From Clostridiaceae bacterium (GTDB lineage Bacteria > Bacillota > Clostridia > Acetivibrionales > DUMC01), in assembly GCA_012840075.1 (NCBI GenBank), contig DUMC01000147.1, positions 1-55,798 on the forward strand: a DNA stretch of 55,798 nt, given 5' to 3'. The notes under the pieces are model-generated. The model ran no database searches, was not told the DNA's origin, and worked only from the letters and a program-made list of their open reading frames with translations. The position numbers and the translations under genes were made by a program. Below, in pieces: positions 1-55,798 of this stretch (its first letter is position 1; every line of letters begins with the position of its first letter).

Positions 1-2016
1 GGTATAAAGATGCCTACATTTAATGCTGGTGATGATGTTGTAATTTCATTGCCTATTGTTAACTTATCTCAAATACCGGCTAAAAATATTACGGTTTCCA
101 TTGATACTTCCGATGTCAATTCATTGCCTTTTACTTTTGAACAAATAAATCTTACAAGGAAGCTGGACAGTTTGGCTTCGGGCAAAGAAACAACAGTGAC
201 TTTTAACGTAAAGATAAAGCCATACATACCAGATGGGATTTATCCCGTTAAAATTAACTATGAGTACTTGAATTCTGCAAATAATAGTTTTACTGACAGT
301 GAAACTATTTATATAAAGATTGTAAATGCCCAGACTCCACCCAAAATTATATTGGAAAGATTCAGTGTTTACAGCAATGATGGTGAAAATCCTCTGCCGG
401 GGAGTTTATTTAGCCTTTCATTGGAACTGAAGAATCAAGGAAGTTCACCGGCTAAAGATGTAAAAGTTTCCCTAAAAGGTCTTAGCAACGACGGCATATT
501 CGTAGTTCAATCTGCTGATACGAAGTATGTGACTTCCATAGATGGACAGACAACCAAAAAAGTTGAGTACTTCTTACATGTTGCGGAAAATTTCAAAGGA
601 AATAATGCTTTGCTTACTGCAAGAGTCGAGTATACTGACGACTCAGGAAAGGCTTATAGTGACGAATATCAATTTTTTATAAAGATTACTCAGATAGAAG
701 AGGAAGAAGAAGAGGAAAAAGTTGAAACCGTTCCGGAGTTAATACTAAAGAATATGGAATACCCACATGAACAGATAAACGCAGGAGAGGAGTTCAATAT
801 AAAATTTTCACTTGAAAATATAGGAAATGATACGGCTTACAATGTAAAAATATCAGTAACTTGTGAGGATGGGGTTCTTCCCATATCCACCAGCACGCTG
901 GTCGTTGATGAATTGGGAAAAAGTCAAGTGAAAGATTTTAGTTTTGACTTTTATGCAAAAGAATCAGCAGTAACTAAGAATCATTTGATAACCGTAACTG
1001 TAGAATATGAGAATAAGATAGATGAAGTTAAGGAAGAAACAGGTGTTAAAGCAGAAAAACTTTCCTTAACCCGTTATGCAGGTGTATATATAAAAGCAGT
1101 TGAAGAAGAAAAAGAAGAAGAGGAAACAAAAACAGTACCAAAAATCATCATTAACAAGTACGACTTTGGAACTGAATCACCCAAAGCCGGAGAGAATTTT
1201 GTATTAAGATTAACTTTTTTGAATACAAGCAAAATTGTTCCCATTAGGAATATTAAAATAACCTTTACTTCCAAAGACGGAATATTTATACCAACCAGCA
1301 GCAGCAACACATTCTTTATTGAGAACATGAATGTGCAGCAAACAGCGGAAAGAGAAGTTGAGTTATTTGTAAAATCTGACGCACCGGCAAAATCCCATAC
1401 TTTAACTCTTTCTTTTGATTACGAAGATGAAAAAGGAACTCAATATAGTGCAACAGAAGAAATAAGCATACCGGTGACCCAAGAATTGAGGCTTGAGATA
1501 GGGCAGCTTCAAATGCCGACAGATACAATGGAAGGGCAACCGATACCTGTATTCGTGGACTTCTTCAATATGGGTAAGAGTACTTTGTATAACCTGATGG
1601 TTAGCTTGGAAGGCGAAGGTTTTACAGGTGAAAATAGTGATTATTTTGTAGGTAATTTTGAATCCGGCAGAAGCGACTACTACGAAGTAATGCTCACACC
1701 TACGGCAACAGGAGAAATAACAGGTAATATATTATTCACTTTTGAGGACGAAACAGGAAAGAAAAATGAGGTAAGAAAAGAATTCAAACTTAATGTAATG
1801 CCCATGCGTGTGCCGGAAATGCCTGTTGATGGTGGATACCCCGGAAGTGAATTTCCAGGTAAAGAAATTCCGGGTCAAAACCAAGGAAACAAATTATTTA
1901 CACCTCTCAATATAGGAATAGGAGCCGGTGCACTTTTGTTAATAATAGTAATAATAACAATTATTGTTGTTAAGAAAAGGCGAGCAAGAAAGGCGGAGAT
2001 GATGTTAGATGAATAG
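1..2016 (+). CDS. CARDB-like multi-repeat surface protein with C-terminal membrane anchor (5' partial)
   Basis: The frame is open to the window edge, so the N-terminus is missing. The first ATG, at 10, has no ribosome binding site and sits inside a repeat. The visible 668 residues hold about five Ig-like beta-sandwich repeats of roughly 120-130 residues. Each has the CARDB/COG1361-type pattern of an AGE or AGD turn followed by strands such as VSLKG and NVKIS. Acidic glutamate-rich linkers separate repeats 2-3 and 3-4. Near the C-terminus lie a Gly/Pro-rich hinge, one hydrophobic helix (about residues 633-655) and a KKRRARK stop-transfer tail, so the repeats should face outside. The stop overlaps the next gene, an ABC permease, by 8 bp, which implies translational coupling. 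A role as an extracellular partner of that exporter is inferred from the coupling. Confidence 0.75.
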   Translation, partial: GIKMPTFNAGDDVVISLPIVNLSQIPAKNITVSIDTSDVNSLPFTFEQINLTRKLDSLASGKETTVTFNVKIKPYIPDGIYPVKINYEYLNSANNSFTDSETIYIKIVNAQTPPKIILERFSVYSNDGENPLPGSLFSLSLELKNQGSSPAKDVKVSLKGLSNDGIFVVQSADTKYVTSIDGQTTKKVEYFLHVAENFKGNNALLTARVEYTDDSGKAYSDEYQFFIKITQIEEEEEEEKVETVPELILKNMEYPHEQINAGEEFNIKFSLENIGNDTAYNVKISVTCEDGVLPISTSTLVVDELGKSQVKDFSFDFYAKESAVTKNHLITVTVEYENKIDEVKEETGVKAEKLSLTRYAGVYIKAVEEEKEEEETKTVPKIIINKYDFGTESPKAGENFVLRLTFLNTSKIVPIRNIKITFTSKDGIFIPTSSSNTFFIENMNVQQTAEREVELFVKSDAPAKSHTLTLSFDYEDEKGTQYSATEEISIPVTQELRLEIGQLQMPTDTMEGQPIPVFVDFFNMGKSTLYNLMVSLEGEGFTGENSDYFVGNFESGRSDYYEVMLTPTATGEITGNILFTFEDETGKKNEVRKEFKLNVMPMRVPEMPVDGGYPGSEFPGKEIPGQNQGNKLFTPLNIGIGAGALLLIIVIITIIVVKKRRARKAEMMLDE

Positions 2017-3361
2017 CTTGGACATTATCGGAATGGCCTTTAGAAATCTTTGGAGGAGAAAAGTCAGAACAATATTAACTGTTTTTGGTGTAATAATTGG
2101 CACTGCATCCATAGTTTTGATGCTTTCTCTTAGCATCGGGATGAATGAGAGCTTTAAGCAGCAAATAAGTCAAATGGGGAGCCTTACCGTTATTAATGTA
2201 GATACGTATTATGTGCCTGAACTTGAAGATGGTAATGTGTATTATTATGGTTATTCAAGGCGACAAAATCAAAATGTAACACTTGATGATAAGGCGTTGG
2301 AGGAAATTGCATCTATAGATGGTGTAGTGGCGGTTACTCCCTTAATGAATAGTTATGCCAGACTTCATTCCGGGAAATATGAAGCATATGTTCCAATATA
2401 TGGAGTTTATGCAGAAAATATGGAAGCTTTCGGGTTTGAAATTGAACAAGGACGTTTACTTGAAGCAAATGACAGCAATGCAGCAGTATTCGGCAATAAT
2501 GTAAGATACAATTTTTATAATACCAGATCCCGTAATTGGTATAGACGGGAAGAACCTAATATTGATGTTATGAAAGACAAAATCACTGTAAATTTCAATA
2601 TGGGTTATTCCCCTGAACCTGAAAAAGGTAACAGAAGAAACAAAGAACAGGAGCTCAATGTAGTTGGTGTACTGAAGCCAGGCAATTATGATTATGCCAT
2701 ATTCATGGATGTAGATTATTTAAAAAAGCTTATTAAAGCTAATAGCAGGACATCCAATAATCCAGGGAGAATAAACTACGGTTCAAATACCAACACTGAC
2801 AGCTATGAACAGGCAATGGTGAAGGTTGAAAGGCTGGAGGACGTGGAAAGAGTTCAACAGGCAATTAAAGATATGGGCTTTGGTGCGTCAAGCCTTACAG
2901 ATATATTAAGAACTATGATGGACCAGACCAAGACCATCCGGGTAATATTGAGCGCAATTGGCGGAGTTGCTTTGTTTATAGCAGCAATAGGCATAACAAA
3001 TACAATGATTATGTCAATCTATGAAAGAACAAAAGAAATAGGAATAATGAAGGTTTTAGGATGTCTTCTCCGTGATATAAGGAAGCTGTTCCTTTTAGAA
3101 TCTGCGCTAATAGGGTTTATGGGGGGTATAATTGGTATTGGCTTCAGTTACTTAGCATCGACGTTAATGAATAATGCAGGCATCAGCTTCTTAAACATAG
3201 GCTGGTACTCAAGCGTAGGTCCATCGAAAATTTCAATTATCCCAATATGGTTGGCCCTTGCTGCAATTGCCTTTGCTTCTTTTGTAGGAATTATATCCGG
3301 TTTTTATCCCGCATTAAGAGCCATGAGATTGAGTCCTCTTGAAGCCATAAGGAACGAATAA
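2009..3361 (+). CDS. MacB/FtsX-type ABC transporter permease
   Basis: The 450-residue protein has the MacB layout. There is an N-terminal membrane helix after NLWRRKVRTIL (about residues 20-43), a large extracytoplasmic MacB-like domain (about 45-300) and three C-terminal helices (about 305-335, 355-385, 410-440). The C-terminal FtsX signatures NTMIMSIYERTKEIGIMKV and YPALRAMRLSPLEAIR are present. Family members work with a cytoplasmic ATPase in lipoprotein or peptide export or in mechanotransmission. No ATPase gene is in the window, so it probably lies upstream. The ATG overlaps the preceding CARDB-like gene and has a GGAG site inside it. Substrate unknown. Confidence 0.88.
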   Translation: MNSLDIIGMAFRNLWRRKVRTILTVFGVIIGTASIVLMLSLSIGMNESFKQQISQMGSLTVINVDTYYVPELEDGNVYYYGYSRRQNQNVTLDDKALEEIASIDGVVAVTPLMNSYARLHSGKYEAYVPIYGVYAENMEAFGFEIEQGRLLEANDSNAAVFGNNVRYNFYNTRSRNWYRREEPNIDVMKDKITVNFNMGYSPEPEKGNRRNKEQELNVVGVLKPGNYDYAIFMDVDYLKKLIKANSRTSNNPGRINYGSNTNTDSYEQAMVKVERLEDVERVQQAIKDMGFGASSLTDILRTMMDQTKTIRVILSAIGGVALFIAAIGITNTMIMSIYERTKEIGIMKVLGCLLRDIRKLFLLESALIGFMGGIIGIGFSYLASTLMNNAGISFLNIGWYSSVGPSKISIIPIWLALAAIAFASFVGIISGFYPALRAMRLSPLEAIRNE

Positions 3362-3399
3362 CCATAAACCGTAAATAACCGTAAAACATAAAAGAAAGG

Positions 3400-3427
3400 A
3401 AATGGGGGTCGGACGCCTGACCCCATT
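3400..3427 (+). terminator. Hairpin terminator with GGGTCAGG-type repeat sequence
   Basis: The arms AAATGGGGGTCGG and CCTGACCCCATTT pair with one bulge around an ACG loop and are followed by TTCTTTT. The hairpin lies 40 bp after the permease stop. Its right arm carries the same GGTCAGG core that recurs at 12624 and 25777, so it may be a dispersed REP-like unit serving as terminator. A second small hairpin (GTGCATTT/AAATGCAC, 3437-3454) follows. Confidence 0.6.
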
Positions 3428-3472
3428 TTCTTTTGGGTGCATTTAGAAATGCACTCATTTCATTTTTCCTCC

Positions 3473-3501
3473 TTGACAACATATGTATTTAAACATAATA
3501 T
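3473..3501 (+). promoter_or_regulatory. Sigma-A promoter of the epimerase pair
   Basis: A perfect TTGACA -35 box (3473-3478), a 17-bp spacer and a TAATAT -10 box (3496-3501) lie 34 bp before the ATG of the first epimerase gene. Both elements and the spacing match the housekeeping consensus. Confidence 0.75.
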
Positions 3502-3534
3502 TAAGTTAGAAATCAAAGGGAAAGGAGCATTTCC

Positions 3535-4389
3535 ATGATTGATTTTAAAATCGGTGTTATTGTAGATTCCTTCAGAATTGATATCAAAGAGGCTGTAAAG
3601 AAAGCAAAAGAAGTCGGTGCTGACGGAATACAGGTTTATACAACTAGTGGTCCTATGGCACCTGAGAATCTTAACTCACAGAAAAGAAAAGAGTTCCTTG
3701 ATTATGTAACATCTCACGGATTAGTCATTTCAGCATTATGCGGCGATCTCGGTAAGGGTTTTGCAAATAAAGAAGAAAATCCTAAGCTTATTGAAAAATC
3801 TAAGAGAATAATGGATCTGGCTAAAGATTTAAACACAAATGTTGTTACAACTCACATAGGTGTAGTACCGGAAGATCCTAATCACCCAAGATGGGCCATA
3901 TTACAAGAGGCTTGTGAAGAATTAGGTGAGTATGCAGATAGTGTAGGAGCATATTTTGCAATTGAAACAGGACCTGAAACTTCTTTAGTGTTGAAAAAAT
4001 TCCTTGACGGCCTCAAATCCAAGGGAGTAAGGGTTAATCTTGATCCTGCCAACCTCGTAATGGTTACTGGCGATGATCCGGTACAAGCGGTTTATAATCT
4101 TAAGGATTACATTGTTCATACACACGCCAAGGACGGAATAATGCTCAGAAAAGGAAATCCTGAAGTTATATACGGAATGCTAGAGGAGGAAATTCAAGCA
4201 GGTGCTTCTTTTAAAGAGGTACCACTGGGTGAAGGCAGCGTTAATTTTAAAGAATATCTTAAAGCATTGAATTCTATAGGTTATAACGGCTTCCTTACTA
4301 TTGAAAGGGAAGTTGGAGAAAATCCTGAAAAAGATATAAGAACTGCCGTAGAATTTTTAAAGAAAACCATAAGTGAGCTGAACAGATAA
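3535..4389 (+). CDS. Sugar phosphate isomerase/epimerase (xylose-isomerase-like TIM barrel)
   Basis: This 284-residue protein shows the AP endonuclease 2/xylose isomerase-like TIM-barrel pattern. Features are a GADGIQVYT start strand, SALCGDLG, TTHIGVVPEDP, FAIETGPE, NLDPANL, the metal-site strand VHTHAKDG and EVPLGEGSVNFKEY near the end. The E, D and H residues in these strands are the usual divalent-metal ligands. The substrate is not predictable within this family. The start has an AAAGGAG site and follows a consensus promoter. A second, divergent family member follows after 135 bp, and two more lie in the pentose island. Confidence 0.82.
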   Translation: MIDFKIGVIVDSFRIDIKEAVKKAKEVGADGIQVYTTSGPMAPENLNSQKRKEFLDYVTSHGLVISALCGDLGKGFANKEENPKLIEKSKRIMDLAKDLNTNVVTTHIGVVPEDPNHPRWAILQEACEELGEYADSVGAYFAIETGPETSLVLKKFLDGLKSKGVRVNLDPANLVMVTGDDPVQAVYNLKDYIVHTHAKDGIMLRKGNPEVIYGMLEEEIQAGASFKEVPLGEGSVNFKEYLKALNSIGYNGFLTIEREVGENPEKDIRTAVEFLKKTISELNR

Positions 4390-4524
4390 CGATTATAAAC
4401 TCATTTTATGACAGGTAGTAATTAATACGTTTTTATATATAGCGAATAATACCTTGTTGTTATATGTATCGGATAATAATTGGGCTAAATATAAACCAAA
4501 ATATGTTATATTTGGAGGTAAAAT

Positions 4525-5397
4525 ATGAAACTGGGAGTTAGCTCATATAGCTTTAGCAGGTTAATGGCCAATAATACCTTAACACTGCTTGAGGTAATAC
4601 ACAAGGCAAAAGAAATGGGATTTGATGTAATAGAATTTTCAGGATTAAAGCTTCCGGAAGGTGAAAAGCCTGAAAGTTTTGCAGAAAAAGTAAGAGAAGA
4701 ATGCGCTCGCGTAGGAATAGAAGTTGGAAACTATACTATAGGAGCTGATTTTATAAACGGCTCTAACGGAAATCTTAATGATGAGATTGAAAGATTAAAA
4801 GGTGAAGTCAGAATTGCAAAAATACTGGGTTCACCGGGAATGCGTCATGATGCAACCAGAGGATTTCCTCGTGGGTATGTAGGACCGAAAGGTTTTGATG
4901 ATGCTTTGCCGATTTTAATTAAGGGATGTAGGGCTGTAACCGAGTATGCCGAAAGCTTAGGCATACGCACCATGGTTGAGAATCACGGTTTCTTTGTTCA
5001 GGACAGCGAAAGAGTTGAAAAACTTGCAAACGGTGTGAACCATAAGAACTTTGGTTTATTGGTTGATATCGGTAACTTCTTATGTGCCGATGAAGATCCT
5101 GCAAAAGCAGTAGGAAGGGTAGCACCATATGCATTTCATGTTCATGTTAAGGATTTCCATGTAAAACCGGGAACGGCGGTGAATCCAGGCACAGGTTGGT
5201 TTAATTCAAGGGCAGGTAACTACTTACGTGGAGCAATAATCGGGCATGGTGATGTTCCTGTATTGCAGTGCCTTAGAATATTGAAAAAGGCAGGTTATGA
5301 CGGAACAATATCAATTGAATTTGAAGGTATGGAAGATCCTATTTTGGGTATTTCAGTTGGTTTGGAAAACCTGAAAAAATATATTGCAATGTTGTAA
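4525..5397 (+). CDS. Sugar phosphate isomerase/epimerase
   Basis: This 290-residue TIM-barrel protein begins MKLGVSSYSFSRLM after a TTTGGAGG site. Metal-binding strands are recognisable: GFDVIEFSG, MVENHGFF, LLVDIGNFL, AFHVHVKDFH and SIEFEGMEDP. The family interconverts or cleaves keto-sugars and cyclitols, and the exact substrate cannot be read from motifs. It is clearly a different subfamily from its upstream neighbour (IGADFINGS and HDATRGFPRG are not shared). A strong hairpin 79 bp downstream ends the transcript, so 3535-5397 is probably a two-gene unit. Confidence 0.82.
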   Translation: MKLGVSSYSFSRLMANNTLTLLEVIHKAKEMGFDVIEFSGLKLPEGEKPESFAEKVREECARVGIEVGNYTIGADFINGSNGNLNDEIERLKGEVRIAKILGSPGMRHDATRGFPRGYVGPKGFDDALPILIKGCRAVTEYAESLGIRTMVENHGFFVQDSERVEKLANGVNHKNFGLLVDIGNFLCADEDPAKAVGRVAPYAFHVHVKDFHVKPGTAVNPGTGWFNSRAGNYLRGAIIGHGDVPVLQCLRILKKAGYDGTISIEFEGMEDPILGISVGLENLKKYIAML

Positions 5398-5475
5398 AAC
5401 ACAGTGCCGTAAACGCATCGCTATAGTGTGACTGGTTGTAATTTGTAATTATTATTTTATTACATCCGCTAAATT

Positions 5476-5524
5476 GAGACATTCCTTGATTTATGGAGGA
5501 GTATAAGGAATGTCTCTTTTAGTT
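5476..5524 (+). terminator. Rho-independent terminator
   Basis: A perfect 12-bp stem, GAGACATTCCTT (5476-5487) with AAGGAATGTCTC (5505-5516), encloses a 17-nt loop and is followed by TTTTAGTTTT. It closes the epimerase unit. Confidence 0.75.
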
Positions 5525-5619
5525 TTAATAAAAATGGCTGTTTTAATTTCATCACTTATGTTTTTATGTTTTGATTTTAGGAAGTATTGCGTATTACTAA
5601 ATATTGTAAAAAAATGACA

Positions 5620-5671
5620 CTTTCTTGTATCATATATTTTTTAATCTTTCTTATATCATACATTTCTTAAT
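5620..5671 (+). repeat. Two tandem imperfect 26-bp repeats
   Basis: CTTTCTTGTATCATATA... at 5620-5645 is repeated at 5646-5671 with 3 mismatches in 26. The pair lies in the otherwise empty AT-rich gap (5527-5800) upstream of the nrdD promoter. Nothing else is recognisable in that gap. Confidence 0.6.
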
Positions 5672-5800
5672 CCTAAATATTGAAAATTTTACATTTTTAA
5701 TAAGTAAAATTTACCTGAGATTATTAATTCGATTTTTTAAGTATTACGATAATTTTCCAATATAAATTTCTTATTTCAGCTTAAATAATAAAAAGTAAAA

Positions 5801-5830
5801 TTGACTCTATATGTTGTGGTTTGATATTAT
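5801..5830 (+). promoter_or_regulatory. nrdDG promoter
   Basis: TTGACT (5801-5806), an 18-bp spacer and TATTAT (5825-5830) form a good sigma-A promoter. It places the transcript start near 5837 and so supports the GTG at 5868 as the nrdD start, because the upstream ATG at 5811 lies inside the promoter. Confidence 0.7.
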
Positions 5831-5851
5831 ACTTTCATCAACATATAGAGG
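5804..5851 (+). promoter_or_regulatory. Tandem NrdR boxes overlapping the nrdDG promoter
   Basis: A perfect 12-bp inverted repeat, CTCTATATGTTG (5805-5816) and CAACATATAGAG (5839-5850), brackets the -10 box. Read as 16-mers at 5804-5819 and 5836-5851, the sites match the NrdR consensus ACACWATATATWGTGT at about 13 and 10 positions. They are separated by 16 bp, the spacing known for NrdR operators. Binding there would block the promoter. The nrdR gene itself is not in the window. Confidence 0.72.
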
Positions 5852-5867
5852 CAGAGGAGGTAAATTT

Positions 5868-8192
5868 GTGTTAACGAAAATAAGAAAAAGAGATGGAAGA
5901 GAGGTTCCATTTAACATAGAAAAAATTGCCAATGCAATATTCAAAGCGGCCATGGCGGCAGGCGGTAACGATTATAACATGGCATTAAGGCTGGCAGAAC
6001 AGGTTACTAAGGTGCTGGAAAAGAAATATGTGGATACCATACCGGGTGTAGAAGATATCCAGGATGTAGTTGAAAAAGTATTAATTGAAAACGGTCATGC
6101 CCGCACTGCTAAAGAGTATATACTTTATAGGGCTGAACGGACCCGTGTAAGAGAAATGAACACAAGGCTTATGAAAGTCCTTGAAGACCTTACGTTTAAA
6201 GATGCAGCAGATGCTGACATAAAGAGGGAAAATGCCAATATTGACGGGGATACTGCCATGGGAACCATGTTAAGATATGGTTCGGAAAGTGCAAAGCAGT
6301 TTTACGATTTGTTTATATTAAAACCATCCCATTCAAAAGCTCATAAAGACGGAGATATACATATACACGACCTGGATTTTCTTACACTTACTACAACCTG
6401 CTGCCAGATTGATATTATTAAGCTTTTTAAAGGTGGTTTTTGCACCGGTCATGGTTATTTAAGAGAACCTAACGATATACTGAGTTACGCAGCTCTTGCA
6501 TGTATTGCAATTCAATCTAACCAGAATGATCAGCATGGTGGACAGAGCATACCTAACTTTGATTACGGAATGGCTTTGGGAGTTGCTAAAACATATACAA
6601 GATTATACCGTCAGAATTTGATAAATGCCATTGAACTCATAACCGGAAGCAGCGAATTTGAGAAAGAGATCCAGTCCATATTTAAAACCATAGAGGAGGA
6701 ACACGGAAGAAAGCCTACGTTGAATTCAAGGAACACAGGTGATACTTATAAAAAGGTAGAAGCCGAATATCTTGAAAAGCTCATTAAAGATAAAGATATT
6801 ATTACAAAAGCACAGAGCTTTGCAGAAAAGAGGGCAAATATAGAAACTGAAAGACGTACTTATCAAGCTATGGAGGCCCTTATTCATAATCTTAATACAA
6901 TGCATAGCCGTGCCGGAGCTCAAATTCCGTTTAGTTCCATTAATTACGGTATGGATACTTCGCCTGAAGGACGCTTGGTAATAAAATCGGTATTGCTTGC
7001 TACGGAAGCCGGCTTGGGTAATGGAGAAACCCCAATTTTCCCAATACAAATATTCAGAGTTAAAGAGGGGGTAAATTATAACCCCGGTGATCCAAATTAT
7101 GATTTGTTTAAGCTGGCATGCAGAGTGAGCGCAAAAAGATTGTTTCCCAATTTTGCCTTCATTGATGCTCCTTTTAATTTAAAATACTACAAACCGGGGC
7201 ATCCGGAAACTGAGATTGCTTACATGGGTTGCAGAACAAGAGTTATTGGTAATGTTTATGATCCGGAAAATGAGATTGTTTACGGAAGAGGAAATTTAAG
7301 TTTTACATCGATTAACCTTCCAAGGTTGGCTATAAAAAGCGGTAGAAACATTGACAGGTTTTTTGACGAGCTGGATCGCATCATCGACCTTGTAATAGAC
7401 CAATTACTAGAGAGATATGAAATTCAGGCTAAGAAAAAGGTCAAAAACTTTCCTTTCTTGATGGGTCAAGGTGTATGGCTGGGTTCTGAAAAATTAGGAA
7501 AAGAAGACGAAATACGGGAAGTATTAAAACATGGAACACTTAGCATGGGATTTATAGGTCTTGCAGAATGTTTGAAAGCTTTAATCGGTAAGCATCACGG
7601 GGAATCCCAAGAAGCTCAAAATCTGGGACTTGAAATTGTAGCGTATATGAGAAGGCGTATGGATGAAGCAAGCAAAAAATATAAAATGAACTTCACTCTT
7701 TTGGCTACTCCTGCTGAGGGTTTGGCAGGAAGGTTTGTAAGAATTGACAGAAAAATATTCGGTGTAATTGAAGGTGTTACTGACAAGGAATACTATACTA
7801 ACAGTTTCCATGTGCCGGTTTATTACAATATAAGTGCTTATGATAAAATTAGCATTGAAGCTCCGTATCATGAATTAACTAACGCAGGTCACATTACATA
7901 TGTGGAATTGGACGGCGATCCTTCAAACAATCTTGAAGCTTTTGAAAAAATTATCAGGGTGATGAAGGAAAAAGGGATAGGTTACGGTTCAATAAACCAT
8001 CCGGTAGACAGGGATCCGGTCTGCGGTTATACGGGAATCATAGGTAATATATGCCCTAAATGCGGTAGAGAAGAGGGAAATATAAAGTTTGAAAGAATAC
8101 GAAGAATAACAGGTTACTTAGTAGGAACCCTTGAACGGTTTAATGATGCTAAAAGAGCTGAAGAGCGTGACAGAGTAAAGCATTCTATTTAA
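5868..8192 (+). CDS. nrdD: Anaerobic (class III) ribonucleoside-triphosphate reductase
   Basis: It reduces ribonucleoside triphosphates to deoxy forms using a glycyl radical, and is oxygen-sensitive. The GTG start at 5868 follows AGAGGAGG, and 774 residues result. An N-terminal ATP-cone (TKIRKRDGREVPFNIEKIA) covers about residues 1-90. The ten-stranded barrel carries HIHDLDF, the CCQID pair and the NTMHSRAGAQIPFSSINYG segment. The C-terminus has a zinc-type cluster (DPVCGY ... CPKCGR) and the radical site RRITGYLVG, with Gly about residue 749. nrdG follows after 110 bp. The NrdR-type boxes predict repression when dNTPs are plentiful. Confidence 0.96.
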   Translation: MLTKIRKRDGREVPFNIEKIANAIFKAAMAAGGNDYNMALRLAEQVTKVLEKKYVDTIPGVEDIQDVVEKVLIENGHARTAKEYILYRAERTRVREMNTRLMKVLEDLTFKDAADADIKRENANIDGDTAMGTMLRYGSESAKQFYDLFILKPSHSKAHKDGDIHIHDLDFLTLTTTCCQIDIIKLFKGGFCTGHGYLREPNDILSYAALACIAIQSNQNDQHGGQSIPNFDYGMALGVAKTYTRLYRQNLINAIELITGSSEFEKEIQSIFKTIEEEHGRKPTLNSRNTGDTYKKVEAEYLEKLIKDKDIITKAQSFAEKRANIETERRTYQAMEALIHNLNTMHSRAGAQIPFSSINYGMDTSPEGRLVIKSVLLATEAGLGNGETPIFPIQIFRVKEGVNYNPGDPNYDLFKLACRVSAKRLFPNFAFIDAPFNLKYYKPGHPETEIAYMGCRTRVIGNVYDPENEIVYGRGNLSFTSINLPRLAIKSGRNIDRFFDELDRIIDLVIDQLLERYEIQAKKKVKNFPFLMGQGVWLGSEKLGKEDEIREVLKHGTLSMGFIGLAECLKALIGKHHGESQEAQNLGLEIVAYMRRRMDEASKKYKMNFTLLATPAEGLAGRFVRIDRKIFGVIEGVTDKEYYTNSFHVPVYYNISAYDKISIEAPYHELTNAGHITYVELDGDPSNNLEAFEKIIRVMKEKGIGYGSINHPVDRDPVCGYTGIIGNICPKCGREEGNIKFERIRRITGYLVGTLERFNDAKRAEERDRVKHSI

Positions 8193-8302
8193 ACATTTGA
8201 ATTTATCATCCAAAGTATTAATTAGGTAGAGGTATTCATTGGGAGGATCAATTATAATCCCATGAAAATATGTTAAAAAAATATGTTCGGAAAGGATTTC
8301 TT

Positions 8303-8821
8303 ATGGAAACAATAAAAACAACATTAAGAATAGCAGGAATAGTAAAAGAATCAATCGTAGACGGGCCAGGAATAAGACTTGTTGTTTTTGCTCAAGGATG
8401 CAAGCGCAGATGCCCCGGATGCCATAATCCCCAAACACATCCCTTCGATGGAGGTAAAATTATCAATATAAATGAAATATTAGAAATGATTGATCGTAAT
8501 CCTTTGATTGACGGAATTACATTGAGTGGAGGAGAACCTTTTGAGCAAGCTGAAGCTTTTGCTGTATTAGCTGAAAAAGTGAAAGAAAAAGGACTAAATG
8601 TCATGACATACACAGGTTATACTTTCGAAGAAATTATGAAGAATCTTAACACGAAAGCAGGGTGGGAAAGGCTTCTTAAAGCATCGGATATTTTAGTGGA
8701 CGGAAGATTCATCCAGGAAGAGCGGGATTTGACACTAAAGTTCAGAGGTTCTAAAAACCAGAGAATTATTGATGTAAAAAAAAGCATTGAGAATAACAGG
8801 GTAGAAATTATATTGATTTAG
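8303..8821 (+). CDS. nrdG: Anaerobic ribonucleotide reductase-activating protein (radical SAM)
   Basis: It generates the glycyl radical on NrdD using S-adenosylmethionine and a 4Fe-4S cluster. The cluster motif CKRRCPGC (Cys33, Cys37, Cys40) sits in QGCKRRCPGCHNPQTHPF, and the TLSGGEPFEQ loop contacts SAM. I chose ATG 8303 (172 aa) because GGAAAGGA precedes it. The longer form from ATG 8270 has its nearest GGAGG 24 nt away. It lies 110 bp after nrdD and presumably shares its transcript. Confidence 0.93.
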   Translation: METIKTTLRIAGIVKESIVDGPGIRLVVFAQGCKRRCPGCHNPQTHPFDGGKIININEILEMIDRNPLIDGITLSGGEPFEQAEAFAVLAEKVKEKGLNVMTYTGYTFEEIMKNLNTKAGWERLLKASDILVDGRFIQEERDLTLKFRGSKNQRIIDVKKSIENNRVEIILI

Positions 8822-8834
8822 TAAAACCTCTCTA

Positions 8835-8863
8835 TTGACACTCTTGACACCAAATGTTAATAT
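8835..8863 (+). promoter_or_regulatory. Promoter of the AraR-like regulator gene
   Basis: TTGACA (8835-8840) and TAATAT (8858-8863) are separated by 17 bp. The inverted-repeat operator starts at the end of the -10 box, so the regulator probably represses its own promoter. A second TTGACA at 8844 has no suitably spaced -10. Confidence 0.7.
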
Positions 8864-8895
8864 AAACATGTACGTACAAGTATGTACATGTTTAT
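8862..8895 (+). promoter_or_regulatory. Operator: 12-bp inverted repeat over the transcription start
   Basis: ATAAACATGTAC (8862-8873) and GTACATGTTTAT (8884-8895) are perfect inverted arms around a 10-bp centre. The embedded ATGTACGTACAA resembles the AraR operator core known from Bacillus (TTGTACGTACAA). It sits immediately before the AraR-like gene. Confidence 0.7.
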
Positions 8896-8942
8896 TTTTA
8901 TTTCATTTGGAATTTTATTTGAAAGAAGCGCAGAGATAACAC

Positions 8943-10049
8943 ATGTTTGAACAAAATTTAAAAGAACCGAAATACAAGTTGATAAAATCTTACATTAAGA
9001 GCTTAATTAGAGAAGGAAACGTTAAGGATGGACAGTTGCTTCCTTCAGAATATGAACTTATGGAAAAGTTCAATGTAAGCCGTCATACCGTACGACAAGC
9101 TTTTGGAGAGCTTGCAAAGGAAGGCTGGGTATACAAGAAGCGAGGCAAAGGAACATTTGCCAGGTATTTCAATACCTGCGATAAGAAAGGTATGATAGGA
9201 CTAATTACCACTTACATCTCCGACTATATTTTTCCTCACATAATCAGCGGAATTGAAAGTGTAATGACGGAAGAAGGATATTCGGTAATTATAGCAAATA
9301 CCAACAACAATAAAGAAAAAGAAGCTTATCAAATTAAATCTTTAATGGAGCAAAACATAAAAGGATTGATATTAGAACCTACGAAGAGTGCTGAAAAAAA
9401 CGTAAATCTTAATCTTTTGGAAGAGGTTCTTGCAAGAGATATCAAAATAATGTTCATAAATGCAATTTATACGGATTTAAAAAGTGAAAATCCTAATGTG
9501 GGTTGTGTAATAATGGATGATGTTAAAGGTGGTTTTATTGCGACTGAATATTTGCTTAAGATAGGACACAGAAAGATTGCAGGCATATTCAAGCGAGATG
9601 ATATTCAGGGAGTCAAACGTGAAGAGGGTTACAGAAAAGCATTGGGGAATTTTGGCATAATTCCCGATGAAAATATGATAGGACGGTTTACTACTGAAAA
9701 TAAAAGGATTTTTCCAAAGGAGTTTGTATCAAACCTGCTAGATAAAAGGAATAATGAATTAAAACCCGATGCTATAGTATGCTATAACGATGAGATAGCC
9801 GTTTGGGTAATTCAAACAATCAAAGAATGCGGATTAAGTGTTCCACAAGATATTTCAGTTGTTGGATATGACGATTCAAGCCTTGCTACAGTCTTGGATA
9901 TAGAATTGACAACCGTAAAACACCCAAAAAAACAAATGGGAGAACTGGCAGCACGTCATTTAATTGAAATGCTTGAAAATAACAGCGGAAATCATAGGAT
10001 AATATACGAACCTGAGCTTGTTATAAGGTCATCATGCAAGGCAAGATAA
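8943..10049 (+). CDS. araR: AraR-like transcriptional regulator (GntR winged helix + LacI-type sugar-binding domain)
   Basis: Residues about 8-75 form a GntR winged helix (LLPSEYELMEKFNVSRHTVR, then GKGTFAR). Residues about 80-365 match the periplasmic-binding/LacI effector fold (MIGLITTYISDYIFPHIISG, AIVCYNDEIAVWV, ISVVGYDDSSLATVLD, TTVKHPKKQMG). This two-domain plan is that of AraR, the L-arabinose-released repressor of Firmicutes. 368 residues is the usual length. araD, araB and a sugar isomerase follow directly, which supports arabinose as effector. The start codon has only a weak site (GAAAGAAG). The inverted repeat at its promoter implies autoregulation. Confidence 0.85.
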   Translation: MFEQNLKEPKYKLIKSYIKSLIREGNVKDGQLLPSEYELMEKFNVSRHTVRQAFGELAKEGWVYKKRGKGTFARYFNTCDKKGMIGLITTYISDYIFPHIISGIESVMTEEGYSVIIANTNNNKEKEAYQIKSLMEQNIKGLILEPTKSAEKNVNLNLLEEVLARDIKIMFINAIYTDLKSENPNVGCVIMDDVKGGFIATEYLLKIGHRKIAGIFKRDDIQGVKREEGYRKALGNFGIIPDENMIGRFTTENKRIFPKEFVSNLLDKRNNELKPDAIVCYNDEIAVWVIQTIKECGLSVPQDISVVGYDDSSLATVLDIELTTVKHPKKQMGELAARHLIEMLENNSGNHRIIYEPELVIRSSCKAR

Positions 10050-10119
10050 TAAAACGAATGCATTTATAGCAATTAATTAAAATTAAATATGAGATTAAAT
10101 GTGCATAACAAATAAATAG

Positions 10120-10154
10120 AACCTGTTTAGATGAAGATCTTTAATGTACAGGTT
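10120..10154 (+). promoter_or_regulatory. Inverted repeat in the araD leader
   Basis: AACCTGT (10120-10126) and ACAGGTT (10148-10154) pair across 21 nt, ending just before the GAGGTGG ribosome binding site of araD. It could be a leader hairpin or a protein site. No good promoter is visible in 10050-10167. Confidence 0.3.
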
Positions 10155-10167
10155 ATGAGGTGGTAAA

Positions 10168-10932
10168 ATGCTTGAAGATTTAAAGGAAGCCGTGTATGAG
10201 GCAAACCTGGAGCTTGTTAAGAAAGGACTTGTAATTTATACCTGGGGGAATGCCAGCGGTATATGCAGGGAAAAAGGTCTGGTTGTAATTAAACCAAGCG
10301 GTGTAGATTACGATGAGCTTACACCTCGTCATTTTCCTATAGTTGATCTGGAAGGTAATGTCGTTGAAGGAGATCTAAAACCTTCTTCAGACACTTTTAC
10401 ACATCTAGAGATTTATAAAGCCTTTCCTGAAGTAGGAGGAATTGTACATACTCATTCCAGATGGGCTACTATATTTGCCCAAGCAGGAGTGGCAATACCG
10501 GCACTGGGAACTACACATGCCGATTATTTTTACGGAGAGATTCCTTGTACCAGAAAAATGTCTTCTGATGAGATTAACGGTGAGTATGAGAAAGAAACCG
10601 GTAAAGTTATTGTAGAAACTTTCAAAAATGTGAATCCTATGGAAGTTCCCGGTGTAATTGTTAATGAGCATGGTCCTTTTAGTTGGGGAAAGGAACCTAA
10701 AGAGGCTGTATACCATGCAGTAGTTATGGAAGAAATTGCTATGATGGCATTTCACACAATAGCCTTAAAGCATTATATAAATTGCCAAAATGAAGAAAGA
10801 ACAAGTCTATTGGATACTTCCCATACAAAAAGCTTTAAGATCTGTAATTCCATGACACCTGCTTTGTTAAAAAAGCATTTCTTTAGAAAACATGGCAAAA
10901 ATTCTTATTACGGTCAAAAGCAAATTAAATAA
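10168..10932 (+). CDS. araD: L-ribulose-5-phosphate 4-epimerase
   Basis: It converts L-ribulose-5-phosphate to D-xylulose-5-phosphate by zinc-dependent retro-aldol chemistry. The class II aldolase fold is clear: TWGNASG, KPSGV, SSDTFTH (Asp75), the zinc ligands His94 and His96 in VHTHSRWA, Asp119 in THADY and His168 in EHGPFSWG. The C-terminal [16 protein letters not shown] supplies the catalytic Tyr (247 or 248). The protein is 254 residues against about 230 for the usual enzyme. The excess is a stretch of about 20 residues at 207-228, just before the Tyr segment. araB follows after 20 bp. Confidence 0.93.
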
Positions 10933-10952
10933 CTAATTTAAGGAGGGGTATT

Positions 10953-12635
10953 ATGAGTGGTAAAAAGTACTCTATAGGTTTAGATTTTGGTACTCAATCA
11001 TGCAGGGCTCTATTGGTAGACGTGGAAACCGGTGAGGAGATTGCTACTGATGTAATGGAATATCCTCATGGTGTAATGGATGAGTATCTTCCCGATAAAG
11101 TGACAAAACTGGAACCGGATTGGGCCTTACAACATCCCCAAGATTACCTGGACACAATGGCATCGACAATAAGAAATGTTCTCAAAAAATCAGGCATTTC
11201 CGCAGATAATGTTATTGGATTGGGCATAGATTTTACTGCTTGCACTATGTTGCCCATTGATAAAAACGGTGAACCATTGTGCTTCAAAAAGAAATGGGAA
11301 AAAAATCCCCACAGCTATGTAAAACTGTGGAAGCATCATGCAGCCCAGGATGAAGCAAATGAACTAAATAGGATAGCTGAAGAAAGAGGAGAAAGCTTTC
11401 TCAAAAGATATGGCGGGAAAATTTCATCAGAATGGCTTATACCTAAAATATGGCAGATATTAAACGAGGCACCTGAAATATACAGTGAGGCAGATCGTTT
11501 CATAGAAGCCGGAGATTGGGTTATTCTAAAAATTACAGGGAATGAATGCAGAAATAGTTGTACTGCTGGGTATAAAGCCATATGGAGCAAAAGGGAAGGT
11601 TATCCTTCAAAAGAGTTTTTTAAAGCTTTGGATCCAAGACTTGAAAATGTAGTAGATGAGAAGCTAAGTCGTAATATTTATCCAATAGGTGCAAAAGCAG
11701 GTGAAATAACGGAAGAAGGATCAAGGATAACAGGTCTTAAAGTAGGAACTGCCGTTGCCGTGGCAAACGTGGATGCTCACGTTGCAGTACCGGCCGTAGG
11801 TATAACTGAACCGGGTAAAATGCTTATGATAATGGGAACATCAACTTGTCATATGTTGTTGGGAACTGAAGAAAAAATGGTCCCGGGCATATGTGGAGTA
11901 GTTGAAGACGGCATTATACCGGGATATTTCGGATATGAAGCAGGACAGTCCTGTGTAGGGGATCATTTTGAATGGTTTGTAAAAAACTGCGTACCTGAAG
12001 AATATATGAAAGAAGCCCGGGAAAAAGGAATAGGTATTCATAAGCTTTTAAGAGAGAAAGCAAGCAGGTTGCAACCAGGGGAAACAGGGCTTATTGCGCT
12101 TGACTGGTGGAACGGAAACAGATCAGTGTTGGTAGATGTGGATCTCACAGGATTAATTATAGGATGTACATTAATAACAAAGCCTGAAGACATATACCGT
12201 ACTTTGATTGAAGCAACCGCATTCGGAACCCGCATGATCATTGAAACTTTCGAAGAAAACGGCATTTACATTAAAGAATTGTATGCAGCAGGCGGCATAG
12301 CCGAAAAAGATGAATTTATGATGCAAATATATTCCGATGTGACCAATAGGGAAATTAAGATATCTGGCTCACCACAAGCATGTGCATTAGGTTCGGCCAT
12401 GTTTGGAGCTGTTGCGGCAGGAAAGGAAAAAGGCGGTTATGACACGATCGTAGAGGCTGCCCGTAAAATGGCAAAAATCAAGGATAAAGTCTACAAACCT
12501 AATAAAGAAAATGTAGAATTATATAACAAGCTGTATGCTGAATACAAGATACTCCACGATTACTTCGGACGTGGAGAAAATAACGTGATGAAGAGATTGA
12601 AAGAAATAAAACGAATCAAACGGGGTCAGGCTTGA
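10953..12635 (+). CDS. araB: Ribulokinase (FGGY family)
   Basis: It phosphorylates L-ribulose with ATP. The 560-residue protein has the two actin-like FGGY domains. The N-terminal ATP loop is [15 protein letters not shown] and the substrate region [13 protein letters not shown]. Further on come MGTSTCHML and the C-terminal nucleotide motif [23 protein letters not shown] 10953 has an AAGGAGGGG site and lies 20 bp after araD. The last residues ([14 protein letters not shown]) are unusual and the stop lies within a GGGTCAGGCTTGA repeat motif, so the C-terminus appears to have been rewritten by a repeat insertion. Confidence 0.93.
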
Positions 12636-12640
12636 ATATC
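12622..12640 (+). repeat. GGGTCAGGCTTGAAT repeat unit overlapping the araB stop
   Basis: The motif is the same as in the hairpins at 3400 and 25777 and the half copy at 25746. Its TGA is the araB stop codon. The remaining gap to 12782 shows nothing else recognisable. Confidence 0.55.
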
Positions 12641-12782
12641 AAATGACAAACAAGGTCAGAATTGGAAAATTCGCTTAATTTTTAAGAAGAGCTACTTTAA
12701 AAAAGTACTAAAAAGATAATCAATAATGTCTTAAAAATAAATAAGATGTTTCAAAAGCAGGTAAAAAGGAGGATTTGAAAAT

Positions 12783-14285
12783 ATGATTAATAATCTGTCA
12801 CATTTTAAGAACATTCCTGAAGTAAAACCAGGAATAGTTGCCGTAAGCAGAGATTGCTTTCCTCAGTCGCTTAGTGAAGGAAGACGCAAGAAAGTTGTTG
12901 AAGAATGTAATAAACTAGGAATTCCTATAGTGGAAATCAATACTGTTGTAGAAAATGAAAAGGATGTAATGAAAGCTCTGGATGAACTCAAACAGTCGGA
13001 AGTTAATGCTTTGATTGTATACCTTGGAAATTTTGGACCTGAAGGTCCTGAAACCCTTCTTGCCCAGAAATTTGGAGGACCGACAATGTTTGTTGCTGCA
13101 GCCGAAGAAACCGAAGATAACCTGATATTAGGCCGCGGCGATGCTTTCTGCGGTATGCTTAATGCATCATACAATATTGGATTGAGGGGACTAAGACCCT
13201 ATATACCTGAATATCCTGTAGGAATGCCCTGTGAAGTAGCAGCTATGATTTCCGAATTCCAAGATATAGCCCGTGTGATTTTAGGTGTAAAGCAGCTTAA
13301 GATATTCAGTTTCGGTCCGAGACCACAGGATTTCTATGCATGTAACGCTCCCATAAAGCCACTGTTTGATCTTGGTGTCGAAATCATGGAAAATTCCGAA
13401 TTGGATTTGTTTGAAAGCTACAATAACCATGCTGATGATAAAAGGATTCCTGAAGTCATAAAACAAATAGAAGAGGAACTTGGGGAAGGAAACAAATATC
13501 CCGGTATATTACCAAGGCTTGCTCAGTATGAACTCACTCTCATCGACTGGATGGAAAAATATATTGGAGCATCAAAATATGCAGTATTTGCAAATAAATG
13601 CTGGCCGGCATTCCAGACTCAATTTAAATTCGTCCCATGTTATGTTAACTCCAGATTTGCATCCCGAGGAATACCCATATCTTGTGAAACAGACATATAC
13701 GGTGCCCTCAGTGAATATATAATTACATGTGCATCAACTCTTCCTGCAACTTTACTTGATATAAATAATACGGTTCCCGCTGACATGTATAATAACAACC
13801 GGGATAAAGTTAAAGACTATAAGCCTACTGATCTCTTCATGGGTTTCCATTGCGGAAATACTCCAAAATCTTGTATGAGAAATGCATCTATGAATTTCCA
13901 ACGTATCATGCACAGCTTACTTGAACCTGATAAAGAACCGGATATAACAAGAGGAACATTGGAAGGAAATATAAGACCGGGAGAAATTACCCTCTTTAGG
14001 CTTCAATCTACCGCTGATTGCAAACTAAGAAGTTATGTAGCAGAAGGGGAGGTTTTGGACATCGATTCGAAATCTTTCGGAAGCATAGGGGTGTTTGCTG
14101 TTCGTGAAATGGCAAGATTTTACAGGTATGTTTTAATTGAAAAAAGATTCCCGCATCATTCCGGTGTTGGTTTCAAACATATTGGTAAAATTCTGTTTGC
14201 AGCAATGAAAATGTTAGGAGTGGATGATATTTCCTTTAATCAGCCTGTAAACATGCTGTACGAGGGTGAAAATCCATTTAAATAA
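12783..14285 (+). CDS. L-fucose/L-arabinose isomerase family protein (FucI-like)
   Basis: Position in the operon (regulator, araD, araB, this gene) calls for L-arabinose isomerase. The sequence is not the classical AraA family: AraA landmarks such as the N-terminal GSQHLYG are absent. It follows the FucI-like layout instead, with an N-terminal Rossmann-like domain (ALIVYLGNFGPEGPE), a middle domain (SRGIPISCETDIYGALSEYI, in which a Glu-Asp pair could bind metal) and a C-terminal beta domain ending FPHHSGVGFKHIG. At 500 residues it fits that family. I infer arabinose/ribulose isomerisation from context. A fucose- or xylulose-type substrate is the alternative. ATG has an AGGAGG site. Confidence 0.8.
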   Translation: MINNLSHFKNIPEVKPGIVAVSRDCFPQSLSEGRRKKVVEECNKLGIPIVEINTVVENEKDVMKALDELKQSEVNALIVYLGNFGPEGPETLLAQKFGGPTMFVAAAEETEDNLILGRGDAFCGMLNASYNIGLRGLRPYIPEYPVGMPCEVAAMISEFQDIARVILGVKQLKIFSFGPRPQDFYACNAPIKPLFDLGVEIMENSELDLFESYNNHADDKRIPEVIKQIEEELGEGNKYPGILPRLAQYELTLIDWMEKYIGASKYAVFANKCWPAFQTQFKFVPCYVNSRFASRGIPISCETDIYGALSEYIITCASTLPATLLDINNTVPADMYNNNRDKVKDYKPTDLFMGFHCGNTPKSCMRNASMNFQRIMHSLLEPDKEPDITRGTLEGNIRPGEITLFRLQSTADCKLRSYVAEGEVLDIDSKSFGSIGVFAVREMARFYRYVLIEKRFPHHSGVGFKHIGKILFAAMKMLGVDDISFNQPVNMLYEGENPFK

Positions 14286-14353
14286 GTAGGTGTTTACAAA
14301 TAAGCAGCCGGTCTTAAAGAGGTAGTTAGCTTCAAATTTGGAGGTATGACTAA

Positions 14354-16513
14354 ATGGATAAAAATAAGATGGAAACCCAGAATAGTTCTAAATTTCAATA
14401 TATTTTAAGATTTGCGGTTCAGCCTGGTCATGATGAAGACGAAAAGCTTTCGGTCTTACTTGATTTTTGCAAAGAAGCCCTGATCGATGAAGTGATGTTT
14501 TTCATAAACTGCGAGGAATTAAACCAAGGACACTTAACTATCGAAGAGACAAAGCCATGGATGGACCTTATAGCTAAAGGTAAGAAATTACTTGAAACAA
14601 TAGGCGTTAAAACATCAATTAATCCGTGGATTACGCTGCTTCATTGCGATAGAGGCAGAAAACTAAAGGATAATCAAGATTTTAGGCTTATGGTGGATCC
14701 TTACGGCAACCAAGCCGGTGCCGTGGTATGCCCATTATGTTCAAGCTGGCAGAAATATATATCGGAAATGTATTCTTATTATGCAACCTTAAAACCAAAT
14801 GTTGTTTGGGTTGAAGATGATTTTAGATTACACAACCATAACCCTCTTATTTGGGGTGGATGTTTTTGCGAACGTCACATGGAAGAGTATTCAAAATATG
14901 CGGCAAAGTTAGGGATTATTCCGGAAGGACGCATACTTTCAAGAGAGGAATTTGTTGGGGGAATCCTTAAAAAAGGAGAAGTCCATCCATACAGAAAAGT
15001 ATGGCTTGATGTTTCGAGGCATACGATGATAAAGCTGGCAGAGTTAATTGGGGAAGCAGTTCATAAGGTATCACCGGAAACTAAAGTTGGCCTTATGTCA
15101 TCAGCTCCATATGCACATTGTGCCGAAGGTAGGGATTGGGAAGCTATATTAAAGGGTCTTGCAGGAAATAACCCACCGGTAATAAGACCTCACCTTCCCG
15201 CTTATGGAGAGATGATTCCAAGAGACTATATGTTTGGATTCACCATAATTCCCATGTTAACAAGAATGTTTTTACCTGAAGAAACCGAAATTTATCCTGA
15301 ATTGGAAAATTTCCCGCATACAAGGTTTTCAAAATCAAAAACCTTTAGTGCATTTCAAATAGAAACTTCAATATTATTAGACAGTAAAGGAATCACAATG
15401 AATATATATGACATGATGGGAAACGGAATACTGCCGGGCGAAGGATATCAGTATATGCTGGCAGGCATAAAAAATTTCCTTAATCAATTAACATCACTTA
15501 ATTTGAGCGCTTTATATTTAAAAGGCGTTAAAATACCGGTTTGCCAAGAATCCTCATACACTTTAAAAATTCAACAGGACAAGGGTATGGAAGGATTATA
15601 TCCCAGTGAAACATTTTGGGCAAAGCTATTAGCTGCATATGGCATAGCCAATCTTTACACCCGAGGCGTGGAACACAAAAATTCCGTCATAGCAGTTTCG
15701 GGGCAGTATTTCCGTAACCTAAGCGAAAGAGAAATTAAAGATTTGTTTGAAAATAACTATGTCCTCTTGGAGGGTGAAGCTGCATATACTTTATGGGAAA
15801 TGGGTTATGGTCATCTTGCAGGAATTGGCAGCATAATACGATATGAAGCTAATACCGGCAAAGCTGCATATGAAGAAATTTGCAACGGGGAAACATATGC
15901 AGGAGTTAAAAAGGGAAGAATGACATGCCAGGGTCATTCAGCGGATTATCTTGAAATTAAGTACATTGATAAAGATAAGCTTGAAGTAATTTCTAAAGTT
16001 AAAAATCCCTATGGAGAAACAGTTGGAGAAGGAATGGTTATTTACAACAACAAGGTTTTTGTATTACCTTATGTTCTTAGTGAGGGTAAATTAGCGCCGG
16101 TATTAAATCCCATCAGGCAAGAAGCAATACAAAATGTCTTATTGAAATTGCAGAAGGGAAAACTGCAGCAAAAAGGCGGAAAAGAAGATGAAGACCATGG
16201 CTTGTCTGTGACACAAGATGTACCACCAATGTCATTGGATACACCGACAATGGTATTGAATGCACCTTTTGTAAGTGTATATGATTACAGTTTCACGGAT
16301 AAGAGAGTTCTCATTGTGGTAAATGCATCCGGAGACGATTTTGATGAAGTAAAAATTAAGCTTGCATCCGACATACCTGTTCCTAAAAGCGTTTATGAAA
16401 TAAGTAAAGGTTCAAATGGTATGGTAAAATCAGATGATGCCATAGCAAACGGAGAGCTTGTTTTTAAGGGATTAAAGAACCTTGAGCTAAAAGCTTTTAT
16501 ACTGAATATTTAA
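14354..16513 (+). CDS. Unassigned 719-aa protein, probable TIM-barrel carbohydrate hydrolase
   Basis: I cannot name the family. The first ~400 residues look like a glycosidase-type (beta/alpha)8 barrel. Strand-like segments include DEVMFFINCEE, TSINPWITLLH, VVWVEDDFRLHNH (with acidic residues where a catalytic pair might sit) and TKVGLMSSAPYAH. A CPLCSSW motif and GGCFCERHMEEY add conserved-looking cysteines. Residues about 430-520 (NSVIAVSGQYFRNL ... YVLLEGEAAYTLWEMGY) resemble the trimerisation domain of GH42-type enzymes, and the C-terminus is beta-sandwich-like. There is no signal peptide, so it is cytoplasmic. A GGAGG site precedes ATG 14354, 68 bp after the isomerase gene. A hairpin follows the stop. 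Confidence 0.55.
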   Translation: MDKNKMETQNSSKFQYILRFAVQPGHDEDEKLSVLLDFCKEALIDEVMFFINCEELNQGHLTIEETKPWMDLIAKGKKLLETIGVKTSINPWITLLHCDRGRKLKDNQDFRLMVDPYGNQAGAVVCPLCSSWQKYISEMYSYYATLKPNVVWVEDDFRLHNHNPLIWGGCFCERHMEEYSKYAAKLGIIPEGRILSREEFVGGILKKGEVHPYRKVWLDVSRHTMIKLAELIGEAVHKVSPETKVGLMSSAPYAHCAEGRDWEAILKGLAGNNPPVIRPHLPAYGEMIPRDYMFGFTIIPMLTRMFLPEETEIYPELENFPHTRFSKSKTFSAFQIETSILLDSKGITMNIYDMMGNGILPGEGYQYMLAGIKNFLNQLTSLNLSALYLKGVKIPVCQESSYTLKIQQDKGMEGLYPSETFWAKLLAAYGIANLYTRGVEHKNSVIAVSGQYFRNLSEREIKDLFENNYVLLEGEAAYTLWEMGYGHLAGIGSIIRYEANTGKAAYEEICNGETYAGVKKGRMTCQGHSADYLEIKYIDKDKLEVISKVKNPYGETVGEGMVIYNNKVFVLPYVLSEGKLAPVLNPIRQEAIQNVLLKLQKGKLQQKGGKEDEDHGLSVTQDVPPMSLDTPTMVLNAPFVSVYDYSFTDKRVLIVVNASGDDFDEVKIKLASDIPVPKSVYEISKGSNGMVKSDDAIANGELVFKGLKNLELKAFILNI

Positions 16514-16526
16514 TTTTAAAACATAA

Positions 16527-16567
16527 AAGTCCGGATTCAAAGTTTAATGCTTTAATGATCCGGACTT
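16527..16567 (+). terminator. Hairpin after the 719-aa gene
   Basis: AAGTCCGGAT (16527-16536) and ATCCGGACTT (16558-16567) form a perfect 10-bp stem with a 21-nt loop that can itself pair (AAAG/CTTT). The T-run is weak, so partial readthrough into the next gene is likely. Confidence 0.55.
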
Positions 16568-16657
16568 AATACTATTTAAATTAAATAATTTAAATTAAAT
16601 AATAATTTAAGTGATTAAATGCTTCATAATGATTCGATAAAAAAAGAGGTGTTTGAA

Positions 16658-17551
16658 ATGTTTATTAATCCATATGAAGCTGTAAGCAGTATTCAAGGTA
16701 CGTGGAAAAAGTCAAATTTCCATACCCATGCCGGAACAGGACCTAATACTTGCGGTGCATATGATTTGGAAGAGGTCATAAGGCTCTATAAAGAAGCAGG
16801 ATATAAGGTATTATGCATATCCAACCACGATCTTTTTACCGATACCTCCCATTTTAAAGAAAAATATGACATGATTTTGATTAACGGATATGAATACAGT
16901 CAAAGCAACCATATGCTTTGCATAGGCTGCAAAAGTATGTTTACCGGAGAACATCAGGCTGCCATAGATGAATGCATCAAAGAAGGAGGTTTTGTAATTC
17001 TCTGCCATCCCAATTGGCAGTACAAGGAATATTGGCCTTGGGAAAAGATAGATTCATTAAAAGGATATACCGGTATAGAAGTTTTTAACAGTGTAATCGG
17101 TCGCTTAAACGGAACGGGGCTTGCTGAAGATACATGGGATTACCTGCTTTCCAATGGTAAACTGGTTTGGGGTTTTGGAAATGATGATTTTCACAGGTGG
17201 TACGACCTTAATAAAAGCTGGACGATGATCTTTTCGGAATCAGATGATGAAGACAGTATTAAATCCGCAATAAAGAGGGGATCCATCTACCTGTCAACAG
17301 GGATTTATCTTGATGAAATAATTTTTGACAACAATACAATAAAGATAAAAGCAAGCGAATACGGATGTTATCCTAAAAACTATCAATACATATTCATAGG
17401 CAAAAACGGTCAAGTTCTCCACTGCCAAAAAGGAGAATATGGTGAATATAAACTTGCCGGTGATGAAGCGTATGTAAGAATGAAAGTAGTGGGAGAACAA
17501 GGATATACCATGTGGACTCAACCTATTTATAACAGTGAATTTTTTAAGTAA
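16658..17551 (+). CDS. PHP-domain protein, probable metal-dependent phosphoesterase
   Basis: The start is set at ATG 16658 because AAGAGGTG lies 7 nt upstream. The ATG at 16619 has no site. The 297 residues show the PHP metal-binding pattern: NFHTHAGTGPNT near the N-terminus, CISNHDLF, the NGYEYS segment, ILCHPNWQ and FGNDDFHRW. Such domains hydrolyse phosphate monoesters or act on sugar phosphates. The C-terminal ~70 residues (IYLSTGIYLDEI onward) are a beta-rich tail. It lies between the 719-aa protein and the GH3 gene, so a role in the same carbohydrate pathway is inferred. Substrate unknown. Confidence 0.75.
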   Translation: MFINPYEAVSSIQGTWKKSNFHTHAGTGPNTCGAYDLEEVIRLYKEAGYKVLCISNHDLFTDTSHFKEKYDMILINGYEYSQSNHMLCIGCKSMFTGEHQAAIDECIKEGGFVILCHPNWQYKEYWPWEKIDSLKGYTGIEVFNSVIGRLNGTGLAEDTWDYLLSNGKLVWGFGNDDFHRWYDLNKSWTMIFSESDDEDSIKSAIKRGSIYLSTGIYLDEIIFDNNTIKIKASEYGCYPKNYQYIFIGKNGQVLHCQKGEYGEYKLAGDEAYVRMKVVGEQGYTMWTQPIYNSEFFK

Positions 17552-17610
17552 TATAACGGCAGTATAACGAAGATTTTAAATAGTAAAAGAATTTGGATTG
17601 GAGGTGCAAT

Positions 17611-19785
17611 ATGTCTGCATCTGAAATACCTGCTTATAAAAATGAATCTCTTTCTTTCGAAGAAAGGGCAAAAGACCTTGTTTCCAGAATGACATTGGAT
17701 GAAAAGGTTTCTCAAATGATTTATAATGCTCCTGCCATTCCAAGGTTGGGAATACCTTCATATAACTGGTGGAATGAGGCTTTGCACGGTGTTGCCCGTG
17801 GAGGAACCGCTACTATATTTCCTCAGGCTATCGGATTGGCGGCAACCTTTGATGAAGACCTAATATATAAAGTGGCAGAAGTCATATCAACTGAAGCCAG
17901 GGCAAAATATCATGAAGCTCAAAGAAAGGGAGACCGCGATATTTACAAGGGATTAACATTCTGGTCCCCTAATATAAATATATTTCGCGACCCCAGATGG
18001 GGAAGGGGCCAGGAAACCTACGGGGAAGACCCGTATTTGACCGGACGGCTTGGAGTAGCTTTTATAAAAGGTTTGCAAGGAAATGACAAAAAATATCTCA
18101 AAGCTGCAGCTTGCGCAAAACACTTTGCAGTGCACAGTGGACCTGAAACGGAAAGACATCATTTTAATGCCATAGTGTCGAAAAAAGATTTGTTTGAAAC
18201 CTATTTGCCCGCATTTAGTGAGTGTGTGAAGGAAGCCAAAGTAGAAGCCGTAATGGGTGCATACAACAGGGTAAACGGAGAACCATGCTGTGGCAGCGAA
18301 ACACTGCTGAAAAAGATACTAAGAGAAGAATGGAAATTCAAAGGTCATGTAGTATCCGATTGTTGGGCTATATGCGATTTCCATAAGAATCACAAGGTAA
18401 CTAATTCAGCTCCCGAATCGGCTGCTCTTGCCGTAAAAAACGGTTGTGATTTAAATTGTGGGAATACATATCCAAGCCTTCTGGTTGCACACAAGGAAGG
18501 GCTTATAGATGAGAAAAAGATTGATGAGGCAGTTACAAGACTTATGATCACAAGAATGAAGCTTGGAATGTTTGATGATCAGTCGAAAGTGCCTTATTCT
18601 TCAATTCCGTACGAAATGTGCGATTGCGATGAGCACAGGAAATTTTCCTTGGAAGTTGCCAAACGGTCCATGGTTCTCTTAAAAAATGAGAACAATATTC
18701 TTCCCTTGGACAAGAATAAGATTAAATCTATTGCAGTAATCGGTCCAAATGCTAATAACAGAGAAGTATTAAAAGGAAATTACTGTGGAACGGCATCAAG
18801 ATATACCACTGTCCTTGAAGGTATTATTGAGACTGTCAATGAAGGAACAAGGGTGTATTATTCGGAAGGATGTCACCTTTACAAGGAAAAGGTGGAAGGT
18901 CTTGCAGCTCCGAAGGACAGATTTGCCGAAGCAATATCCGTTGCTGAGCGGGCAGATGTAGTAGTAATGTGCCTTGGTCTTGATCCCACCATCGAAGGTG
19001 AAGAAATGAATAATGAATACGGAAACGGAGATAAAAATGATTTGAACCTTCCGGGTCTGCAGCAGGAACTTCTTGAAGCTGTATATTCAACAGGAAAACC
19101 TATTATCCTTGTCCTTCTTTCGGGAAGTGCCCTGGCGATTTCCTGGGCTGATGAGCATATACCTGCTATAATTCAAGCATGGTATCCCGGTGCGGAAGGC
19201 GGAAAAGCCGTTGCCGGCCTTATATTCGGAGAATTCAGCCCTTCAGGAAGACTCCCCGTAACCTTCTACAGAACAACGGAAGAATTGCCTGATTTCAGAG
19301 ACTACTCTATGATGAACAGAACATATAGGTATATGCAAAATGAAGCTTTGTATCCTTTTGGATATGGTTTAAGTTATACTAAATTTGAATACGGAGATAT
19401 AGATATATCCAATACCTGCATTAATGCCGGTGAAAACCTTAAATGCAGCGTTACGGTAAAGAATGTTGGAAATTGGGAATCATATGAAGTGGTACAGCTT
19501 TATCTAAGGGATGTTGAGGGAAGTACAAAGCTGCCTAGATGGCAATTGAAAGGCATAAAAGTTGTATATCTTAAACCCGGTGAAGAAAAGAAAGTAAGCT
19601 TTTTGTTAACGCCAAGGCATATGTCAATGATAAACGATGAAGGCAAACGCATACTTGAACCTGGACGGTTTGAAGTATATATTGGCGGAAGCCAACCTGA
19701 CAGAAGGAGCATTGAACTTACAGGTTCTCAGGTTTCAAAGACAAGATTTGAAGTATGGGGAGCAGCAATGGAGTTGGAGTACTAG
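17611..19785 (+). CDS. Glycoside hydrolase family 3, beta-xylosidase/beta-glucosidase type
   Basis: ATG 17611 follows GGAGGTG; an upstream TTG at 17593 is unlikely. The 724-residue protein has the complete GH3 plan. The N-terminal barrel carries YNWWNEALHGVAR, the substrate loop CAKHFAVHSGPE and the nucleophile Asp in HVVSDCWAICDFH. Then come the alpha/beta sandwich (MVLLKNENNILPL, VIGPNAN, WYPGAEGGKAVAGLIFG) and the C-terminal fibronectin-like domain (PFGYGLSYTKFEY, VKNVGNWESYEVVQLYL). The YNWWNEALHGVAR block is typical of xylosidase members, which fits arabinoxylan use. There is no signal peptide, so it acts inside on imported oligosaccharides. Confidence 0.92.
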   Translation: MSASEIPAYKNESLSFEERAKDLVSRMTLDEKVSQMIYNAPAIPRLGIPSYNWWNEALHGVARGGTATIFPQAIGLAATFDEDLIYKVAEVISTEARAKYHEAQRKGDRDIYKGLTFWSPNINIFRDPRWGRGQETYGEDPYLTGRLGVAFIKGLQGNDKKYLKAAACAKHFAVHSGPETERHHFNAIVSKKDLFETYLPAFSECVKEAKVEAVMGAYNRVNGEPCCGSETLLKKILREEWKFKGHVVSDCWAICDFHKNHKVTNSAPESAALAVKNGCDLNCGNTYPSLLVAHKEGLIDEKKIDEAVTRLMITRMKLGMFDDQSKVPYSSIPYEMCDCDEHRKFSLEVAKRSMVLLKNENNILPLDKNKIKSIAVIGPNANNREVLKGNYCGTASRYTTVLEGIIETVNEGTRVYYSEGCHLYKEKVEGLAAPKDRFAEAISVAERADVVVMCLGLDPTIEGEEMNNEYGNGDKNDLNLPGLQQELLEAVYSTGKPIILVLLSGSALAISWADEHIPAIIQAWYPGAEGGKAVAGLIFGEFSPSGRLPVTFYRTTEELPDFRDYSMMNRTYRYMQNEALYPFGYGLSYTKFEYGDIDISNTCINAGENLKCSVTVKNVGNWESYEVVQLYLRDVEGSTKLPRWQLKGIKVVYLKPGEEKKVSFLLTPRHMSMINDEGKRILEPGRFEVYIGGSQPDRRSIELTGSQVSKTRFEVWGAAMELEY

Positions 19786-19884
19786 CAAGCATATTTAGAT
19801 AGTAATAGGAAGCATATTCTGATTTCTGATATATTAAGTAATGATAGATTTAATTATTAATAAAAGTTTTAAAGAGGGATGATT

Positions 19885-21234
19885 ATGGGAAATCTAAAAG
19901 TTGGATTTGCAAGACTTGTTATAACCCCACCATTAGGTATACGTATATCAGGCTACTATCGTGAACGTATTGCAGATGGTATTTTAGATGACCTGGAAGC
20001 AAATGCCATTGCCTTTTCGGATGGTGAAAATACGGTTGTTACCATTTCACTTGACATTTTGCACATGCAGCAAAAGCATATGGACGAAATTAGGAAGAAA
20101 GTTGCTTCTGACAATAATATCCCGTATGAAGCCGTCTTTATTTCTTGTACACATACGCATACAGGTCCGGCATTGTTCTATGATGCTCCAGGAGGAATCG
20201 GCTCCGCATATGATAAATACCTCATGCAGCGTATAAGCGATGCAGCAAAGTTGGCGATACAAGATCTGACTCCGGCAACAATTGGAACGGCTGCCACTGA
20301 AGCAAAAAAAGTGGGATTTATACGACGTTTCCGTATGAAGTCAGGGAAAATACGAACAAACCCCGGTGTCGGAAACCCTGATATACTGGCTCCAATTGGA
20401 GAAGCTGATGAGTCGGTACGTTTAGTCAGAATAAAGCGTGAAAATGCACCGGAAATACTTATAGTGAATTTCCAAGTACACCCTGATGTGATAGGTGGCT
20501 GCCGCATCTCAGCAGACTATCCGAGATTTGTCCGTGAAACCCTTGAAGGCGCGCTTCCCGGTACTAAGGCAGTATATTTCAACGGTACCTGCGGTGACAT
20601 GAACCATGTAAACGTCAATGCAAACAAAGTGGATATGATTGGTTTGGAGAATCAATTTGATGATGTTGCAAGGGGTTATGAACATTCTAAACACATGGGC
20701 AGGACAATTGCAGGAGCTGTGCTGTCTGTTTACACCAAGGTGGAGGAACAGGAGTGCGACAAGGTATGCTTTGGACAGTTGAATCTCGTGCATCCTTCGA
20801 ATAGACCGGATCCATCACAGATACCTCTTGCCGAGAAATATTTGGAACTTCATTATGCAGGTCGTGATGACGAAATCCCGTTTAAAGGTATGGAGTTGAC
20901 TACAGTTGTTGCAGAAGCGGCAAGAATTTTGCGTTTGAAAGACGGACCGGATTCGTTCACACTTTATTTATCAGGAGTAAGGGTTGGTAATATTGCATTT
21001 ATAGGATTTCCCGGAGAACCATTCAGTGCGGTCGGACGTATGACAAGAGCCCGTTCACCGTTTAATATGACGTTAACCTGCTGCCTTACTAACGGGGCCG
21101 AAGGATATTTTCCGACACAGGAAGCTTATGACGAAGGTGGGTATGAAGCAAGAAGTTCAAAATTTAAGCCAGGTGTTGCGGAAGCATTGGCAGAAGCAAG
21201 TATTGAGCTCTTAAACAAGCTAAAAAATGCATAA
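19885..21234 (+). CDS. Neutral/alkaline ceramidase-like hydrolase
   Basis: The N-terminal VGFARLVITPPLG, the zinc-type ISCTHTHTGPALFYD, the VNFQVHPDVIGG histidine and NGTCGDMNHVN match the ceramidase superfamily. At 449 residues it is shorter than true ceramidases and lacks their C-terminal Ig-like domain and any signal peptide. Bacterial relatives in sugar operons have unknown amide or ester substrates. I chose ATG 19885 because AGAGGG lies 7 nt upstream, whereas the ATG at 19879 is too close to it. Its place between GH3 and URO-D-like genes suggests a glycan-derived substrate. Confidence 0.72.
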   Translation: MGNLKVGFARLVITPPLGIRISGYYRERIADGILDDLEANAIAFSDGENTVVTISLDILHMQQKHMDEIRKKVASDNNIPYEAVFISCTHTHTGPALFYDAPGGIGSAYDKYLMQRISDAAKLAIQDLTPATIGTAATEAKKVGFIRRFRMKSGKIRTNPGVGNPDILAPIGEADESVRLVRIKRENAPEILIVNFQVHPDVIGGCRISADYPRFVRETLEGALPGTKAVYFNGTCGDMNHVNVNANKVDMIGLENQFDDVARGYEHSKHMGRTIAGAVLSVYTKVEEQECDKVCFGQLNLVHPSNRPDPSQIPLAEKYLELHYAGRDDEIPFKGMELTTVVAEAARILRLKDGPDSFTLYLSGVRVGNIAFIGFPGEPFSAVGRMTRARSPFNMTLTCCLTNGAEGYFPTQEAYDEGGYEARSSKFKPGVAEALAEASIELLNKLKNA

Positions 21235-21275
21235 TTTTGCCCTAGAATAATCAAGGAGGGGTAAGGGGGGATTGT

Positions 21276-22289
21276 ATGACAAGGCGTGAAAGGGTAATTA
21301 AAGCTGTTAATCACATCGAGACGGATATTGTCCCATATAATATAAATTTGACACACCAGGAATATGAAAAAGTTGCTTCATATCTTGGAGACCCGCATTT
21401 TCTGAAAAAGATTGGGAACCATATAGATTCAGCTTATTATGATGGGTATCCAACCGAAATTTCCCCTGGATCCGGATACTGGAAGGACGATTTTGGTGTA
21501 ATTTGGAATAGAAACGGCGTTGATAAAGATATTGGTGTAATAGATAACATTCTAATTAGAGAGCCTTCCGTTGACAGCTACAAATTTCCGCCGATTAATG
21601 AGGAAAGGATTAGAAGAGAGTATGAAAGGTTAATGAATAATGGAGAGGATACATTTAAATTTGGTTCAATCGGGTTTACTTTATTCGAGAGAGCATGGAC
21701 CTTAAGAGGTATGGAAAATTTGCTTACCGATATGGTTCTGGAACCGGCGTTTGTTGAGGAATTGCTTGATGAAATAACAGAGTACAACCTTAAAATTATA
21801 GATATTGCCATGGAATATGATATAGATGGTTTCCATATAGGTGATGATTGGGGACAGCAGAGGGGTCTTATTATGGGTCCTACTTATTGGAGAAAATACA
21901 TAAAACCAAGGTTAGCTCGGATATTTGAAAAGATAAAAAGCCATGGCAAAATTGTTTCTCTGCATTCGTGCGGTGATATCCGGGAGGTTTTCCCTGACCT
22001 TATAGAAATTGGTCTGGATATTTATCAAACATTCCAACCGGAAATCTATGATATTAAAAAAATAAAAAAAGAATATGGCAACTATCTAACTTTCTGGGGT
22101 GGAATAAGCACACAGAGACTACTGCCTTTTGCAACTCCTGACGAGATTAAAAGGGTAACTCTGGAGACAATTTCAATAATGGGTAAAAATGGAGGCTATA
22201 TTGCTGCACCTACCCACTCGATTCCATGTGATGTTCCGGCAGAAAACGTAGTAGCATTAATTGAGGTTTTGCAACATGGTCAAGGTTGA
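21276..22289 (+). CDS. Uroporphyrinogen decarboxylase-like protein (methyltransferase-type URO-D family)
   Basis: The 337-residue TIM barrel begins TRRERVIKAVNHIETDIVPYN, the usual URO-D/MtaA opening. It lacks the arginine-rich heme-precursor site of HemE. It does have H-x-C (LHSCGDIREVFPDL) and a later Cys (HSIPCDVPAENV), which together match the zinc-ligand pattern of corrinoid-dependent methyltransferases such as MtaA. It is therefore probably not a heme enzyme. Methyl transfer or demethylation of a methylated sugar is an inference. No corrinoid protein is encoded nearby. An AAGGAGGGG site precedes the start. Confidence 0.75.
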   Translation: MTRRERVIKAVNHIETDIVPYNINLTHQEYEKVASYLGDPHFLKKIGNHIDSAYYDGYPTEISPGSGYWKDDFGVIWNRNGVDKDIGVIDNILIREPSVDSYKFPPINEERIRREYERLMNNGEDTFKFGSIGFTLFERAWTLRGMENLLTDMVLEPAFVEELLDEITEYNLKIIDIAMEYDIDGFHIGDDWGQQRGLIMGPTYWRKYIKPRLARIFEKIKSHGKIVSLHSCGDIREVFPDLIEIGLDIYQTFQPEIYDIKKIKKEYGNYLTFWGGISTQRLLPFATPDEIKRVTLETISIMGKNGGYIAAPTHSIPCDVPAENVVALIEVLQHGQG

Positions 22290-22393
22290 AACACTAGCAC
22301 AAATTGACGCTTTTGAAATTCATCTTCCCTGTGAACTCAAAGTTTAGAGAACTTAGAACTTATATCTTAAACAGAGGAAAGGAGATATTGTTA

Positions 22394-23215
22394 ATGTTTA
22401 GAATAAGCTGTTTTGCTGACGAAATATCATCAGATCTAAATGAACAAATTGATGTTTTGAGTAAAAATAAAATTAAGTTTGTTGAACTTAGAAGTGTTTG
22501 GAAAAAGAATGTCATGGAACTCAGTGATAATGAATTAGATCTAGTGAAGGAACGGTTTTGGGATAATGGCATCAGTATATCCTCTATTGGATCACCCATA
22601 GGTAAGGTTGATATAAATGATGATTTTGAGAAACATCTGGAAAGGTTTAAAAGGGCTGTAGAAATAGCTTTAAAAATGGAAACCCGTTATATTCGCATAT
22701 TTTCCTTCTATATGAATAAAGAAGAACTGGATATGCATCATCAAAAGGTAGTAGACAGACTTAGGTGCTTTATCGAGATAGCTGAAGAGAACAATCTTGT
22801 TCTCCTTCATGAAAATGAGGCAAATATTTACGGGGAGAGCAGCACAAGGTGCCTTAAACTTTTTAAATCCTTACCGTACAATAACTTTAGAGCCGTTTTT
22901 GATCCATCCAACTTTATTGTGGCAGGAGAAGATGTTTTAAATGAAAGCTTTGGAAAACTTAAGGATTATATTGAATATATTCATGTAAAAGATTCCAGAA
23001 AGGATACAGGAGAAAAAGTTGTTGCAGGAAAAGGCGACGGGCACATACCGGAGATTCTTGATGAATTGAGACATAAAGAAGGAATGTTCCTCTCATTAGA
23101 ACCACACCTTGCACGGGGAGGAAAGTACGGAGGCTTCACTGGTCCGGAGTTATTTGAAGAGGCATTGGAAGCATTAAGGAGGATTTTGATAGAACTAAAA
23201 ATAGACTTTGAGTAA
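22394..23215 (+). CDS. Sugar phosphate isomerase/epimerase
   Basis: This 273-residue protein of the xylose-isomerase-like TIM-barrel family starts MFRISCFADEISSDLNEQ at ATG 22394 after AAAGGAGAT. The open frame from 22304 has no initiation signal. Strands carrying the usual metal ligands are visible: FVELRSVW, YIRIFSFYM, LLHENEANIYG, AVFDPSNFI, YIHVKDSR and LSLEPHLARGG. It follows the URO-D-like gene by about 100 bp. Substrate not determinable. Confidence 0.82.
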   Translation: MFRISCFADEISSDLNEQIDVLSKNKIKFVELRSVWKKNVMELSDNELDLVKERFWDNGISISSIGSPIGKVDINDDFEKHLERFKRAVEIALKMETRYIRIFSFYMNKEELDMHHQKVVDRLRCFIEIAEENNLVLLHENEANIYGESSTRCLKLFKSLPYNNFRAVFDPSNFIVAGEDVLNESFGKLKDYIEYIHVKDSRKDTGEKVVAGKGDGHIPEILDELRHKEGMFLSLEPHLARGGKYGGFTGPELFEEALEALRRILIELKIDFE

Positions 23216-23250
23216 ATTTAGCAAAAACCATGTAACAGAAACGCAAGTAA

Positions 23251-23400
23251 TTTATTTATGGTGATGTTTATGGCAAGCTTAAACAGCCTTACGCGGTTAT
23301 TCTTGACGCGGTTACTTTTAACAGCACACTAACTTTTACCAAAATACTTGATGCTATAAGAAAGTCAAGTGAAACAGGACAGGTAGTGTATATTGAATAA
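23251..23400 (+). pseudogene. C-terminal remnant, probably of a Gfo/Idh/MocA oxidoreductase
   Basis: Forty-nine codons without a start (FIYGDVYGKL ... SSETGQVVYIE) end in TAA at 23398. The pattern of a conserved helix followed by S-x-E-T-G-x-V is that of the C-terminus of dehydrogenases of this family, one of which is intact at 24535. No ribosome binding site or N-terminal part exists, so a deleted older gene is inferred. The rest of 23216-23539 shows nothing recognisable. Confidence 0.42.
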
Positions 23401-23539
23401 ATATTAATTATTTGTAGCGTTTTATGATATACTTAAGTTGATAACCGTATTACATATTGAAAAGTAAAAATGTACGTTGAATCTATTTATATTTAAAAAA
23501 ATAGATTATAACAATTTTAACAAAAGGAGGTAGTCTTTT

Positions 23540-24505
23540 ATGAAATTAGGTGTATTTACAGTTCTATTATCACAAAGAAGCCTGGAGGATGCTCTAAAAT
23601 ATTTAGCAGAGCTTGGAGTACAGGCTGTTGAACTTGGGACAGGAGGATACCCGGGGAATGCACATGCGAATCCTGATGAACTTCTTGCTGACGAGTCAAA
23701 GATCGATAATCTCAAAAATTTAGTAAGCAAATATAACATGGAAATAAGTGCTTTAAGCTGTCATGGCAATCCCGTACATCCTCAAAAAGAAATTGCAGAT
23801 GCTTTTCATAAGGATTTCGAGAAAACCGTGCTATTGGCAGAGAAGCTTGGTATTAAACGTGTTATTACATTCTCAGGATGCCCTGGAGACTCACCGCAGT
23901 CAAAATATCCTAATTGGGTAACCTGCCCATGGCCGGATGACTATCTTAAAATTCTTGATTATCAATGGAGTGAAGTACTTATACCATATTGGAAGAAGAC
24001 TGCCGAATTTTGCAAAGAACATGGAGTTGAAAAAATATGTTTTGAAATGCACCCAGGTTTTTGTGTTTATAACCCCGAGACACTTTTGAAATTACGTAAT
24101 GCTGTTGGAGACATCATAGGAGCTAATTTTGACCCCAGCCATCTTTTCTGGCAAGGAATAGACCCGGTTGCAGCAATACGAAAACTTGGACCTGCCATTT
24201 ACCATTTCCACGCAAAAGATACAAAAGTTGACGAGCTTAACACTGCAGTCAACGGTGTTCTTGATACTAGGCATTATAGCGATGAAATAAATCGTTCATG
24301 GATATTCCGTACAGTAGGTTACGGTCATGGGTATCAAGTTTGGAAAGATATTGTAAGCAACTTGAAAATGGTTGGCTATGACGATGTCCTCAGCATTGAG
24401 CATGAGGATAGCTTAATGTCAGCTAATGAAGGACTTAGAAAAGCAATAGATTTTCTCAAGGAAGTCATGATGTTTGAAAAAGCCGGTGGAATGTGGTGGG
24501 CATAA
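23540..24505 (+). CDS. Sugar phosphate isomerase/epimerase
   Basis: This 321-residue TIM-barrel protein starts MKLGVFTVLLSQRS after AAAAGGAGG. It has ALSCHGNPVHP, VITFSGCPGDSP, ICFEMHPGFCVYNP, GANFDPSHLFWQGIDP, IYHFHAKDTK and SIEHEDSLMS, which together give the full metal-binding set (E, D, H, E). This subfamily is often coupled to Gfo/Idh/MocA dehydrogenases in inositol- or glycoside-type catabolism, and such a gene follows after 29 bp. The two probably act consecutively on one substrate. Confidence 0.85.
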   Translation: MKLGVFTVLLSQRSLEDALKYLAELGVQAVELGTGGYPGNAHANPDELLADESKIDNLKNLVSKYNMEISALSCHGNPVHPQKEIADAFHKDFEKTVLLAEKLGIKRVITFSGCPGDSPQSKYPNWVTCPWPDDYLKILDYQWSEVLIPYWKKTAEFCKEHGVEKICFEMHPGFCVYNPETLLKLRNAVGDIIGANFDPSHLFWQGIDPVAAIRKLGPAIYHFHAKDTKVDELNTAVNGVLDTRHYSDEINRSWIFRTVGYGHGYQVWKDIVSNLKMVGYDDVLSIEHEDSLMSANEGLRKAIDFLKEVMMFEKAGGMWWA

Positions 24506-24534
24506 AGGAAATAAAATAATGGGGGTACATTTTT

Positions 24535-25698
24535 ATGAAGAACAGTATAAATATAGGGCTTGTTGGATATAAATTCATGGGTAAAGCACATAGTAATGCT
24601 TTCCAACGTCTTAGCATGTTTTTTAATCCTTCTGTTAAAGTGAATTTGAAAGCTATCTGCGGCAGAGATGAAAATTGGGTTAGAGAATCAGCGGAAAAAT
24701 TTGGTTGGGAAGGATATGAAACTTCCTGGGAAAAACTTGTACAACGTGATGATATTGATGTTATCGATATAGCAGCACCCAGTAATGTTCACAAGGAAAT
24801 AGCTATCAAAGCAGCAGAAGCCGGTAAACATGTTTTTTGTGAAAAACCCCTTGCTCTCAGCTTAAGTGATGCGCGCGAAATGCTGGAAGCTGTAAAAAAG
24901 AATAATGTTAAGCATCAGATAGGATTCAATTACAGATTTGCACCTGCAGTACAACTGGCAAAAAAACTCATTGATGAAGGGAAAATAGGTAAAATATATC
25001 ACTTTAGAGGTTTATACCTACAAGACTGGATAATTGATCCCGGTTTTCCTCTTGTATGGAGGTTAGATAAAAAAGTTGCAGGTTCAGGATCTCTTGGTGA
25101 CCTTGGAGCACATCTTATTGATTTAGCAAGATTCCTGGTAGGGGATTTCGAAAGGGTAATTGGAGTAAATAAAACCTTTATCAAAAACAGACCTATAGTA
25201 GAAAAAATGACAGGTTTAAGTGCTCAAGCCCAAAAGAGCGAGAAAATGGGTGAAGTTACGGTAGATGATGCAACCATATTCCTTGCAGAGTTTAAAAACG
25301 GTGCTCTTGGATCGATAGAAGCCACTAGATTTGCAAACGGTCACAAAAACGGCATGTCATTTGAGATAAATGGAAGTAAAGGAAGTATCAAGTTTGAGTT
25401 TGAACGCATGAATGAACTTCAATACTTTAGTGCCGATGATGAAGCCGGAACCCAAGGCTTTAGGCTAATCCAGGTAACGGAAGGTATCCATCCGTATATG
25501 GAAGCTTGGTGGCCTGCAGGACATGTAATCGGTTATGAACATACATTTGTTCATGAAATGTATGAATTTATTGAAGCAATTGCAAAGGACAAAGAAACCT
25601 CACCTAATTTTTACGATGGTATAAAGTGTCAGCAGGTTCTTGAAGCAGTTGACCTTTCCATCGAGAGAGGACAATGGGTAGAAGTTGACAGTTTATAA
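24535..25698 (+). CDS. Gfo/Idh/MocA family oxidoreductase
   Basis: An NAD(P)-dependent sugar or cyclitol dehydrogenase of 387 residues. The N-terminal Rossmann fold reads INIGLVGYKFMGKAHSNAF; the glycine pattern is G-x-x-G-x-x-x-G (GLVGYKFMG) with a Tyr at the middle position. DVIDIAAPSNVH and the catalytic-lysine motif HVFCEKPLALS follow. The C-terminal domain has FNYRFAPAVQLAKKLI, GSLGDLGAHLIDLARFLVG and the final helix EAVDLSIERGQWVEV. It pairs with the epimerase 29 bp upstream. Confidence 0.92.
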   Translation: MKNSINIGLVGYKFMGKAHSNAFQRLSMFFNPSVKVNLKAICGRDENWVRESAEKFGWEGYETSWEKLVQRDDIDVIDIAAPSNVHKEIAIKAAEAGKHVFCEKPLALSLSDAREMLEAVKKNNVKHQIGFNYRFAPAVQLAKKLIDEGKIGKIYHFRGLYLQDWIIDPGFPLVWRLDKKVAGSGSLGDLGAHLIDLARFLVGDFERVIGVNKTFIKNRPIVEKMTGLSAQAQKSEKMGEVTVDDATIFLAEFKNGALGSIEATRFANGHKNGMSFEINGSKGSIKFEFERMNELQYFSADDEAGTQGFRLIQVTEGIHPYMEAWWPAGHVIGYEHTFVHEMYEFIEAIAKDKETSPNFYDGIKCQQVLEAVDLSIERGQWVEVDSL

Positions 25699-25721
25699 GG
25701 CATCGGAGCTTATCTTATATA

Positions 25722-25743
25722 TAGCTTATAAGTAGCTTATAAG
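25722..25743 (+). repeat. Two tandem 11-bp repeats
   Basis: TAGCTTATAAG occurs twice head to tail (25722-25732, 25733-25743), 93 bp before the GH51 start. Possible regulator site or simple duplication. Confidence 0.4.
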
Positions 25744-25776
25744 GACTCAGGCTTGAATCGTTTACTTATTTTATAA

Positions 25777-25805
25777 AGGGTCAGGCTTTATTCAAGCCTG
25801 ACCCT
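25777..25805 (+). terminator. REP-like hairpin GGGTCAGGCTT / AAGCCTGACCC
   Basis: AGGGTCAGGCTT (25777-25788) and AAGCCTGACCCT (25794-25805) form a perfect 12-bp stem with a 5-nt loop, 30 bp before the GH51 start. A half copy (CTCAGGCTTGAATCG) lies at 25746. It may terminate the preceding unit. The family recurs at 3400 and 12622. Confidence 0.65.
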
Positions 25806-25835
25806 AAAAGATATCAGAGGGAAGGGATAAGCTAG

Positions 25836-27338
<1,503 letters not shown>

Positions 27339-27423
27339 GTCAAGACAGACTCAAAAGCTTTTCAAACACTGGGTAAATCCGTATTAAACACCAAGAAAAT
27401 CTGTATCGAGGAGGCAAGAGACG

Positions 27424-28323
27424 ATGGATAAAAGAAAAATAATAATTGACACCGATATCGGTGACGATATTGACGACGCACTTGCAATAGCATTTGCGTT
27501 AAACTCACCTGAAGTTGAAGTTATCGGTATTACAACTGTTTTCCGAAATACCGATGCACGGGCAAAAATAGCAGCAAACTTGTTAAATTTGGCAGGAAAG
27601 AACATATCAATCCATGCAGGTTGCAGCCAGCCTATAATAAACAGGGAGGATGTTACACAGATTCCATGCCAGTACTCTGAAAATATGAACAGGTTTATAT
27701 ATAACAAAGATATCCATGCAGTTGATTTCATAATAAATACTGTCATGGAGTCTGACGGTACCATAACACTTGTGCCAATTGGTCCTTTAACAAATATAGC
27801 CATGGCTATACTTAAATGCCCTGAACTTAAAACCAAACTTAAAGAAATTGTTTTAATGGGAGGATGCTATTATTCGCATTATAATGAATGGAATATTCGC
27901 TGTGACCCTGAAGCTGCAAAAATTGTATTTGAATCTGGAATACCTATAAAAGCCGTAGGGTTAGATGTAACTTTAAAATGCAGGTTATCTGAAGATGACT
28001 TAAATCTCATTGAGAATAGCCCTTCACCGGTTGCAAAGTTTTTATCGGAATTAATAAGGCGATGGAGAAATGTAACTAAGTCATTGCCCATACTTCATGA
28101 CCCACTTGCAATTTGCGCGGTATTTAATGATAATATTATTGAAATGAAAAATGAAAGAATATTAGTGGAAACAAAAGGGGAATATACCAGGGGAACAACC
28201 TTTAATATAACAGCTTTAAACCGGCAGGAAGATAAGGAGATTGTTGACTCACATATAAAAGTAGCAAAAAATGTGGATGAAAAAGCTTTTGTAAAACTAT
28301 TTTTGGAGAGGATTATAATATGA
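27424..28323 (+). CDS. Inosine/uridine-preferring nucleoside hydrolase
   Basis: It splits ribonucleosides into base and ribose. The N-terminal IIIDTDIGDDIDDALAIAFAL is the calcium-binding DxDxxxDD signature. TLVPIGPLTNIA, IVLMGGCY, NIRCDPEAAKIVFESGIPI and LPILHDPLAI complete the family pattern. At 299 residues it is of usual length. The stop overlaps the ribokinase start (ATGA), so the pair forms a nucleoside-to-ribose-5-phosphate module. A CGAGGAGG site precedes the start. Confidence 0.92.
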   Translation: MDKRKIIIDTDIGDDIDDALAIAFALNSPEVEVIGITTVFRNTDARAKIAANLLNLAGKNISIHAGCSQPIINREDVTQIPCQYSENMNRFIYNKDIHAVDFIINTVMESDGTITLVPIGPLTNIAMAILKCPELKTKLKEIVLMGGCYYSHYNEWNIRCDPEAAKIVFESGIPIKAVGLDVTLKCRLSEDDLNLIENSPSPVAKFLSELIRRWRNVTKSLPILHDPLAICAVFNDNIIEMKNERILVETKGEYTRGTTFNITALNRQEDKEIVDSHIKVAKNVDEKAFVKLFLERIII

Positions 28324-29255
28324 AAAATATCTGTGTCATAGGAAGTCTAAATATAGATTTAGTTGCAACTGTGGAGCGTTTTCCAAAACCCGGTGAAACC
28401 ATAACCGGAAAGGATTTCTCAACTTTTACCGGAGGTAAGGGTGCTAACCAAGCAGTAGCTCTTGGCAGGCTTGGCGCAAATGTTGAAATGATTGGTAAGG
28501 TTGGGGATGATTTTTACGGAAGAAAATATCTCAAAGTGTTGGAAGACAACGGCGTTAAAACGAGGGGCATAGGTATTGAAGCCGGTGTTTCTACAGGTGT
28601 TGCATTAATAGAAGTTGAAAGTTCGGGAAATAACCGCATCGTCGTAATTCCGGGTGCAAATGGGAAGGTGGATATTGAGTTTATAAATGATAAAATGAAT
28701 TACATCCTTGAAAATGATATTTTTTTATTCCAACTTGAAATTCCTCTTGATACGGTTGAATATTGCATAAAGAAAATTAAAGAGACTCAACAAACGTCCG
28801 GCAGGGAAAAAATAGTAATTTTAGACCCTGCACCGGCAATACAGATAAAAGATGAGTTACTTAAATGTGTTGATTATATTACACCTAATGAAACTGAAAT
28901 AGAAATCTTAACAGGTATTAAAATCACTAATCAAGATAACATTAAAAAAGCTGCTTATATACTCTTGGATAGGGGAGTAAAAACAGTTATTGCCAAGGCT
29001 GGAGGAAAAGGTGCATATATTGTTGAAAGAAATAAGTTTTTTCATGCTCCTGCCCCCAAAGTAAATGTTGTAGATACTACCGCAGCAGGAGATTCATTTA
29101 ACGCCGGTTTTGCTTTTTCTCTATCACAGGATAAGGAGCTTGAAGAAGCTATAAGATTTGCCAATGCAGTAGCTTCACTTTCCGTAACTGCAAAAGGAGC
29201 CCAAGAAGCTATGCCTACTATAAAGCAGGTGCAGGATTTTATCAAAACATGGTAA
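28320..29255 (+). CDS. rbsK: Ribokinase (PfkB family)
   Basis: It phosphorylates ribose at O5. The 311-residue protein has the N-terminal GSLNIDLVATVERFPKPGET, the GGKGANQAVALGRLGA sugar loop and the anion-hole DTTAAGDSFNAGFAF with catalytic Asp. The overlap of 4 bp with the nucleoside hydrolase argues that its ribose comes from nucleosides. Confidence 0.92.
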   Translation: MKNICVIGSLNIDLVATVERFPKPGETITGKDFSTFTGGKGANQAVALGRLGANVEMIGKVGDDFYGRKYLKVLEDNGVKTRGIGIEAGVSTGVALIEVESSGNNRIVVIPGANGKVDIEFINDKMNYILENDIFLFQLEIPLDTVEYCIKKIKETQQTSGREKIVILDPAPAIQIKDELLKCVDYITPNETEIEILTGIKITNQDNIKKAAYILLDRGVKTVIAKAGGKGAYIVERNKFFHAPAPKVNVVDTTAAGDSFNAGFAFSLSQDKELEEAIRFANAVASLSVTAKGAQEAMPTIKQVQDFIKTW

Positions 29256-29267
29256 ATACGCTAACTT

Positions 29268-29414
29268 ATGGAATATTCAGATATTCTTGTGCGAGTAGCA
29301 TTTGGACAAGGAGGTTATGAGCCTGGACTTTGTGCTAAAAGCGGGTTGAATGAGGAAACAAGTTGTAAAATGATTGATAATATAGTAGAGTTCTTGCAAA
29401 TATTTAATACTTAG
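29268..29414 (+). pseudogene. Unidentified 48-codon open frame, possible gene remnant
   Basis: An ATG-initiated frame (MEYSDILVRVAFGQGGYEPG ... VEFLQIFNT) lies 12 bp after ribokinase with no ribosome binding site. Composition is protein-like rather than random (GGYEPG, then an amphipathic C-terminal helix), so it looks like the tail of a lost gene. I do not recognise the family. Confidence 0.3.
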
Positions 29415-29441
29415 TGCTAAAATTAAAAAGTTATATTAAAG

Positions 29442-29480
29442 CTATGTTATTAAAACTATGTTATTAAAACTATGTTAATG
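29442..29480 (+). repeat. Three tandem 14-bp repeats
   Basis: CTATGTTATTAAAA begins at 29442, 29456 and 29470 (the last copy diverges at its end), just upstream of the AraC-type sensor gene. The function is unknown. Confidence 0.55.
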
Positions 29481-29516
29481 TATGTATGCTAGTGTATTCT
29501 TATTTGAGGTGTAAAA

Positions 29517-31850
29517 ATGCAATATTTACGCAAAAGCGGAAGCTTATGGTATAAATATTTTATTTCATATATTGTTATTTTTGCCATACCGTTAATAATA
29601 CTGAGTGTGGTTTTATATAACCATGCAATAAATGAGCTACAGAACGAAATTGAAAAATATACTCTTGATAAAGTCACAAGAATGAGCGAGAGTATGGATA
29701 CACGGCTGATTGAGACCAAAAAGATAGCTTTGAAGATATCTTCTGATCAAGCTATAACTCCTTTTGCCGCAAATTTGAATGACTACCGCAGCAAATATGC
29801 TATCGACCAGTTGAACCGTTACTGGGACAAGAATTTTATTGATAATCTCTTCGTTCATTTTAAGGGTGAGGATTATATTTACAACGTAGTCGGCAAAATG
29901 TCGTTTAATACTATGTACAAAAGTGTTTTAGGAATTGATGACAACACAGCAGTGCAATTTTCAAATATTTTAAAGAATGTTGAAGATTCAACGCTGTTTG
30001 GTATCACCTTAAACAGCTCATCTGCATCCGCCTCAAAAGACGCACTGATATTATTATACCCTTTGCCTTTAGGTGGTGTAAGTCATTACGGCACTGTTGG
30101 GATGATAATCAACCAAAATACGATAGAAAATATTGCAGGGGACGTTTTTGGCGGTTCAAAGGGCACTTTATTTGTTTTTGATAGTGAAGGTAAAATAATT
30201 TTTATTTTAGGTGATAAAAGTTTTTTTCCGGAAGAAGAAGTGGGCAAAATTGCAAGCAATAATCATCCTGTAGGTATCAGCAGTACTTACCATAATGGCA
30301 GAAAGCTATCGATAATCAAAAAAGTTTCTGATACATCAGGTTTTCGTTACGTTCTTGTTATGTCACCTGAAAGCTATCTGTCCAGGGTAATTACCATAAA
30401 GAGGCAAGTAATGCTGGTAATTGTAGCGGTTCTAATTATCGGAGTATTTTTGGCTTTTGTGTTTTCAGGGAGAAGTTACCGTCCTGTTAGAAGTCTCTTT
30501 GAAAAAGTGAACAAATATGCTTCTTCTTCAGTACAATTTGCAAAATTAAGCAATCCGAATGAAACTGCTATAATGGAAGAACAAAACGAAATTGATAGAA
30601 TAGAGAAAATATTTGAAAGCATAATAGAAAAAAATTACGGTCTTACGGAACAATTGAATTTTCATCAAGATTTTGTGAAAGATCAGATTATCCTCATGCT
30701 ACTTAAGGGGCAACTCAACAACAGGAAAGATGTTGAGAAGTTATTAGAACAGTATAATATGAAACTTGATTATGAATATTATGTTGTTTCAGCAATTTCA
30801 ATTTATGGCAGAAAAGAAAATGAAACAGATACATGGAAAATCAAAGAGTATGTAAAAAACATCGTGGACAGATTAGTTAATGATAAAGATTTTTATTGTG
30901 TTGATACTGTTCAGGGAGAGTATATTCTATTGCTAAATTCTAAGTATGAAAATTGTACTCCTGATGCCATAAGGAAAACGTTAAAAAGTATTCAAGCTTC
31001 TATAAAAAGTGATTTGGAACTTGATGCTTATATCGGTGTAGGAAGAGTTTATGATGGAATAGAACATATAAGTATGTCCTTCGTGGAAGCATTCAGCGCT
31101 CTTGAATACGTAACAATGACCGGAAATGAGAATATAATTTTCTTTGATGAAATTGTATACATGGACAAAATGGCAGACTGGTATCCTGTTGAAGAGCAAA
31201 TGAAGCTTACACAGTGTATCAAGCAAGGTAATATTTATATATTTAAACACATAATTGAAGATATTATAAAAAGTATAAATGAAAAGCATTTATCTGTGGG
31301 AAAAACCAAGACAATTTGCTTTGGTATGATAAATAAAATAGTTGAAATCTTAAATGAGTTGAACATTAAAGAATTCGATGATGAGATAGAAGAGCTTACA
31401 ACATTTTCCTCTTTGAATGATTTTAAAGTAAAAATGGAGGATGTAGTATATAAAATAAGCAGGTTTATCGGGGACAAAAAAGCAAGTAACAATGAGGCTT
31501 TGAAAATATCAGTAATTAATTATATCCATGAGAACTTTAATAATAATATGTTAAGCCTTGATATGGTGGCAGAAGAATTTAACATATCCACCAAATATTT
31601 AAGCAGGTTTTTCAAGGAACAAATGGGGAGTACCTTTACTGATTATATTAAAGAATTAAGAATCAGTTATGCCAAAAAATTACTAAAAGAAACCGATAAA
31701 TCTGTAAAAGACATAGTCCAGGAAGTCGGTTATACGGATGTTGCGAGTTTCACCAGGACATTCCGCCAGATGGAAGGCATAACTCCCGGGAAATATAGGG
31801 AAGTAACTTCAGGTGAAGTAAACGAAATGTACGAAATGAATAATAGATGA
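29517..31850 (+). CDS. Membrane-anchored AraC-type transcriptional regulator
   Basis: The 777-residue protein has a membrane helix at about 13-35, an extracellular sensor region (about 36-290), a second helix at about 296-317 and a cytoplasmic linker. The C-terminus (about 662-770) is an AraC double helix-turn-helix: LDMVAEEFNISTKYLSRFFKEQMG, then KSVKDIVQEVGYTDVASFTRTFRQ. This plan is common in Clostridia and Paenibacilli next to LplA/LplB/YtcP-type sugar transporters, where the regulator senses extracellular sugars and activates the transporter. Exactly such an operon follows. The direct repeats at 31983-32068 are its best candidate site. A GAGGTG site precedes the ATG. Confidence 0.9.
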   Translation: MQYLRKSGSLWYKYFISYIVIFAIPLIILSVVLYNHAINELQNEIEKYTLDKVTRMSESMDTRLIETKKIALKISSDQAITPFAANLNDYRSKYAIDQLNRYWDKNFIDNLFVHFKGEDYIYNVVGKMSFNTMYKSVLGIDDNTAVQFSNILKNVEDSTLFGITLNSSSASASKDALILLYPLPLGGVSHYGTVGMIINQNTIENIAGDVFGGSKGTLFVFDSEGKIIFILGDKSFFPEEEVGKIASNNHPVGISSTYHNGRKLSIIKKVSDTSGFRYVLVMSPESYLSRVITIKRQVMLVIVAVLIIGVFLAFVFSGRSYRPVRSLFEKVNKYASSSVQFAKLSNPNETAIMEEQNEIDRIEKIFESIIEKNYGLTEQLNFHQDFVKDQIILMLLKGQLNNRKDVEKLLEQYNMKLDYEYYVVSAISIYGRKENETDTWKIKEYVKNIVDRLVNDKDFYCVDTVQGEYILLLNSKYENCTPDAIRKTLKSIQASIKSDLELDAYIGVGRVYDGIEHISMSFVEAFSALEYVTMTGNENIIFFDEIVYMDKMADWYPVEEQMKLTQCIKQGNIYIFKHIIEDIIKSINEKHLSVGKTKTICFGMINKIVEILNELNIKEFDDEIEELTTFSSLNDFKVKMEDVVYKISRFIGDKKASNNEALKISVINYIHENFNNNMLSLDMVAEEFNISTKYLSRFFKEQMGSTFTDYIKELRISYAKKLLKETDKSVKDIVQEVGYTDVASFTRTFRQMEGITPGKYREVTSGEVNEMYEMNNR

Positions 31851-31897
31851 AAAATGATGAATGAAGAATAATGAATGAAGAATGAAGAGGTTAGTCT

Positions 31898-31934
31898 ACC
31901 TATAGGTTAATTCTACCTATAGGTTTATTTTTTT
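31898..31934 (+). terminator. Rho-independent terminator
   Basis: ACCTATAGGT occurs at 31898-31907 and 31915-31924. Each copy is a palindrome, so the two can pair as a 10-bp stem around TAATTCT. A TTATTTTTTT run follows. It separates the regulator from the transporter operon. Confidence 0.7.
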
Positions 31935-31982
31935 GACCGGAAACCATATATTCTTCAGCCTGAATTTTTGAGAAGATAATTA

Positions 31983-32068
31983 TTATGTAGAAATCAGCAT
32001 AGTCAAATCCCTTTTGGCAAAAGGTAAAAAGTCATTTATGTAGAAAAAAGCATATCCAATTCTCTATT
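31983..32068 (+). promoter_or_regulatory. Pair of 33-bp direct repeats, candidate AraC-type activator sites
   Basis: TTATGTAGAAATCAGCATAG (from 31983) is repeated as TTATGTAGAAAAAAGCATAT (from 32036). 26 of 33 positions match and the copies are 53 bp apart, about five helical turns. The second copy ends just upstream of a weak -35 box. AraC-family activators bind direct repeats placed this way. Confidence 0.6.
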
Positions 32069-32074
32069 AACATA

Positions 32075-32103
32075 TTTCCTTTTGTTAATGAGCAGCGCAT
32101 AAT
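32075..32103 (+). promoter_or_regulatory. Probable activator-dependent promoter of the ABC transporter operon
   Basis: CATAAT (32098-32103) is a fair -10 box. At 17 bp spacing the -35 would be TTTCCT (32075-32080), a poor match. Poor -35 plus adjacent upstream repeats is the usual arrangement of an activated promoter. Confidence 0.45.
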
Positions 32104-32213
32104 ATATCATGAAAGTTAGCGTATAAATAAGTTTCAGATAAGTCTTATCATCTGTGTGGTAGGCTGATAGGCAGCCATGGAAGGCTAAATTGGATAATTT
32201 TTGGAGGTATTTC

Positions 32214-33137
32214 ATGAAATCTGCTGTTGAAAGAAAAAAAACGTTAAGAAAAATGTTAAGTACTTATCAACTTTATTTATTCATACTTCCTACAGTAGTA
32301 TATTATTTGATATTTCACTATGCACCTCTATATGGAATACAATTGGCATTTAAAGATTTTGTAGCTGTAGACGGTATATGGGGAAGTCCTTGGGTTGGTT
32401 TTAAACATTTTAAACTTTTTTTTAGTTCCCACTATTTTTGGGAATTGATTAGAAATACTTTAGGAATATCTGTGTATGCTTTAATTGCAGGATTTCCGAT
32501 ACCTATAATTTTTGCTTTGATGTTAAACGAGGTAAGCACCAGGCGTTATAAGAAGTTAGTACAAACTGTGGCATATGCTCCTCATTTCATATCAACGGTA
32601 GTTATGGTTGGTATGCTATATATATTTCTTCATCCCAATTACGGTATAGTAAATTCAATAGTGAAATTTTTGGGTCATCAGGCAATAGATTTTTTAAACA
32701 GGCCGGAGTATTTTAAGCACCTTTATGTATGGTCAGGCATATGGCAGAATACGGGTTGGAATTCGGTAATATATTTTGCTGTTTTGTCAAATATAGATGC
32801 AGAACAACATGAAGCAGCTATTATTGACGGAGCCACCAGATTGCAGCGTATCTGGTATATCAATATACCGGTTCTTCTTCCAACTGCAGTTATAATGTTG
32901 ATATTAAGTGCAGGCGGAATTATGAGTGTAGGATTTGAAAAAGTATATCTTATGCAAACCTCATTGAATTTAAGTTCTTCAGAAGTAATATCTACTTATG
33001 TATATAAAGTCGGTTTGCAGGGAGCACGTTACAGTTTTACAACTGCTATTGGTTTGTTTGAGTCGGTAATTAATTTCATATTATTAGTAATTGTAAATGT
33101 AATAGCTAGAAGACTTTCAACAACAAGCTTATGGTAA
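32214..33137 (+). CDS. Carbohydrate ABC transporter permease (LplB type)
   Basis: ATG 32214 follows TTTTTGGAGG; the frame from 32190 begins with TTG and has no site. The 307-residue protein has six predicted helices (the first at LYLFILPTVVYYLIF) and the permease EAA loop EQHEAAIIDGATRLQRIW. This subfamily imports oligosaccharides together with a YtcP-type partner and an LplA-type lipoprotein, the next two genes. No ATPase gene is in the operon, so a shared MsmK-type ATPase elsewhere must energise it. Confidence 0.92.
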   Translation: MKSAVERKKTLRKMLSTYQLYLFILPTVVYYLIFHYAPLYGIQLAFKDFVAVDGIWGSPWVGFKHFKLFFSSHYFWELIRNTLGISVYALIAGFPIPIIFALMLNEVSTRRYKKLVQTVAYAPHFISTVVMVGMLYIFLHPNYGIVNSIVKFLGHQAIDFLNRPEYFKHLYVWSGIWQNTGWNSVIYFAVLSNIDAEQHEAAIIDGATRLQRIWYINIPVLLPTAVIMLILSAGGIMSVGFEKVYLMQTSLNLSSSEVISTYVYKVGLQGARYSFTTAIGLFESVINFILLVIVNVIARRLSTTSLW

Positions 33138-33159
33138 AAAGATAGGAGCGGTTTTGGTA

Positions 33160-34050
33160 ATGAAAAGAAGCAGAGATGACATTATATTTGAAACAATAAA
33201 TACAACATTGGTAACGATATTCTTTATTTTAGTTCTTTATCCTTTAGTGTTTGTGTTGAGTGCTTCAATAAGTGATCCAACTCTCGTATCACAAGGAAAA
33301 GTAGTATTATTACCTAAGGGGATAAATTTTGATGGTTATAGAAGAGTCTTGGAGTATCCTGATATCTGGTTAGGGTACAGAAACACAATATTTTATGCGA
33401 TTATTGGAACAATTCTCAGTTTGATGCTTACACTTACTGCAGCATATCCTCTTTCAAGAAAAGATTTTATTGGTAAAAATATATTTGTAATATTTTTCAC
33501 GATAACGATGTTCTTTTCCGGAGGACTAATTCCAACATACATGGTAATTAAGAGCTTGGGGATTAGAAATACCATATGGGCTCAGATAATTCCAGGTGCA
33601 GTTAGCTTCATGAATATTGTTGTTGTAAGAACTTTTTATCAGACGAGTATTCCCGATAGTTTGCAGGAAGCTGCAGCTATAGACGGCTGCTCTATATTCA
33701 GATTATTTCTCACAATTATATTACCCTTGGCAAAGCCTATTATAGCGGTCATGGGCTTATTTTACGGAGTTGCCCAATGGAACAGCTATTTTAAAGCTCT
33801 GATATATATATCTGATAGAAAGTTATTTCCATTACAGTTAATATTAAGGGAAATATTGATTATCAACCAAATTGATATGAACATGCTTATGACTGAAGGT
33901 GAACTGGAAGTAATTCATAAGAGAGTTGAGATTGCAACATTGCTTAAATATGCCGTAATCGTAGTGTCGACTTTACCTGTAATTGCTGCATATCCTTTCT
34001 TACAAAAATATTTCGTAAAAGGTATTATGGTAGGTGCAATAAAAGGCTGA
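33160..34050 (+). CDS. Carbohydrate ABC transporter permease (YtcP type)
   Basis: It is the partner permease, about 296 residues, with helices from IFFILVLYPLVFVLSAS onward and the EAA loop DSLQEAAAIDGCSIFRLF. The C-terminal PFLQKYFVKGIMVGAIKG is the standard ending of the family. ATG 33160 lies 11 nt after AGGAG. A TTG at 33154 with 5-nt spacing is the alternative start and would add two residues. It starts 22 bp after the first permease gene. Confidence 0.92.
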   Translation: MKRSRDDIIFETINTTLVTIFFILVLYPLVFVLSASISDPTLVSQGKVVLLPKGINFDGYRRVLEYPDIWLGYRNTIFYAIIGTILSLMLTLTAAYPLSRKDFIGKNIFVIFFTITMFFSGGLIPTYMVIKSLGIRNTIWAQIIPGAVSFMNIVVVRTFYQTSIPDSLQEAAAIDGCSIFRLFLTIILPLAKPIIAVMGLFYGVAQWNSYFKALIYISDRKLFPLQLILREILIINQIDMNMLMTEGELEVIHKRVEIATLLKYAVIVVSTLPVIAAYPFLQKYFVKGIMVGAIKG

Positions 34051-34097
34051 TTTTATGCGATAAAAGCTAAAAATTAAAAGTATTAATTTAAGCTTTT

Positions 34098-34121
34098 AAG
34101 TTAACCATTGCCGGTTAACTT
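34098..34121 (+). promoter_or_regulatory. Intra-operon hairpin before the binding-protein gene
   Basis: AAGTTAACC and GGTTAACTT form a perfect 9-bp stem with the loop ATTGCC. There is no T-run. In sugar ABC operons such structures can stabilise the downstream mRNA and raise binding-protein yield, which is an inference here. Confidence 0.5.
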
Positions 34122-34153
34122 AATATAAAATAAAAAATATGGGAGGAAAAAAT

Positions 34154-35788
34154 ATGTCCAAAAAGAACTTACTAAAAATCTTTAGTTTAATGCTGGTAAT
34201 GTTCATTTTAGTAGCTGCTTTTGCAGGCTGTACTCAAAAAGGATCTTCCAATGAAGATTCTAAAACACAGACTACAACAGGCAGCAGTGATTCTCAAAGC
34301 GAAGAGACCTCGGATTCTACTTCTGAAGCCCTAGTATCAGATAAGAAAATTACCTTGAAAATAATGGCTCAAAGAGATGCTATGGGCGGACCGTGGGAAA
34401 ACTTAAGAATATTTAAAGATTTGGAAGAAATGACAAACATTCATTTTGAATTTGATGTAGTTTATGAAGGTTATGACGAAAAGAAGAATCTAGCTCTGGC
34501 AACAGGTGACCTTCCTGATATATTCTTAGGCGGACTTTCAGTAGACGATGAAGAAACTTACGGACCTCAAGGTCTTTTGATTGATCTTACTGATTTGATT
34601 GAAAAATATGGTACAAACATAAAGGCTACTTTTGAGAAGTATCCTACACTAAAGAGATCAGTTACTTCGAGTGACGGAAAGATCTATGCTCTTGGACAGA
34701 TACTAAAAACACCCACAATGGGTTCCTATAAGCCGGTTATAAATGCAACTTGGTTAAAGAATCTCAACTTGAGTGTGCCTGAAACAACAGAAGAACTGTA
34801 TAATGTACTTAAAGCTTTCAAAACTCAGGACCCGAACCAAAACGGCCAAGCTGATGAAATTCCTCTGGGTGAATACCAATTTGATAACCTGAACGGTATG
34901 CTTCTTCCTGCATTTGGATCAATGGCACAAGATATTTGGGTAAAAGACGGAAAAGTAACATTTACTCCAATGACGGATGCATATAAACACTATCTTGAAT
35001 ATTTAAACAGATTGTATAAAGAAGAACTTATCGATCCAATGTTCATATCCCAGAGCATTGATGAATTCTTAGCAAAAACAAAACTTAACGTATATGGAGT
35101 ATTAGGTGCTGTAAGGCAATCCGATTGGACACAGTTCCAGATGCTCTCACCTTTAACTTCACAATATAATAGTGAAAAATTCAGCAGTTCAACAGACAGG
35201 TTATATAGCACAGGAAGATTTGCTATAACAAAAGCTAATAAATATCCGGTTGAGTCTATTAAGTGGGCAGATTTGTTCTTTACAGAATTGGATGACGGTA
35301 TTGACGGAATAACCGGTGCGGCATTGTGGATCGGCCGCAGAGGAGTAGATTGGGACTTTACTGAAGATAAGAGCGCTGTAAAATACTTATTTACTCCTGA
35401 AGAAGGTCAAACTGAAATTCAATACTTGTTACAAAAAGTTACACCCAGCCAGACAGGTTTTGTAGGTCAGCTTATATTGGAAGTTCCTTTTGAATCTCCT
35501 TATTTGAGATGGGTTGGTGAAAACAATACGAAATATGTTTTCCCATATCTTAGAAATGACTGGATATATCCATCAGGAGCACGCTTTACAAAAGAAGAAC
35601 ATGAAAAATTAAGTATTCTGAAGACTGATATCGGCAATTATGTTCAGCAAGAAAGAGCTAAATTTGTTACAGGAGATAACTCCTTTGACAAATGGGGTGA
35701 ATATATTCAAACTCTTAAGAACATGAAAATTGATGAGTATATACAAATTTACCAAGATGCTTATGACAGATTTATGAAGAACAATTAA
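34154..35788 (+). CDS. Extracellular sugar-binding lipoprotein (LplA type)
   Basis: ATG 34154 follows GGGAGG; the ATG at 34139 lies upstream of this site. The 544-residue precursor has a KKNLLKIF n-region, a hydrophobic core and the lipobox AAFAGC with Cys26 as the lipid anchor. A Ser/Thr-rich tether follows, then a family 1 solute-binding domain (GDLPDIFLGGLS, TWLKNLNLSVPETTEELYNVL). It would capture oligosaccharides for the two permeases upstream. Specificity cannot be read, but the neighbouring island suggests arabino- or xylo-oligosaccharides. Confidence 0.92.
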   Translation: MSKKNLLKIFSLMLVMFILVAAFAGCTQKGSSNEDSKTQTTTGSSDSQSEETSDSTSEALVSDKKITLKIMAQRDAMGGPWENLRIFKDLEEMTNIHFEFDVVYEGYDEKKNLALATGDLPDIFLGGLSVDDEETYGPQGLLIDLTDLIEKYGTNIKATFEKYPTLKRSVTSSDGKIYALGQILKTPTMGSYKPVINATWLKNLNLSVPETTEELYNVLKAFKTQDPNQNGQADEIPLGEYQFDNLNGMLLPAFGSMAQDIWVKDGKVTFTPMTDAYKHYLEYLNRLYKEELIDPMFISQSIDEFLAKTKLNVYGVLGAVRQSDWTQFQMLSPLTSQYNSEKFSSSTDRLYSTGRFAITKANKYPVESIKWADLFFTELDDGIDGITGAALWIGRRGVDWDFTEDKSAVKYLFTPEEGQTEIQYLLQKVTPSQTGFVGQLILEVPFESPYLRWVGENNTKYVFPYLRNDWIYPSGARFTKEEHEKLSILKTDIGNYVQQERAKFVTGDNSFDKWGEYIQTLKNMKIDEYIQIYQDAYDRFMKNN

Positions 35789-35831
35789 GAATAAGGTAGC
35801 TTACTTCGAAAGAATAATTGAAGATTCGGAG

Positions 35832-35857
35832 GGGGGGATATAATCCCCCCATTTAAT
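35832..35857 (+). terminator. GC-rich hairpin terminator of the transporter operon
   Basis: GGGGGGAT (35832-35839) and ATCCCCCC (35843-35850) pair around a 3-nt loop, followed by ATTTAAT. The T-run is short but the stem is strong. Confidence 0.65.
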
Positions 35858-35973
35858 AAATTTACCTGTCAATAATATATTTATTCGTTAATTTGGTATT
35901 AGTTTGGTATTGGATTTTTGTTCAGCATAGGTTATTTGCTTTTTACATCAAATAAAATTTTTTTAAAAACTAT

Positions 35974-36002
35974 TTGACTTTTTAAAAATATCTTGCTATA
36001 AT
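35974..36002 (+). promoter_or_regulatory. Promoter of tRNA-Lys
   Basis: TTGACT (35974-35979), a 17-bp spacer and a perfect TATAAT (35997-36002) lie 63 bp before the mature tRNA 5' end. Confidence 0.75.
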
Positions 36003-36064
36003 TAACATTGTCGTTGGCAATGAGAAATTGCACGAAAAACTACAAGAAGTAAATATTTGTTAAT

Positions 36065-36140
36065 GCGCCATTAGCTCAGCTGGTAGAGCACCTGACTCTT
36101 AATCAGGGTGTCCGGGGTTCGAGCCCCTGATGGCGCACCA
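36065..36140 (+). tRNA. tRNA-Lys (anticodon CTT)
   Basis: The 76-nt gene folds into a complete cloverleaf. The acceptor stem is GCGCCAT/ATGGCGC, the D-loop region TAGCTCAGCTGGTAGAGCA, the anticodon stem CCTGA/TCAGG with loop CTCTTAA (anticodon CTT), and the T-arm GGGGTTCGAGCCCC. CCA is encoded (36138-36140). The 3' end borders a degraded prophage, so it is a likely former attachment site. Confidence 0.97.
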
Positions 36141-36144
36141 AATA

Positions 36145-36180
36145 AAAAGCCGCTAAACGTTAAGTTTAGCGGCTTTTGCG
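36145..36180 (+). terminator. Rho-independent terminator of tRNA-Lys
   Basis: AAAAGCCGCTAAAC and GTTTAGCGGCTTTT form a perfect 14-bp stem around GTTAA, beginning 5 nt after the CCA end and ending in TTTT. Confidence 0.88.
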
Positions 36181-36215
36181 TTTTCATAGAGTATGGTTTT
36201 AAAGAGTTAAAAGCA

Positions 36216-36365
36216 CTAAAAAGTTGTGAATTCTTTCATGATACTTACAGTATGTCCCATAATTTCGGCTTCTGAAACTTCATCAACTCCAGCATCATAC
36301 AAAGCTGTGCAAAATGTATGACGTAACAACCCGCAGGTCAGATTAAGAGGTTCAGTACTGGAGGT
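36216..36365 (-). pseudogene. Tyrosine recombinase (phage/ICE integrase), C-terminal remnant
   Basis: Read on the minus strand, 49 codons between stops encode EPLNLTCGLLRHTFCTALYD ... EIMGHTVSIMKEFTTF. LRHTF is the Arg-His box and IMGH the second His motif of tyrosine recombinases. The catalytic Tyr expected about ten residues after IMGHT is missing because the frame ends at TAG. The N-terminal three quarters are gone. Position directly behind a tRNA gene is where such integrases sit. Further minus-strand scraps with multiple stops continue to about 36550. Confidence 0.72.
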
Positions 36366-36659
36366 TCAAAAATAGTATCGGGATGAGTTTTGAACTAATT
36401 TTTTATTTTTTTCTCAGCTTTTCTCCACTGATTTTTTAATTCTGTAAGCCCCATAGGTCCTCCAGTTAATCATATACTCTTCTAATAACTGCAAATTTAT
36501 TATCTTCATATTCGTATGGTCCAACAGAAAATCTTGACAGGCACATGCAGAAAGAAATTAAGAAAAAGTATTCTCACTATTAGTAGCATTTAAGAGCTTG
36601 AAAAAATAACCTCAATTTTATTTTATCACTGACAGGATAGAACATCAAAGAGGATAGAG

Positions 36660-36848
36660 ATGAAAAACGACTTTACAGAAGCTTTAAATTAGCCCGTAGG
36701 AATATGTAATCAGAATGAAGATATGAATGACTGTTTTAAATGGCAGGACAGATATCCAAATTCTTGCTGCTGGCTGTCATGCAGCCAACTATGCGGGACA
36801 GCATGTTGCATAGCTAATACATGTTTTGGAGAAAAATGCAAATATTAA
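36660..36848 (+). CDS. Cysteine-rich micro-ORF with an in-frame TAG
   Basis: From ATG 36660 (preceded by AGAGGATAGAG) ten codons run into TAG at 36690, and the same frame then continues to TAA at 36846. Initiation at ATG 36723 would give a 41-residue peptide, MNDCFKWQDRY ... FGEKCKY, with nine cysteines (including two CC pairs). The Cys density suggests a zinc-binding or disulfide-rich phage protein. I do not recognise the family. It lies 46 bp before the candidate annealing protein, in the prophage remnant. Either the long form is a nonsense pseudogene or only the short form is made. Confidence 0.4.
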
Positions 36849-36894
36849 AAAGCAGAGGAACATTAGAATTTCAGGATAATAAGGAGGGTTTAAT

Positions 36895-37752
36895 ATGTCA
36901 GATCCCTTTGTTGTAGATGTAAATGTACAAAATCGAAATGAAGATAGTAACGTCATAGCACAAGCAATGTCAAGCAGATATATTCAAGAAGTCCAAGGCA
37001 TGATAATCATGGCAAAAAAATTTCCCAGGGATCAATTTGCAGCTTATAACCGCATCATGGAGGCTTGCAAAAGAAAGTCATTAGCTGAAGTTGCTCAATA
37101 TGAGTTCCCCAGAGGAGGAGAAAAGGTTACTGGTCCTTCTATCCGCTTAGCAGAAGTATTAGCGCAAAACTGGGGAAACATTTCAACTGGCATCATTGAG
37201 TTAGAACAAAACTATGGCGAAAGCAAAGTTATGGCTTTTGCTTGGGACTTGGAAACAAATTATCGTGAAGAAAGAATTTTCACAGTAAAACATGAGCGGA
37301 AAGCTAAAGGTGTTATTAAAAAGCTTGATGATCCAAGAGATATTTACGAGCTAGTTGCCAATTTGGGAGCTAGACGTAAAAGGTCCTGTATTCTTGCAGT
37401 TATACCCAAAGATATTGTTGAAGCTGCAGAAGCTCAATGTGAAGAGACATTGAAAAAAAGCAATGCTGGAAAACCATTAGTTGATAGAATCAGAGATATG
37501 TTTGCAAAATTCCAGGCAGATTTCGGTGTAACTAAAGACATGATTGAAGAATTCATCGGTTGTAGAGCTGAAGCTTTCACAGAGAGAGACATTCTGCGTC
37601 TGGGAAGAGTATACAACTCTCTTAGGGACGGTATGGCTAAGAGAGAAGATTTTTTCAATGTCAAAGCAACTTCCCCTGAGCCTGAAAAAGCAGAAGCTTT
37701 AAAGAAAGACCTGGCAGGTGAGGGGATAGAAGTTATAGGAGATGAGATTTAA
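36895..37752 (+). CDS. Phage protein, candidate single-strand annealing recombinase
   Basis: The 285-residue protein starts after AAGGAGGG. A helical N-terminus (QAMSSRYIQEVQGMIIMAKKF) leads to the highly patterned core ACKRKSLAEVAQYEFPRGG, GPSIRLAEVLAQNWGNI, VMAFAWDLETN and IYELVANLGARRKRSCILAV. The C-terminus is helical and charged. I know this kind of protein from phage early regions but not a proven function. The next gene, overlapping by 1 bp, is a RecE-type PD-(D/E)XK exonuclease. The partner of such a nuclease is normally a RecT/Erf-type annealing protein, so that role is inferred from context. It appears intact despite decay around it. Confidence 0.6.
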   Translation: MSDPFVVDVNVQNRNEDSNVIAQAMSSRYIQEVQGMIIMAKKFPRDQFAAYNRIMEACKRKSLAEVAQYEFPRGGEKVTGPSIRLAEVLAQNWGNISTGIIELEQNYGESKVMAFAWDLETNYREERIFTVKHERKAKGVIKKLDDPRDIYELVANLGARRKRSCILAVIPKDIVEAAEAQCEETLKKSNAGKPLVDRIRDMFAKFQADFGVTKDMIEEFIGCRAEAFTERDILRLGRVYNSLRDGMAKREDFFNVKATSPEPEKAEALKKDLAGEGIEVIGDEI

Positions 37753-38540
37753 TGCTGCAGCTAACAGCCGAGAATTATTATTCCCTGGAAGCAGATCAAG
37801 AATATATGTCATATTCTCAATATAAAGAATTCCGAGACTGTGAAGCACGAGCAATGGCCAAAGTATGGGGAGGGTGGGAAGAACCGCCTTCCCAGGCCCT
37901 ACTTGTAGGAGGATATATACATGCATATTTTGATGGAACATTGAAAAATTTCATGGTAGAACATCCGGAAATATTTAGAAAAGATGGTAACTTGAAAGCT
38001 GAATACAAAGTGGCTGATAAAATGATTGATACTATTCTGAAGGATGAAATGTGCATGGCTGCTTTGGAAGGTGAAAAAGAAAAAATTATTGTTTTCGAAT
38101 TCGGTGGCTGTATGTGGAAGATGAAAACAGATGTTTTGAACTTAGAAAAAAGAAGAATTGTTGACATGAAAAACATTTCAGAACTAGGAGAAAAAGTTTG
38201 GAACAATGAAAAAAGATATTATGAGTTATGGTTAGAAGCATACGGTTACATAGGACAAATGGCGCTATATCAAAAGGGCGTACAAATAGCTTACAACATT
38301 CTAGTTGAGCCTATCATTTTGGCAGTTACAAAACAAGACCCACCTAATAAAGCTCTTATTTACTTCGACGATGACAGGCTAAACTGGGAGCTTTCACAAA
38401 TTATATTTCATCTTCCTAGAGTGCTTGCAGTAAAAAATGGCCAAGAAAAACCAAGACGATGTGAAATGTGTAAATACTGCAGAGAGACTAAAAAACTAAG
38501 AGAAGTAATGCACTACAGTGAGTTGTATCAATACATGTAA
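37752..38540 (+). CDS. Phage PD-(D/E)XK exonuclease (RecE/DUF3799-like)
   Basis: The 262-residue protein overlaps the upstream stop by one base (TAATG). SYSQYKEFRDCEARAMAKVWG and LLVGGYIHAYFDG are the opening of PDDEXK exonucleases of temperate phages. The nuclease core is visible as WKMKTDVLN (Asp) followed by RIVDMKN (Asp-x-Lys). The QMALYQKG helix and a cysteine group RCEMCKYCRETK near the end, probably metal-binding, also fit. Such enzymes resect DNA ends for a phage annealing protein. The frame is complete, unlike its downstream neighbours. Confidence 0.75.
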   Translation: MLQLTAENYYSLEADQEYMSYSQYKEFRDCEARAMAKVWGGWEEPPSQALLVGGYIHAYFDGTLKNFMVEHPEIFRKDGNLKAEYKVADKMIDTILKDEMCMAALEGEKEKIIVFEFGGCMWKMKTDVLNLEKRRIVDMKNISELGEKVWNNEKRYYELWLEAYGYIGQMALYQKGVQIAYNILVEPIILAVTKQDPPNKALIYFDDDRLNWELSQIIFHLPRVLAVKNGQEKPRRCEMCKYCRETKKLREVMHYSELYQYM

Positions 38541-38600
38541 CGAACCCCTAGGAGCTTCGGGCAGAATTTTACCGGTTGGCAAGATGCCTGGAACATTTTC

Positions 38601-38768
38601 ATGTGCCAAACTGAAGTCCCAAAAATAAAAAATACTTATTATTTTTCTCATAACACAAATGCTAGGTGTGATCCGAAAATTTTAGCTCTAAGAAACAAGT
38701 ATGGAGCATGAGGATATGCATGGTATTTCATGATATATAGAGATTTTAGCAGAACAAAAATATTATAA
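38601..38768 (+). pseudogene. DUF4373-type phage replication protein, N-terminal remnant
   Basis: From ATG 38601 the frame gives YYFSHNTNARCDPKILALRN and KYGA, then TGA at 38709, then GYAWYFMIYRDF and TAA. The pattern YF-x-H-x-x-NAR-x-DPKILALR-x-KYG-x-x-GY is the start of the DUF4373 (Lin1244/Lin1753) domain found before dnaC in phage replication modules. One nonsense codon and loss of everything after about 55 codons make it a pseudogene. Confidence 0.6.
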
Positions 38769-38805
38769 ATATAAGCTAACCCAATGGGCAACTAATAGCA
38801 TTGTT

Positions 38806-39129
38806 ATGGAGTTGCTATCGAAACTGTCGACACACGAACGTCTAATATTAACACACAATTTAATCAAAAAAAGGATGAAGAGTCATTTAAACTTAATGGA
38901 TGTAAACTTTCGTAAATGCACATTTGAAAACTGGGAAACGGACGAACACAATGAGAAGCTATACAAGATAGATATTCGATATTGTGAGAAATGCGAAAAA
39001 ATGAAGCGAAATAATATAGGTCTACTTCTTTATGGACCATCCGGTACAGGAAAGTCATATCTTAGCTTTTGTGGTGCAAATAGATTATTACAGAATTTTG
39101 TACCAGTCATTGCAATATCTATAATATAA
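38806..39129 (+). pseudogene. DnaC-type helicase loader, truncated
   Basis: 107 residues of a protein normally about 270-330 long. FRKCTFENWETD and the Walker A motif LLLYGPSGTGKSYLSFCGAN match DnaC/IstB-type ATPases, but Walker B and the rest are missing. The frame ends at about the point where a mobile-element end begins (39130-39138), so insertion followed by deletion is the likely cause. Confidence 0.7.
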
Positions 39130-39137
39130 ATGTAACA

Positions 39138-39262
39138 TCAAAAGAGTATGAAAGTAAACAGGTAAATTATGTCATAAATCCTGCAGCAACAACCATTTGG
39201 GACAAATTAGGAGCCTAATATATAAATTTGTCAAGGTTCAGCTAACTTTGCGTAAGTACTGT
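39138..39262 (+). mobile_element. Right-hand end of a mobile element (remnant)
   Basis: This stretch matches, in inverted orientation and with about 10% differences, the segment 55674-55798 at the window end. It encodes the last 26 residues of a protein (SKEYESKQVN ... TTIWDKLGA, TAA at 39216) and a 44-bp tail ending GCGTAAGTACTGTA. Sequence similarity between copies stops exactly after that GTA, which marks the element boundary. The element type cannot be assigned from this end alone. Confidence 0.6.
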
Positions 39263-39690
39263 ATTTTTATTGAGGAATTGGACGAACAGCAAGCATATGA
39301 CCTTAAAAGATTAGGTTATAAGAGTTTAAACCTAGAAACCAATGGAGGATATGAGTTGTTTATAAAATAAATGAAAAATATCCGAGCTTATCTACGTCTG
39401 ATAAAATTGTTATATCTATTGCATATGAAAAAGGAATAATTTGCTGTACAAACGACAAAAATGCACGAAAAGCATGTGAACAAATGGGGATAGAGTATGC
39501 AGGGACTCTAGGAATTTTATTTTGTGCTTTTGAGTATAAAATTATAGATAAAAATTGCCTTTCAAATTTATTGTTTAAGTATGAAAATGAAAGTAGTGCT
39601 CATATAAAACCATCTATTATTCAGACGATCCGCAAATTATATGGTATTCTAGATAATACTTGTGTACATAATCATAATAATGTAGTATGA
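39263..39690 (+). pseudogene. PIN-domain (DUF3368-like) gene, truncated and frameshifted
   Basis: One frame gives FIEELDEQQAYDLKRLGY to a stop at 39367. A shifted frame continues NEKYPSLSTSDKIVISIAYEKGIICCTNDKNARK, then MGIEYAGTLGILFCAFEY, to TGA at 39688. STSD-x-x-x-x-SIAYE, CTNDK-x-AR and GTLGIL are the PIN-like pattern of DUF3368 proteins, often VapC-type toxins. The 5' part is cut off by the mobile-element end and no antitoxin gene is visible. Confidence 0.55.
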
Positions 39691-39833
39691 ACAAAATGCA
39701 TAATAGATTACCTAAACAAAATAAAAGTGATTTACCCGAGTAGTTATTTACTACTTTCCTCAGTAAAAGACCAAATATGTATTCTTTTCTAGAAAAACTC
39801 GTTATTCTCTAATGACACATGCGATTTTAAATC

Positions 39834-40200
39834 GTGCATCACGTAATAGGTGGCAGAGGGTACAGTCTATAGTGGGAATTTGAAAAGAGCAGCTATAAAA
39901 CCATTTTTTCGAATCTTATCCAGTTTTCGTTAGTGTTTTGTAGAAGATTTATGCCTATAAGATTGTATTTCAATTGTGGATTTAAACTGGTACGATTCAC
40001 CTCCTCTAAAAGATAGCCAGAGGAACACAATTCATTCGTCAGTCTTTTGTTGTGTACCCGGCATGGATGGTAACTAGGCGGTGAAAGTTCGCGTCTAACA
40101 TTATCCGAACTCCGTTCAGTAAATCTAGCAGATATATGAGATAAATCTAGCATATATATGAGATAAAGCTACCGCTCTTTCCCGGGGAGGTTTCAAGAAT
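39834..40200 (+). ncRNA. Group II intron 5' RNA domain, degenerate, without its protein gene
   Basis: From GTGCATC at 39834 the stretch follows the order I know for bacterial group II introns (class C type): GGGTACAGTCTATAG near the start, AGAGGAACACAATTCAT (about 40018), GCATGGATGGTAACTAGG with GGTGAAAGTTCGCG (about 40060), TATCCGAACTCCGTTCAGTAAAT, and CTCTTTCCCGGGGAGGT (40171-40190), which normally lies before the reverse transcriptase gene. No reverse transcriptase or 3' domains follow. An 86-codon minus-strand frame inside is not a gene. A 22-bp duplication lies at about 40122-40165. Confidence 0.55.
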
Positions 40201-40608
40201 AAATTAAATATTTCAAAGTAAATTAATCTTTATGATAGTGTAATTAACGAGAAAGTATGGACTTTTTATTGCGTTAAAAGAATTTGCAAGAGAAGAACTC
40301 GATTAAGGATTTCTCTTTTTATATTTTTATATATAGCAGAGATTTGTTTAGTATTATTTGACCCGAGATATTCTATTAAGGCGTTTTGTAATATTTGAGA
40401 AGAATTAACATTATGTCATTATGTTTTTCTACAATTGTATTGGGCCGTGCAGGGATAATAAGTGTTTTCTTTACAGAGTGAAGAGAATAATTGCATATTT
40501 GTGTTGTGTATTGTATATTATTTGTATATAAGTTGCATTATACATAAAACATTTTATTGGGAATTATTTCGTTTACACGGATTATATTGCTGATAGGGGA
40601 TGATTTTT
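40201..40608. other. AT-rich gap with no recognisable feature
   Basis: No gene, hairpin terminator or known riboswitch is visible between the intron remnant and the homocysteine methyltransferase-like gene. In particular I see no SAM-box or cobalamin-riboswitch core. Confidence 0.5.
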
Positions 40609-41991
40609 TTGAATAGTTTTCTAAATGAACTTAATAAAAGGATACTTGTATTTGACGGTTCTAAAGGATATTTGCTTCAGAAGTTTGGAATGAAGGGCGG
40701 AGAATGTCCCGAATTATGGAATGTTGAACGTAAAGATATAGTTAAGAAGATATACAGCCTATACAAAGAAGCAGGTTCCGATGTAATTCAAACAAATACT
40801 TTTACTGGCAATAGGGCACATCTTGAAAGACATGGATTAGAAGACAAGGTATATGAACTGAATTTTGAAGGGACAAGGCTGGCAAAAGAAGTTATGGGAC
40901 ATGATGGGTTTGTAGCTGCATCAATCGGCCCGACGGGAATGCTCATGGAACCTATGGGTGACCTTACGTTTGATAAGGCTTATGAGTTGTATAAAGAGCA
41001 AATCCAAGCTGTTGTAGACGGCGGTGCAGATATTATAAACTTTGAAACATTCACTGATGTATCTGAAATGAGGGCTGCTTTGCTTGCAGCAAAGGCAACT
41101 GCCGACCTTCCTGTTATATGCTCAATGTCGTTTGAAGCTAATGGTAGGACATTGATGGGTACGGATCCGGAAACCGTAGTTCTAATTCTTAAATCTTTAG
41201 GAGCCGACCTTATTGGCACAAACTGTTCCTTTGGACCTGAACTTATGGTTGACATTGTTAGAAAAATGCACTCCGCAGGGGCAGGATTTTTAAGTGTAAA
41301 ACCTAATGCGGGTTTGCCTGAGATTATTGATGGGGTGCCTGTTTATAAAGAAAATCCTGACAATTTTGCCAAGCTGGTATCTGAATTTGTAAATTACGGC
41401 GGACGGCTTATCGGAGGCTGCTGCGGTACTACACCTGAGTTTATAAGAGCTATTAGAAAGGAAATTGATAAGATATATGCAGAGCGGATGGATGCCGGAA
41501 ATATTTATGAAATGGGTGAAATAAAAAATAAAGAAGTATTAGATAATATCGTTTCTTCCAGTACAAGAAGTTTTAGTATAAATGATTACAAAAATATGAA
41601 AATCGGCTATTTAAGTACTAAAGATGATTTGGATTTATTGAACAAACTGACGGCCGGTGATTTAAGTATAGTTATGGATAAAACGATGGATTTATCCGAA
41701 GAAGATTATGACTGTATACAAATTAGTATAGACAATGCCATAGAAATTATTAGAAATTCGGAAAAAAAAGAAAGTGATTCTTGTGAGCTTTTAGCCCGTG
41801 TTGTGAATGAAGCTCAAGGATTCTTGAAAGAACCGATTATATTTGAAACTAAGTATCCAGATGAACTGGAAAGGGCTTTGAGAATTTATAAAGGAAGAGC
41901 GGGTGTGGTGTTAAGTACATTGCCTCTTAGTGCAAAAGATACTGACGCTATCCGAAATGTAGCCAAAAAATACGGAGCGGTTATAATATAA
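40609..41991 (+). CDS. Homocysteine S-methyltransferase-domain protein (MetH N-terminal-like)
   Basis: Residues about 8-290 form a Hcy-methyltransferase barrel: VFDGSKGYLLQKFGM, DVIQTNTFTGN, AASIGPTG, NFETFTDVSEM, and the zinc cysteines in GTNCSFGP and GGCCGTTPEF. The remaining ~165 residues resemble, weakly, the pterin-binding region of MetH (EPIIFETKYPDELERALRIYKG) but are too short for a complete domain. TTG 40609 is preferred because AGGGG lies about 10 nt upstream. ATG 40600 is only 1-2 nt from it. Full MetH (~800-1200 aa) with its B12 domain is not here, so methyl donor and partner are unknown. Confidence 0.78.
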   Translation: MNSFLNELNKRILVFDGSKGYLLQKFGMKGGECPELWNVERKDIVKKIYSLYKEAGSDVIQTNTFTGNRAHLERHGLEDKVYELNFEGTRLAKEVMGHDGFVAASIGPTGMLMEPMGDLTFDKAYELYKEQIQAVVDGGADIINFETFTDVSEMRAALLAAKATADLPVICSMSFEANGRTLMGTDPETVVLILKSLGADLIGTNCSFGPELMVDIVRKMHSAGAGFLSVKPNAGLPEIIDGVPVYKENPDNFAKLVSEFVNYGGRLIGGCCGTTPEFIRAIRKEIDKIYAERMDAGNIYEMGEIKNKEVLDNIVSSSTRSFSINDYKNMKIGYLSTKDDLDLLNKLTAGDLSIVMDKTMDLSEEDYDCIQISIDNAIEIIRNSEKKESDSCELLARVVNEAQGFLKEPIIFETKYPDELERALRIYKGRAGVVLSTLPLSAKDTDAIRNVAKKYGAVII

Positions 41992-42061
41992 GGTGCGGTT
42001 ATTAAGTAAATTATTAAATAGATTATTGAATAGATTATTAGAAGGTGTGAGAGCCAAGAAG

Positions 42062-42299
42062 CGAGGTATTTAAGAAGATAAATACAGATATTTAAAAAGA
42101 AAATAATAAATAGAGATATTAAATAAGAAAATAAATGGATTTTTACCCGCTTCCGGCTTTTCACATTCAGCATCTTTAAGTGCATAGTGCATAGTGCGCA
42201 ATGCAAGGTGCATAGTGCAGAGTGTTTTTCTTTTAGATTTTTTATGTTCTGCCATATGTCCTGTTATTATGGACCATTGAAGGATACTTAAATACCTCG
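42062..42299. repeat. Possible MITE-like element with 13-bp terminal inverted repeats
   Basis: CGAGGTATTTAAG (42062-42074) and CTTAAATACCTCG (42287-42299) are perfect inverted repeats bounding 238 bp of non-coding DNA. Inside lies the low-complexity GTGCATAGTGCATAGTGC series (about 42179-42222). The rest of the gap 41992-42322 is simple AT-rich sequence. Confidence 0.4.
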
Positions 42300-42322
42300 G
42301 TTGTGAGTAAGATAAATGGTAT

Positions 42323-42508
42323 TTAATGAATGTGTCCCATACGAGTGGAAGAATTTTGTATTAAGTCAATTCCGCCAAGCAAAATATGTGCCAATCCGAA
42401 ACCTGTAATTCCCCAAGAAACCTTAGGATTAATATTTTTCAGTGCAAGGCCGGTTACTGTAACAGCAACACCCAAAGCTGTTGGTATAACTCCTTCACGT
42501 ATTCTCAT
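42323..42508 (-). CDS. Small two-helix membrane protein, conserved hypothetical type
   Basis: 61 residues read leftwards from ATG at 42508, preceded by an ideal AAAGGAGG site. MRIREGVIPTALGVAVTVTG forms one hydrophobic helix and SWGITGFGLAHILLGGIDLI a second, joined by a short KNINPK turn. I know near-identical short proteins from clostridial genomes but no function. It is divergent from the sigma-factor gene. Confidence 0.75.
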   Translation of the reverse strand: MRIREGVIPTALGVAVTVTGLALKNINPKVSWGITGFGLAHILLGGIDLIQNSSTRMGHIH

Positions 42509-42991
42509 AAAAAGCCTCCTTTATTTTTAAATATTACTTTGTAATTTTTAGCAATGAATTTTATTTTGTAATTCTTGACAATGAACTTATTTATTACTAG
42601 TTTGTGAAGATTTTTTATTTTAATGCAAAAATATGTAGAATTTATCTAAAATATTTAATTCATTTGATGAAAATATTTTCATAAGCCTTTGTTATGCTAT
42701 TCCGCTTTTAATGTTTCTAAATTTAGCTCAGCTGTTTAGGGCTCTTCTAAATTTAGCTCAAGGCAAAATCAATTAAAATTGCATAAGGAACAATCTAAGT
42801 ATGTCCTCATGAAATGTTGGTTTTGCTTATCTTTCACTCCGATTAAGATGCTTTACAGCAGCTTCATTTATGCTTCTTTCCAACATTTTCATTAAATTAA
42901 AGATATGCCTAAACAATTTTTATTGTTTAATTTTATGGTAAAAGAATGTATAATATATGTGTTGAACAAACTAGGAGGAAAAATTATCCTA
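42509..42991. other. Divergent intergenic region with candidate promoter
   Basis: This gap separates the small membrane gene and the sigma-factor gene. It holds the 16-bp direct repeats at 42715-42760 and a TATAAT at 42949-42954 with no good -35. The frame opening at 42905 is a run-on of the sigma gene without an initiation site. Confidence 0.5.
42715..42760 (+). repeat. Two perfect 16-bp direct repeats
   Basis: TTCTAAATTTAGCTCA occurs at 42715-42730 and 42745-42760, 30 bp apart. This spacing of nearly three helical turns is compatible with a regulator binding on one face upstream of the sigma-factor gene. Confidence 0.55.
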
Positions 42992-43588
42992 ATGAAAACA
43001 AAAGAGAATGTCTTGATTGAGAAATCTAAAAAAGGAGATATTAGTGCTTTTGAAGAGCTTATTGAAACCTATCAGAATAAGGTTTTTAATATTGCTTATA
43101 GCATGCTGAATAACTATGAGGATGCAAATGATGTAGCTCAAGAGGTTTTTATCAGGGTTTATAAGTCTATTAAAAACTTTAAAGGTGAATCATCCTTTTC
43201 TACATGGTTGTACAGGATTACAACAAATGTATGCTTAGATGAGCTCAGAAAGAGGAAAAATAAAAATGTTGTATCAATAGACGAAGACATTCCTTTTGAT
43301 GACGGTGAAGTTACACGTCAAATTGTGGATGATGGTCCTACTCCTGATATAATAGCTGAGAAAAAAGAAGTAAGGGAGATTGTAAATGAAGCAATCGGGC
43401 AACTTTCGGAGGAGCATAAAACAGTTATTATATTAAGGGAATTACAAGGACTTAGCTATGAAGAAATTTCAAAAATAATCAATTGCCCACGGGGTACGGT
43501 TAAATCAAGAATTAATAGGGCAAGAAGCGCTCTGAAGAATATATTGAAAAGTAAAAAGGAACTTTTTAATAAAGATTACGTCAAATAA
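42992..43588 (+). CDS. ECF-type RNA polymerase sigma factor
   Basis: The start is ATG 42992, 13 nt after AGGAGG; 198 residues result. Region 2 reads YEDANDVAQEVFIRVYKSIKNF with STWLYRITTN, and region 4 LSYEEISKIINCPRGTVKSRINRARSALK. The acidic linker (DEDIPFDDGEV) is typical of the RpoE/SigW type. The next gene is its likely membrane anti-sigma factor, 23 bp downstream, so the pair should respond to an envelope signal. No target promoter can be identified here. Confidence 0.93.
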   Translation: MKTKENVLIEKSKKGDISAFEELIETYQNKVFNIAYSMLNNYEDANDVAQEVFIRVYKSIKNFKGESSFSTWLYRITTNVCLDELRKRKNKNVVSIDEDIPFDDGEVTRQIVDDGPTPDIIAEKKEVREIVNEAIGQLSEEHKTVIILRELQGLSYEEISKIINCPRGTVKSRINRARSALKNILKSKKELFNKDYVK

Positions 43589-43611
43589 TACAGGAAGGAG
43601 GGTTGGGAGAA

Positions 43612-44976
43612 ATGAATTGTGAACAAGTGAAAGATTCAATTTCACATTATATAGATAATGAATTAGATGAAAAGGAATGTTCAGAGTTTGAGAAACATAT
43701 AAAATCATGTGAAGCTTGTAGGAATGAGCTAAATGAAATACTTGAAACAGTAGAATTGCTCAGAAGCATACCTCAGGTAGAACTGCCTTCAAATTTTAAA
43801 CAAGAGCTGCATGAAAAACTAATTAAAGTAAAAGAAGAAGAGGAAGAAAAGAGCAGAAAGAAAAAAGGATTACTTTTCTTTAGAAATAGTTACTTTAAAA
43901 CCATATCAAGCGTAGCTGCCGTTGTTTTAATTATTTTTGCAATCAGAGGATTGTTTTTTGGCGGTTTTGGCTTTATGACCATGACTAAAGGCGATAGAAA
44001 TAATTATTCAACCGGTTCAACTGCACCTGAAGTTTTAGTTGTGGAGAAAGCTTCTCCAAGAGTTGGTTCATCTTTTACTATTGAAGCTGAGTTTTCGGAT
44101 AAAGTTTCAGAAGATTCAACAGAGAATATAGAAGAAAGCAGTACGCAGGACGCACAGGGAGTGACTGACGGTGCAATAGTGATGTTCGGTACTGCGGCAG
44201 AACCAAATGAAAGTGTTGGTGCTGATGTTTTTACCGAGGAAAGTGCAGAATGGGATGAGAATGAAACCGTAAAAAAAAAAGAATCTTCTATTACCGATAC
44301 GATATTGCCTGGGAGCACTGCCAGGGATTTTATGCTGTCCATAAATCCGGAGGCTCCGAATGCAACAGATGCAGGAGCACAAAATAGTGAAGAAGTCAAC
44401 AATACAGCTTCTACTAAAGCAAGAGGTATTTTACAAGGTGAAAGCTTTGCTGAAGATACGTTTTTAAAAAATGCAAAGATAAGAGTTAAGATAATGATAT
44501 ATGAAAATGCAGCTAAAACAGATGCTTTAGAAAAAGTAATTCGGGATTATGAAACTTCCGGTGATATTGTTGAACGTAGTATTAGTGATGAGAATAAAGA
44601 TGTTTCAATTATAGAATTTAATATAAAAGGTTCAGATTATGTAAATTTGGCAAATAAAATAAAATCTGAAATAAATACATCAACTTTATCTATTGGTTCA
44701 AATTTAACTGTTGCGTTTAGCAATCCTGTTTTGGTGGAAGATTTTAAGGTTAAATATGATGAATATATTTCACAATTAAATAAAATTAATATTAGGCTTT
44801 CAACTTTAGCAGAAGACAGGAATAATACCGGTTCACCTGAAAAGACAAAACTTATACAGGACAAAAATAATATTGAAAATAATATAAAACTATTACTTGA
44901 TAAGTATGAATATGTTGCTAATGCAGAAATGCACATAAATATACAGGAAGAGGCGAAAAATAACGGGAGCAAGTGA
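43612..44976 (+). CDS. Membrane anti-sigma factor with zinc-finger and DUF4349-like region
   Basis: ATG 43612 follows GGAGGG and GGGAG. The 454-residue protein begins with a zf-HC2 anti-sigma domain (Cys3, then HIKSCEAC with His29, Cys33, Cys36). One membrane helix lies at about 84-106 (ISSVAAVVLIIFAI), followed by a long Ser/Thr/Glu-rich extracytoplasmic stretch. The C-terminal DUF4349-like region (about 280-450) carries paired strands and a coiled coil (DEYISQLNKINIRLSTLAED). It would hold the upstream sigma factor at the membrane until a signal arrives. Confidence 0.88.
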   Translation: MNCEQVKDSISHYIDNELDEKECSEFEKHIKSCEACRNELNEILETVELLRSIPQVELPSNFKQELHEKLIKVKEEEEEKSRKKKGLLFFRNSYFKTISSVAAVVLIIFAIRGLFFGGFGFMTMTKGDRNNYSTGSTAPEVLVVEKASPRVGSSFTIEAEFSDKVSEDSTENIEESSTQDAQGVTDGAIVMFGTAAEPNESVGADVFTEESAEWDENETVKKKESSITDTILPGSTARDFMLSINPEAPNATDAGAQNSEEVNNTASTKARGILQGESFAEDTFLKNAKIRVKIMIYENAAKTDALEKVIRDYETSGDIVERSISDENKDVSIIEFNIKGSDYVNLANKIKSEINTSTLSIGSNLTVAFSNPVLVEDFKVKYDEYISQLNKINIRLSTLAEDRNNTGSPEKTKLIQDKNNIENNIKLLLDKYEYVANAEMHINIQEEAKNNGSK

Positions 44977-45149
44977 ATTGACCCAAAATAATGATCAATC
45001 AAAATAGAAATTGACTAAAGCGGAAATTAACTAAAATAGAGATTAACTCTAGAGTAAAGTTAATAAAAATAATAATTAAAGTTAAAATGGAAAAAAGATT
45101 GATTAAGATAAATAAGATTAAACTAGAACAAAAACTAGAACAAAATAAA
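44977..45149. other. Low-complexity gap
   Basis: Degenerate ATTAACTAAAATAGA-type and AAACTAGAACA repeats fill the space before the terminator. No coding or RNA feature is seen. Confidence 0.5.
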
Positions 45150-45188
45150 AAAACAGTAACTGAATGAAGTTGCTGTTTTTATTTTTTT
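45150..45188 (+). terminator. Rho-independent terminator of the sigma/anti-sigma unit
   Basis: AAAACAGTAACT and AGTTGCTGTTTT pair (one T-G wobble) around GAATGA and run into TTTATTTTTTT. Confidence 0.85.
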
Positions 45189-45215
45189 GTCTTAAACCTT
45201 ATTTTTTTACTATGA

Positions 45216-45244
45216 TTAATTTGATTCAAAAAAATTGGTATAAT
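45216..45244 (+). promoter_or_regulatory. Candidate polA promoter with extended -10
   Basis: TGGTATAAT (45236-45244) is an extended -10 box. The -35 at 17 bp (TTAATT) is weak, which extended -10 promoters tolerate. The leader to the polA ATG is about 115 nt. Confidence 0.5.
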
Positions 45245-45367
45245 ATAATTAATTTGTATAAGTAAGTCATTATTCTATAAACGCTATATATTTTACACAT
45301 AAAATATTTCATTTTTCACAATATAGTAATTAAATGTTATTAAAATTTGTTAAAGGAAAGGATTAAA

Positions 45368-48247
45368 ATGGCAAAAGAAAAAATAATGTTAATAGATGGT
45401 AATAGCATACTGAACAGGGCTTTTTACGGACTTCAAGGTCCACAGTTGTTGGCTACCTCTTATGGCCTTTATACAAACGGAGTTTATGGTTTTTTGAATA
45501 TACTGTTTAAGTATCTTGAAGAAGAGCATCCGGATTATATTTGTGTTGCTTTTGATATGAAAGCTCCTACCTTTAGACATGATCAATATGAAGGGTATAA
45601 AGCTAACAGGCAAGGGATGCCGGATGAGCTGGCAGTACAGGTCCCGGTGATAAAAGAAGTGCTTGATGCCATGAATATAACTAGAATTGAGTATCCCGGC
45701 TATGAGGCGGACGACCTTATAGGATGGCTATCAAGTTGTGCAGAAGCTAAGAATCTTGAAGTAGTAATAGTAACGGGCGATAGAGATTCTTTACAGCTTG
45801 TTTCTGAAAATACGCGGGTTAAGCTGCCGACGACAAGATTTGGAAAAACAACAACAGAGGAGTATGATAACCAGAGCTTTTTAGAAAAGTATGGCATAAC
45901 ACCTTTGCAATATATAGACGTTAAAGCATTGATGGGGGATAAATCAGATAATATACCCGGTGTAAAAGGCATAGGGGAGAAAACTGCTTTTGAGTTAATT
46001 AAGCAGTTTGGTTCAATAGAGGAAATATATAATAACCTTGACAAAATTGATAGAAAAAGTGTAAGAGAAAAGCTTGAAGCTGATAAGGAAATGGCTTTTT
46101 TAAGCAAAAAGCTTGCTACAATTGAAAGAAAGATTCCTGAGGAATTGTGTACCATCGAGGAGCTAAAAATTAAGGATTATAAAACCGAAAAGCTTTATCA
46201 AGTGTTCAAGAAACTGGAATTTAAGTCTTTAATACAAAAGCTGGGCTTGGAAGATATAGCGCTAAAAAATGAAGAAAATGTAGCAACCGGTGCCGAACAA
46301 AATGCGATTTCAGCAGAAGTTCCTAAAAATGTCTTGTGGATTAATAGTTTAAATGATTTGCAAAAATTAAAAGAAAGAATATCTATGCGCGGGGAAATTG
46401 CTATTTTTCCCATAATGGAAGATACCAGGGAAAAAGGAGATCTTGCAGGAAAACTGGTAGGTTTTGCCGTATCATGGATGGAGAATAACGAGGATAACGA
46501 GAATAAAAAGAAGAATGAAGAGAATATTGAAGAGAATAATGAAGAGAATAATGAAGGGAATAGACAAGTTCTAAAAAGTCATAATTTTATCTCAGCATAT
46601 GTTGATGTTTCGAACGGTTTGAGTGATGCAAATGCGGAGCAATTTGAAGAGCAATTTATTACAGATTTTAAAGATATTTTTGAAAATGAAACAATAAAAA
46701 AATGGGGACATAATGTTAAAAGTTTTCTAATATATTTAATATGTAAAGGAATTGATTTGCAAGGTCTTGCTTTTGATACGATGATAGCTGCATATATTTT
46801 AAACCCGTCTCGGCAAACATACAAAGTGTCAGAACTGGCTGCGGAATATTTAAATGAGAAACTTATTGATATAGAAGATATGATGAACAGAGGGAAGAAT
46901 AAAACTGCCCATAAAGAAGATGAACTTTATAAAGATATTGACCTTGCAGGAGCCGCAGTAAGTTATTCACAAGCAATATACAAATTGAAGGATGTATTGG
47001 CGAGGAAAATAAAAGAAAATGAACAAGAAGTATTATATTACGAAATAGAACTACCGTTGATTGAAGTCCTTGCAAGTATGGAATACCATGGTTTTAAGGT
47101 TAATGAAGATGAACTGAAATCTTTTTCAATTGAACTTGATGAAAGAATTGAGGAATTGAAAAAGGAAATATATGATCTTGCAGGGGAAGAATTTAATATA
47201 AATTCTACAAAACAGCTTGGTGAAATTTTATTTGATAAATTAGGTCTTCCTGTAGTTAAGAAAACAAAAACAGGCTATTCTACTGATGCTGAAGTGTTGG
47301 AACAATTAGCACCGATGCATAAAATAGTATCAAATATTTTGGAATACAGGCAGCTTATGAAGCTAAAATCAACGTATGTTGACGGCCTCATAAGTGTTAT
47401 AAACAAGAAGACGGGAAAAATTCATTCAAGTTTTAATCAAACTGTTGTAGTGACAGGGAGAATAAGCAGTACTGAACCAAACTTGCAGAATATACCGGTT
47501 AGACTTGAACTGGGCAGAAAGATTCGAAGAGTTTTTGTGCCTTCCGGTGAAGAATACATATTGATAGATGCGGATTATTCTCAAATAGAGCTGAGGGTTT
47601 TGGCTCATATTTCCGGTGATGAAAATTTCATAGAAGCTTTCAGGAATAATGAAGACATCCATACATCTACTGCAGCAAGGGTTTTTGGTGTTCCGGCGGA
47701 TGAGGTTACTCTCATGATGAGATCAAAAGCCAAAGCCATCAACTTTGGGATTATTTACGGAATAGGGGATTTCAGCTTGGCAAAGGACTTAGGTGTTACG
47801 CGCAAACAAGCCAAAATGTATATAGATGAATACCTGGATAAATATCCCGGTGTCAGAAAATACATGAAGAACATTGTTGAAGAAGGAAAATCAAAAGGAT
47901 ATGTGTCTACTCTGTTCAACAGAAGGAGATACCTGCCCGAATTAAGTTCAAAAAATCATAATATAAGGGCATTTGGACAAAGAGTAGCATTAAATGCTCC
48001 GGTACAGGGTACGGCGGCTGATATCATTAAAATTGCCATGGTTAAAGTATATAAAAACCTTAAGAGAAGAAAAATGAAATCAAGATTGATATTACAGGTG
48101 CACGATGAATTGGTAATAGAAGCTCATGTAGATGAAAAAGAAGAAGTTATAGAAATATTGAAAAATTCCATGGAAAAAGCTGTAGACTTGAAAGTGCCGC
48201 TAAAAGTTGATATAAAAGTTGGTAAGAATTGGTACGAAACAAAGTAG
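45368..48247 (+). CDS. polA: DNA polymerase I
   Basis: ATG 45368 follows AAAGGAAAGGA; the TTG at 45347 is unlikely. The 959-residue enzyme has an N-terminal 5' nuclease domain (LIDGNSILNRAFYGL, VTGDRDSLQL, GDKSDNIPGVKGIGEKTA) and a middle 3' exonuclease-like domain without the DxE catalytic motif. Polymerase motifs are A (LIDADYSQIELR), B (RSKAKAINFGIIYG) and C (QVHDELVIEA). Proofreading is therefore predicted inactive, as in Bacillus-type enzymes. It exceeds the usual ~880 residues. Part of the excess is a run of Asn, Glu and Lys encoded by 12-bp tandem repeats at 46517-46552. coaE follows after 21 bp. Confidence 0.97.
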   Translation: MAKEKIMLIDGNSILNRAFYGLQGPQLLATSYGLYTNGVYGFLNILFKYLEEEHPDYICVAFDMKAPTFRHDQYEGYKANRQGMPDELAVQVPVIKEVLDAMNITRIEYPGYEADDLIGWLSSCAEAKNLEVVIVTGDRDSLQLVSENTRVKLPTTRFGKTTTEEYDNQSFLEKYGITPLQYIDVKALMGDKSDNIPGVKGIGEKTAFELIKQFGSIEEIYNNLDKIDRKSVREKLEADKEMAFLSKKLATIERKIPEELCTIEELKIKDYKTEKLYQVFKKLEFKSLIQKLGLEDIALKNEENVATGAEQNAISAEVPKNVLWINSLNDLQKLKERISMRGEIAIFPIMEDTREKGDLAGKLVGFAVSWMENNEDNENKKKNEENIEENNEENNEGNRQVLKSHNFISAYVDVSNGLSDANAEQFEEQFITDFKDIFENETIKKWGHNVKSFLIYLICKGIDLQGLAFDTMIAAYILNPSRQTYKVSELAAEYLNEKLIDIEDMMNRGKNKTAHKEDELYKDIDLAGAAVSYSQAIYKLKDVLARKIKENEQEVLYYEIELPLIEVLASMEYHGFKVNEDELKSFSIELDERIEELKKEIYDLAGEEFNINSTKQLGEILFDKLGLPVVKKTKTGYSTDAEVLEQLAPMHKIVSNILEYRQLMKLKSTYVDGLISVINKKTGKIHSSFNQTVVVTGRISSTEPNLQNIPVRLELGRKIRRVFVPSGEEYILIDADYSQIELRVLAHISGDENFIEAFRNNEDIHTSTAARVFGVPADEVTLMMRSKAKAINFGIIYGIGDFSLAKDLGVTRKQAKMYIDEYLDKYPGVRKYMKNIVEEGKSKGYVSTLFNRRRYLPELSSKNHNIRAFGQRVALNAPVQGTAADIIKIAMVKVYKNLKRRKMKSRLILQVHDELVIEAHVDEKEEVIEILKNSMEKAVDLKVPLKVDIKVGKNWYETK

Positions 48248-48268
48248 GATTTTCAGGGGGAGATATAA

Positions 48269-48868
48269 TTGAAGATTATAGGTGTTACAGGAGGAATTGG
48301 CAGCGGAAAAAGCACTGTTGCCCGTATTTTAAGAGATTTGGGAGCTAAAATAATTGATGCAGATAAAATTGCCAGGGAGGTTACTGCAAAGGGAGAACCT
48401 GCTCTGGCTGAATTAGTTGATTATTTCGGTCAGGAGATACTTGACAAAGATGGGGAGCTTAATAGAAAGTATCTTGCAAATATTGTATTCAATGATAAAA
48501 AAAAGCTTGAAAAGTTGAATGAAATTACTCATAAATATATAATTAAAAAGATAATAAATAAAGTAAATAAACTGAAAGAAGAAGGAAAGCATGATTTGAT
48601 AGTGCTTGATGTACCGATACCTGTTGAACATGGTTTTTTGGATATAGCGGAAGAAGTGTGGGTCGTCAAATCCGATAAAGAAACCCGCATAAGAAGGATA
48701 ATGGAGAGAAGTAAAATTTCTTATGAAGAAGCATTGAAAAGGATAGAGGCTCAAATAAGCGATGATGAATATTTTAAAATTGCTACTTTGATAATTGAAA
48801 ATAATGGTACTTTGGAGGAATTGGAAAATACTGTAGCAAAGCTCTATATTCAAAGAAAGTTAGGTTAG
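48269..48868 (+). CDS. coaE: Dephospho-CoA kinase
   Basis: The last step of coenzyme A synthesis. The 199-residue protein starts at TTG 48269 after GGGGGAG. The P-loop GVTGGIGSGKSTVARIL, DADKIAREV, VLDVPIPVE and the lid RIMERSKISYEEALKRI are all present. The polA-coaE-transglycosylase order, also seen in other Clostridia, suggests one transcript. Confidence 0.95.
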   Translation: MKIIGVTGGIGSGKSTVARILRDLGAKIIDADKIAREVTAKGEPALAELVDYFGQEILDKDGELNRKYLANIVFNDKKKLEKLNEITHKYIIKKIINKVNKLKEEGKHDLIVLDVPIPVEHGFLDIAEEVWVVKSDKETRIRRIMERSKISYEEALKRIEAQISDDEYFKIATLIIENNGTLEELENTVAKLYIQRKLG

Positions 48869-48878
48869 TTAGGAGATC

Positions 48879-49505
48879 ATGGGTAAGAGACGAAAAATTA
48901 TAAAAGTGATCAAAGTTAAAAAGAGGAATATAATCGGAAATGAGAGCAATAATAAAAAATATTTTTTATACATAGTTGTAGCGCTTTTGCTGATAATATT
49001 TATAATAGATAATTCAAGTGCAGTGATTAAAAGAATATATCCATTAAAATATAAAGAGTTCGTATTTAAGTACTCTTATGAATATGGGATTGACCCTTAC
49101 CTGGTTTTTGCGGTTATAAAGGCGGAGAGCAGTTTTAATCCTAATGCTAAGTCAAGAAAAAATGCTATAGGTCTTATGCAAATTACAGAGCGAACTGCCT
49201 TATGGGGAGCAGAAACAATAGGTATTGAAGAGTTTACGCAGGAAGACTTATACGATCCTGAGACGAATATTAGGATTGGATGTTGGTATATAAGACAACT
49301 CATGAATGAATTCTCCAACCGCATTGACCTGGTTCTGGCCGCATATAACGGAGGAAGCGGCAATGTTAATGAGTGGCTTAAAAATGTAGAATATAGCAAA
49401 ACAGGTCAGGAACTTGATGTGATACCGTTTAGGGAAACAGCAATGTTTGTGAAAAAGGTTAAGAATTATTATGAAGTGTATTTGAATCTGTATGGGGAAA
49501 AGTGA
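48879..49505 (+). CDS. Membrane-anchored lytic transglycosylase (Slt family)
   Basis: It cleaves peptidoglycan glycan strands. The 208-residue protein has a very basic N-terminus, one membrane helix (about 28-44) and an SLT domain. Catalytic Glu83 lies in VFAVIKAESSFNPNA, followed by IGLMQITERTALWGA and LVLAAYNGGSGNVNEWL. The start has TTAGGAG 11 bp after coaE. It would act on the outer face of the membrane. Confidence 0.93.
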   Translation: MGKRRKIIKVIKVKKRNIIGNESNNKKYFLYIVVALLLIIFIIDNSSAVIKRIYPLKYKEFVFKYSYEYGIDPYLVFAVIKAESSFNPNAKSRKNAIGLMQITERTALWGAETIGIEEFTQEDLYDPETNIRIGCWYIRQLMNEFSNRIDLVLAAYNGGSGNVNEWLKNVEYSKTGQELDVIPFRETAMFVKKVKNYYEVYLNLYGEK

Positions 49506-49579
49506 GGAAGTTTTGTTTAGTAAGTTTAGCAGCAAGTTTAGTAGAAAGTTTATTAGTTTTGGTAAACATAGAAAGTTTA

Positions 49580-49852
49580 GGGAAAATAGAGATTAAGATA
49601 AAAATTGGCGGAATAAATCACTTTTTTTGGGTTACAGAGATAAACGTACGCGGGAAAGATGGGTATGAAATATTAAGGCATAAAATGAAGGGACGTTCTT
49701 TTAAAGATCTGGTTACGGAAGTATATGTAGATGGTGCAGGTTTTTCTTCGAATAAATGGGTTGCAAGTGAATTGTTTGATTATTACGGTTATCTTCCATA
49801 TGTAGCGGATAGGCATATATGCGAATTTTTACCTCAATTCTCATGCTTGTAA
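49580..49852 (+). pseudogene. Glycoside hydrolase family 4, internal remnant
   Basis: The frame KIKIGGINHFFWVTEINVRGKDGYEILRHKM through YGYLPYVADRHICEFLPQFS matches the middle of GH4 enzymes, where GxNH carries the metal-binding His and GDRH-x-x-EF lies downstream. The NAD-binding N-terminus and the C-terminal third are absent. The frame runs open from the transglycosylase stop but the first ~30 codons show no GH4 match, so the true gene start is lost. Confidence 0.62.
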
Positions 49853-49905
49853 AGGACATGATTCCCTTTGCTTTAAGAAATATTAAATAAAATGGGGTGA
49901 ATTAT

Positions 49906-51173
49906 ATGACATACAAATTTAGCATAACATTAGAAGAAAAAAATACTTACGCGAATTAGCTAAGAAGTATTTAGAATATGCTAACTTGCCTATAATGGAA
50001 ATTAGAAAAAAACTATGGTATGACCACAATTCGCTGAAAGCGGAAAAACCGGTTATAGTAATGGAGACAAGCGGATTTCAGGATGAAATAATGCCTGAAT
50101 CGAAATGTGAGTCGCCTGCAGCCAAGGAAATTGAAAGGAATTTATTGATCCCGATAATAAATTACGAATTGATAAATGATGATAAAATTATATCACCTTA
50201 CTATTCAGTATTTTGGAATATTGAAGTTAAAGAATTTGGACTTGATATTAAAGTTTTACATGCTAAAGACAGGAATGGTAAAGAATTAGGTTATAAAATT
50301 GAATACCCCATATCTGATATCAAAAACGATTTCGGTATTTTAAGACAATCAGTTTACAGTGTTAACAGAACTTATACAATGGAATGGAAAGCGTTTGTGG
50401 AAGATGTGTTGGGTGATATAATTCCGGTAAAAATAAAAAATCAAAGTCTAACATGGTACTGCTCAATATCTGCGAAGGTTGTTAGGCTTATGGGATTGGA
50501 AACAATGATGTATTCAATGATAGATTACCCGGAAGAAATGTATAACCTTTTAAGCTTTATAAAAAATGATATACTTGCTTTTTTGAATTGGCAGGAAAAA
50601 GAAGGATTACTTGTTCTAAATAATGAAAATGATTATGTAGGTGGAGGCAGTTATGGTTTTACCACTGAACTTCCGGCAGATGATTATAGACAAGGAGAAC
50701 CGGTAAGATGTAAAGATTTATGGTTACATATGAATTCTCAGGAAACATTGGGAATTTCACCGGAAATGTACGGGGAATTTATTTTTCCGCATTACTGTGA
50801 TATAGCCAAAAACTTTGGTTTAGTATATTACGGTTGTTGCGAACCTGTTCATAGTATTTGGGAAGATTACATAAGCAAGCTTCCCGGAATTAGAAAGGTA
50901 TCGGTTTCCCCTTGGTGTGATGAAGAATATATGGGCAACGTGCTAAAAAACAGCAATGTTATATACTCAAGAAAACCCAGTCCAAATTACATTGGTGTAG
51001 AAAAAAATTTTGATGAAGAAGCATTCCGTCAACATATAGCCAAAACTTTAAAAGCAGCAAAAGACTGTAAACTGGAATTTATTTTCAGAGACATTTATAC
51101 ATTATCAGGTGATATAAGTAAACCTGGCAGAGCTGTAAAAATTGTCAGAGAAATGATTGATAAAATGTGGTGA
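49906..51173 (+). CDS. Uroporphyrinogen decarboxylase-like protein, frameshifted near the start
   Basis: ATG 49906 follows GGGGTG and gives MTYKFSITLEEK, then a stop at 49957. A shifted frame carries the natural continuation KKYLRELAKKYLEYANLPIMEIRKKLWYDH and the whole remaining barrel to TGA at 51171. One extra A in the A7 run at 49937-49943 would restore a single frame. The body is URO-D-like (LWLHMNSQETLGISPEMYGEFIFPHY, LVYYGCCEPVHS) with a Cys pair rather than the H-x-C of the family member at 21276. Without the 5' part the open frame from 49986 encodes 395 residues. The function is unknown. Confidence 0.7.
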
Positions 51174-51223
51174 AGTAAAGGTAAATTATCACATGCGTTA
51201 TCTATTAAGGAGGAAAAAGGAGC

Positions 51224-53197
51224 ATGAATATACAACAATTAGAAGTATATTTTCAGAATTGGTGGTTATATGACTTTAAAGATCAGCTTAAAAATTTTAT
51301 ATATAAACAATCCGAAGAAGCATTTGCCAGGGGAGATAGAGCACGCGATCAAATAAAAAGTATAGATGAAGTTCAAAAACGTATTTCCAATATACGAGAA
51401 AAACTCATTGATTCACTGGGAGGACTTCCACCAAGTGATACCCCACTTAATCCAAAAATTACAGGAACTATTAAATGTGACGGGTTTAGAATAGAAAAAG
51501 TAATTTTTGAATCACGTCCAAAAAACTATGTAACGGCAAATCTATATATACCTGATAATATTACTTCACCAAGAGGTGCCGTACTTTTTCTTTCAGGTCA
51601 TATTAAGGAGGCCAAACACTCCGAAGAGTATCAAATTGTGTGCAGATATCTGGTAAAAGCCGGACTGGTAGTATTATCACAAGATCCAATAGGACAAGGA
51701 GAACGATTTAGCTATTATGATAAATCAGCAGGGAAAGCTATTGTAAACTGGGGAACAGGAGAACATGATTATGCAGGATCTCAATGTTGGCTTTTGGGAG
51801 ATGCTATTGCTCGTTATTTTGTCCATGATGCAATGAGAGGCATAGATTATCTTTGTACGCGACCGGAAGTAGATCCAACAAAAATAGGTGTTACGGGTAA
51901 TTCAGGAGGAGGAACGCAAACCTCGTTAGTAATGATGTGTGATCCACGAATAGCTGCAGCAGCACCGGCCACCTTTATCATGAATCGGCGTACATTTCTA
52001 TATACGGATAATCCGCAAGATTCCGAGCAAATATGGCCTGGTTTCACAGAACAAGGATTTGACCATGAAGACATACTAATTTCGATGGTTCCAAAACCCG
52101 TGCTGATATTGGCAGTTACATCTGACTTTTTCCCCATTGAAGGAACAATAGAAACCTTTAATAGAACCAAAAGATTCTGGAGTATGTACGGAAAGGAAAA
52201 CAACCTTCAATTGTTTGTGGATGATTCGGATCATCATTACACACGAGCAATGGCCAAAAAGGCTGCGGAGTTTTTTGCAGAGCATTTATTGGGGGTAAAA
52301 GTTTCTCTTGGTGACAGAAATATTGAACCATTAGAACCTTCGCTTCTGTGGTGTACAAAATCAGGTCAAATACTAGGAGATATTGATGATGCAAGAACCG
52401 TTTATGATGAAAATTGTGCAAGACTTGAGGAAATAGAAAAGAAACGTAATTCAATACCGGAACTTAAACGAAAAGAAATTGCTTTAAATTGGCTTAGGAA
52501 AAAAGTGTTTTCGAGCAGAAAGCCATGTGATTTAAATCCGAGGCGTTATTTTGTTGATAAAATTGATGAACTGGAAATCCAAATATGTTTATGGTGGTCT
52601 CAAAAAGGAATTTTTAATTGTGCTTACTATTTCAGGAATTGTCATTTTGACGGAAAGGATTTGCCGGTTACCATAGCTGTATGGGATGATGGTACAAATT
52701 GTCTCAAACCTCATATGGACTGGATTCGTGAGACATGCGCTTCAAGGAGAGCTGTTATGGTATTAGACACCTCCGGTGTAGGATTTATGTCGCAAAGACA
52801 GATCACTTATGCGCCGGTAAGGGAATTTCTTGGTGCGATTTTCAAACTTACGCATGATTTAATATGGCTTGATGACAGCATGGTTGCATTGAGAACATAT
52901 GATACGATAAGAGCTATAGACGCAATGAAATTTATACCGGGAATAGATGAAAACAATGTAAATATATATGCTTTCGGTAGACAAGGGATATATGGACAAC
53001 TTGCAGCCATACTGGACGAAAGAGTAAAACAAATAGAAATAACGGAAGAAATAAGGAGTTACGGAGAGTTAGTAAAATCCCAATATTATAATTCGTATGA
53101 TATTATGAGCATTATACTTCCCGGAATGCTAAAATATTTTGATATGCAAGATATTAAAAAGTGGCTTATTCAAGGCAAAAAAATAAAGGATAAATAA
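51224..53197 (+). CDS. Large alpha/beta hydrolase, acetyl-xylan-esterase-like
   Basis: The 657-residue protein has an N-terminal helical part and an alpha/beta hydrolase domain (about 85-360). The oxyanion region is AVLFLSGHIKEAKHSEEYQ, the nucleophile Ser lies in GVTGNSGGGTQ, Asp in AVTSDFFPIEG and His in VDDSDHHYTRAMA. The C-terminal ~300 residues look like a second, degenerate hydrolase-like domain (YAFGRQGIYGQLAAIL) lacking a serine elbow. There is no signal peptide. Deacylation of imported hemicellulose fragments is plausible from context. A peptidase role is the alternative. An AAGGAGG site precedes the start. Confidence 0.75.
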   Translation: MNIQQLEVYFQNWWLYDFKDQLKNFIYKQSEEAFARGDRARDQIKSIDEVQKRISNIREKLIDSLGGLPPSDTPLNPKITGTIKCDGFRIEKVIFESRPKNYVTANLYIPDNITSPRGAVLFLSGHIKEAKHSEEYQIVCRYLVKAGLVVLSQDPIGQGERFSYYDKSAGKAIVNWGTGEHDYAGSQCWLLGDAIARYFVHDAMRGIDYLCTRPEVDPTKIGVTGNSGGGTQTSLVMMCDPRIAAAAPATFIMNRRTFLYTDNPQDSEQIWPGFTEQGFDHEDILISMVPKPVLILAVTSDFFPIEGTIETFNRTKRFWSMYGKENNLQLFVDDSDHHYTRAMAKKAAEFFAEHLLGVKVSLGDRNIEPLEPSLLWCTKSGQILGDIDDARTVYDENCARLEEIEKKRNSIPELKRKEIALNWLRKKVFSSRKPCDLNPRRYFVDKIDELEIQICLWWSQKGIFNCAYYFRNCHFDGKDLPVTIAVWDDGTNCLKPHMDWIRETCASRRAVMVLDTSGVGFMSQRQITYAPVREFLGAIFKLTHDLIWLDDSMVALRTYDTIRAIDAMKFIPGIDENNVNIYAFGRQGIYGQLAAILDERVKQIEITEEIRSYGELVKSQYYNSYDIMSIILPGMLKYFDMQDIKKWLIQGKKIKDK

Positions 53198-53852
53198 AAC
53201 CGAGTAAAAATTTATATCTTATAGTAAAGCTAAAGCAATATTTTTTAATGAAATTAATGAACATATATTATATTCTAATTATATAAAATGAGCAGGATTA
53301 GATTAATTTGATAAATCAAAAGTAATCCGGTGAAAATGATTGTAATTATTGGTACTATCTCAATCAATTGCTCCTACAGTTGTTTATGTATAGGCTTTTT
53401 CTAAATTATAACTTGAATGCAATTAAATGGATAGAAACTATGTTTATAAAATTTAAAGAATAATATCAGTTGCTCTCGTAATCTAATTAAAATTTAAGTT
53501 TTTAAATATCACAATAAAAAAATATAAAATAAAAAAGGAGTGAAGAAAATAAAAAGTTAACTATTAAAAAGTTCTTTCTATACTTTATAAAGCTGTTCAA
53601 AAAAGAATACTACTATACACCAAAAGCATTCCAAGAAATGATGTTTACTGGGTGAAAAAAGAAAAGAAAGGAGAATGCAGGAGAGAGGGGTATCCTCATG
53701 TACATTATGTGTACATTAGAAAAGTGCGGTTTCTTATACGGGAACACTCCTTCTTAAATTGTAACTTTCCTTAACTAATCAAACTCCTTAATTAATCAAC
53801 TGAAAAGAAATGCTTTTATACAGGAAAGAGGAGTTCCCCCTTACTTTATCTA
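53198..53852. other. Decayed intergenic region
   Basis: No complete gene is seen. A 45-codon open stretch without start (53326-53463, NYWYYLNQLLLQLFMYRL ... TMFIKFKE) is protein-like and may be a transposase or membrane-protein remnant. An AAAAAAGGAG site at about 53533 leads nowhere. An inverted repeat ATGTACA/TGTACAT (53698-53716) resembles the half-sites of the operator at 8862. Confidence 0.4.
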
Positions 53853-53860
53853 ATGCCTAA

Positions 53861-53972
53861 GACAAGTGAACCGTTCCCTTGTCTGTCATGTCTTAGACAG
53901 AAGAACCGTCCCCATGTCTCAGAAGAACCGTCCCCTTGTCTCACCCCAGACAAGAGAACCGTCCCCCTGTCT
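53861..53972. repeat. Array of four REP-like units (AACCGTCCCC type)
   Basis: Units at 53861-53884, 53896-53919, 53918-53941 and 53949-53972 share the pattern GACA-x-GAACCGTCCCCTTGTCT, whose ends (GACAAG/CTTGTC) are complementary. This motif is known to me as a dispersed repeat in Clostridia and relatives. The last unit overlaps the stop codon of the DAHP synthase gene on the other strand. Confidence 0.75.
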
Positions 53973-54984
53973 AGATTTGTCTGCCTACTGCTTGTGCTAC
54001 CAAGGCCAGCTCTTCCATTAGCTTGGAAAATTTATCGGGTCTTAATGATTGAGGACCGTCGCACAGGGCGCAGGTCGGATCCAGGTGAACCTCTATGATC
54101 AAGCCGTCAGCGCCGGTGGCTATTGCACCTTTTGAGAGGGGAGCTACATATTTCCATGTTCCGGAAGCATGGCTAGGGTCAACGATTATCGGTAAGTGTG
54201 AAAGTTCCTTTACTACAGGGATGGCACTCATGTCTATTGTATTTCTGGTTGAGGTTTCGTAAGTCCTGATTCCTCTCTCACATAAAATCACGTTATCGTT
54301 TCCCGAAGAGAGGATATATTCTGCTGCCATAAGCCATTCTTCTATTGTCGCAGCAAGACCTCGTTTTAAGAGAATTGGCTTTCCGGTAGAACCTGCTTCC
54401 TTAAGGAGCTTGAAGTTCTGCATGTTTCTTGCACCGATTTGAAGAATGTCAACGTAGGAAGCAACAGTTTCCACATCTCTGGTGTCTAATACTTCAGTAA
54501 CGATTTTTAAACCGGTTATCTTTTTTGCAGTGTACATAATTTTAAGACCCTCTTCTTCAAGACCTTGAAATGAATAAGGAGAAGTACGCGGCTTAAATGC
54601 ACCGCCCCTCAATATCTTTGCACCCGCTTCTTTTACTTTAATGGCAGTATCAATAAAACTTTCTTCATTTTCAATAGCACAGGGACCTGCTATCACAACT
54701 ATTTCTTTGCCGCCGATTTTGATGTCATCAATTTCAACAATTGTAGATTCTTGTTTAAGCTCCCTGCTTGCTAATTTGTATGGCTTCATTATAGGTACAA
54801 GATTTTCCACACCCGGCATGGTGAGAATTTCCTGAGTATTTAACAAACGTTTGTCTCCGATTGCACCTATAACCGTTTTGACTTCACCGTATATGGGATG
54901 CGTTAAAAAACCTAATTCCATCAGCTTTTGTTCGACATTTTTAATCTGTTCTTTCGTTGCATTCTTATTCATTACAACTATCAT
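53971..54984 (-). CDS. aroF: 3-deoxy-7-phosphoheptulonate (DAHP) synthase, type I-beta
   Basis: It condenses phosphoenolpyruvate and erythrose-4-phosphate, the entry to aromatic amino-acid synthesis. The 337 residues begin with a ferredoxin-like regulatory domain (MIVVMNKNATKEQIKNVEQK, about 1-70). The barrel follows: VIAGPCAIENEE, LRGGAFKPRTSPYSFQGL, QIGARNMQNF, PILLKRG, CERGIRTYE, IVDPSHASGTW, IEVHLDP and DGPQSL. It reads leftwards, convergent with the gene at 51224, behind a T-box leader. GGGAGG lies 12 nt before the ATG. The stop codon lies inside a REP-like unit. Confidence 0.95.
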   Translation of the reverse strand: MIVVMNKNATKEQIKNVEQKLMELGFLTHPIYGEVKTVIGAIGDKRLLNTQEILTMPGVENLVPIMKPYKLASRELKQESTIVEIDDIKIGGKEIVVIAGPCAIENEESFIDTAIKVKEAGAKILRGGAFKPRTSPYSFQGLEEEGLKIMYTAKKITGLKIVTEVLDTRDVETVASYVDILQIGARNMQNFKLLKEAGSTGKPILLKRGLAATIEEWLMAAEYILSSGNDNVILCERGIRTYETSTRNTIDMSAIPVVKELSHLPIIVDPSHASGTWKYVAPLSKGAIATGADGLIIEVHLDPTCALCDGPQSLRPDKFSKLMEELALVAQAVGRQI

Positions 54985-55140
54985 ACTTTAACCAAACCTC
55001 CCTACATTATCTCTTAAAATCTTAAATTTAAGCGAACATACAACGTTAAATTAAACGATCACAAACCTTAAAATTAAGCAATCCTCTATTTAAATATTGA
55101 AGATTTATTTCTTTTTTTTATTTTATTTAATCTACTTAAC

Positions 55141-55460
55141 AAAAAACTCCTCATCCCTAAGGGACGAGGAGCTTTATCTCCACGCGGTACCACCCAAATT
55201 GACATAAAGTCCGCTCATTTAGCGTACGGGATGAGCACAAGATAAAATATTAAGTATCACTCCGTGATGGCGCAAGACGATGTCATCCGATACACCCTTC
55301 CTTTTAACGGCGGAAGCTCCGGTTAAGCCTACTTGACTAAAATTAGTTTCAGCCAACAGCTCCAAGGAGAACTTCAGTTACACCTTCATACCGAGCTTTC
55401 ACCATCCTCGGCTCGCTGTAAATCCGTATGTAACCTACTTTTCCTTTTCATTACCTTTCA
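55141..55460 (-). promoter_or_regulatory. T-box riboswitch leader of aroF, probably Phe-specific
   Basis: Read on the minus strand, the leader ends with the T-box GGGTGGTACCGCG (55195-55183). The terminator CTCCTCGTCCC/GGGATGAGGAG follows with a T-run (55174-55141). Stem I carries AGTA opposite GAA, and the GATGGTG distal motif. In the specifier loop GAA is followed by G and TTC, so the codon is read as Phe. Uncharged tRNA would stabilise the antiterminator and switch on DAHP synthase. The T-box call is firm. The Phe assignment is an inference from loop position. Confidence 0.9.
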
Positions 55461-55492
55461 GAATATTAATTTGTATAAATATAGTAAATTTA

Positions 55493-55522
55493 ATAATATC
55501 ATGGTACAAAGTGTATTGTCAA
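55493..55522 (-). promoter_or_regulatory. Promoter of the T-box-aroF transcript
   Basis: On the minus strand TTGACA (55522-55517) and TATTAT (55498-55493) are 18 bp apart, about 30 bp upstream of the start of stem I. Confidence 0.7.
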
Positions 55523-55673
55523 TACCTAAATATAAAAAATGATTTTGCCCTAAGATGAATTTAGAGGCTCCAAGCACCGTAACATTAGTTTTTGGCAAAT
55601 ATTTCTTCATAAAAATAAATGCATCTAAAATAATATAATAATTGCATTTGTATTAATAAAGAAATATAATTTT
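55523..55673. other. AT-rich gap without recognisable feature
   Basis: The space between the aroF promoter and the mobile-element end shows no open frame, hairpin terminator or other pattern I can name. Confidence 0.5.
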
Positions 55674-55798
55674 ACAGTACTTACGCAAAGTTAGCTGAAC
55701 CTTGACAAGCTCATATATTAGGCACCTAATTTGCCCCAAATGGTTGTTGCTGCAGGATCTGTGACATTATTTACCTGTTTACTTTCACACTCTTTTGA
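55674..55798 (-). mobile_element. End of a mobile element with the C-terminus of its protein (runs off the window)
   Basis: On the minus strand the last 26 codons of a protein (SKECESKQVN ... TTIWGKLGA, TAA at 55718-55720) enter from the window edge. The tail ending GCGTAAGTACTGTA follows. It is an inverted, about 90% identical copy of 39138-39262. The rest of the element lies outside the window, and this copy may be complete. Confidence 0.6.

Follow-up and report, generated by a model that had tools for sequence, protein, structure and literature searches.

A pair of overlapping genes in the window (i.e., the entire 55,798-nucleotide stretch of Clostridiaceae DNA analyzed here) raises the question of whether a 285-residue protein encoded directly ahead of an exonuclease is a single-strand annealing protein (SSAP) and, if so, whether it belongs to any annealing family already described. 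The features that bear on this question are collected in Table 1, and the evidence is drawn from sequence profiles, a predicted structure and a survey of the gene neighborhoods of relatives.

Table 1. Features of the annealing-protein/exonuclease locus and its flanks (window positions).
Feature	Position	Strand	Basis
tRNA-Lys (CTT), probable prophage attachment site	36065..36140	+	ARAGORN
Tyrosine integrase C-terminal fragment (pseudogene)	36219..36329	-	PF00589 1.7e-4, below gathering cut-off; LRHTF and MGHT motifs
Shine-Dalgarno AAGGAGG of annealing-protein gene	36881..36887	+	Direct reading; 7 bases upstream of ATG
Predicted single-strand annealing protein gene (phrog_3657)	36895..37752	+	285 aa, ATG start
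Predicted Rad52/RecT-like core domain, residues 20-192	36952..37470	+	AF2 core model, structural alignment, invariant columns
Small C-terminal helical domain, ~residues 195-254	37477..37656	+	Helices 195-210, 214-221, 230-244 and 250-253 in model
RecE-type PD-(D/E)XK exonuclease, DUF3799 / phrog_1227, 262 aa	37752..38540	+	Profiles, conserved residues
Lin1244/DnaD-like phage replication gene fragment (pseudogene)	38601..38711	+	Lin1244_N 0.0089, below cut-off
Truncated DnaC-like helicase loader	38806..39129	+	phrog_50 1.3e-18, profile 321-405 of 570; NF005992 5.3e-25

The gene pair and its decayed surroundings

The TAA stop codon of the first gene occupies positions 37750-37752 and the ATG of the second occupies positions 37752-37754, so that the last A of one codon is the first base of the other; the one-base overlap reported in a preliminary description of this DNA is thus confirmed by the coordinates of the two genes. 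The motifs singled out in that description (FPRGG, GPSIRLAE, WGN, AWDLETN and NLGARRKR) are all present in the 285-residue protein and are among the best-conserved stretches of 89 aligned relatives. The protein matches phrog_3657 at 1e-106, with residues 12-274 aligned to positions 13-273 of a 289-position profile, and PHROGs labels this family as “unknown function”. At 66 strongly conserved positions, the window protein deviates nowhere, the median for its relatives being a single deviation. Immediately 5′ of its gene lies a 41-residue, cysteine-rich ORF (MNDCFKWQDRYPNSCCWLSCSQLCGTACCIANTCFGEKCKY; 36723-36848, plus strand) that matches nothing in Pfam and has no relative among the loci retrieved.

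The 262-residue product of the second gene matches Pfam DUF3799 (2.3e-71) and the PHROGs “exonuclease” family phrog_1227 (1.8e-87), with a weaker match to exonuclease VIII (1.9e-9), and it resembles the solved “putative exonuclease” 3L0A throughout (1.7e-49). Residues G53, D127, D138-x-K140, Q169, Y173 and C237/C240/C243, each at least 90% conserved among 55 relatives, are intact in the window nuclease, and the PD-(D/E)XK residues among them (D127, D138-x-K140 and Q169) join the profile match in assigning the protein to DUF3799. The nuclease shows no deviation at 17 strongly conserved positions, which is also the median for its relatives.

The tRNA-Lys(CTT) gene and the minus-strand integrase fragment (36065-36329) together form the left boundary of a decayed prophage; the tRNA is probably the attachment site, judging from the adjoining integrase fragment, and no flanking att repeats were found around the prophage remnant. 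On the other side of the pair, tblastn with phage DnaD-type ORFs produced matches to positions 38616-38756, down to 1.6e-12. Farther right, beyond the DnaC fragment, a 68-residue ORF (39484-39690, plus strand) has a weak match to DUF3368 (0.0046, below cut-off), and a 22-nt tandem duplication (95% identical) occupies positions 40120-40163, in the interval that separates the DnaC fragment from the next host gene.

Within this degraded prophage, only the annealing-protein and exonuclease genes are intact (36895-38540, as against their flanks). The window pair sits whole inside a decayed prophage at tRNA-Lys, and elsewhere the genome has no match to phrog_3657 or DUF3799. It is possible that the pair has been retained by the host.

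Sequence comparisons and the predicted fold

As judged from sequence, phrog_3657 falls outside every curated SSAP family tested. For the 285-residue protein, Pfam offers nothing at E ≤ 1 and NCBIfam nothing above its cut-off, and no PDB sequence matches it. Nothing significant came from hmmscan or from phmmer/hmmsearch runs on PDB sequences, and the PDB likewise yielded no credible match to a profile built from 89 relatives. Specifically, Pfam did not connect the protein with RecT/Red-β (PF03837), with Erf (PF04404), which is also without a match elsewhere in the genome, or with Sak4/RecA-type P-loop SSAPs (PF13479); AAA_24 matches of this genome sit on other contigs. Neither Pfam nor our own HMMs linked it to Rad52_Rad22 (PF04098) or to Sak3/SSAP_Sak (PF06378). 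Moreover, our HMMs for RecT, Erf, Sak3 and Rad52 matched no ORF in 169 loci, and a Rad52-type alignment scanned over viral contigs found no relatives. The earlier placement of the protein outside the known annealing families is borne out, at the level of sequence, by the missing Pfam matches and by the silence of all four HMMs.

Profile-profile comparison by hhalign with RecT (alignments of 11-16 sequences), Erf (40), Rad52 (4) and Sak3 (7) gave no significant link, with reversed-alignment controls scoring alike; the known SSAP families failed to find each other by the same means, and the test therefore has too little power. A resemblance between the C-terminal helical domain and the C-terminus of Erf was set aside as non-significant (hhalign E 0.005, probability 8%).

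An AlphaFold2 (AF2) model of the 285-residue protein, built on the 89 relatives, reached a pLDDT of 90.0; when the core (residues 20-192) was modeled alone, the value was 92.7. The modeled core comprises helices 47-58 and 61-66, strands 68-73 and 76-81, helix 83-93, strands 96-106, 109-118 and 123-132, and helix 147-169, which correspond in turn to α1, a β-hairpin (68-81), α2 (83-93), a sheet (96-132) and α3 (147-169). The Rad52 SSAP fold is described as α1, a β-hairpin, α2, a three-stranded sheet and α3 (PMC9870868; also PMC11783212), and this five-element order is found in the predicted structure of both the whole protein and the core alone.

Foldseek candidates were re-aligned with VIA-align. 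The top six rows were all RAD52 (Z 6.0-6.6, with 128-141 residues aligned), and the other SSAP-type rows were Mgm101 (Z 5.3), Red-β (5.2), Gp77 (5.0), which we take to be an SSAP-like phage protein, and A118 RecT (4.0). The core-only model repeated this picture, with RAD52 on top and Mgm101, Gp77 and Red-β present; over the two comparisons, the four SSAP-type proteins other than RAD52 scored about 4.0-5.5. All of these Z scores are below 8 and unrelated LptE lipoproteins reach 5.0-5.6, so that Z alone would not be proof; the case for a Rad52-like fold, which is a predicted one, rests on the order of the elements, the alignment of the whole core and the joint appearance of RAD52, Mgm101, Red-β and RecT. 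In BFVD, a collection of predicted viral structures, relatives came first, followed by named matches that were mostly Erf, Rad52, SSAP or recombination proteins. Plain Foldseek against the PDB returned no SSAP among the top 50, and Foldseek has been reported as unable to connect the known SSAP families (PMC11783212). Porphobilinogen deaminase and similar weak PDB matches from Foldseek were rejected because their TM was ~0.3 or less. Of the profile and structure comparison proposed in the preliminary description as a check, then, the structural half gave a predicted element order like that of the superfamily and modest matches to solved members (Z 4-6.6, with LptE up to 5.6), and the profile half yielded no significant link, just as it left the known families unlinked.

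Residues R160, R161 and R163 are invariant among the 89 aligned relatives and lie on α3. In the Rad52 superfamily, α3 packs across the sheet and the two together form the DNA-binding surface; in the model, the three arginines would be suitably placed to contribute to DNA binding. The C-terminal helical domain, in turn, may serve in binding the partner or DNA.

Gene neighbors, partner exchange and distribution

Among 88 non-redundant relatives (<82% mutual identity), a DUF3799 gene sits beside 78, being directly downstream in 74 cases, mostly with an overlap, and directly upstream in four. A YqaJ exonuclease gene is found upstream in three relatives and a metallo-β-lactamase (MBL)-fold gene downstream in five, such that 86 of the 88 have one of these neighbors and two have none. 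The linkage to exonucleases that the preliminary description had thought worth surveying is thus seen both with DUF3799 and with YqaJ. Pfam confirmed examples of each neighbor type, together with a DUF1351 gene and a single-strand-binding protein (SSB) gene adjoining members; several phrog_3657 loci encode an SSB as a separate gene. Dozens of phages and prophages carry the same pair, which therefore does not represent a chance coincidence of ORFs. The earlier view of an annealing protein paired with a RecE-type nuclease is very probably correct, considering the predicted fold and the neighbors together.

The same set of neighbors, namely DUF3799, YqaJ, DUF1351, SSB and lactamase-B2 genes, has been described for recT/red-β of Firmicutes (PMC8093625). 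The DUF3799 nuclease family overlaps or adjoins PF03837 RecT in phages PG1, PLE3, LF1, Javan549 and CHPC930, and the window nuclease is 34-40% identical to the RecT-overlapping nucleases of PG1, LF1 and CHPC930. The MBL-fold family of phrog_3657 loci also occurs beside RecT in four independent Clostridia loci (L176, L177, L179 and L180). The presence of the same DUF3799 and MBL partners beside both phrog_3657 and RecT therefore argues for an exchange of the annealing core, with the partners staying in place. Six loci (L151, L154, L155, L135, L150 and L088) have no recognized exonuclease and an MBL-fold gene downstream, some with DUF1351-type genes upstream. The MBL-fold gene may be the missing nuclease of such exonuclease-less annealing-protein modules.

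Exchange is also apparent at the C-terminus. Gp57 of phage Sparky (L171) has a phrog_3657 core (7.2e-107) followed by a C-terminal stretch that matches RecT-like phrog_4171, and it shares a compact C-terminal domain of ~96 residues (41% identity, 1e-17) with gp43 of Angel (L299), a phrog_4171 protein whose adjacent gp42 is a DUF3799 protein by Pfam. A RecE/exonuclease VIII-type gene adjoins both gp57 and gp43. A single C-terminal module is thus attached to either kind of core. The species to which Angel is assigned is Mycobacterium virus Halo, and Halo proteins have been used in mycobacterial recombineering, where they were reported to be active according to a citation in PMC3695502.

Relatives turned up both on viral contigs and in bacterial genomes, among them those of Bacilli, Clostridia and Pasteurellaceae. 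The family occurs in 81 phage records, including phages of Mycobacterium, Gordonia, Rhodococcus, Acinetobacter, Bordetella, Pseudomonas, Vibrio and Yersinia; a few plasmid records contain it too. The idea of a recombinase particular to Clostridia is accordingly not supported, as the family spans Bacilli, Clostridia, Actinobacteria and Proteobacteria, and within the window's class it was present in just two of the 381 genomes sampled, one being the window's own. Nor is the family new to science, as had been proposed, for it already exists as phrog_3657, and members from Mycobacterium and Gordonia phages have been deposited as “RecT-like ssDNA binding protein” or “RecT”. Most members are deposited as hypothetical proteins; those labeled RecT-like, RecT or ssDNA binding protein, in Mycobacterium abscessus prophages, Sparky and Gordonia phage Mutzi, adjoin a gene called RecE. 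Among the phage records listed, the RecT-like label is confined to actinobacterial members, where it is simply the deposited name.

A literature search on phrog 3657 and on Gp77/RAZR found no paper. Seven Firmicutes SSAP families have been named in one study (PMC8093625) and five families of the Rad52 superfamily in another (PMC11783212), and phrog_3657 is absent from both sets. The family is already catalogued and partly named RecT-like in GenBank, and, as far as we found, it is undescribed as an SSAP family. The fold model suggests that it represents a widespread branch of the Rad52/RecT annealing proteins that has yet to receive a name.

Weighing the readings, and likeness to known systems

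We consider it highly probable, with the modeled fold as part of the case, that the 285-residue protein is a phage SSAP of the Rad52/RecT/Erf superfamily, belonging to its own family, phrog_3657, and forming a two-component recombinase with its DUF3799 partner. Such a recombinase would presumably operate as follows. The DUF3799 exonuclease would resect linear double-stranded DNA from its 5′ ends, i.e., with 5′-3′ polarity, exposing 3′ single strands on which the annealing protein would multimerize; the single-stranded DNA would be held in a groove formed by the three-stranded sheet, α3 (with R160, R161 and R163) and the β-hairpin, and the bound strand would then be annealed to its complement. 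A physical partnership between the two proteins would be in keeping with this scheme.

An alternative is that the protein is a strongly diverged member of RecT/Red-β and not a separate family. This reading can draw on the neighbors that phrog_3657 has in common with RecT, on the tail domain held in common with RecT-like gp43 and on an overlay by eye of the G-x-R-R...P of α3 on the A-x-K-T...P of RecT, the last being our own inference. We regard it as unlikely, however, given the lack of any PF03837 match at E ≤ 1, an HMM for RecT that finds no relatives, a profile comparison with RecT that is not significant and a predicted structure nearer to RAD52 (Z 6.0-6.6) than to RecT (4.0). Less plausible still is a Rad52-type DNA binder with some other role, such as a mediator, end-protection or exonuclease-loading factor that does not anneal on its own. 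The C-terminal helical domain could conceivably be a partner-binding module in such a factor, but the phrog_3657 protein takes the exact slot of RecT, in loci where the HMMs found no RecT, Erf, Sak3 or Rad52 and where, in several instances, an SSB is encoded separately; this makes the reading very improbable.

A different kind of doubt concerns this particular genome, where the pair could be no more than the inactive remains of a dead prophage. The integrase, DnaD-like and DnaC-like neighbors are all fragments, and the pair supplies the genome's sole matches to both families, as would suit a relic; on the other hand, both ORFs are full length, with no deviation at any of the 66 + 17 conserved positions, and the active-site residues are intact, all of which leaves inertness a somewhat doubtful explanation. 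At the opposite extreme stands the proposition that the Rad52 superfamily has a sixth, sequence-independent family in phrog_3657, distributed across several bacterial phyla, and that this host has kept the pair as a working recombinase after the prophage decayed, a combination that we regard as speculative and rather improbable.

The preferred reading, that of a phage SSAP with a cognate exonuclease, has several consequences. Pfam, NCBIfam and PHROGs give phrog_3657 no function, and pipelines built on them therefore miss the recombinase of these phages. If active, members of the family would provide a recombineering panel with cognate exonucleases for Bacilli, Clostridia, Actinobacteria, Pasteurellaceae and Acinetobacter, and a phrog_3657 annealing protein could be tried as a genome-editing tool. 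Moreover, the exchange of partners between RecT and phrog_3657 illustrates how phages swap annealing cores and keep nuclease and C-terminal modules.

Among known systems, the broadest likeness is to the Rad52 SSAP superfamily (RAD52, Mgm101, Red-β, RecT, Erf and Sak3), which has the same five-element order as that predicted here and supplies the best structural matches, and whose phage members occupy the same exonuclease/SSB/replication neighborhood. Unlike those proteins, phrog_3657 has no significant sequence similarity to the superfamily and only modest Z scores (4-6.6), and the 285-residue protein possesses an extra small β-hairpin (134-143) before α3 as well as invariant motifs of its own. 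At the level of the gene pair, the RecT + DUF3799 modules (Lp_0641-42, PG1, PLE3, LF1 and CHPC930) have the same nuclease family, gene order and overlapping or tightly spaced genes, and differ in that the annealing protein is a PF03837 RecT, by our own tests for the phages and by the paper's description for Lp_0641. Membership of Lp_0641 in phrog_3657, through which the family would already have a tested member, was set aside: the paper gives it 46% identity to the RecT of Lactobacillus reuteri (PMC4595204), and the annealing proteins beside DUF3799 in the Lactobacillus phages checked are PF03837, so that Lp_0641 is treated as RecT, by description only. The Halo/Angel gp42-gp43 pair has a DUF3799-type partner like that of the window pair, and its gp43 carries the C-terminal domain also found in Sparky gp57; its core, in contrast, is phrog_4171, which the phrog_3657 HMM misses, and the window protein has no long tail. 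By analogy, the nearest functional precedent for the window pair would be Lp_0641/Lp_0642 of Lactobacillus plantarum, in which Lp_0642, a DUF3799 protein, supports double-strand DNA recombineering together with the overlapping, RecT-type Lp_0641 (PMC4595204).
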